Shown: positions 1 to 27,080 of the stretch, one piece after another | Layout of the letters: each line of letters starts with the position of its first letter | Numbering within the stretch: position 1 is the first letter of the stretch | IMG/VR virus record: IMGVR_UViG_3300017971_005357 | Span: 1-27,080 of that record | DNA from: a virus | DNA length: 27,080 nucleotides | Strand: one strand, 5' to 3' | Program-made: the position numbers and the translations under genes | Notes under the pieces: model-generated | Told to the model about the DNA's origin: nothing | What the model saw: the letters and a program-made list of their open reading frames with translations, nothing else | Database searches by the model: none

Positions 1-1
1 C

Positions 2-1345
<1,344 letters not shown>

Positions 1346-1389
1346 CAGCCAAAACGTGTCCGGCGTCGGACCCGTCCTGGGTTCTGCGC

Positions 1390-1418
1390 TGGACGCCTGA
1401 ACCCGCCCAGGGTATCGT
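1390..1418 (+). promoter_or_regulatory. Promoter for the HTH regulator gene, -10 inside a hairpin
   Basis: A TGGACG -35 (1390-1395) and a TATCGT -10 (1413-1418) are separated by 17 bp. The -10 lies in the loop and right side of the perfect inverted repeat at 1403-1427. The expected start of transcription is near 1425, just before the ribosome-binding box at 1432-1443 and the ATG at 1444. The boxes are read by eye and only partly match consensus. Confidence 0.45.
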
Positions 1419-1427
1419 CCTGGGCGG
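1403..1427. promoter_or_regulatory. Perfect 9-bp inverted repeat, probable operator
   Basis: CCGCCCAGG (1403-1411) and CCTGGGCGG (1419-1427) pair perfectly across a 7-base spacer that holds the proposed -10. The repeat ends five bases before the ribosome-binding box of a gene for a small HTH protein. This is the geometry of an autoregulatory operator. An RNA hairpin acting on translation is the alternative. No T-run follows, so it is not an intrinsic terminator. Confidence 0.5.
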
Positions 1428-1443
1428 CCCCCCGGAGACCACC

Positions 1444-1953
1444 ATGGCAACCAACGATCGCCACTTCCTGAACCTGTACCGCGCGATCTGCGCGGCACCA
1501 CCCACCACCGGATCGATCCTGCGCGCTCGCCTGATCGCGCAGATCCAGGCCGCGGGCCTGTCGGTCACGCGGCTGTCGGAAGCCCTGGGCCGCGGCCGGC
1601 TGTTCCTGTCGCGGAAGCTGAACCCGTCCCACGGCGAAGCCAGGCCGCTGACGTGCGCGGACCTGGACCAGATCACGGCCCACCTGAAGCTGGACCACCG
1701 GGATCTCCTCGAGCCCGTCCTTCAGGGCCAGGATCAGCTGATCCTGCTCGCCGTGAAGGACGGCGAACGCTTCAGCCCCACCGGCAACCTGGTCGCCGGG
1801 CTCGATCCCGACGAGCTGCCGGAACACCTGACCGGCGACGAAGCCACGATCAGCCTGTGGCGTCTGCGCGCCCAGGGGCTGATCCACGTCGAACACGTGC
1901 AGGGCAGCCCGATCCTGGCGCTGGCCCCCCTTGCGATCCACACCACCACCTGA
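1444..1953 (+). CDS. Small HTH transcriptional regulator
   Basis: A 169-residue protein. Residues about 27-60 form a helix-turn-helix of Cro/C1 (XRE) style: L-I-A-Q-I-Q-A-A-G-L-S-V-T-R-L-S-E-A-L-G followed by a recognition-helix-like L-S-R-K-L. Residues about 65-85 (L-T-C-A-D-L-D-Q-I-T-A-H-L-K-L) look like the next helices of the same fold. The C-terminal half (L-W-R-L-R-A-Q-G-L-I-H-V-E-H-V) could be a second winged unit. ATG 1444 follows the CCGGAGACCACC box directly. A promoter overlapped by an inverted repeat lies just upstream, which suggests autoregulation. The gene heads the recombination block, so control of that block is the simplest inference. Confidence 0.65.
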   Translation: MATNDRHFLNLYRAICAAPPTTGSILRARLIAQIQAAGLSVTRLSEALGRGRLFLSRKLNPSHGEARPLTCADLDQITAHLKLDHRDLLEPVLQGQDQLILLAVKDGERFSPTGNLVAGLDPDELPEHLTGDEATISLWRLRAQGLIHVEHVQGSPILALAPLAIHTTT

Positions 1954-1983
1954 CAGAACGACACCCAACCCGGAGACCACACC

Positions 1984-3051
1984 ATGACACACCACCGAAA
2001 CGGCGACGATCGAGCCCTGCCCGTCAGGGTCGACCCGACCACCCTGGGGCTACCAGCCCGACCCGTCACCGACCTGGCGCTGGTTCAGGACGCGCTGTCC
2101 CACGTCCAGCACCAGGCAAACGTGCTCGCCCCCATGACGACCCTGGACTACCTGCCACCCGATCACGTCGTCGGCTTCCGCGTCGTCCTGTTCGACGCCG
2201 ACGGCCAGTGGGACGGGAAAAGTAACGGCACCTGGTATCGGGTCGACGGCGGGAAGCTGGCGCTCCACCGTTCCGCGCTGGACAAGCTGGCGCAGGCGGC
2301 CGGGATCTCCACCGTCGACAGCAAGATCGAAGTGATCGGCCCCTACCAGTGGAAGTGTACCCACACGGTCCAGCTGAAGGGGTTCGACGGGCAGACGCGC
2401 CGGATCGTGCGCTCGAAGGTGCTCGACCTGGCCGACGGTTCGCCGGAAGCCGGGAAGGCCGGCCGCGGCCTGGCGAACGCGCGCGCCCACGGCCCCCAGC
2501 TCTGCGAGTCCAAAGCAGCGAACCGGGCGATCCGCGCAGCCCTGGGCCTGAAGGGTGCCTATACCCCCCAGGAAGCCCGGCGCCCCTTCGTTTTCCCGGT
2601 GCTGACCTGGGTGCCTGACCAGGACGATCCGGAGATCCGGCGCATGGTCGCAGCGAAGGAGCTGGGCCTGGTCGATCAGCTGTTCGGGTCCGGCTTCAGT
2701 GGGGCCGGGCCGGCCTACGCCGATCCCGACCAGGTGATCGACGCCGATCACCAGCTGACCGACGACCAGGTGGACAGCTACGAAGCCCAGGGCGCCCCCC
2801 CGGCGCGTGGCAACGGCCACGGCGACAGGCTGCCCCCCAACCCGTCCGACGACCCGCGGTTCGACCAGGGCCGCCAGCGCCGGCCGCCCCGTGACGATCG
2901 CCGGGCGCCCCGCGACGTGCAGCCGCCCCCACCCCTGGGGCCAACCTGCGACGACTGTGGTGTGGAGGTATCCGACGCCGTGGCGGACTACTCGACGCGC
3001 ATGTTCGGGACGGTACTGTGCCGGGACCACCAGACACGCCCCCGGAGGTAG
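1984..3051 (+). CDS. Putative single-strand annealing (Rad52/RecT-like) recombination protein with C-terminal zinc motif
   Basis: A 355-residue protein starting at ATG 1984 behind CCGGAGACCACACC. The core, about residues 80-215, has W-Y-R-V-D-G-G-K-L-A-L, K-L-A-Q-A-A-G-I, a middle D-G-Q-T-R-R-I-V-R-S-K and E-S-K-A-A-N-R-A-I-R-A-A-L-G-L-K-G-A-Y-T. This layout is common in phage DNA-annealing and related recombination proteins, but I assign the family only by general pattern. Residues about 245-320 are a disordered Pro/Arg/Asp linker. The tail has Cys322 and Cys325, then Tyr-Ser...Phe-Gly and Cys346...His349, a treble-clef-type zinc site often attached to phage annealing proteins. It lies directly before sbcD, and its stop codon overlaps the sbcD ribosome-binding site. 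Confidence 0.55.
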   Translation: MTHHRNGDDRALPVRVDPTTLGLPARPVTDLALVQDALSHVQHQANVLAPMTTLDYLPPDHVVGFRVVLFDADGQWDGKSNGTWYRVDGGKLALHRSALDKLAQAAGISTVDSKIEVIGPYQWKCTHTVQLKGFDGQTRRIVRSKVLDLADGSPEAGKAGRGLANARAHGPQLCESKAANRAIRAALGLKGAYTPQEARRPFVFPVLTWVPDQDDPEIRRMVAAKELGLVDQLFGSGFSGAGPAYADPDQVIDADHQLTDDQVDSYEAQGAPPARGNGHGDRLPPNPSDDPRFDQGRQRRPPRDDRRAPRDVQPPPPLGPTCDDCGVEVSDAVADYSTRMFGTVLCRDHQTRPRR

Positions 3052-3053
3052 CC

Positions 3054-4382
3054 GTGGCCCGTATCGCACACCTGGCCGATCTACACGTGACGGAAGGCCC
3101 CCGGCTTCAGGACCAGGCCGACACGCTGACCCGCGTCGTTGACGACGTGGTGGCAGCTCGCCCTGACCTGGTGATCCTGGCTGGCGACCTGTCCGGCCGG
3201 ACCGTCCCCCACCGGACCACCCCCCAGGAGCGGGCCGTCCTGTTCCCGGCCGTGGTCCAGCTCGCGCAGATCGCGCCGGTGGTGGTGGTGTACGGCAACC
3301 ACGATCAGAGCCCCGACCTGGACGGCCTGGCACACCTGGACGGCCAGTGGCCGGTCCGTGTCTGCGCCGGTGCCGGGTCGGACGTGATCGCCACGCCGTC
3401 CGGCCCCCTGGGGCTGTACTGGCTGGCGTACCCGGTGAAACGGTGGCTCCTCGCAGGGCAGCCGGCCCCAGGCGTCCAGGCCGCCCAGCGCGCCGTACAG
3501 GAACGCCTGTCCATGCTCTGCCAGCTGTGGGGCTCGAAGATCAAGCGGGCTCGAGCACGCCACCCCGACCTGTGCCACGTGTTCGCCGGCCACGTCCAGA
3601 TCAGCGGATCGCGGACGGCCGGTGGTGAGGTACTGGCCGGCCAGGAGATCGAGCTGTCGCGCGACCAGCTGGACGGCCTGGGCGTCGACTATGGCGCCCT
3701 GGGCCATATCCACCGGCGACAGGAAGTGGCGCCCCGGTGCTGGTACTCCGGATCGCCCTGGCGGAACGACTACGCCGAAACAGAACCGGCGAAGGTGTGG
3801 CACCTGGTCGACGTGGGGGACTGGCGCGACGTGCCACCGATCAACGCCGACGGCAGCCTGCCGGAAGTGGACGGCGTGCAGTATTGCGGCGATCGCCGTC
3901 CTGACACGCGCGTCCTGGCCTTCGACACGGGCTGCCGGCGCCGCGTGACCCTGGATTACCGCTGGGCGCAGCCGGACGGAGAGGACGGCCCCCGGTGGAC
4001 ACAGGGGCCGGCAGCGATCGACAGCCCCGACACCCTGACCCCTGGCGTGGTGGGCGCCGACGTTCGTATGCGCCTGACCGTCCCGCAACAGTGGGCCGCC
4101 AGCTGCCCGTGGGATCAGGAGATCGAACGGGTCCGCGCGCTGGGCGCCCACCGGGTCGACATGGAACGGGTGATCGAACCCGTGCTCCGTGTTCGAGCCC
4201 CGGCCGTCGCCCAGGCCGACACGCTGCCCGACAAGCTGGCGGCGTACTGGACGACGACTGCGACGGAGCTGACCGACCAGGAGCGGGCCGCGGCCCTGTC
4301 CTGCCTGACCGACCTTCAGACGCTGGACGACAGCGAGATCAACCCGACCGGAGACCACCATGCGACCGATTCTGCCCTGTAA
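3054..4382 (+). CDS. sbcD: SbcD-type nuclease subunit (metallophosphoesterase)
   Basis: The catalytic subunit of an SbcCD/Mre11-Rad50 (T4 gp47-gp46) complex, which trims DNA ends and opens hairpins using Mn ions. GTG 3054 is chosen because GGAGG at 3044-3048 precedes it and the protein then begins directly with the first motif; an upstream ATG at 3018 would add 12 unlikely residues. Calcineurin-like motifs are complete: Asp9-x-His11, Gly44-Asp45, Gly81-Asn82-His83-Asp84, Gly179-His180 and Gly217-His218-Ile-His220. Length is 442 residues, near the usual SbcD size. The C-terminal part carries the capping and SbcC-contact region. sbcC follows after one small gene. Confidence 0.88.
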   Translation: MARIAHLADLHVTEGPRLQDQADTLTRVVDDVVAARPDLVILAGDLSGRTVPHRTTPQERAVLFPAVVQLAQIAPVVVVYGNHDQSPDLDGLAHLDGQWPVRVCAGAGSDVIATPSGPLGLYWLAYPVKRWLLAGQPAPGVQAAQRAVQERLSMLCQLWGSKIKRARARHPDLCHVFAGHVQISGSRTAGGEVLAGQEIELSRDQLDGLGVDYGALGHIHRRQEVAPRCWYSGSPWRNDYAETEPAKVWHLVDVGDWRDVPPINADGSLPEVDGVQYCGDRRPDTRVLAFDTGCRRRVTLDYRWAQPDGEDGPRWTQGPAAIDSPDTLTPGVVGADVRMRLTVPQQWAASCPWDQEIERVRALGAHRVDMERVIEPVLRVRAPAVAQADTLPDKLAAYWTTTATELTDQERAAALSCLTDLQTLDDSEINPTGDHHATDSAL

Positions 4383-4797
4383 CGACTGTCACCACCCGCT
4401 AGGCTCGAAGCCCTGCGAAGCTGCGAAGCGCGACGGCTGCGCCGCGTACCCGATCGGCGTGTCCGACGGGACGCAGACGATCGACCAGGCCTGGGATCGG
4501 CTGGTGGCGATCATGCGCGAGCAGGAGCCCGACCCGCGGACCGCGCTGCTCCGCTGGGGAAGCCAGCCAGCCCTGAACGCCGCGGTCGGCGCCGTCGTCG
4601 GTGCCTTCACCTTCGAGCCGATCGGGCTGTCGCCGCTGGACCGTCGCCGGCGCGAGCTGGACGCCCTGGACGACGCCAGCTCGATCCACGGCACCGTGTA
4701 CGGGGCGCAGATCCAGCTCGAGGAGCAGGAGCCCCCGATCGATCAGGCCTTCGACTGTTCCGCCCACCCCGACCTGGTGACAGCCCCGACGGACTGA
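4360..4797 (+). CDS. Cys-rich small hypothetical protein between sbcD and sbcC
   Basis: A 145-residue protein beginning at ATG 4360 behind CCGGAGACCACC (4348-4359), overlapping the last 23 bases of sbcD. The N-terminus has four cysteines (Cys7, Cys10, Cys19, Cys27) with His11 and His12, a plausible zinc-binding head. The rest is mixed, with an Ala/Val stretch in the middle (A-A-V-G-A-V-V-G-A-F) that is too short and flanked too polarly to call a membrane helix. The family is not recognised. Its place inside the sbcD-sbcC pair suggests an accessory of that complex, but this is inference from position only. Confidence 0.7.
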   Translation: MRPILPCNDCHHPLGSKPCEAAKRDGCAAYPIGVSDGTQTIDQAWDRLVAIMREQEPDPRTALLRWGSQPALNAAVGAVVGAFTFEPIGLSPLDRRRRELDALDDASSIHGTVYGAQIQLEEQEPPIDQAFDCSAHPDLVTAPTD

Positions 4798-4806
4798 CGT
4801 TAGGCT
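4777..4806 (+). promoter_or_regulatory. Candidate promoter for sbcC
   Basis: GTGACA (4777-4782) and TAGGCT (4801-4806) are 18 bp apart. TAGGCT is a familiar actinobacterial type of -10. The predicted transcript start near 4813 lies just before the box at 4818-4829 and ATG 4830, the same tight spacing seen at other promoters here. Confidence 0.45.
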
Positions 4807-4829
4807 GGAGCCCCCAACCGGAGACCACC

Positions 4830-7445
4830 ATGCGCCCCCTGTCCCTGACCCTGAAGGGTCCGACCCGCTACGCCCAACCCCTGACCCTGGACCTGGCCGA
4901 CGTGCCACCGGGGATCGTCGCCGTCGTCGGTGGCAACGGGGAAGGCAAGACCACCCTGATCGAGTGTATGGCGCCCCTTCCCCTGTTTCTCGAGCTGCCT
5001 TCCTACCCTGGGAAGCTGGCCGACGCCTTCAGCCGGGAAGTGCGCGACGGGGTGGTCGACGTCACCCTGGAGTGGGCCGGCCACGAGTATCGGCACGTCG
5101 TCCAGGTCGACCCCCTGGCCGGTGGTGGCCGTGGGAAGGCCGAGGCCTTCCTGTACTGCGACGGCGAGCCCATGGACACGCCGGGGCGCCTGGCCGACTA
5201 CCGGGACCAGGTGGCCCAGCTGTACCCGTCCAGGGAGCTGTTCTACGCGGCAGCCTTCAGCGTCCAGACGGGATCGGGGAACTGGTTCGACCTGGACCGC
5301 GTACAGCGCCGGGATCTGTTCGCGCAGCTGTTGGGCCTGGGGGCCATGCAACAGCTGGCCCTGCGAGCACGCGACCACAGGAAGGCCTGCGACAGCGCGG
5401 CCGTGGAGCTGGACCGGGAAGGCGAGCAGCTGAAGGAACAGGCGATCACGCGGACCGGCCTGCTCGCCCAGCGCGAACAGCGCCAGGCGTCCGTGGACCG
5501 GATCGCGCCCCAGCTCGTGACGGCAGAGCAGGAGCAGGCCGCGGCCGTCCAGTCGAAGGCCGACGCCCAGGCCCAGGCCGACACCCTGCGCGAAGCCTAC
5601 GACCAGGCCCAGGCGTCGAAGGCCACCCTGGACCAGCGCCGGCGTGACGCCCAGGCGAAGCTGGACCGGCTGCGCGAACGGCGCCGGGTGATCGACGGCA
5701 TGACGGCGAACGCAGACCAGATCCGGAAGCGGGCCGACGACCTGGCACAGAACACCGACCAGCGCCACCAGGTCAGGACCGACCTGGCGGCAGCTGAAGG
5801 CGCAGCCGACGGCGCCAGCTCCAGGGCCGACGCCGCCCAGGACCAGCTGACCAGGATCGAGCAGGAGCGCCGGCGCCTTCGAGGCCTGATCGCCGGGGCG
5901 GCAGAGCTGCCCGACCAGCTGGACCAGGTGAAGGCCCAGCTCGAGGAGCTGAACCAGGCGAAGCAGGACGCCGGCGAGCTGGACGGCGCTGACGACGATC
6001 TGCGCCAGGCCATGCTGGAGCAGGACACGGCCAGGGCGTCAGCTGAAGCCGCGGATCGAACCGTGCGCGACAGCCGGCGCGAACTGGAGCAGGCCCAGGC
6101 CCAGGCGGCGAAGCTGGGCGACGTGCCGTGTGGTGGTCGCGTGCTCCTGCTTTCAGACGCGATCACGGCCGACTGTTCCGGGTGCGAGTTCCTGACGGAC
6201 GCCCAGGCAGCGGCCGGCGATCTGGACCGGCTGGACCTGGTGCTGACGACAGCCAGGCAGGCGAAGCAGGAAGCCGACGCAGAGCTGGAGCGCGTCACGG
6301 CCGCGCTGTCCACCTTCGAGGACAGGGCCGCCAGGCTCCAGGCTGCACGCTCGAAGGGCCGGGAGCTGACCTGGGTGCCTGGCCGGATCACCGACCTGGA
6401 GCGCCAGATCGCCGCGGCCGGCGACAACCAGGAAGCCCTGGACAAGCTGGACGACGACCTGACGAAAACCAGGGCAGCCTGGGACAAGCTGGACGCCCAG
6501 CGCGAACAGGCAGCCGGCGCCGTCGACACCCTGCGCCGATCCCTGGGGACGCTGGACGACCTGGGCCGACAGCTCGCCGGCGCCGACCGGGATCTGGTCC
6601 AGCTCGAACGCGCGGAAGCCGAAGGACCACAGATCGACACGCAGATCACGGACGCCGAAGGCCAGATCGAACAGGTCGACACCGACCTGGCCGCGCTGGT
6701 GGTCCCGTCGTCCGACGTGTCGCGGAAGGCCCAGGCCCAGGTGGTCGCAGCCCAGGCAGCCCTGGACACGGCCGCGGACAAGCTGCGTCAGGCCCAGGAA
6801 GCGGCCCGTCAGGCGCGCGACGACCTGGCGCACGTCAACGGCCGCCTGGACGAACTAGGCGACGTGCAGGCCCGACAGGACGCGCTGACGGCCAGGCGTG
6901 AAGCCCTGGACCTTCGCCGGCACGGCTGGGTGTTACTCGAGCGCGCCCTGGGCCGGGACGGCATACAGGCGCTGGAGATCGACGCGGCCGGGCCGGAAGT
7001 GTCGGACACGCTGAACGAGCTGCTCGCCGCCTGTTTCGGCCGGCGCTTCAGCTGCGCCCTGCGCACGGTGCAGGAAGCCGGGGGCGGCCGGAAGCAGCGC
7101 GAAGTGTTCGACCTTCAGATCACCGACGGCCGACGGGGTGGGGCAGCTCGTGACGCCACCCGGTACTCCGTGGGTGAGCGCACCCTGATCAGCGAAGCCC
7201 TGAAGCTGGCGCTGGCGATCTTCAATGCCCGGCGCTCGTCGGTCCCGATCCGGACCCTGTGGCGCGACGAGTGCGACGGCCCGTTGGAGCCCGATCTGGC
7301 CCAGGCATACCCGGCCATGCTGCGCCGGGCGATGGACCTGGGTGGTTACGATCGGGTGTACCTAATCAGCCACCGGCCGACCGTGTGGCAACAGGCCGAC
7401 ACCTTGATCCGCGTGGCTGACGGTCAGGCCACGGTGGAAGGGTGA
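4830..7445 (+). CDS. sbcC: SbcC-type SMC/Rad50 ATPase
   Basis: The ATPase partner of SbcD. The 871 residues show a Walker A at 34-41 (G-G-N-G-E-G-K-T), then a Q-loop region (A-F-S-V-Q-T-G-S-G), then two long coiled-coil arms rich in Gln, Ala, Asp and Arg. A zinc hook at the apex has Cys449-Ser-Gly-Cys452, with Cys434 close by. An ABC signature appears as Tyr779-Ser-Val-Gly-Glu783, and Walker B as Leu-Trp-Arg-Asp813-Glu814-Cys-Asp, followed by the switch histidine in L-I-S-H-R. It is shorter than E. coli SbcC but longer than T4 gp46. The signature is unusual in having Tyr-Ser-Val-Gly where Leu-Ser-Gly-Gly is normal. ATG 4830 follows the CCGGAGACCACC box directly. Confidence 0.88.
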   Translation: MRPLSLTLKGPTRYAQPLTLDLADVPPGIVAVVGGNGEGKTTLIECMAPLPLFLELPSYPGKLADAFSREVRDGVVDVTLEWAGHEYRHVVQVDPLAGGGRGKAEAFLYCDGEPMDTPGRLADYRDQVAQLYPSRELFYAAAFSVQTGSGNWFDLDRVQRRDLFAQLLGLGAMQQLALRARDHRKACDSAAVELDREGEQLKEQAITRTGLLAQREQRQASVDRIAPQLVTAEQEQAAAVQSKADAQAQADTLREAYDQAQASKATLDQRRRDAQAKLDRLRERRRVIDGMTANADQIRKRADDLAQNTDQRHQVRTDLAAAEGAADGASSRADAAQDQLTRIEQERRRLRGLIAGAAELPDQLDQVKAQLEELNQAKQDAGELDGADDDLRQAMLEQDTARASAEAADRTVRDSRRELEQAQAQAAKLGDVPCGGRVLLLSDAITADCSGCEFLTDAQAAAGDLDRLDLVLTTARQAKQEADAELERVTAALSTFEDRAARLQAARSKGRELTWVPGRITDLERQIAAAGDNQEALDKLDDDLTKTRAAWDKLDAQREQAAGAVDTLRRSLGTLDDLGRQLAGADRDLVQLERAEAEGPQIDTQITDAEGQIEQVDTDLAALVVPSSDVSRKAQAQVVAAQAALDTAADKLRQAQEAARQARDDLAHVNGRLDELGDVQARQDALTARREALDLRRHGWVLLERALGRDGIQALEIDAAGPEVSDTLNELLAACFGRRFSCALRTVQEAGGGRKQREVFDLQITDGRRGGAARDATRYSVGERTLISEALKLALAIFNARRSSVPIRTLWRDECDGPLEPDLAQAYPAMLRRAMDLGGYDRVYLISHRPTVWQQADTLIRVADGQATVEG

Positions 7446-7568
7446 AGGCCCCCCAACCGAAAACAGCCGCCACAGGTGGCAGCTGCCGGACGCCCAACCG
7501 CGTCCCGGTTCGCCCTTCCCTTCGCCGTGCGAAACGGTGGCAGGTTGGGCGCCCCGTTCGGCCGGCCC

Positions 7569-7578
7569 CCGGAGACCA
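7569..7578 (+). promoter_or_regulatory. Orphan copy of the ribosome-binding box
   Basis: CCGGAGACCA matches the first ten bases of the box that precedes many genes here, but it is followed by ATCCTGG and no start codon at the usual distance. It may be the remains of a lost gene start or a chance copy. Confidence 0.4.
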
Positions 7579-7630
7579 ATCCTGGGACGGCTTCACACGG
7601 CATACCACAGGCTTTCCACGGGGACCACTG

Positions 7631-7660
7631 TTGACAGTTCGCGCCCCGTATGCCTACCTC
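7631..7660 (+). promoter_or_regulatory. Candidate promoter of the replication block
   Basis: A perfect TTGACA -35 (7631-7636) is followed after 18 bp by TACCTC (7655-7660), which lacks the final T of the -10. The -35 lies at the centre of the palindrome ACTGT-TG-ACAGT and inside two larger inverted repeats, so binding of a regulator here would block the polymerase. The leader to the next gene would be about 120 bases and holds two hairpins. Confidence 0.45.
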
Positions 7661-7790
7661 GCTCGAACCGGCCAACCTGCACGGCCGGTCCCCACCCACA
7701 GACAGCCGGACGATCCGGCCGTCGTCCCCCTGGCGCCTGTTTGCAGGACGCGCGCCGGGGGGATCTTTCCCCATGGGAGTCACCCCCACA

Positions 7791-8033
7791 ATGACACCTG
7801 AACGACTGGACGCGGCAGACCGTGAAACGACGGCGGCGTGGATGCGCCGCGACACCTTCAGCCGATCCCTGGCATGGACGGATCTCGAAGTGTACCGGCA
7901 CGATCGCGTGAAGGTGACGATCGACAAGCTGGCGACCCGGTGGCGCTGGACGCGCGCCCAGGTGGTCGAACACGTCCAGGCCTTCCTGGCGCGTCACCCT
8001 GGGGCCTGGCGTCCCGCTGGGCTGACGGTCTGA
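7791..8033 (+). CDS. Small HTH-like protein at the head of the replication block
   Basis: An 80-residue protein. ATG 7791 is preceded by GGGAG at 7775-7779; an in-frame ATG at 7773 is a possible alternative that would add six residues. Residues about 40-65 (V-T-I-D-K-L-A-T-R-W-R-W-T-R-A-Q-V-V-E-H) read as a helix-turn-helix followed by an amphipathic helix. The Trp/Arg content suits DNA binding. It is followed immediately by the initiator gene (GTG 8036, three bases after its stop codon begins at 8031 plus two), so both are probably translated together. No named family recognised. Confidence 0.6.
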   Translation: MTPERLDAADRETTAAWMRRDTFSRSLAWTDLEVYRHDRVKVTIDKLATRWRWTRAQVVEHVQAFLARHPGAWRPAGLTV

Positions 8034-8035
8034 TC

Positions 8036-9172
8036 GTGGCAGGCTCGAACCCTCGAGCCCGTTGCATCCTGGCGGCCTTCACGGACGCCTGGGAACTGGT
8101 GGTCGAACGGCTGATCAGCCAGGGCGAGCCCTGGGACGACGAACTGATCAGGCTTGATCTGGCGTGGTGGGCTGATCAGTCCCACCACCCGACCAGGCCG
8201 CGGAAGCAGCCAGGAGCGCGCGCCCTGGCGAAACGGTGGGGCGTCACACACAAGGTCGCCCGGCTGCGCGTCCGTCGCTGGTTCGAGGAGCAAAGGGCAC
8301 ACCAGGGGCACACCCAGGGCACACCAGGGGCACACCCCGAAACGGGCGAACCTGGGGAACAGGACGAAAAGGGCACACCAGGGGCACAGGAAGGGCACGG
8401 CCAGGGCCACACGCGCGATCAAGATCCTGTCTCTGTCTCTGTCTCTGGAGATCCAGATCCACCTGGTCCCGCTGACGGGACACAGGCCAGGCGGCGAGCA
8501 CGTGAAGCTGAAGCCCTTGACGAGCTGTGGGCGTTCTGGCGAGCCCAGCGCCGGCCAGCTCCAGCTGGGAAGGACCAGGGGCGCCTGTGGCACACGTCCA
8601 GGGTGGCCGACGCCGACGACCTGGGGAAGCTGCGCCGGGCGCTCCAGGCCAGGGCGAAGGGGTACAGGAAGGCCGGGGATCGCTTCCCCGACGACCTGGA
8701 GCACGCGATCACCGACGCCCGTGACCTGATCGCCTGCTTCCACCAGGCCCCGGCCTGCGCCCACTGGCAGGGGACGAACGACCGGGACCGGGTGTTCCTG
8801 GGCCTGGGGACGCTGTTTAAGCCGGACGGCATGGGCGCCAGGTGGCAGACCACGGAAGCCTGGCGCGACGAAGGCCGACCAGTCAGGCAGCTCGAGGAGC
8901 AGCCCACGGCCGGCGCCGGCGTCAACGGCTACCGGGACGAAGCCGACCGGGCCTGGGGCTGGTTGCTGAACCAGATCGCGGCCCGTGGTCAGAACCTGCC
9001 GCGCGTCCTGCGCCCCGACGACGCTGGGAAGGAACGGGCGATCCAGTTCGCCCTGAAGGCCGTGGGCGGCGTCCAGGCGCTCGCCGGGAACGAACGCGCC
9101 GTCGCCAGGTTGCGCTGGCCGTTCGTCAATGCTTACGTCGAAGCCCGATCCCAACCGGAGACCACCGAATGA
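8036..9172 (+). CDS. Phage replication initiator / helicase-loader-like protein with origin repeats in the gene
   Basis: GTG 8036 is taken as start because it lies just behind the previous stop (8031-8033); the frame upstream of it has the composition of an out-of-frame shadow. The 378-residue product has an N-terminal winged-helix-like part (residues about 10-85) with A-R-A-L-A-K-R-W-G-V-T-H-K-V-A-R-L-R-V-R-R-W-F, typical of primosomal and O-type initiators. A Gly/His/Pro-rich linker is encoded by the 11-bp iterons. The helical C-terminal half (D-E-L-W-A-F-W-R ... W-G-W-L-L-N-Q-I) may contact the helicase. dnaB starts in the ATGA overlap at its end. The role follows from position, architecture and the embedded origin-like repeats; no catalytic motif is seen. 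Confidence 0.65.
   Translation: MAGSNPRARCILAAFTDAWELVVERLISQGEPWDDELIRLDLAWWADQSHHPTRPRKQPGARALAKRWGVTHKVARLRVRRWFEEQRAHQGHTQGTPGAHPETGEPGEQDEKGTPGAQEGHGQGHTRDQDPVSVSVSGDPDPPGPADGTQARRRAREAEALDELWAFWRAQRRPAPAGKDQGRLWHTSRVADADDLGKLRRALQARAKGYRKAGDRFPDDLEHAITDARDLIACFHQAPACAHWQGTNDRDRVFLGLGTLFKPDGMGARWQTTEAWRDEGRPVRQLEEQPTAGAGVNGYRDEADRAWGWLLNQIAARGQNLPRVLRPDDAGKERAIQFALKAVGGVQALAGNERAVARLRWPFVNAYVEARSQPETTE
8295..8414 (+). repeat. Two clusters of four 11-bp phased iterons
   Basis: The unit GGGCACACC(AG) starts at 8295, 8306, 8317 and 8328, exactly 11 bp apart. After a 43-bp step it starts again at 8371, 8382, 8393 and 8404, again 11 bp apart, the last two or three copies being degenerate (GGGCACA, GGGCAC, GGGCCACAC). 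Because 11 is not a multiple of three, each copy is read in a different frame, so the repeat is kept as DNA and not as a peptide. One copy per helical turn puts all sites on the same face, as in initiator-binding iterons. Confidence 0.85.
8415..8460. other. Candidate DNA unwinding element beside the iterons
   Basis: Directly after the iterons comes a tract with clearly lower GC than the surroundings, including 3.5 units of CTGTCT (8427-8447) flanked by GATC-containing arms (GATC at 8417, 8423, 8450 and 8456). In lambda-type origins the iterons in the O gene are followed by an easily melted segment; this tract sits in the same place. The assignment is by analogy. Confidence 0.5.
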
Positions 9173-10560
9173 ACGACACGCGGCCCATGCCGTCAGTGAT
9201 CGAAGCAGAGCGATCGCTGCTCGCGTGCTGCCTTCAGCGGCCAGCCCTGATCCCCGAAATACGGGAACACGTCAAGCCCGACGACTTCTTTCGGGACGAC
9301 CACCGGAACCTGTTCAGCTTCCTGGTGCGTCAGCACCTGGCCGGGTCGCCTGTCGACCTGGTGACGCTTCCCACCGATCTACAGGCCGCTGGCGTGTCCT
9401 ACGACCAGGTGGGCGGCCTGGTGTACCTGCTCGAACTACCAGAACACGCGGCGAGCACGGCGAACTGGTCCCACTACGCGGACCTGATCGCCAACACGGC
9501 CCGGCGCCGGCGAGCGATCGGCCAGCTCCACGCGACCACGGAGCGGGTGTACGACCTGGCAGACGACGCCGACGGCGCCGTGAACGAAGCCCTGGCAGAC
9601 CTGTCGGGGCTGGCCCGCAACCACAGGGACCGGGACCAGGGGACGCTGGACGACGCCCTGCGCGAGCTGGACGCAGAGGAGCATGACAGGCTCGAGCGGG
9701 CCGACGACACAGGGCAGGGTGGGGCCGACGTGGTGAAAACAGGGCTCCAGGCGATCGATCGGAAGGTGGCGATCTTCCGCGGCGACCTGGTGGTGCTCCA
9801 GGCGCACACCAGCCACGGGAAAACCGCGCTCGCCCTGAACATCGCAGAGAACAACGTCGTCGGGGAAGATCCCGGCCCCGTCGCGTTCTGGTCCGCTGAA
9901 ATGCGCCGGAAGCTGCTCGCCCGGCGCATGATCAGTCGGTGGACCGGGATCGACGGCTTCAGACAGCGCATGGGCTGGCTGGACGACCAGGAGCGGGAAA
10001 CCTGGGCGGCCGGCGTCCGTCGCCTGGCCGGCGCCCCACTGTGGATCAACCACAGGTCCGGCATGACGATCCACCAGCTCGTCGCCTGGGTGACGACCAC
10101 CGATCGCCAGGTCCGCGACCTGGGCTGGCCTGGCCTGCGCCTGGTGGTGGTCGACTACCTTCAGCGCATGGCGCCCAGCTCGCGCCGTATGTCGAGGATC
10201 GACGCCGTGACAGAGATGTCGCGCGAGGTCAAGGATCTGGCGGTCCGGCTGGACGTGCCGATCCTGGTGCTCTGCCAGCCCAACCGGGTCGCCCTGGGGA
10301 ACACGGACAAGCGGCCCCAGCTTCACCACCTGCGCGAGTCCGGCGCGATCGAGCAGGACGCCGACACCGTCCTGGCCGGGTACTACCACGCCAAAACGCT
10401 ACCCGAAAACCAGCGCGACGAGTGGATCAACCACTATGAGATCGAGATCCAGAAACAGCGGAACGGGGCCACCGGCCGCGGCCTGCTTCACTTCACGCCA
10501 CAGGCGACAGCGTTCCGTGACGTGACCAGCCACGAGTACCAAACATGGGGGACACCATGA
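9169..10560 (+). CDS. dnaB: Replicative DNA helicase DnaB
   Basis: A 463-residue hexameric replication helicase. The N-terminal DnaB domain runs to about residue 110 (I-E-A-E-R-S-L-L-A-C-C-L ... D-D-F-F-R-D-D-H). The RecA-like motor domain follows, with Walker A at 212-219 (A-H-T-S-H-G-K-T), Walker B with Asp329 (V-V-V-D-Y-L-Q), the helix S-R-E-V-K-D-L-A and L-C-Q-P-N-R, and L-R-E-S-G-A-I-E-Q-D-A-D with the late R-N-G-A-T-G loop. Walker A has Ala at the first position, where Gly is usual, and His before Gly-Lys. ATG 9169 is in an ATGA overlap with the initiator gene and has the CCGGAGACCACC box at 9155-9166. Confidence 0.92.
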   Translation: MNDTRPMPSVIEAERSLLACCLQRPALIPEIREHVKPDDFFRDDHRNLFSFLVRQHLAGSPVDLVTLPTDLQAAGVSYDQVGGLVYLLELPEHAASTANWSHYADLIANTARRRRAIGQLHATTERVYDLADDADGAVNEALADLSGLARNHRDRDQGTLDDALRELDAEEHDRLERADDTGQGGADVVKTGLQAIDRKVAIFRGDLVVLQAHTSHGKTALALNIAENNVVGEDPGPVAFWSAEMRRKLLARRMISRWTGIDGFRQRMGWLDDQERETWAAGVRRLAGAPLWINHRSGMTIHQLVAWVTTTDRQVRDLGWPGLRLVVVDYLQRMAPSSRRMSRIDAVTEMSREVKDLAVRLDVPILVLCQPNRVALGNTDKRPQLHHLRESGAIEQDADTVLAGYYHAKTLPENQRDEWINHYEIEIQKQRNGATGRGLLHFTPQATAFRDVTSHEYQTWGTP

Positions 10561-11255
10561 CCGGAGACCACCACCTGACCACCGATCAGCTGATCGCGTT
10601 CGCTCGAGCCCGTCTGGAGCTGGACGCCCTGATCAAGCTGGGCGATCTGAACCAGGTCGCCACGCTGATCCCGCTGTACTTCGTCCAGCCCGACAGGAAG
10701 CCCAACCAGGAGCAGGCGCCCGATCCCTTCGTAGTGGCGATCGCCTGGCAGGCCGAAGGCCCCAGCCGCGGCGTGGCCCGCTTCGTCACCGTGAAGGACC
10801 GCGAAGCCCAGGCGGCCGGCGAGCTGCCCGACCTGGACGATCCCCACCCGATCCCGTTGCCCTGGTGGTCCGACCCGGCCGGGAAGCAGTACCAGCTGAA
10901 CCGGACGCGCCGGAAGGACGGCGCCGACGCCGTGTACGTGTCCCGGCAGCTCACCACGCAGATCGCTTTCCTCGAAGCGATCGCCGTCGCCGTCCAGCTG
11001 AACCTGACGATCAGCTTCGTCTATGCGAAGCCCGGCCACGCCGACGAAGTGCGCAAGGTGGTCGCCCGCTGGGTGGGTGGACGGAACGGGAACCTGTTGG
11101 GCGGCGACGACCTGAACCGACCGACCGACGATCCCGACCGTCCCGGCGCCCCCCGTACCTTCCGGGTCGACCGGATCAGGGGCCTGGAGCTGTTGGCCGA
11201 CGAGCTGCCGCGCTGGGACGACGGGGCCTGGGTTCGAGCCCGTGGGGGTGAGTAG
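10557..11255 (+). CDS. WYL-domain-like protein in the replication block
   Basis: A 232-residue protein. ATG 10557 overlaps the dnaB stop (ATGA); an ATG at 10545 is possible but less consistent with the neighbours. The C-terminal part, about residues 140-225, resembles a WYL ligand/nucleic-acid-sensing domain: an aliphatic strand L-N-L-T-I-S-F-V-Y, a glycine-rich turn, and R-T-F-R-V-D-R-I-R-G-L-E-L-L, the usual end of that domain. The WYL triad itself is not obvious and no N-terminal winged helix is clear. The first codons include an exact CCGGAGACCACC box (10561-10572), here inside the gene. A role in replication or in responding to defence is inference only. Confidence 0.5.
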   Translation: MTGDHHLTTDQLIAFARARLELDALIKLGDLNQVATLIPLYFVQPDRKPNQEQAPDPFVVAIAWQAEGPSRGVARFVTVKDREAQAAGELPDLDDPHPIPLPWWSDPAGKQYQLNRTRRKDGADAVYVSRQLTTQIAFLEAIAVAVQLNLTISFVYAKPGHADEVRKVVARWVGGRNGNLLGGDDLNRPTDDPDRPGAPRTFRVDRIRGLELLADELPRWDDGAWVRARGGE

Positions 11256-12286
11256 TGGGCCGGACAGCGATCGAGTGGACGGAGCGCAGCCTGAACCCTG
11301 GGATCTTCGGCTGTACGAAGATCAGCCCGGCCTGCGACCACTGCTACGCCGTGCGCATGGCGCACAGGTTGGCCGGGTCGGGGATCTACCCGGAAGGGAT
11401 CACCCGTCACGAGCTGGACACGGGGACCGACTGGACCGGCCGTGTGGTCGTCAGCCGTGACCGCGCGATCCACGCCTTCGAGCAGCTGGCGCGGAAGCCG
11501 GCGAAGCCGACCCGCGTGTTCGTGACCAGCATGGCCGATCTGTTTCACCGTCACGTGCCGGACGAACACCTGGCGCTGGTGTTCGGTGCCATGGCGTCCC
11601 GGCCCGAGTACGTGTTCCTGGTGCTGACGAAGCGTGCCGCGCGCCTGGCAGAGTGGGCGCAGATCCGCGGCGCCGTGTTCCCCTGGCCGTCGAACGTGTG
11701 GGCCGGTGTCACCGTCGAAAACCAGGAGCAGGCGAACCGGCGAGTCCCGGCGCTGCTCCAGGTGCCGGCCCCGGTCCGCTTCGTCAGCTGCGAGCCCCTG
11801 TTGGGGCCTGTGGACCTGACCGACGTGACCACCAGCGGCCGGCACGTCCAGGTGTTCCGCGACAGCGTGGACGCCCTGACCGGGCGCCGCTTCCGCGACG
11901 TGGGCGACGGCGCCGTCGAGTACCCGGCCACCCCCGACACGATCGGCTGGGTGATCGCCGGTGGCGAGTCCGGCCCCGGCGCCAGGCCGACACACCCCGA
12001 CTGGTCCCGGTGGCTGCGAGATCAGGCCGTCGCCGCTGGCGTCCCGTTCCTGTGGAAACAGTGGGGGGCCTGGCGCCCCGGCAGCGTCGACAGCTGGCTC
12101 GAGGACCGCGAAGTGAAGCGGTACAGCCTGGTCGACCCCCAGGGCGCCGTGACGTACACCGACACCCTGCCGATCACCACCGGCCCCGGCGTGGCCTGCC
12201 TGGGCCTGGCCGGGAAGCGGTACGCCGGCCGCGAGCTGGACGGCCGGACCTGGGACGAAGCGCCGGACCTGGGGGTGACGCCATGA
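11255..12286 (+). CDS. Phage Gp37/Gp68 family protein (DUF5131)
   Basis: A 343-residue protein. GTG 11255 shares one base with the upstream TAG. The N-terminus has the hallmark of this widespread phage and plasmid family: I-E-W-T-E-R-S-L-N-P followed by C-T-K-I-S-P-A-C-D-H-C-Y-A, a Cys-x6-Cys-x2-Cys cluster that resembles an iron-sulfur or radical-SAM-type site. Further family marks are V-L-T-K-R, F-V-S-C-E-P-L-L-G, V-I-A-G-G-E-S-G and the terminal F-L-W-K-Q-W-G-A-W. The biochemical activity of the family is not established to my knowledge. Its place among replication genes suggests DNA or nucleotide chemistry. Confidence 0.85.
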   Translation: MGRTAIEWTERSLNPGIFGCTKISPACDHCYAVRMAHRLAGSGIYPEGITRHELDTGTDWTGRVVVSRDRAIHAFEQLARKPAKPTRVFVTSMADLFHRHVPDEHLALVFGAMASRPEYVFLVLTKRAARLAEWAQIRGAVFPWPSNVWAGVTVENQEQANRRVPALLQVPAPVRFVSCEPLLGPVDLTDVTTSGRHVQVFRDSVDALTGRRFRDVGDGAVEYPATPDTIGWVIAGGESGPGARPTHPDWSRWLRDQAVAAGVPFLWKQWGAWRPGSVDSWLEDREVKRYSLVDPQGAVTYTDTLPITTGPGVACLGLAGKRYAGRELDGRTWDEAPDLGVTP

Positions 12287-12582
12287 TCGCGGACGTGACC
12301 GCCGACGGCGTCCTGGTGTGGACCTGTGCCGCGTGTGGACACCTGAACACGTCGCAGGTGGACGTGAACGGCCACCTGGCCGGCCACGTTCGCAGCTGCC
12401 AGGCGCCCAGGTGTCGGGAACGCTGGGCGCTCGATCTGACCTTCGACGGCCACCAGGAGATCGAGCCCGATCGCTGGGAGCCCGTGTGGTCCCACGTCCT
12501 ACGCCTGGTGACGCCGGCCTTCGAGCTGTTCGAGGCCCACAGGTGGCCCCAACGGAAGGAGGCCCTGTGCCGATCGTCCTAG
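12283..12582 (+). CDS. Zinc-ribbon small protein
   Basis: A 99-residue protein whose ATG 12283 overlaps the preceding stop (ATGA). The first half has W-T-C-A-A-C-G-H and then S-C-Q-A-P-R-C, a Cys-x2-Cys plus Cys-x4-Cys arrangement with intervening histidines that should bind one zinc. The second half is Trp-rich (W-E-P-V-W-S-H-V-L). No family name can be given. Its last codons contain the ribosome-binding site of the RuvC-like gene, so the two are coupled. Confidence 0.65.
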   Translation: MIADVTADGVLVWTCAACGHLNTSQVDVNGHLAGHVRSCQAPRCRERWALDLTFDGHQEIEPDRWEPVWSHVLRLVTPAFELFEAHRWPQRKEALCRSS

Positions 12583-13262
12583 CCTTCGACGCCGCCTGGG
12601 GCGGCCTGGGCGTCTGCCTGTGTACGGCGAACGCCCCGATCTACTGCGCCCACCACGCCCTGAAGGGCCGGGCCTGGCGTATGGCAGCCCTGATCCCGGT
12701 GCTGCGCGATCTGGAGCTACGGATCGCTGACCTTCACGTCCACGCCCACCCGTCCGACCCGGCGCCCCGCGTGCTGATCGAAAAGGCCCCCCAGGTGTAC
12801 GCCGGCAGGGGCAACCAGGCGGCCACGGCGTACAGCCTGGGCCACCTGGCAGGCGCGCTCGAGCTGTGGGCCTGTCGGCCGACCTGGTCGTACCCCTGGG
12901 CCGTGCCGTCGGACGTGTGGCGGTCCTGGTGGTGGAAGCGGAAACCCAGGGGCCGTAAGAAGTGCAAGATCGCCGCGTACAACCAGGTCCATGGCTCGCC
13001 CTGGCGGAAGTGGATCGACGGCCTGCGAGTCCATGACCAGCCCAGGGACTACGAAGGCCCAGCCGTGGACGTGGCCGAGGCGATCCTGATCGGCATGGGC
13101 GCAGCTCGCCGCCTGGCGTCCCCCCTGACCACCGGCGAAGCCCCGGCCGGCCCCGCTGTCTGGTCGCGTGCTCGCCGTGACGGTACGGCCCACCTTCAGA
13201 TCACCACCCACCCCCAGCTGATCCCACCGATCAGCCCACCCCGACCGGAGACCACCGAATGA
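12567..13262 (+). CDS. RuvC-like Holliday junction resolvase / RNase H fold nuclease
   Basis: A 231-residue protein. GTG 12567 is preceded by a strong AAGGAGG (12556-12562) and gives an N-terminus that starts at once with the first strand, V-P-I-V-L-A-F-D8. The acidic residues expected of a RuvC-like site are Asp8 (F-D-A-A-W-G-G), Glu72 (V-L-I-E-K) and Asp168 with Glu171 (D-V-A-E-A). Known relatives cut four-way junctions and help resolve recombination or packaging intermediates. The basic stretch W-W-W-K-R-K-P-R-G-R-K-K could bind DNA. The neighbours (initiator, DnaB, SbcCD) fit this role. Confidence 0.65.
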   Translation: MPIVLAFDAAWGGLGVCLCTANAPIYCAHHALKGRAWRMAALIPVLRDLELRIADLHVHAHPSDPAPRVLIEKAPQVYAGRGNQAATAYSLGHLAGALELWACRPTWSYPWAVPSDVWRSWWWKRKPRGRKKCKIAAYNQVHGSPWRKWIDGLRVHDQPRDYEGPAVDVAEAILIGMGAARRLASPLTTGEAPAGPAVWSRARRDGTAHLQITTHPQLIPPISPPRPETTE

Positions 13263-13735
13263 ATACCAGAGCCCCCGTGTACGTCGCCGCCCCCTACGGC
13301 GATCCCGATCCCCAGGTCCGTGACCTGAACGCCGACAGGGCAGAGCTGATCGCCCGGCTGGCAGCTCGTGAAGGCCTGGCCCCCCTGGTTGTCCACAGCA
13401 TGATCCACCGGGGCGTCCTGGGCGACGACAGCGATCCGGCCCAGCGCGCGGCCGGGATCGGCGTGTCGCTGTCGCTCCTGGCCGTGATCCGCGCCAGCGT
13501 TCACGGTCAGCTGTGGGTGCTCCTGCGCGACGACGGCGAGCGGACCGACGGCGTACTGAAGGAGATCCGCCTGTGGGAACGTGGCACCGGGCGAGCTGCC
13601 GCCAGGCGCAAGGTGACGCGGATCGGCACCTGGGACGACTACGCCCAGGCCTTCCGCGCTGTCGGGCTGGGCCGCCAGTGGGAACAGTCCGCGAAGCTGG
13701 GCGCAGCTCTGCGCCGGGGGGTGGTCTGTGAGTAG
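13259..13735 (+). CDS. DUF4406-like (nucleoside deoxyribosyltransferase-fold) protein
   Basis: A 158-residue protein starting at ATG 13259 in an ATGA overlap, with the box CCGGAGACCACC at 13245-13256. The N-terminus Y-V-A-A-P-Y-G-D, then R-E-G-L-A-P-L-V-V-H-S, and the late L-W-V-L-L-R-D-D-G-E-R-T-D-G-V-L-K-E-I fit the Rossmann-like fold of DUF4406 and nucleoside 2-deoxyribosyltransferases, which handle nucleotides or their derivatives. Family membership is judged by pattern, and the substrate cannot be told. It lies beside a methyltransferase and an ASCH protein, so nucleotide or base metabolism is likely. Confidence 0.55.
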   Translation: MNTRAPVYVAAPYGDPDPQVRDLNADRAELIARLAAREGLAPLVVHSMIHRGVLGDDSDPAQRAAGIGVSLSLLAVIRASVHGQLWVLLRDDGERTDGVLKEIRLWERGTGRAAARRKVTRIGTWDDYAQAFRAVGLGRQWEQSAKLGAALRRGVVCE

Positions 13736-14408
13736 GCAGGGCATGGGCGGCGTGTACGCAGAGCTGGGCGCGTACTACACAGATCAGCGCGTGGCAGACG
13801 CGATCGCGGCGAACCTTCCGATCAGGGAAGGCGACAGCGTGCTCGAGGGACACGCCGGGGGGGGCGCGATCCTGTCCGCCTTCCTGGCGCTGCCCCGGAA
13901 GCTGGACCTGTACGCCATGGACGTCGACCCGCGCTGCCCGGCCATGACGGCGCCGGCGCCCCGCTACCACCGGCGCGTCCAGTCGTTCCTGGGCGAGCCC
14001 GTGATCTGTACCAGGCCCGACACCGGGCAGGACGTGGTCGCGCAGACAGCGGACCCGTACCCCGACGACTGGCCCAGGCCCACGTGGATCGTGGGGAATC
14101 CCCCCTATGGTGTCCGCGTCCCAGGCCGGAAAAGCGCGTTCCCTGTGGCCCACCACCACGTCAGGCGAGCCCTGGAGCTGACCGGGCGCCACGTGGTCCT
14201 GTTGCTGCGCGCCGGCTTCGCCACGGCCACCAGCTACGTCCACCTGTTGACCGGCGACAACACCCCCAGGGAGCTGTGGTTTCTGTTCCCGCGGCCGGGC
14301 TTCGCCGGCGCCGGGACCGATATGGCGGCCTATGTCGTGATCTGGTGGGACCGCCAGCACGACGGCCCCTGTACGGTCCGCTGGATCGGGTGGAAGGGGC
14401 CGGCGTGA
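13728..14408 (+). CDS. Small N6-adenine-type DNA methyltransferase (NPPY)
   Basis: A 226-residue SAM-dependent methyltransferase. GTG 13728 overlaps the end of the previous gene; ATG 13743 is a possible alternative. The SAM-binding loop appears as Leu39-Glu40-Gly41-His-Ala-Gly-Gly-Gly46, preceded by A-Y-Y-T-D, where many such enzymes have F-x-T-P. The catalytic motif is Asn124-Pro-Pro-Tyr127, followed by G-V-R. The motif order SAM loop, then NPPY, is that of amino-methyltransferases acting on adenine. It is short and has no obvious target-recognition domain, so specificity may be low or supplied by a partner. His in the SAM loop is unusual. Confidence 0.75.
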   Translation: MSRQGMGGVYAELGAYYTDQRVADAIAANLPIREGDSVLEGHAGGGAILSAFLALPRKLDLYAMDVDPRCPAMTAPAPRYHRRVQSFLGEPVICTRPDTGQDVVAQTADPYPDDWPRPTWIVGNPPYGVRVPGRKSAFPVAHHHVRRALELTGRHVVLLLRAGFATATSYVHLLTGDNTPRELWFLFPRPGFAGAGTDMAAYVVIWWDRQHDGPCTVRWIGWKGPA

Positions 14409-14968
14409 AGCGTCACGAGCTGAAGGCCTGGCCGGTGTACTACCAGGCCGTGATCGACGGGGTGAAGCGCGCAGAGCTGCGCCAGGACGATCGGGGCTTC
14501 GCCGTGGGCGACGTGCTGATCCTGCGCGAGTACGACCCGGAAGCCGGCGAGTACACCGGCCGCTGGGCCGCCTGCCAGGTGACGCACAGGATCACCGACG
14601 ACGGCCCGTGGCTGGCGCCGGGCTACGTCTGCCTGTCCTTCGTCCTGCGCTTCGACACCACACGCCAGCTCGAGCCCAGCCCACCGACCAGCGGGACCAC
14701 CCACCAGATCACGACCTGGCGCAGCTACTACCAGTCCATGCTGGACGGCCAGCGCCGGGTGGCGTTCTACCCGACCGATCGGCCCTTCCACGCCGGCGAT
14801 CACTTGCTGGTGAAGGAGCGCGACGTGGTGACGGACCAGATCACCGGAAGGTGGGGCAGCTGGCGCGTGATCAGGGTCGAAACACGCGGAACGCGCCACG
14901 CGCCGGCCATGCTGATCGTGGATCGTGAGTTTTCCCATGATCAGCCGGCCGTCGATCCCGTCCACTAG
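14405..14968 (+). CDS. Tandem ASCH/DUF3850 protein
   Basis: A 187-residue protein with GTG 14405 overlapping the previous stop (GTGA). It holds two copies of the same module. Copy 1 (residues about 4-80): H-E-L-K-A-W-P-V-Y-Y-Q-A-V-I-D-G, then R-A-E-L-R, V-G-D and T-G-R-W, ending G-Y-V-C-L-S-F. Copy 2 (about 100-176): H-Q-I-T-T-W-R-S-Y-Y-Q-S-M-L-D-G, then R-V-A-F-Y, A-G-D and T-G-R-W. Copy 1 is a standard DUF3850, an ASCH-like fold thought to bind RNA or modified nucleotides. In copy 2 the conserved Ala-Glu-Leu is Val-Ala-Phe, so it may have lost activity or changed ligand. The gene ends 33 bp before the next promoter region. Confidence 0.8.
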   Translation: MKRHELKAWPVYYQAVIDGVKRAELRQDDRGFAVGDVLILREYDPEAGEYTGRWAACQVTHRITDDGPWLAPGYVCLSFVLRFDTTRQLEPSPPTSGTTHQITTWRSYYQSMLDGQRRVAFYPTDRPFHAGDHLLVKERDVVTDQITGRWGSWRVIRVETRGTRHAPAMLIVDREFSHDQPAVDPVH

Positions 14969-15005
14969 CGGATCGACAAGGGTGCGAGAAAGATTGATCA
15001 GTGGC

Positions 15006-15034
15006 TTGTGTCCAGTACCCGGTGAGGGTACATT
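15006..15034 (+). promoter_or_regulatory. Promoter with palindromic operator upstream of the DpdA fusion gene
   Basis: TTGTGT (15006-15011) and TACATT (15029-15034) lie 17 bp apart. Between and overlapping them is the 18-bp element AGTACCCGGTGAGGGTAC (15014-15031), in which GTACCC and GGGTAC form a perfect inverted repeat around GGTGA. The same 18 bases recur at 26530-26547 in the same position relative to a -10. The predicted transcript starts about 15041, right at the ribosome-binding box (15041-15054). Confidence 0.55.
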
Positions 15035-15054
15035 GTGTGTCCGGAGACCACACC

Positions 15055-17832
15055 ATGACGAACGCAGCCACCCCGACCACCCCGACCACCACCCCGGCCG
15101 ACGCACCCGCGATCATGGTCGGCCTGCCCTTCAGTACCCGCGGGAAGCTGATCGACGCCGCCCAGGCCGTCGGCGCCCCGATCCTGATCAGCGCCGGCAG
15201 CCTGCACCGTCGCCGCCGTCGCCCTGACGCGAACGGCGAGCGCCCCTGGTCGTTCTGCCGGATCGGTGACGCCGCCTGGCTGAATAACCGCGGCGCCTGC
15301 CTGGACAGCGCGGGCTTCGTCGCCATGCGCCAGGGTGGGTACAGGTGGACCGTCAGCGAGTACGTGGAAATGGTCGTGACCAACCACGGCGACGACAACA
15401 GCTGCCAGCCCTTCCCCTGGATCTGGTGGTCCGCGATGGACTATTGCTGCGAGCAGGAGATCGCCGCGGATCGCGCCCAGGTTGACCACCGGATCGACCT
15501 GACGATCGCCAGCTACGGCGAGCACCTGGACGAGCTGGACTACTGGCAGGACGAAGGCGTGACCGACGTGCCGGACCCGATGCCGGTGCTTCAGGGCCGC
15601 GTGCCTGCCGACTATCTGCGCTGCGCCCAGGGGATCGCCGCCCAGCTCCGCGAGCACGGACGCGACGGCCTGCCGGCCCTGGTCGGTGTCGGGTCCGTCT
15701 GCCGTCGCCAGCTCCACGGCCCCGACGGGCTCCTGACCGTTCTGGACGCCCTGCACGCGGCGCTCCCGGCCGGCGTCCAGCTGCACCTGTTCGGCGTCAA
15801 GGGCGACGTGCTGCCCCACCTGGTCACGCGCTACCCCGGCCGCGTCCAGTCGATCGACAGCATGGCCTGGGACTACGCCGCGCGCATGGACGCCAGGAAG
15901 GCCGGCGAGCGGAACACCGTGGACAACCGGGCCGCCCACCTGATCAGCTGGTACACCGATCAGGCCGCGAAGCTGGCCCAGGCCTTCGAGCAGGACGACG
16001 GCGACGACGATCCCGACACCGACGGCGAGCGCGCCCCGGCCGACGACACCGACACCGACAGCGACCAGCTGGACCTGTTCGACGCCGACCCGCGCTGCCC
16101 GTACTGCGACACCGAGATCGAGCTGGACGGCCTGATCAGCCCCGACGGCGACACCATGGTCGACTGGCTGCCGTGCTGCCAGGACGCGCTGGACCACGTG
16201 CAGCTGTACGGCTGGGACGACTACGCCGGCGAGCGCGACGTGGACACGTACAACCGCTGTACAGGCGAGCAGGCACACCACCTTGACCATGACGAAGGCG
16301 ACAGCCTGGCCCTGTGGAAGCTGGAGATCGTCAACCCCGGCCCCGGCGTCCGTGGCTGGCAGACGGACGTGTTCGCGGACGTGACGAAGCACCACCGACA
16401 CCACCGGGCGCCCCAGGGGTGGAAGTACGGGATCGCCGTGTACAACGGTCGGAAGCGGGTGGGCGTGGCCGTCGTCGGCCGCCCCGTGTCCCGTCACCTT
16501 CAGGCCCAGGAGCCCTACACGCTGGAGATCACCCGCGTCTGTACCTGGGGATCGCGCAGCCAGCGCAGGAACGCGGCGTCGAAGCTGTACGGGGCCGCCT
16601 GCCGGGAAGCGAAGCGCCGCGGGTACAAAGCCGTGATCACGTACACCCTGGCCGACGTGGAAAACGGATCGAGCCTGAAGGCGTCCAACTTCACCGACGA
16701 GCACCAGACGAAGGGTGGCAGCTGGGACCGTCCCAGCCGCGGCCGTGACGACAAGGCCCCGACCGGCCAGAAAATCCGGTGGCGCCGGTGGCTGTCGAAG
16801 TGGCGCCCCCCTGTCGAGGAGCAGGACGACCAGGACCAGCTCGAGCAGGCCCCGGCGACGGCCGACCAGGACGCCCCCGTGTCGTCCCCTGACGCGGCCG
16901 ACGAGCGCCTGGCAGCTTCCGACCCCCAGGACGACGCCCAGGACGCCCCACGGACGCCACAGGCGAACGTCGACAACGACGGGGGCATGGACGACGGGCC
17001 GACGGTGGACGGCCTGCGCCTGACGTGCGAACGCTGCCGCCAGCCCATGCGCCAGGTGGTGCAGCTGTTGGGCGGCGACTACTACGTGCAGCCCTGGCAC
17101 GCAGACGGGAAGCGATCCCGGTACGTCAGCGAGATCGATCCGGACGTGTGCGCCCCCTGTGGCGACGAGCTGATCGAAGCCTGCGAGCAGTACCACGCCA
17201 GCCTGGACCCTCGCGCGACGATCTGCGACAGCTGCGACGGCGATCCCGCGAGCTGCCCGGCGCTCCAGGCCGGCGACGACGACTGCGACGACGACTGCGA
17301 CGACGACTGCGACGGCGACGACGACGGGGACTGCGATGGCCCACCAGGAACGGACGAAGGCGCAGAACCAGCCGAAAACAGCCCCCAGGACAACGACTGC
17401 GACGACTGCGACGGCGACGACCAGGCCGACGCCTGGACGGAAGTGATCGAAAGGCTCGAAGGCATGGCCGGGTGTCAGTCCGGCGTGTCGGCGTTCGCGG
17501 ACCTGACGCCCCTGTGGGCTCGCCTGCTCGCCAGCTCGCGCCCGTCCCCCCACGTCTGCGCGGTCACGGCCCTGTCCCTGTGCCTGAACGCGGCAGCGGC
17601 CGACGGCGTGGACCTGGACGACCTGTTCGACGTGTCGACGGCCAGGACGCCCACCACCGATCCGGCCCGGCTGATCGAGGCCCTGAACCTGATCGCCGCG
17701 TGGCTGGTGCTACCAGACAGCCACCCAGGCGCCCCGTGGGCGGCCTTCCTGTCCATGACCGATCCCGACCCCCCACCGGACGACGGCGACGACAGCGACA
17801 CCGACACCGACGGCGACGGGGGGGCCAGGTGA
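15055..17832 (+). CDS. dpdA: DpdA-like DNA deazaguanine transglycosylase fused to an XF1762-type acyltransferase
   Basis: A 925-residue multidomain protein; ATG 15055 follows the box CCGGAGACCACACC. Residues 20-310 match DpdA-type members of the tRNA-guanine transglycosylase superfamily, which insert 7-deazaguanine bases into DNA: Leu-Asp84-Ser-Ala-Gly-Phe, P-V-L-Q-G, Gly211-Val-Gly-Ser-Val-Cys-Arg-Arg-Gln219, L-H-L-F-G-V-K and Ile-Asp268-Ser-Met-Ala-Trp. Asp84 and Asp268 would be the catalytic pair. The usual Cys cluster after this domain is absent, but an acidic linker leads to a zinc ribbon, Cys348-x2-Cys351 and Cys374-Cys375. Residues about 425-566 match XF1762-family GNAT-like proteins: H-H-R-H-H-R, V-G-V-A-V-V-G-R-P-V, L-E-I-T-R-V-C-T, L-Y-G-A-A, V-I-T-Y-T-L and G-G-S-W-D-R-P-S-R. 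Then come Cys pairs (658/661, 699/702, 724/727) and an Asp-Cys repeat tail. Domain calls are from memory of the families. Confidence 0.8.
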   Translation: MTNAATPTTPTTTPADAPAIMVGLPFSTRGKLIDAAQAVGAPILISAGSLHRRRRRPDANGERPWSFCRIGDAAWLNNRGACLDSAGFVAMRQGGYRWTVSEYVEMVVTNHGDDNSCQPFPWIWWSAMDYCCEQEIAADRAQVDHRIDLTIASYGEHLDELDYWQDEGVTDVPDPMPVLQGRVPADYLRCAQGIAAQLREHGRDGLPALVGVGSVCRRQLHGPDGLLTVLDALHAALPAGVQLHLFGVKGDVLPHLVTRYPGRVQSIDSMAWDYAARMDARKAGERNTVDNRAAHLISWYTDQAAKLAQAFEQDDGDDDPDTDGERAPADDTDTDSDQLDLFDADPRCPYCDTEIELDGLISPDGDTMVDWLPCCQDALDHVQLYGWDDYAGERDVDTYNRCTGEQAHHLDHDEGDSLALWKLEIVNPGPGVRGWQTDVFADVTKHHRHHRAPQGWKYGIAVYNGRKRVGVAVVGRPVSRHLQAQEPYTLEITRVCTWGSRSQRRNAASKLYGAACREAKRRGYKAVITYTLADVENGSSLKASNFTDEHQTKGGSWDRPSRGRDDKAPTGQKIRWRRWLSKWRPPVEEQDDQDQLEQAPATADQDAPVSSPDAADERLAASDPQDDAQDAPRTPQANVDNDGGMDDGPTVDGLRLTCERCRQPMRQVVQLLGGDYYVQPWHADGKRSRYVSEIDPDVCAPCGDELIEACEQYHASLDPRATICDSCDGDPASCPALQAGDDDCDDDCDDDCDGDDDGDCDGPPGTDEGAEPAENSPQDNDCDDCDGDDQADAWTEVIERLEGMAGCQSGVSAFADLTPLWARLLASSRPSPHVCAVTALSLCLNAAAADGVDLDDLFDVSTARTPTTDPARLIEALNLIAAWLVLPDSHPGAPWAAFLSMTDPDPPPDDGDDSDTDTDGDGGAR
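17275..17310 (+). repeat. Three perfect 12-bp repeats encoding Asp-Asp-Asp-Cys
   Basis: GACGACGACTGC is repeated three times without a mismatch at 17275, 17287 and 17299, coding for residues 741-752 of the DpdA fusion protein. Looser copies follow up to about 17425 (D-C-D-G and D-C-D-D-C-D). Regularly spaced cysteines in an acidic tract could bind metal ions; recent expansion by slippage is likely because the units are identical. Confidence 0.9.
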
Positions 17833-18092
17833 GGACACCCGCCCAGCTGAAGGAACTGACGATCGACGCCTGGTCCGCCCACGTCGACAGCTGCGCGCGC
17901 TGCCAGGCCTGGTACAACCTGCCAGCCGATCCCAGGATCGGCCGCTGCCTGATCGAGCTGCGCCTGTCCCAGCGGATCGACCAGCTGCGCGAGCAGGCCA
18001 CGGCCTACGCCGACGGCCAGCGCCGTGTGGAGCAGCGCGAACGTGACAGGCAGGACCGGATCAGGTGGCGCCGCTGGCGTGCCGGACGCTGA
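17829..18092 (+). CDS. Small Cys-containing hypothetical protein
   Basis: An 87-residue protein with GTG 17829 overlapping the previous stop (GTGA), so it is translationally coupled to the DpdA fusion gene. Residues about 10-25 contain W-S-A-H-V-D-S-C-A-R-C-Q, a His-x3-Cys-x2-Cys pattern like that of small zinc-binding anti-sigma modules. A charged helix rich in Arg, Gln and Glu follows, ending in R-I-R-W-R-R-W-R-A-G-R, which should bind nucleic acid or acidic partners. The basic tail may pair with the acidic tail of the upstream protein; this is a guess from charge only. Confidence 0.6.
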   Translation: MRTPAQLKELTIDAWSAHVDSCARCQAWYNLPADPRIGRCLIELRLSQRIDQLREQATAYADGQRRVEQRERDRQDRIRWRRWRAGR

Positions 18093-18097
18093 TCTGG

Positions 18098-18141
18098 TAG
18101 TTTGCCCCGCGGCGCTATGGCGCCCTGTCCATGCTGCGACG
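18098..18141 (+). other. Possible short-RNA start region before the terminator
   Basis: After the stop at 18092 there is a -10-like TAGTTT (18098-18103) with only a weak -35 (TGGCGT, 18075-18080, 17 bp spacing), then a 5-bp hairpin GGCGC-TATG-GCGCC (18111-18124), then the terminator. Together they could make an RNA of about 70 bases, but read-through from upstream followed by termination explains the region equally well. Confidence 0.2.
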
Positions 18142-18180
18142 ACGGCCACCCCTGCGAGTAGTGGGCGCAGGGGTGGCCGT
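18142..18180 (+). terminator. Strong intrinsic-type terminator hairpin
   Basis: A perfect 15-bp stem (18142-18156 with 18166-18180) and a 9-base loop AGTAGTGGG, very GC-rich, followed by a pyrimidine stretch (TCCGCTTCCT) instead of a clean T-run. It lies between the end of the DpdA unit and the next promoter, the expected place for a terminator. Confidence 0.75.
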
Positions 18181-18194
18181 TCCGCTTCCTGGGA

Positions 18195-18223
18195 TGGACA
18201 CGTGCTGGGCCACCGGCTACCAT
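18195..18223 (+). promoter_or_regulatory. Promoter after the terminator
   Basis: TGGACA (18195-18200) and TACCAT (18218-18223) are 17 bp apart. The transcript would start near 18230 and give a leader of about 55 bases before ATG 18286, whose ribosome-binding box is CCAGGAGACCACC (18273-18285). Confidence 0.5.
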
Positions 18224-18285
18224 GCGCCCAGCCACCCAACACGATCGCCGGGTTCGCCGGCGACGTTCCCAACCAGGAGACCACC

Positions 18286-18801
18286 ATGACCACGGACCCG
18301 ACCACCGTCGGAAGCGACGACACCGACGGCACGTTCGAGCTGTTTGCGAGTGACACCCAGGAGCTGCCCGTCAAGCTGACCACGCAGGAGCAGGCCGATC
18401 GCGGTCAGGAGCTGGCCCAGCTGGGCGTGCTGATCGAGGAGCGGGAAGCCAACCGGCGCGAGGTCATGGCAGAGCTGAAGGGCGAGATCGACGGCCTGAA
18501 GGCGGAAGCCTCGAAGCTGCGCACGTCCGTCGCTGACGGAGAGGAGCCCCGGCCCGTGGTGGTCGAAAAGTGGGGCAACCACACGGCCAACCTGATCCGC
18601 TACGTTCGCACCGACACCGGCGACGTGGTGGAGGAGCGGGCGATGGAAGCCGACGAGCGTCAGGGGTCGCTGTTCGACGGCAGCGACGACGGCGACGACA
18701 GCGACGACGGGGACACCTGGGGCGACGACGACGCCCTTCAGGAAGGCGAAGCCGATCCGGTGCTGCCCCCTGAAGCCGGCGACGACGCCCCGGCCCCGTG
18801 A
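18286..18801 (+). CDS. Acidic coiled-coil hypothetical phage protein
   Basis: A 171-residue protein starting at ATG 18286 directly behind a box variant. Residues about 30-80 are a charged helix (L-T-T-Q-E-Q-A-D-R-G-Q-E-L-A ... E-I-D-G-L-K-A-E-A-S-K-L) likely to form a coiled coil. A beta-type segment follows, V-V-V-E-K-W ... I-R-Y-V-R-T-D-T-G-D-V-V-E-E-R-A-M; the R-T-D-T-G-x-V-V element recurs in many small phage proteins of unknown role. The C-terminal 50 residues are almost all Asp, Gly and Glu. It is the first gene of its transcription unit. No function can be assigned. Confidence 0.75.
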   Translation: MTTDPTTVGSDDTDGTFELFASDTQELPVKLTTQEQADRGQELAQLGVLIEEREANRREVMAELKGEIDGLKAEASKLRTSVADGEEPRPVVVEKWGNHTANLIRYVRTDTGDVVEERAMEADERQGSLFDGSDDGDDSDDGDTWGDDDALQEGEADPVLPPEAGDDAPAP

Positions 18802-19055
18802 AACGGCGGGCTCGCCCGTGGAGCACGTGGCACGATCGCGCCGTGCGATCTGCGCTCGCCTTCGTCCACAGCTCGCGGCTGTCGCCTGTGGTCCACCTGG
18901 GCGGCGTGGCCCGGCTGTCGTTCGTCCGCGCCATGGTCGAAGCCCTGCCAGCCTGGGCCTGCCCCTGCCAGGGCGAACTGGACGATCCGGGGGGCTGGCA
19001 CCTGCCGGCCTGCCCGTTCAGCGATCCCAGCTACCCCGACGGCGTACCGTTCTGA
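18798..19055 (+). CDS. Small hypothetical protein with Cys cluster
   Basis: An 85-residue protein with GTG 18798 overlapping the previous stop (GTGA). The N-terminus is basic (K-R-R-A-R-P-W). The C-terminus has W-A-C-P-C-Q-G-E-L, then H-L-P-A-C-P-F, a Cys-x-Cys plus His-x3-Cys group suited to one metal ion. The family is not recognised. The codon pattern and tight coupling to both neighbours support it as real. Confidence 0.6.
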   Translation: MKRRARPWSTWHDRAVRSALAFVHSSRLSPVVHLGGVARLSFVRAMVEALPAWACPCQGELDDPGGWHLPACPFSDPSYPDGVPF

Positions 19056-19070
19056 TCAGGAGCCCACACC

Positions 19071-20381
19071 ATGACCGACGAAGCACCGACGACGGATCAC
19101 CCTGCGACCTGGTGGCCTGCGACGAAGCTGCACCCGTGGGCTGAAAACCCGGTCGAACACCCACCGGAACAGATCGCGGAGATCCGCGAGTCCCTGAAGC
19201 TGAACGGCTGGGGGGACGTGCTGGTGGCCCACTGGCCCAGCTGTCGGCTGATCGGTGGTCACGGGACGCACCAGGCCGCGCTCGAGCTGCTACGCGACGA
19301 CCCGGCCTGGTGTCCTGACGGCTGTCCAGAGCCCGGCCTGGTCCCCGTGCGCTTCCGGACAGGCCCCTGGGACGAACAGGAAGCCCTGGCCCTGGCCCTG
19401 AACCACGCCACCGAAGGCCGGAAGTACCGATCGGCCGTGCTGGGCGGCGTGCTGAAGCGGATCGAGGATCGCCGCGAAGCGGGCCAGCGGGTCGGCTTCC
19501 ACGGCTTCCCCGTGTCCGACGTGCGCCGACACCTTCGACGCTTCCGGCAGCCAGCCACGGACCCGTCGACCGTCCCCGACCCTGGCCCCGGCGAGCTGCC
19601 CGACACCCCGGCGTCGAAGCGCGGCGAGCTGTACCAGCTGGGCGATCACCGGCTGATCTGTGGCGACAGCACGGACGCCGACACCCAGGATCGCCTGTTC
19701 GACGGCCAGGCGCCGGACGTGTGCCTGACCGATCCGCCGTACTGTTCGGGGGGCTTTCAGGAAAGCGGGAAGGCAGCCGGATCAGTCGGCACCCGCGGCG
19801 ACGAAATGATCGCCAGGGACACCCTGTCCACCCGTGGCTATCAAGCCCTGATGCGCCGTGTCCTGGGCCTGACGCCGGCCGGGGTGGTGTACGTGTTCAC
19901 CGACTGGCGTATGTGGATCAACCTGTTCGACGTGGTGGAGGAGGCCGGGTACGGCGTCCGAAACATGATCGTGTGGGACAAGGGGACGCCGGGCATGGGG
20001 GTCGGCTGGCGCCACCAGCACGAGCTGATCATGGCCGCGATCAACGTCCGATCGCCGTTCGACCCGTCGAAGGCCCAGGGGAACGTGCTGGACGTGGACG
20101 CGGCCGGCCTGCTCCTGAAGGCGAAGCGCACGGGGAACAGGCTCCACGCCACGGAAAAGCCGGTCGATCTGCTACACACGATCCTGACCGTGACCGACCT
20201 GTGCGAGCGGGTACACGATCCCTTTGCCGGGTCGGGGCCGACCCTGATCGCCGCGGCCCAGGCCGGCCGGACCTGGTACGGAATGGAGCTGTCCCCCCAT
20301 TACTGCGACGTGACGCGCCGGCGCTGGACCGCCTGGGCGAAGGAAGCCGGGATCGAACCTGGGCCGGGGGCGCTGGAGTGA
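19071..20381 (+). CDS. ParB-like domain fused to DNA methyltransferase (DPPY)
   Basis: A 436-residue protein; ATG 19071 is preceded by CAGGAG. Residues about 15-120 are a ParB/Srx-type domain: H-P-W-A-E-N-P, I-A-E-I-R-E-S-L-K-L-N-G-W and the box Gly62-Gly63-His64-Gly65. Residues about 180-430 are an amino-methyltransferase with Asp221-Pro-Pro-Tyr224 before D383-P-F-A-G-S-G389, the permuted (beta-class) order used for N6-adenine or N4-cytosine. The fusion is frequent in phages and mobile elements; the ParB part probably binds DNA or a nucleotide cofactor. A -10-like TACCGT lies 20 bp before the start codon, but I see no matching -35. It is likely to methylate phage DNA and protect it from host nucleases. 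Confidence 0.87.
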   Translation: MTDEAPTTDHPATWWPATKLHPWAENPVEHPPEQIAEIRESLKLNGWGDVLVAHWPSCRLIGGHGTHQAALELLRDDPAWCPDGCPEPGLVPVRFRTGPWDEQEALALALNHATEGRKYRSAVLGGVLKRIEDRREAGQRVGFHGFPVSDVRRHLRRFRQPATDPSTVPDPGPGELPDTPASKRGELYQLGDHRLICGDSTDADTQDRLFDGQAPDVCLTDPPYCSGGFQESGKAAGSVGTRGDEMIARDTLSTRGYQALMRRVLGLTPAGVVYVFTDWRMWINLFDVVEEAGYGVRNMIVWDKGTPGMGVGWRHQHELIMAAINVRSPFDPSKAQGNVLDVDAAGLLLKAKRTGNRLHATEKPVDLLHTILTVTDLCERVHDPFAGSGPTLIAAAQAGRTWYGMELSPHYCDVTRRRWTAWAKEAGIEPGPGALE

Positions 20382-20980
20382 CGACCACCAGCCACGGCGG
20401 CGTGACCGGACGCGGCGATCGGCTGGAGCTGATCGAGGAGCTAGGCCCCGACGGCGTGACCTTCCGGATCGTGTCGATCGAAGTGGCCGGCCTTCATATC
20501 GACAACCAGGGCGATCAGGGCCACGCCACGCTCGAGGCCGCCAGCGAACGCGCGATCGGGCTCTGCGAGGGGATCAGGTGGGCGCTGTCCCAACACCCTG
20601 ACGAGATCAGCGACCTGGCCTACGAATACCAGGAAGCCCTGGGGCTGTTCGACCACCCCGGCCCGATCGACGGCGTGGACGCGCCACCCCTTCGCCTGGT
20701 CGACCGTCACGAGCTGGGCGACACCCCCCCGACGGCGGCCGGCAATCCTGCAAGGTACAGCCCAGCACGCGCGCCGTCGGGGGTCGAAGCAGGCGACGAC
20801 GATCGGCCCAGGTGCGTGACCTGTGGCGACCGGGCCAGCCTGGCAGCCTGCGACGACGAGGATCTGTGCCACAGCTGCGCGGCGATCCTGGCCGACGAGC
20901 AGGACGCCGACGACACCCAGCGCACCAGGCATCACGGCCTGGTGGTGATCGACGGGGGCGACCATGACGATCGGGACTGA
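20378..20980 (+). CDS. Hypothetical protein with C-terminal zinc finger
   Basis: A 200-residue protein with GTG 20378 in a GTGA overlap with the methyltransferase gene. The N-terminal part alternates strands and helices (L-E-L-I-E-E-L-G-P-D-G-V-T-F-R-I-V) and has no family I can name. The C-terminal 45 residues contain R-C-V-T-C-G-D and L-C-H-S-C-A, two Cys-x2-Cys pairs about 15 residues apart, which is a clear zinc finger. The close coupling suggests it works with, or is controlled along with, the methyltransferase. Confidence 0.65.
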   Translation: MTTTSHGGVTGRGDRLELIEELGPDGVTFRIVSIEVAGLHIDNQGDQGHATLEAASERAIGLCEGIRWALSQHPDEISDLAYEYQEALGLFDHPGPIDGVDAPPLRLVDRHELGDTPPTAAGNPARYSPARAPSGVEAGDDDRPRCVTCGDRASLAACDDEDLCHSCAAILADEQDADDTQRTRHHGLVVIDGGDHDDRD

Positions 20981-21584
20981 ATGGCCGGACGCCGGCGCGC
21001 TCCAGGTGGCGATCATGCTGGAGCTGGTGAAGCACCGGGGCGCCAGGACGCCGGACTACCTGGCGACGAAGCTGTCCGCGGGAAACCCCCAGCCAGTCAA
21101 CGAAGCCCTGGAGCAGCTGGCGTCGTTCGGCTACGTCGACAACCACACCAGGCGCCCGATCCCGACCAGGCCCGGATCGTCCTGGCTGCTCGAGCGCCAC
21201 GTTCCCCAGCTGCTCGCCGGCGAACCCGACGGCATGGCAGGCGCCGCGATCGTGAAGTGGTACGGCCTGGACGTGTCCCGCTTCCGGCCCGTGGTGAGCA
21301 TGATCGCGGACAAGGGCCGGATCGTCAGGACAGGCCGGGCGCGCGGGACCAGGTACTACCACCCCGACCTGGCGCCGGGCGTGTCGGACGCCGCCAGCTC
21401 GAAGCCCGCGGCGAAGCCGGACAGGGATCCGGCGCCGGTTGTCCCACCCCCAGGGCAGACGCCGGTCGTGAAGCCACCCGACGAGCTGCGCCAGGCGCTT
21501 CAGGACGTGCGCGATCAGCTGTCCCTGTGCGCTGACGCCGTGACGGTGATCGCTCGTCACCTGGGCGTGGAGCTGGAGCAGTGA
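20964..21584 (+). CDS. Double winged-helix DNA-binding protein
   Basis: A 206-residue protein starting at ATG 20964 inside the end of the previous gene. Two winged-helix units can be read. Unit 1, residues about 12-65: Q-V-A-I-M-L-E-L-V, Y-L-A-T-K-L, V-N-E-A-L-E-Q-L-A-S-F-G-Y-V-D-N. Unit 2, about 85-135: A-A-I-V-K-W-Y-G-L, F-R-P-V-V-S-M-I-A-D-K-G-R-I-V-R-T-G and R-Y-Y-H. A Pro-rich linker leads to a C-terminal helix, L-R-Q-A-L-Q-D-V-R-D-Q-L-S-L, that may mediate dimer contact. Probably a regulator or DNA-organising protein. Confidence 0.65.
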   Translation: MTIGTEWPDAGALQVAIMLELVKHRGARTPDYLATKLSAGNPQPVNEALEQLASFGYVDNHTRRPIPTRPGSSWLLERHVPQLLAGEPDGMAGAAIVKWYGLDVSRFRPVVSMIADKGRIVRTGRARGTRYYHPDLAPGVSDAASSKPAAKPDRDPAPVVPPPGQTPVVKPPDELRQALQDVRDQLSLCADAVTVIARHLGVELEQ

Positions 21585-21871
21585 CGACGCGGCCCCGGTC
21601 GCTTCACCTGGCCGACGGCACACCACGCCGCGAGCTGGTGGCCTGGCTGGACAAGCTGGGGCCGCTGACCGACACCCTGGCCGCCTGCGCCGTGGAGCTG
21701 CCGACCAGTCAGGCGATCCGCCTGCTCGAACAGCTCGAAGCCGACGGCCTGGTGGCGTCGAAGATGATCGGAGATCCGGAAGCGATCCAACCCCTGCGCG
21801 AGTGGACAGCCACCGGAAAGCCCGATCCCGACGGACCAGATACGAAGGGGAACACCCCCACAGGGAGCTGA
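21581..21871 (+). CDS. Small winged-helix-like protein
   Basis: A 96-residue protein with GTG 21581 overlapping the previous stop (GTGA). Residues about 14-65 form a winged-helix-like pattern: R-R-E-L-V-A-W-L-D-K-L-G-P, T-L-A-A-C-A-V-E-L, Q-A-I-R-L-L-E-Q-L-E-A-D-G-L-V-A. The tail is short and Pro/Asp-rich. It resembles the first unit of the preceding protein and may have arisen from it by duplication; identity is too low to be sure by eye. Confidence 0.6.
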   Translation: MTTRPRSLHLADGTPRRELVAWLDKLGPLTDTLAACAVELPTSQAIRLLEQLEADGLVASKMIGDPEAIQPLREWTATGKPDPDGPDTKGNTPTGS

Positions 21872-21873
21872 TC

Positions 21874-22188
21874 ATGGCGAAGCAGAAAACCACCCCGACC
21901 CCCACCCCGACCCCCATGCCACGCCGGCGCGTCGTCATGGACGTCAAGGTCCAGGCCGACACCGTGGGGGACGCTGCCCGGTCGCTGCTCGAAGTGGTCG
22001 CGTGGCTCGAAGGGCTCGAACGGAAGGCCGGGGGCGCCGGACGCCCGATCGGGGAACAGACGGAAGTGATCGCGGACGCCAGGCGGTCCGCGTCCGTGGT
22101 GGTGGACGACGATCCGGAGATCACGCCGGACCAGTACCGGCAGGCAGAGGCCCGCTGGCGCCAGGCCCAGGACCAGCCGAAGGCGTGA
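21874..22188 (+). CDS. Small hypothetical protein with Thr-Pro repeat
   Basis: A 104-residue protein; ATG 21874 is two bases after the upstream stop, with GGGAG at 21863-21867. The first residues are a Thr-Pro repeat followed by M-P-R-R-R; the ordered part is V-K-V-Q-A-D-T-V-G-D-A-A-R-S-L-L-E-V-V-A-W-L-E-G-L, a helix probably involved in protein contact, then a second charged helix (Q-Y-R-Q-A-E-A-R-W-R-Q-A). No family recognised. Confidence 0.6.
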   Translation: MAKQKTTPTPTPTPMPRRRVVMDVKVQADTVGDAARSLLEVVAWLEGLERKAGGAGRPIGEQTEVIADARRSASVVVDDDPEITPDQYRQAEARWRQAQDQPKA

Positions 22189-22868
22189 CCGGAACACCCG
22201 CCAGCACGCAGGAGCCCACCCACCGGGATCTGTGCCGGGCCGTCGCCGCCTGGTTCATACGCCGGATCAGGTGGGCCGACGTGGTGGCCTGGGAGCTGGG
22301 TGGGTACTCGCTGACCGCTGATCGGGTGCAGTGGTCCCAGCTGTCGCTGGAGCAACAGATCGCCCAGGCCGACGGCCAGGGGGGATCGGTGCTGGACGTG
22401 GTGGCCCTGACCAGCCCCCAGCACCAGGCCCACCTGGCGCAGCTCGCCACACGTCGCGGGAAGCGACCCCCACCCCCACGGCTGGCCGTGTGTGAGGTCA
22501 AGCGCACCAGATCGGACCTGTTGGGCGATCTGCGCGCCGGGAAGCTCCTGAAGTACGAAGCGCAGGCGACCCACTGCTACCTGGCCGGCACGGTCGACGC
22601 CCTGGGCCTGGAGCCCGGCCGGTGCCTATCCAGCGAGTACCTGAAGGAACGCCTGGGCCAGCTGGAGCTGGACGGGCTGCCCCGGAAGTGGGGCGTCCTG
22701 GTGCTCCACGTGGACGACGGGATCGCCTGGCCGGCAGAGCTACGACACCCCCGGCGCCTGTCCACGGCCGTCACCCCTGGGGACCGGGCCGCGGTCACGG
22801 TCCAGATCGCCCGATCCCTGGCCTTCCGCGTCCTGGGTGGGGCGTCCCCCATGACGGAGGCGCCTTGA
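22185..22868 (+). CDS. PD-(D/E)XK nuclease-like protein
   Basis: A 227-residue protein with GTG 22185 in a GTGA overlap. The core shows V-V-A-W-E-L-G, then Val-Leu-Asp71-Val-Val-Ala-Leu, then Leu-Ala-Val-Cys-Glu104-Val-Lys106, followed by Y-E-A-Q-A-T-H-C-Y-L-A. Asp71, Glu104 and Lys106 fit the catalytic triad of a restriction-endonuclease-like (PD-(D/E)XK) fold such as phage MmcB-like or DNA-repair nucleases. The assignment rests on spacing and hydrophobic strands, with no subfamily recognised. It closes the unit that contains the methyltransferase, so a role in DNA processing or attack on host DNA is possible. Confidence 0.55.
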   Translation: MTGTPASTQEPTHRDLCRAVAAWFIRRIRWADVVAWELGGYSLTADRVQWSQLSLEQQIAQADGQGGSVLDVVALTSPQHQAHLAQLATRRGKRPPPPRLAVCEVKRTRSDLLGDLRAGKLLKYEAQATHCYLAGTVDALGLEPGRCLSSEYLKERLGQLELDGLPRKWGVLVLHVDDGIAWPAELRHPRRLSTAVTPGDRAAVTVQIARSLAFRVLGGASPMTEAP

Positions 22869-22894
22869 CCACCACGCGCCCAGGCAGCTACCGT
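22865..22894 (+). promoter_or_regulatory. Promoter of the lysis-region genes
   Basis: TTGACC (22865-22870) and TACCGT (22889-22894) are 18 bp apart. The transcript start near 22901 is followed by the box CCGGAGACCACC (22911-22922) and GTG 22923. The -35 overlaps the stop codon of the preceding gene. This is one of the clearest promoters in the window. Confidence 0.6.
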
Positions 22895-22922
22895 CGAAGG
22901 GCAACCAGCACCGGAGACCACC

Positions 22923-23063
22923 GTGAACGACACCGACACCCGGCCCGTGACCGTCAGCGAGATCCTGATCACCACCCTGGGGGCTGGCGCTGCCCTGGCC
23001 GTCACCGTGGCCGCGTTCGCCTTCACCACCTGGGCGATCAGCGTGGCCGTGCTCGCGCCATGA
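22923..23063 (+). CDS. 46-residue single-pass membrane protein, holin candidate
   Basis: GTG 22923 directly follows the ribosome-binding box and a good promoter. The product has a polar N-terminus of about 12 residues (N-D-T-D-T-R-P) and then one long hydrophobic helix of roughly 30 residues, ending L-A-P, with no positive charge after it. It overlaps the next gene by ATGA (23060-23063). Its position 265 bp before the endolysin gene, its size and its single helix fit a small holin or pinholin. Other small phage membrane proteins cannot be excluded. Confidence 0.6.
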   Translation: MNDTDTRPVTVSEILITTLGAGAALAVTVAAFAFTTWAISVAVLAP

Positions 23064-23317
23064 TCGAAGTGAAGCCGGGATCGCTGGTGGTCCGCTTCGA
23101 GCTGCCACCACCACCCGACGAGCTGGACCCGTCCCAGCTGAAGGGCAGCGCGCGCCGTCACTACGACAGGCTGATCCGCGAAGCAGAACAGCGCCGGGCC
23201 GACGCGATCGCCGCCTTCCTGGGCGGCCAGTCCATGACGGAGATCGCGGCCTACTTCGACACCACGATCGAGGCCGTGGAGCAGCTGATCCGAGACAGAC
23301 TACGATCGACACTCTGA
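23060..23317 (+). CDS. Small HTH protein before the endolysin
   Basis: An 85-residue protein with ATG 23060 in an ATGA overlap with the membrane-protein gene. The C-terminal half reads as a sigma-region-4-like helix-turn-helix: R-A-D-A-I-A-A-F-L-G-G-Q-S-M-T-E-I-A-A-Y-F-D-T-T-I-E-A-V-E-Q-L-I, given here as a profile. The N-terminal half is a Pro-rich strand segment followed by a charged helix. It could regulate the late or lysis genes, but no target site can be named. Confidence 0.6.
   Translation: MIEVKPGSLVVRFELPPPPDELDPSQLKGSARRHYDRLIREAEQRRADAIAAFLGGQSMTEIAAYFDTTIEAVEQLIRDRLRSTL
23277..23306 (+). promoter_or_regulatory. Candidate promoter of the endolysin gene
   Basis: A good -10, TACGAT (23301-23306), lies 21 bp before ATG 23328, the usual distance in this window. 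The -35 is weak (TGGAGC, 23277-23282, 18 bp spacing). It overlaps the end of the upstream gene. Confidence 0.35.
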
Positions 23318-23327
23318 AGGAGCCACC

Positions 23328-24326
23328 ATGCCAGCACCACACGGGATCAGCGACGATCCGATCGCGCAGAACTACGTCAACGATCAGGGCCAGCCCCGGC
23401 TTCGTTGGTACACCGGCTGGCCGTCGCCACCGTGGGCGATCGTGCTCCACTACTCCGCTGGGTACACGTGGGAAAACTGCAAGGGCACGCTCGAGGACCG
23501 CGGCCTGTCCGTCCACTTCACCCTGGACCGCGACGGCGTCCTTCACCGTCACGTGCCGGACACGGACCGCGCGATCCACGCCGGGTACGGCCAGTGGGCC
23601 GGGCGCTCGAATATGAATCACGCCGCCTATGGCGTGGAGATCGTGTCCTTCGGTGTCTGTGACGGGTCGTTCCCCAGCGACGACGCGCCGGCCGCCGTGT
23701 TCGACCTGAAGCGGGACAAGCCCCACGATCCCCAGGAGCGCCAGCCCCACCCGTTTCTGACCTGGTATCGGACGTGGGTGGGCGGCGACGGGCAGCCCTG
23801 GGCCGTGATCACCAGGCAGCCGGCCGCGGCCTTCCCCGACCACCGGCCCGACTACCAGGCGAGCCTGTGGACCACGTACACCCGCGAACAGATCGAGGCG
23901 ATCAGCTGGCAGGTGTGGCAGTGGGTGTACGCCCACAGAATCCTGATCGAAAACGTGGTCGGCCACGAGCACGTCACCCCCCACCGGAAGATCGATCCCG
24001 GCCCGGCCTTCCCCTGGCGCGACCTTCAGAACTACCTCCTCGAGCGGGCCGCGGAGTACGCGCCGGGCCTGGTCGACCAGTCGGAACGGCAGGACGAACG
24101 GATCAAGGCCGTCCAGTCCCACCTTCGACGCCTGGGCCTGTACGGGTACGCGGTCGACGGCCTGTGGGGGAAGGGGACACAGGCCGGCGCCGACGAAGCC
24201 CTGGAGCTGTACGGCGAGCTGTACGGGTTCGACTACCAGGCCGACCCGGATCACTGCCTGGACGTGTGCCTGGGCCTGGTCCTGGTCCCTGGCTTCGACC
24301 CGGCGAAGGTGGGGGACGCCAGGTGA
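23328..24326 (+). CDS. Endolysin: N-acetylmuramoyl-L-alanine amidase with peptidoglycan-binding domain
   Basis: A 332-residue lysin starting at ATG 23328 with AAGGAG upstream. Residues about 33-235 are an Amidase_2 (T7 lysozyme/PGRP-like) zinc domain: A-I-V-L-His41-Y-S-A-G, L-S-V-H-F-T-L-D-R-D-G, H-A-G, and the end motif Gly212-His213-Glu-His ... R-K-I-Asp223-P-G-P-A-F. It cuts the bond between muramic acid and the stem peptide. Residues about 253-292 (R-I-K-A-V-Q-S-H-L-R-R-L-G ... V-D-G-L-W-G-K-G-T) match a PG_binding_1 cell-wall domain. There is no signal peptide, so it needs a holin; the 46-residue membrane protein upstream is the candidate. Confidence 0.88.
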   Translation: MPAPHGISDDPIAQNYVNDQGQPRLRWYTGWPSPPWAIVLHYSAGYTWENCKGTLEDRGLSVHFTLDRDGVLHRHVPDTDRAIHAGYGQWAGRSNMNHAAYGVEIVSFGVCDGSFPSDDAPAAVFDLKRDKPHDPQERQPHPFLTWYRTWVGGDGQPWAVITRQPAAAFPDHRPDYQASLWTTYTREQIEAISWQVWQWVYAHRILIENVVGHEHVTPHRKIDPGPAFPWRDLQNYLLERAAEYAPGLVDQSERQDERIKAVQSHLRRLGLYGYAVDGLWGKGTQAGADEALELYGELYGFDYQADPDHCLDVCLGLVLVPGFDPAKVGDAR

Positions 24327-24553
24327 CAGCTGACCGACTGGCGGAACGGCTGGACCGTGACCAGCGCCGCGTGCTGCTCCAGCTGGACCAGGAGCGCGGC
24401 ACGGTGTCGCCGGCGCGCGCCTTCGAGCTGAAGATCAGGAAGGCCACCGTCGAAGCCCTGGCAGCCCTGGAGCTGGCCCAGGTGGACGACACCACCGGCG
24501 ACCTGGAGCTGACACCAGCCGGGCTCGAGGTAGCCGGCCACCTGGGGGGCTGA
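24323..24553 (+). CDS. Small winged-helix-like protein after the endolysin
   Basis: A 76-residue protein with GTG 24323 in a GTGA overlap with the endolysin gene. It reads as one winged helix: R-R-V-L-L-Q-L-D-Q-E-R-G-T-V-S, A-F-E-L-K-I, V-E-A-L-A-A-L-E-L-A-Q-V-D, then T-G-D-L-E-L-T-P-A-G, the usual wing of MarR-like small DNA-binding proteins. The specific family is not recognised. It lies just before the terminase small subunit and might regulate packaging genes. Confidence 0.6.
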   Translation: MTADRLAERLDRDQRRVLLQLDQERGTVSPARAFELKIRKATVEALAALELAQVDDTTGDLELTPAGLEVAGHLGG

Positions 24554-24554
24554 C

Positions 24555-25499
24555 GTGGCCCAGCGTCGACTGAAGCGATCCCAACGGCGGGAACTGATCC
24601 GCCAGCTGATCCTGGGGGGCGCGACGGACGCAGAGATCGGGGAACAGTTCGCCCAGGGCTTCACGATCAGGGAAGGCCCACACACGGGGAAGCACGTGAA
24701 GGCCACGGCCCCGACGATCCGGGGCGACCTGGCGGCGATCGCTGACGAGTACCGCGAGCTGGTGACGGACGCCACCAGCGTCGTCAGGCTCGAAGGGTCC
24801 GCCGTCGAACGGCTGCACCAGACGGCAGGCGCCGCGCTCCTGGCGCAGAACTACGCCGGCGCGACCAGGGCCAGCGTGGAGCTGATCCGCGCAGCTCGTG
24901 ACGCCGCCAGGTACGACACGGCCGACGAGGATCTGGACCGTCGGATCGATCACGCGCTGGGCCGGAAGTACGCCCCCCGGCGTCGACCTGGCAGGCCGTC
25001 GAAGCTGAACCGGGCGATCGTCGCCCAGGTGGCCGACGATCTGCGCCTGGGTATGACGCGCCAGGCGGCAGCGGCCAGGGCCGGGGTGGGCGCCCCCACC
25101 CTGTACGCCTGGCTGGCCCAGGGCAGGGACCACCAGGCGGCCGGCCGTCGCTCCGTTTTTCGAGAGTTAGCCGACGCCGTGGAAAGGGCCGACGCCGACT
25201 GTCAGGCGTCAGCCCTGGCGACGATCAACCAGGCGATCCGCGACGGCAGCTGGCAGGCCGCTTTCCGCTTGCTGGAGTGTCGCCACCCCGACGAGTACGC
25301 CAGGCGCCCGGCCGTGGCCGTCCAACAGAACACGGTCGTCCAGGCCGACGGACCGGCCATTGTGACGGGTGTACCGATCGCAGAGCTGGCGGATCTTTCC
25401 CCTGACCAGCTCCGCGCGATAGCCTATGATCCCGACACCGACACCGACACCCAGGAAGGGGGACACCATGATCCAGATCGAACACGGGCCGACGAGTGA
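24555..25499 (+). CDS. Probable terminase small subunit
   Basis: A 314-residue DNA-binding protein; GTG 24555 is one base after the upstream stop. The N-terminal part has one helix-turn-helix (R-R-E-L-I-R-Q-L-I-L-G-G-A-T-D-A-E-I-G). The middle has a second, R-P-S-K-L-N ... R-Q-A-A-A-A-R-A-G-V-G-A-P-T-L-Y-A-W-L, followed by F-R-E-L-A-D-A-V-E-R-A and W-Q-A-A-F-R-L-L-E-C-R-H-P-D-E-Y-A. This second block is the usual sequence of phage small terminases that recognise the packaging site. The double HTH and the long N-terminus are unusual. The last 32 bases overlap the next gene, and a promoter and GACACC repeat lie within its 3' end. The large subunit is not in the window. Confidence 0.6.
   Translation: MAQRRLKRSQRRELIRQLILGGATDAEIGEQFAQGFTIREGPHTGKHVKATAPTIRGDLAAIADEYRELVTDATSVVRLEGSAVERLHQTAGAALLAQNYAGATRASVELIRAARDAARYDTADEDLDRRIDHALGRKYAPRRRPGRPSKLNRAIVAQVADDLRLGMTRQAAAARAGVGAPTLYAWLAQGRDHQAAGRRSVFRELADAVERADADCQASALATINQAIRDGSWQAAFRLLECRHPDEYARRPAVAVQQNTVVQADGPAIVTGVPIAELADLSPDQLRAIAYDPDTDTDTQEGGHHDPDRTRADE
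25402..25430 (+). promoter_or_regulatory. Promoter inside the end of the terminase small subunit gene
   Basis: CTGACC (25402-25407) and TATGAT (25425-25430) are 17 bp apart; TATGAT is the best -10 in the window. It is followed by three GACACC units (25434-25451) and by ATG 25468. Confidence 0.45.
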
Positions 25500-25914
25500 C
25501 GGCCGCTACATGCTGCGCGTGGACGGCCAGATCGTCGCCACCGACGACAAGGCCGGCGTGATCGCGGACGAAGTGAAGCGCCAGATCGACGCCGCGGACG
25601 AAGCCGGCGCCGAGTACCAGGTCAGCGAGCGGTACTGGCGTGTCACCGTGTCGAAGGGTGGCAACCTGCCGGGGAAGGCCGACGCGCCCACGGAAGCCGT
25701 GGACGTGGCCGGGCTCCTGAAGCTGTCGATCGGGAAGCTGAAGGACGCGCTGGCGACCGGGGCCTACGACGACGAGCTGGACGAACTGCACGCCGGCGAG
25801 TCCATGGGGAAGGGCCGGGCCGGCGCTGTCGACGCGATCGAGGATCGCGCCAGCGAGATCGGCCACGTGTTCGAGCCCTTCGAGGCCGACGCCGACACCG
25901 ACGGAGACGAGTAG
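25468..25914 (+). CDS. Hypothetical protein, paralogue of the next gene
   Basis: A 148-residue acidic protein. ATG 25468 has GGAAGGGGG upstream and overlaps the terminase small subunit gene by 32 bases in another frame. The N-terminal part is a strand-rich domain (G-R-Y-M-L-R-V-D-G-Q-I-V-A-T, then Y-W-R-V-T-V-S-K-G-G). Residues about 85-130 hold a short helical module (L-K-L-S-I-G-K-L-K-D-A-L-A-T-G-A-Y-D-D-E-L-D-E-L ... A-V-D-A-I-E-D-R-A) that recurs at the start of the next protein. The module resembles the small lysine-rich LEM/HeH-type helices found in phage proteins. Function unknown. Confidence 0.65.
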   Translation: MIQIEHGPTSDGRYMLRVDGQIVATDDKAGVIADEVKRQIDAADEAGAEYQVSERYWRVTVSKGGNLPGKADAPTEAVDVAGLLKLSIGKLKDALATGAYDDELDELHAGESMGKGRAGAVDAIEDRASEIGHVFEPFEADADTDGDE

Positions 25915-26420
25915 TGGCCTGGCCGTCAGCCGGCGAAGTGATCAAGCTGAAGGCGTCGAAGCTGGTCAAGGCGATCAAGGCCGGCGAACTGGACGACCTG
26001 GTGGGCGAGCTACGCCAGCTCGAGGCCGACAAGGCACGCCCCCGTCAGTCCGTGCTGGACGCCCTGGACGCTCGCAACGTCGGCCCGGTGGACGACGTGA
26101 AGCCGAAGGACACGGACGACGACCTGGCCGGCGTGTTCGAGCGCCTGATCCTGGCGACGAAGGAACAGGGCCACGGTGTCGCCTGCTCGCCTGGCCGTGT
26201 CACCGTCACCAGCCAGGACGGCCGGCGCCAGCTCGTGATCGAAGCCGGACGTCTGATCAGCACGTACACGGCCCAGCCGTACCAGCTCGCCGGGCAGCCC
26301 CCCGGCTGGCGCCGGGTGGTCGAACGCCACGCCGGGCCACGGGGCCAGGGCTACCACGGGAAGGACGGCCTGGATCGGCTTTGCGCCGACGCCCTGTACC
26401 TGTTCGACCGTCTGGACTGA
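25914..26420 (+). CDS. Hypothetical protein sharing a helical module with the previous gene
   Basis: A 168-residue protein; GTG 25914 shares one base with the upstream TAG. Residues about 7-55 repeat the module of the preceding protein: I-K-L-K-A-S-K-L-V-K-A-I-K-A-G-E-L-D-D-L-V-G-E-L ... S-V-L-D-A-L-D-A-R. The C-terminal domain is strand-rich (R-V-T-V-T-S-Q-D-G-R-R-Q-L-V-I-E-A-G) and ends in a Trp/Arg/His segment. The order of the module differs from the previous gene (N-terminal here, C-terminal there). The gene is followed by a strong terminator, so it closes the unit. Confidence 0.65.
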   Translation: MAWPSAGEVIKLKASKLVKAIKAGELDDLVGELRQLEADKARPRQSVLDALDARNVGPVDDVKPKDTDDDLAGVFERLILATKEQGHGVACSPGRVTVTSQDGRRQLVIEAGRLISTYTAQPYQLAGQPPGWRRVVERHAGPRGQGYHGKDGLDRLCADALYLFDRLD

Positions 26421-26440
26421 TCAACCAGAACGACACCCGC

Positions 26441-26497
26441 GATCATAGCCCCGTCGATCCGCTTCCCCCCAGGATCGACGGGGCTCTGATCATTTTC
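26441..26497 (+). terminator. Strong intrinsic terminator
   Basis: A 20-bp stem with one mismatch (26441-26460 with 26472-26491), an 11-base loop rich in C, and ATTTTC directly after it. This is the best terminator in the window and lies 21 bp after the end of the preceding gene. Confidence 0.85.
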
Positions 26498-26520
26498 GGC
26501 TGATCAGGGTTGACAGGCCC

Positions 26521-26550
26521 TTGACCATTAGTACCCGGTGAGGGTACTTT
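26521..26550 (+). promoter_or_regulatory. Promoter with the second copy of the palindromic operator
   Basis: TTGACC (26521-26526) and TACTTT (26545-26550) are 18 bp apart; a TTGACA at 26510-26515 is too far from this -10. The 18-bp element AGTACCCGGTGAGGGTAC (26530-26547), identical to that at 15014-15031, fills the spacer and overlaps the -10. A repressor bound there would exclude polymerase. The start codon GTG 26571 is 20 bp beyond the -10. Confidence 0.6.
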
Positions 26551-26570
26551 CAGGGTCCACGGAGGCCACA

Positions 26571-26894
26571 GTGAACCCGACCAGCCCCACCCCCACCCTG
26601 ACCAGCGCCCCAACCACCCCGGCCCCCCAGCGGACCACGGCCCAGCGGATCGCGCGCCGGATCGGCTTCCTTCGTCGCATGGCCGCGCTGGCGACCCGCG
26701 ACGACGTGACCGACGGCGAGCGCGCCCTTCACGCAGAGTATGACCGCGAGCTGTCGCGCCTGACCGCGGACTACCTGGACGACGGCACCCTTCGCCCCAA
26801 CCCTGAACTGGACGCCATGGCCGCGGCAGAGGAGCGCCGGCTTCGCCGGATCGTTCGCGCAGCCCAGCGCCGCGGCGTCGACGTCAACCTGTAG
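26571..26894 (+). CDS. Small basic hypothetical protein under the shared operator
   Basis: GTG 26571 is chosen because GGAGG (26561-26565) precedes it; the longer frame from 26538 would start inside the promoter. The 107-residue product has a Thr/Pro-rich N-terminus of about 25 residues, then helical, Arg-rich segments: R-I-A-R-R-I-G-F-L-R-R-M-A-A-L and E-E-R-R-L-R-R-I-V-R-A-A-Q-R-R-G-V. The fold is probably all-helical and could bind nucleic acid. No family recognised. It is the first gene after the terminator and shares its operator with the DpdA fusion gene, so the two should be expressed together. Confidence 0.65.
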   Translation: MNPTSPTPTLTSAPTTPAPQRTTAQRIARRIGFLRRMAALATRDDVTDGERALHAEYDRELSRLTADYLDDGTLRPNPELDAMAAAEERRLRRIVRAAQRRGVDVNL

Positions 26895-26924
26895 AACCTG
26901 ACACCACCCAACCCGGAGACCACC

Positions 26925-27080
26925 ATGACCAACCCGACCACCGACGACAGCCAGAACGCGAGCCCCGACACCACGATCACCGTGGGCGACTACGTGCGCT
27001 CCTTCGACTTCCCTGACAGCCCGCGCGGCGCCGGCCACTACTACGAAGGCGTGATCGTCGCCGTCGTCCAGCGCGCGGAG
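26925..27080 (+). CDS. Hypothetical phage protein, cut by the window end
   Basis: ATG 26925 directly follows the box CCGGAGACCACC (26913-26924). Fifty-two codons are present before the window ends. After a Thr/Asp-rich start comes I-T-V-G-D-Y-V-R-S-F-D-F-P and Y-Y-E-G-V-I-V-A-V-V, the opening of a small beta-barrel-type protein seen in several phages. Its function is not known to me. No separate promoter is clear, so it is probably transcribed with the preceding gene. Confidence 0.6.
   Translation, partial: MTNPTTDDSQNASPDTTITVGDYVRSFDFPDSPRGAGHYYEGVIVAVVQRAE

Follow-up and report, generated by a model that had tools for sequence, protein, structure and literature searches.

A probable replication origin of phased 11-bp repeats within the putative initiator gene of an unclassified phage

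Why would a phage gene directly upstream of dnaB carry a short DNA word repeated every 11 bp, and could this array mark a replication origin? The locus lies in a 27,080-bp window of phage DNA, the whole stretch analyzed here (IMG/VR record IMGVR_UViG_3300017971_005357, positions 1-27,080; linear and probably a partial fragment). The phage is GC-rich (70% GC in the window) and otherwise unclassified, and megablast with the whole window returned no match. The gene that holds the repeats (8036-9172, plus strand) starts with GTG at 8036, in a frame open from 7838, and encodes a 378-aa orphan protein, P0001, a putative replication initiator. The replicative helicase gene dnaB follows (9169-10560, plus strand): its ATG at 9169 overlaps the P0001 stop codon (ATGA), and its product matches Pfam DnaB_C (4e-58), the DnaB N-terminal domain (4e-21) and PHROG_19 (6e-78). 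Upstream of the P0001 gene lie SbcD- and SbcC-like genes.

Elsewhere in the window, 11255-12286 encodes a Gp37/Gp68-like protein about 42% identical to Mycobacterium and Gordonia phage proteins, a similarity that may hint at an actinobacterial host but is not proof of one. Hexanucleotide arrays of CCGACA/CGACAC recur at 24-82, 16044-16065, 17790-17811 and 25432-25451, the first comprising 9.8 perfect copies. An Rfam search gave no matches.

Phased repeats and a weak duplex inside the P0001 gene

The array comprises two groups of units at 11-bp pitch on the plus strand. Group 1 (8295-8336) holds four exact copies of GGGCACACC, at 8295, 8306, 8317 and 8328. Group 2 (8371-8412) opens with a fifth exact copy at 8371 and continues with GGGCACAGG at 8382 and GGGCACGGC at 8393, each with two changes relative to GGGCACACC, and with GGGCCACAC at 8404, a poor match that improves when shifted by one base. 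The earlier note on this DNA had claimed eight such units: five are exact and the last three degrade, while the 11-bp pitch, the two groups and the 43-bp step between them (8328 to 8371) are exact in the sequence. No further exact copy of GGGCACACC was found on either strand of the window, and this is the sole exact 8-mer family there with at least four copies per 160 bp in at least two reading frames. TRF also reports the array (8294-8337, period 22, 100% match, score 88). The window's inverted-repeat list contains no repeat pairing within one unit.

Since an 11-bp unit shifts the frame with each copy, the peptide does not repeat; the copies occupy all three reading frames and encode AHQ, GHT and GTP. 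We compared the array with synonymous recodings in which the peptide was held fixed and codons were drawn from the phage's own usage. Taken together, the eight units agree with their consensus at 64 of 72 positions; the null gives 53.5 ± 1.7, and none of 20,000 recodings reached 64. A consensus-free measure, the pairwise identity of the eight units, gave 201 of 252 against 149 ± 9, a value reached by 0 of 2,000 synonymous recodings. When codon-preserving shuffles were used instead, the observed lag-11 autocorrelation in a 33-bp window was reached in 4 of 5,000. In this sequence of 70% GC, a cruder test, lag-11 autocorrelation over 80-bp windows that take in the unrepeated gap, fell short of significance against a Markov null (44 observed, null maximum 45). 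The suggestion that selection acts on the DNA rather than on the peptide is thus borne out by the use of three frames and by the failure of all 20,000 recodings to reproduce the array.

A lower-GC tract with a CTGTCT repeat had also been reported after the array, and (CTGTCT)x3.5 is indeed present at 8427-8447, where it encodes VSVSVS. It lies within a putative DNA unwinding element (8418-8457), the least stable 40-bp duplex of the window: by nearest-neighbour energies, the 40 bp at 8418 take stability rank 1 (lowest) among 27,040 segments, and with 25-bp or 60-bp segments the same site is among the two or three weakest loci. Its dG is -52.8, compared with -64.9 ± 1.3 in the synonymous null, and because 0 of 20,000 recodings were as weak, 8418-8457 is weaker than its peptide requires. 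The Ser codon TCT is used three times in the tract and by one of the 249 serines elsewhere in the phage. We rejected the idea that the CTGTCT hexamer is special in itself, because hexamer repeats also occur elsewhere in the phage; what stands out is low stability and codon choice.

These results bear on a simpler explanation, in which slippage made a tandem repeat that merely encodes a flexible interdomain linker rich in Gly, His, Thr and Pro and has no function as DNA. The array does encode a presumed inter-domain linker, and other hexanucleotide coding repeats exist in the phage, such as CCGACA at 24-82. However, the change of frame at every copy leaves no repeated peptide, rare codons in the array preserve the DNA word to an extent that none of the 20,000 and 2,000 recodings matched, the weak tract after the array likewise exceeds what the peptide needs, and the same layout is found beside dnaB in unrelated phages (see below). 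We therefore regard a slippage-made linker as very improbable.

A function in DNA might also lie outside replication initiation. Plasmid centromeres carry direct 11-bp repeats as well, and the array could serve autoregulation or partition in a ParR/parC-like manner; in keeping with this, the product of 19071-20381 joins a ParB-like N-terminal region to a DNA methyltransferase, with PHROG matches to both. On the other side, the array sits within the gene and not upstream of it, a search for promoter-like sites found none, and no ParR/ParM-type gene was recognized next to the array with Pfam and PHROG. The melting tract and the adjacency of dnaB favor an origin over either function, which makes autoregulation or partition highly improbable.

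Phased repeats beside dnaB in other phages

We surveyed 80 IMG/VR loci, selected by dnaB similarity and blind to repeats, together with seven annotated phage loci. Arrays were defined as repeat families present in more than one frame with a spacing of 11, 22 or 33 (±1) bp. In this first set, mid-gene repeats at multiples of 11 bp occurred in 27 of 121 genes near dnaB, compared with 6 of 259 other genes, and 36 of the 40 multi-frame families near dnaB were mid-gene. The remaining 94 of the 121 genes had no detectable phased array, in part because many of them are not initiators. As our definition of "near" dnaB had been adjusted after a first look, the procedure was frozen and rerun on 42 held-out loci, which have no sampled 60-mer in common with the loci of the first set but may be related among themselves. 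The enrichment was replicated, with arrays in 8 of 60 near genes against 1 of 135 control genes (p = 4e-4). The best common period was 11.0-11.1 bp, and the 3-bp signal was weak.

The weak duplex recurs along with the repeats. Among 35 array-bearing genes, including the window's own, 24 had the weakest 40 bp of the gene on the 3' side of the array and no more than 100 bp away, against an expectation of 4.6, and 2 had them upstream of it. In 20 of the 35, the fixed 60 bp that follow the array were less stable than their synonymous alternatives (z > 2), as opposed to 1 of 70 control segments from the same genes. When proteins of array genes were compared with PHROG, 8 of 10 matched initiator, O-like or DnaD-like loader families; those of loci L050 and L079 matched no such family. 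This points to a homology-free rule for use on other phages: a gene beside dnaB in which repeats spaced by multiples of 11 bp precede a weak duplex enforced by codon choice probably contains an origin. The held-out set confirmed the phased-repeat part of this rule.

Other features of these loci were less general or of another kind. A step of about 43-45 bp between two groups recurs in phage L (44), L093 (44), L013 (43) and L048 (45), but was rejected as a general rule because it showed no enrichment over controls. Two genes upstream of dnaB, L006 1387-2244 and L008 1482-2396, carry exact arrays of 7-bp pitch (GGAACAGG and CTGATTCC, respectively) in all frames, possibly another type of iteron. 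Alternating dipeptide/hexanucleotide tracts (SSSS, TETTTETT, EREGER, PSPSPS; compare VSVSVS) stand after or near repeats in L011 5332-6162, L020 3100-3999, L024 2465-3487, L033 3291-4028 and L102 1071-1946.

The P0001 protein and a proposed course of initiation

Taken together, the array and its weak tract (8295-8457) very probably form a theta-replication origin inside the phage's own initiator gene, as in λ O and P22/L gene 18. Comparative and codon-level evidence drawn from sequence strongly supports the placement of this origin within the initiator gene. Cumulative GC skew had no clear turning point at the array in this linear, probably partial record.

P0001 is a putative replication initiator by virtue of its position and of the repeats laid out within its gene. 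No close relatives were found in IMG/VR, GTDB genomes or a phage collection, and P0001 had no Pfam or PDB sequence match. PHROG gave no meaningful match even at E < 10, and no O-like family, although the same library recognizes 8 of the 10 comparison proteins. Modeled by AlphaFold2 without an alignment, full-length P0001 reached a pLDDT of 41 and its N-terminal 94 aa a pLDDT of 60. The N-terminal model is helical and helix-turn-helix-like, with low confidence (pLDDT ~60) and no wing. In these single-sequence models, pLDDT exceeded 70 only in the helix-turn-helix-like segment (8210-8305, plus strand; helices at about residues 59-68 and 72-90), which stops at the start of the first iterons. Fold searches with the P0001 models produced no significant match (E > 1). 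For the winged-helix protein that the earlier note had proposed, the analysis gives a pair of helix-turn-helix-like helices modeled at low confidence, with neither a wing nor a Pfam, PDB or PHROG match; judged by its sequence, P0001 is not a demonstrated homolog of λ O.

Directly 5' of the P0001 gene, a small ORF (7650-8033) contains a segment that looks helix-turn-helix-like by eye (KVTIDKLATRWRWTRAQVVEHVQAFL), while Pfam and PHROG searches gave no convincing family match. Its product is possibly a second DNA-binding replication protein. The appearance of this product and the low confidence of the P0001 helix-turn-helix leave room for an origin bound not by P0001 but by the 7650-8033 product or by host DnaA. 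We take the array repeats to be unlike a DnaA box, which counts against DnaA. Moreover, the intragenic repeats of λ (PMC7466680) and of SPP1, with gp38 (PMC6316719), are bound by the protein of the very gene that holds them, and we consider another binder improbable here.

For an origin bound by P0001, we infer binding, melting, helicase loading and origin use by analogy with λ and SPP1 (PMC7466680, PMC5043065, PMC6316719). P0001 would bind the 9-bp direct repeats, probably with one protomer per 11-bp unit, an arrangement that direct units of 9 bp at 11-bp pitch make likelier than dimers of the λ O kind. Bound P0001 would then form two clusters on roughly one face of the DNA, about four helical turns apart. 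With 10.5 bp to the helical turn, the units drift by about half a base per turn, or about 0.4 turn from one end of the array to the other, and they share a face only approximately. The P0001-DNA complex would strain the weak duplex at 8418-8457 to the point of opening. P0001 would then use its C-terminal part to bring the phage DnaB (9169-10560) onto the strand laid bare, after which the host replisome would join.

An orphan phage protein left unnamed by searches of protein families thus gains a likely function, and the phage a likely origin. A broader reading, which we put forward as tentative and rather doubtful, is that phage initiators without detectable sequence similarity to one another converged on linker iterons at multiples of 11 bp followed by a rare-codon weak segment, and that P0001 represents a new family that binds as monomers in the tightest packing, one per turn. 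If this convergence is true, origins could be found without homology.

Comparison with known intragenic origins

The closest layout, almost a copy, is that of gene 18-gene 12 in the Salmonella phage L (MW013502). Its gene 18 contains TGTCCAACGGA (at most two mismatches) at 397, 408, 419, 463 and 474. Another, partial unit was recognized by eye at 485, and the weakest 40 bp of the gene lie at 491, directly after the units. As in the window, 11-bp units form two groups inside a putative initiator gene, separated by a 44-bp step (419 to 463), and a gene for a DnaB-type helicase follows directly downstream. The two differ in repeat sequence, in GC content and in the number of units, three plus about three in phage L and four plus four in the window; a further difference is that P0001 matches no O-like family. 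The depositors of phage L annotate a putative origin at the gene 18 repeats, and six imprecise 11-bp repeats have been described as its likely origin (PMC8022706).

Our analysis recovered the annotated iterons of λ O, which served as a positive control, with the weakest segment right after them at gene position 436. λ O thus resembles the window in that its iterons sit about midway in the initiator gene and a weak tract follows them in the direction of transcription. The units themselves are built differently: each λ iteron is ~18 bp long, has internal inverted symmetry and is bound by O dimers (PMC5043065), and the spacing is 21-23 bp, whereas those of the window are 9-bp direct repeats at 11-bp pitch and lack the structure of iterons of λ proper. 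In the P22-like gene 18-gene 12 pair of phage SPN9CC, an O-like gene with iterons is likewise followed by a weak tract and then by dnaB, but the iterons are spaced 20-24 bp apart, unlike the 11 bp of the window. The signature is not universal, as the rep gene of TP901-1, which we take to be a known intragenic origin, yielded no clear phased array by the same analysis.

In plasmids, iterons are usually placed outside the coding region of rep, unlike the array in the window. Iteron plasmids of the P1, F and RK2 type do resemble the window in having short direct repeats in helical phase (PMC5043065). The oriL of SPP1, likened here by its published description, lies in gene 38 and combines direct repeats with a DNA unwinding element inside the initiator gene (PMC6316719); SPP1 differs from the window in that it also possesses oriR as a second origin and gp39 as a separate loader.

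Among these systems, the origin would belong with the intragenic origins of λ, P22, L and SPP1, whose computationally testable defining features, namely repeats in a putative initiator gene, an adjacent weak tract and an adjacent helicase gene, are all present. The λ-type origin of the earlier note is thus upheld, on comparative and codon-level evidence, as an intragenic origin, one that is P22/L-like more than strictly λ-like. The same holds for the gene pair, which had been likened to O before P: an initiator candidate does stand directly before the helicase gene, but in λ the next gene, P, provides helicase function as a loader for host DnaB, whereas the window phage encodes DnaB itself. 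The closest parallel is therefore gene 18-gene 12 of P22 and phage L, not λ O-P. The λ/P22 design was already known; of note here are the orphan initiator and the signature at codon level.

Follow-up and report, generated by a model that had tools for sequence, protein, structure and literature searches.

A viral protein that joins a DpdA-type transglycosylase to a Mom-like XF1762 domain, and recurrent pairing of dpdA with mom on mobile DNA

The fusion gene and its surroundings

The DNA analyzed here, referred to below as the window, is a 27-kb virus fragment (27,080 nucleotides, 70% GC; IMG/VR record IMGVR_UViG_3300017971_005357) whose genes include SbcC/SbcD, a DnaB helicase, a DUF5131 protein (phrog_2045; 11255-12286), a ParB-methyltransferase, an endolysin, and a terminase small subunit. 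Among them lies one uninterrupted 925-aa frame on the plus strand, with an ATG start and no internal stop, laid out as follows:

15055..17832, + strand: the single ORF, comprising DpdA, candidate clamp motif, zinc ribbon, XF1762/Mom-like domain, and Cys-rich acidic tail (profiles and third-position GC)
15112..16008, + strand: DpdA-type transglycosylase domain, aa 20-318 (Pfam PF23859, 50-sequence alignment, AF2 model with Foldseek/VIA)
15112..16008, + strand: conserved DpdA-domain residues D84, S85, D129, Q180, G211, D268, and R277 (50-sequence alignment)
16066..16080, + strand: QLDLF, aa 338-342, in an acidic linker (matches the beta-clamp-binding consensus QL(S/D)LF)
16096..16179, + strand: zinc ribbon, C348-x2-C351 ... 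C374-C375 (layout shared with XF1762 proteins of Roseomonas and with a standalone phage protein, L188)
16381..16785, + strand: XF1762/Mom-like GNAT domain, aa 443-577 (profiles, model, residue alignment)
16381..16785, + strand: conserved XF1762-domain residues H447, E491, R494, S509, E536, and K573 (alignment)
17026..17160, + strand: weaker candidate for a second zinc ribbon, C658/C661 ... C699/C702, within the acidic Cys-rich C-terminal part (Pfam DZR, sub-threshold at E=0.0045)

The initial annotation had described this product as one polypeptide combining a DpdA-like transglycosylase, a zinc ribbon, and an XF1762-type domain. Pfam, PHROG, NCBIfam, and structure models all bear out that assignment, and the motifs from which it was drawn are present in both the DpdA part (D84-S-A-G-F, GVGSVCRR, I-D268-S-MAW) and the XF1762 part (VGRPV, LEITRVCT, GSWDRPSR). 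Third-codon-position GC is ~0.9 throughout the DpdA part, linker, XF1762 part, and tail, so that one frame codes from end to end, and because the codon-position composition is alike in all segments the join is not a frame artifact within the contig. Two adjacent genes might instead have been joined by an assembly or sequencing error, given that the contig is metagenomic and that our search turned up no second fusion; against this, the same-frame composition over the linker and both domains, the lack of a stop, and the lack of any ATG between the end of DpdA and the zinc ribbon make such an error very improbable.

Directly upstream of the fusion gene, at 14084-14968, is encoded a protein with two DUF3850/ASCH-type repeats, a possible base reader or eraser, and at 19071-20381 a DNA methyltransferase with ParB-like N-terminal matches adds a third DNA-modification gene to the neighborhood. 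No match to a preQ0-synthesis family was obtained for any window gene tested, in agreement with the initial annotation. The nearest phage relatives of the endolysin, at 26-30% identity, infect alphaproteobacteria, a weak hint at an alphaproteobacterial host; in such bacteria the Q pathway is usual.

The two halves of the protein and the linker between them

The N-terminal half belongs to the Pfam DpdA family (PF23859; aa 82-287, E=3.2e-20, with a score of 72.8 bits where the cut-off is 27), and PHROG 1279, a queuine-transglycosylase family, matches the same region at E=2e-24. It falls far below the NCBIfam equivalog for the DpdA of bacterial dpd clusters (NF041059; 11.2 against 200 bits). In 50 aligned relatives D84, S85, D129, E133, Q180, G181, G211, G213, S214, D268, S269, and R277 are invariant; of these, we take D84, D129, Q180, and D268 to correspond to D102, D156, Q203, and D280 of TGT, judging by motif order and not by a computed alignment. 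Sequence-only PDB searches were weak (7UI4 at E=0.01 with a DpdA profile), and the fold assignment was settled by the predicted folds. For the AlphaFold model of this part (pLDDT 88, pTM 0.86), the best structural matches are TGTs, with a Foldseek E of 3.7e-9 and VIA Z scores of about 20-22, together with 7UI4, a DNA preQ0 insertase (Z 20.4); alignment and model together describe a TGT-type barrel with conserved catalytic Asp and Gln. The superfamily is common to tRNA TGT, and the domain might on that account act on tRNA instead of DNA; with a Pfam DpdA score well over the cut-off, and with fusion and linkage to the DNA-modifying Mom superfamily, we regard a tRNA substrate as highly unlikely. 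Known DpdA transglycosylases (PF23859, 7UI4, and the phage enzymes of Hutinet et al. 2019, PMC6884629) share the fold, the catalytic residues, and the phage or mobile-element context with the window domain, but are single-domain proteins, whereas the window DpdA is fused to a zinc ribbon and XF1762.

The C-terminal half is a clear member of the XF1762 family (NCBIfam NF045478; E=3e-41, 140.6 against 50 bits, aa 443-577, covering model positions 14-143 of 143), and PHROG 1384, "Mom-like DNA modification protein", matches aa 443-572 at E=6.8e-28. The best match of its AlphaFold model (pLDDT 86, pTM 0.81) is phage Mu Mom, 8BV8 (Foldseek E 7.9e-8, Z 15.7), a structure titled as the inactive S124A mutant; other, ordinary GNAT chains reach Z up to 14.8, within about 1 Z unit, so the fold by itself cannot single out Mom. 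Residues H58, E108, R111, and S124 of Mu Mom align with H447, E491, R494, and S509, and the combination of a GNAT fold like that of Mu Mom with retained H, R, and S places the domain in the Mom superfamily. Unlike Mu Mom, it carries R, L, and L at the positions aligned with Y59, D149, and Y159 (241-aa numbering), and scores below the cut-off of Pfam Mom (PF25680; 23.7 against 27.1 bits); given the replaced residues, the chemistry may differ, and we speak of a Mom-like XF1762 domain and not of a Pfam Mom member. By sequence, a PDB search with a profile of XF1762-only rows gave no Mom match, one with a mixed Mom/XF1762 profile matched 8BV8, and when XF1762 was compared with type-ii Mom in hhalign, the probability was only 37%. 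The structural check proposed in the initial annotation, a TGT fold in one half and a GNAT fold in the other, is answered by the models, which match TGT/DpdA and Mu Mom.

XF1762 is normally a protein of 100-250 aa without DpdA. A zinc ribbon is arranged with XF1762 in the same way in a phage protein of 247 aa that stands alone (L188; E 4e-7 across the ribbon), in a further protein (L198), and in XF1762 proteins encoded by Roseomonas contigs that also bear DpdA. Since ribbon-XF1762 proteins exist on their own, the window protein is best read as DpdA joined to a pre-existing protein of this kind: both halves are known families, and their pairing appears to be new.

Between the halves, the QLDLF pentapeptide (aa 338-342) lies in a flexible region and matches exactly the bacterial beta-clamp-binding consensus QL(S/D)LF (PMC9690074), from which we infer that the linker may bind the sliding clamp (DnaN). 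More generally, the tails of DpdA proteins are enriched for clamp-binding-like motifs. Among 118 distinct DpdA tails, 9 contain Q[LIMV]xLF, where shuffled sequences give an expectation of 0.13 and control genes show it in 3 of 1652 tails (0.18%). The looser [QE]xxLF is present in 29 of the 118, against 1.1 from shuffles and 23 of 1652 in the controls. Related proteins do not contribute independent tails to these counts, but the motif is nevertheless spread over divergent phages. Clamp-like variants of the QLDLF, QLGLF, QLNLF, and ELTLF types are seen in many DpdA C-tails (for example, L050, L058, L085, L089, and L096). In the literature searched, we found no paper joining DpdA with a clamp motif, and no description of a DpdA-Mom fusion or pairing.

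Pairing of dpdA and mom in phages, genomes, and plasmids

A search of about 146 DpdA ORFs yielded no further DpdA-XF1762 fusion, leaving the window protein as the only true one found. Querying viral contigs with the full-length protein returned no relative because low-complexity tail peptides had been chosen as patterns; queries with the domains worked. As separate genes, dpdA and mom do recur together, and their pairing is not a one-off. Two near relatives illustrate this: in L002 a Mom gene (PF25680 E 1.7e-7) lies upstream of DpdA, and in MT836715 the Mom gene (PF25680 E 1.5e-22) stands 12 bp downstream of it. We note in passing that the latter scaffold (L007, MT836715.1), recorded as a "faecal phage", carries DpdA and Mom nearly identical to those of Sphingomonas plasmids such as NY01, where the two genes are likewise adjacent with a 12-bp gap, so that it may be plasmid DNA and not a gut phage.

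Scanning bacterial genomes for the DpdA clade related to the window protein identified 53 loci, mainly in sphingomonads and Burkholderiales. Across 47 of the genomes concerned there are 38 Mom-like genes. DpdA is on the contig of 25 of these, every one of them co-oriented with it; their distances span 0.7-45 kb, and part of this co-occurrence may reflect no more than shared islands. Across 299 genomes of one family, DpdA is found in 20, type-ii Mom in 14, and both in 9 (Fisher p=6e-9, an optimistic value because kinship among the genomes is uncorrected). In 72,556 closed-plasmid records, 104-109 carry DpdA and 85 carry type-ii Mom, and among the plasmid Mom records listed at least 33 of 60 also have DpdA. 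On four Streptomycetaceae plasmids dpdA and mom are neighbors, with a 4-bp overlap in two of them (Streptomyces NBC_00445 and Kitasatospora pKP058, the gene identities confirmed by Pfam). When a "Mom-linked" label is mapped on the DpdA tree, at least 7 changes are needed and the linked members fall in two deep clades; the partner itself varies, being type-ii Mom in some loci and XF1762 in others. Given how often dpdA and mom move together on plasmids and other mobile DNA, it is probable that they work as a single protective system, a DpdA-Mom module that is widespread and apparently undescribed.

The association has clear limits. XF1762 abounds in phages, with at least 575 stretches found, yet DpdA was present on 0 of 50 XF1762-bearing phage contigs and within 4 kb of XF1762 at 0 of 80 loci; as a check of sensitivity, a related profile (A3) recovered DpdA in 47 of 47 known carriers. 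With XF1762 so common in DpdA-free phages, its substrate need not be an inserted base, and presumably it is able to work on ordinary DNA. Classic mycobacteriophage DpdA genomes have no Mom, and in a broad viral DpdA set a Mom-like gene is found on only 2 of 50 contigs, many of the other 48 being fragments; one of the two lies 2.4 kb downstream of DpdA on the same strand and the other 8 kb away. Linkage is thus a feature of particular clades and elements, not a general rule.

On two Sphingobium plasmids, dpdA and mom stand on either side of a PRTRC cassette, a set of genes that to our knowledge has no established function and that the papers listed in a literature search seem to name only in passing. 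The order on both (pSCLO_2, L269, and pSAMIE_2, L274) is dpdA, PRTRC ParB/E/C/B/A/ThiF, and then the protein whose position coincides with the Mom match. This arrangement suggests a PRTRC role tied to DNA modification. DarB-like, methyltransferase, and PAPS-reductase-like genes likewise lie near DpdA. Such a context supports reading these regions as anti-restriction islands, but PRTRC could also itself take part in the base chemistry.

A possible two-mark protection enzyme and its rivals

The most economical reading, which we favor with a probability of about 0.5, is that the window protein is a bifunctional DNA-protection enzyme laying two marks near replication forks. The N-terminal DpdA domain would swap guanine in phage DNA for a host-supplied 7-deazaguanine-type base, while the zinc-ribbon/XF1762 domain would tag a base from a CoA-type donor, most likely a normal base; Mu Mom, for its part, modifies adenine. 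If the QLDLF linker binds the DNA sliding clamp, both marks could be laid on newly replicated DNA, and both would then block host restriction nucleases. The initial annotation had proposed that the protein inserts a deazapurine and then acylates it, or otherwise couples two modification steps: the recurrent dpdA-mom linkage speaks for coupling, and the abundance of DpdA-free XF1762 speaks against acylation of the inserted deazapurine. With DpdA partners drawn from different Mom subfamilies as well, two independent marks fit better.

In the sequential scheme, the base put in by DpdA would be a deazaguanine carrying a free amine (such as preQ1), and XF1762 would then acylate this amine to give a new hypermodified guanine. 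The physical fusion in the window protein and the overlap of dpdA and mom on two Streptomycetaceae plasmids favor tight coupling, the GNAT fold is suited to acylating a primary amine, and three residues in the catalytic region differ between XF1762 and Mu Mom. Free-standing XF1762 and the exchange of Mom subfamilies as partners nevertheless argue against a substrate restricted to deazaguanine, as does the absence of DpdA from 5 of 14 type-ii Mom carrier genomes, and we hold this scheme to be possible but rather unlikely. We are more doubtful still of its broadest form, in which a clamp-riding polypeptide both introduces a 7-deazaguanine and goes on to acylate it, dpdA-mom pairs on plasmids of Proteobacteria and Actinomycetota perform the same chemistry, and PRTRC possibly serves as extra biosynthetic machinery. 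It is also conceivable that one domain alone is catalytic on DNA, the other being a targeting or regulatory module or lacking its base substrate in a host without preQ0/preQ1. A DpdA-only phage need not be modified, as in mycobacteriophage Orion, whose DNA has no detected 7-deazaguanine (PMC6884629), and preQ0 genes were not found among the window genes tested. However, the conserved DpdA residues are all intact, H447, R494, and S509 are kept, and the endolysin relatives weakly point to a type of host in which the precursor pathway is usual, and we judge a single active domain to be improbable.

A parallel in content and not in architecture is known: jumbo phages such as PA5oct carry both Mom and deazaguanine systems, and the passages of PMC7824862 consulted describe no DpdA-Mom fusion. 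If real, a DNA-disguise module common to phages and plasmids of two phyla would give a function to many "hypothetical" plasmid dpdA and mom genes, connect base modification with the replication clamp, and provide a clue to the still unexplained PRTRC cassette; DpdA-only phages with seemingly unmodified DNA would also be worth re-testing.

Several further genes were seen at the loci surveyed. One open frame (L136:7479-11603) joins DpdA to a DarB-like methyltransferase/helicase, but the two are separate genes in its relatives (L133/L134). A Roseomonas contig that also bears DpdA and a ribbon-XF1762 protein encodes a very large DarB-like antirestriction gene (L185:9637-14916). PAPS-reductase-like (PP-loop) genes recur near DpdA (L130:6275-7210, L140:1925-3127, and L269:18925-20085), and a gene adjoining XF1762 elsewhere (L004:7169-7891) resembles them by eye.
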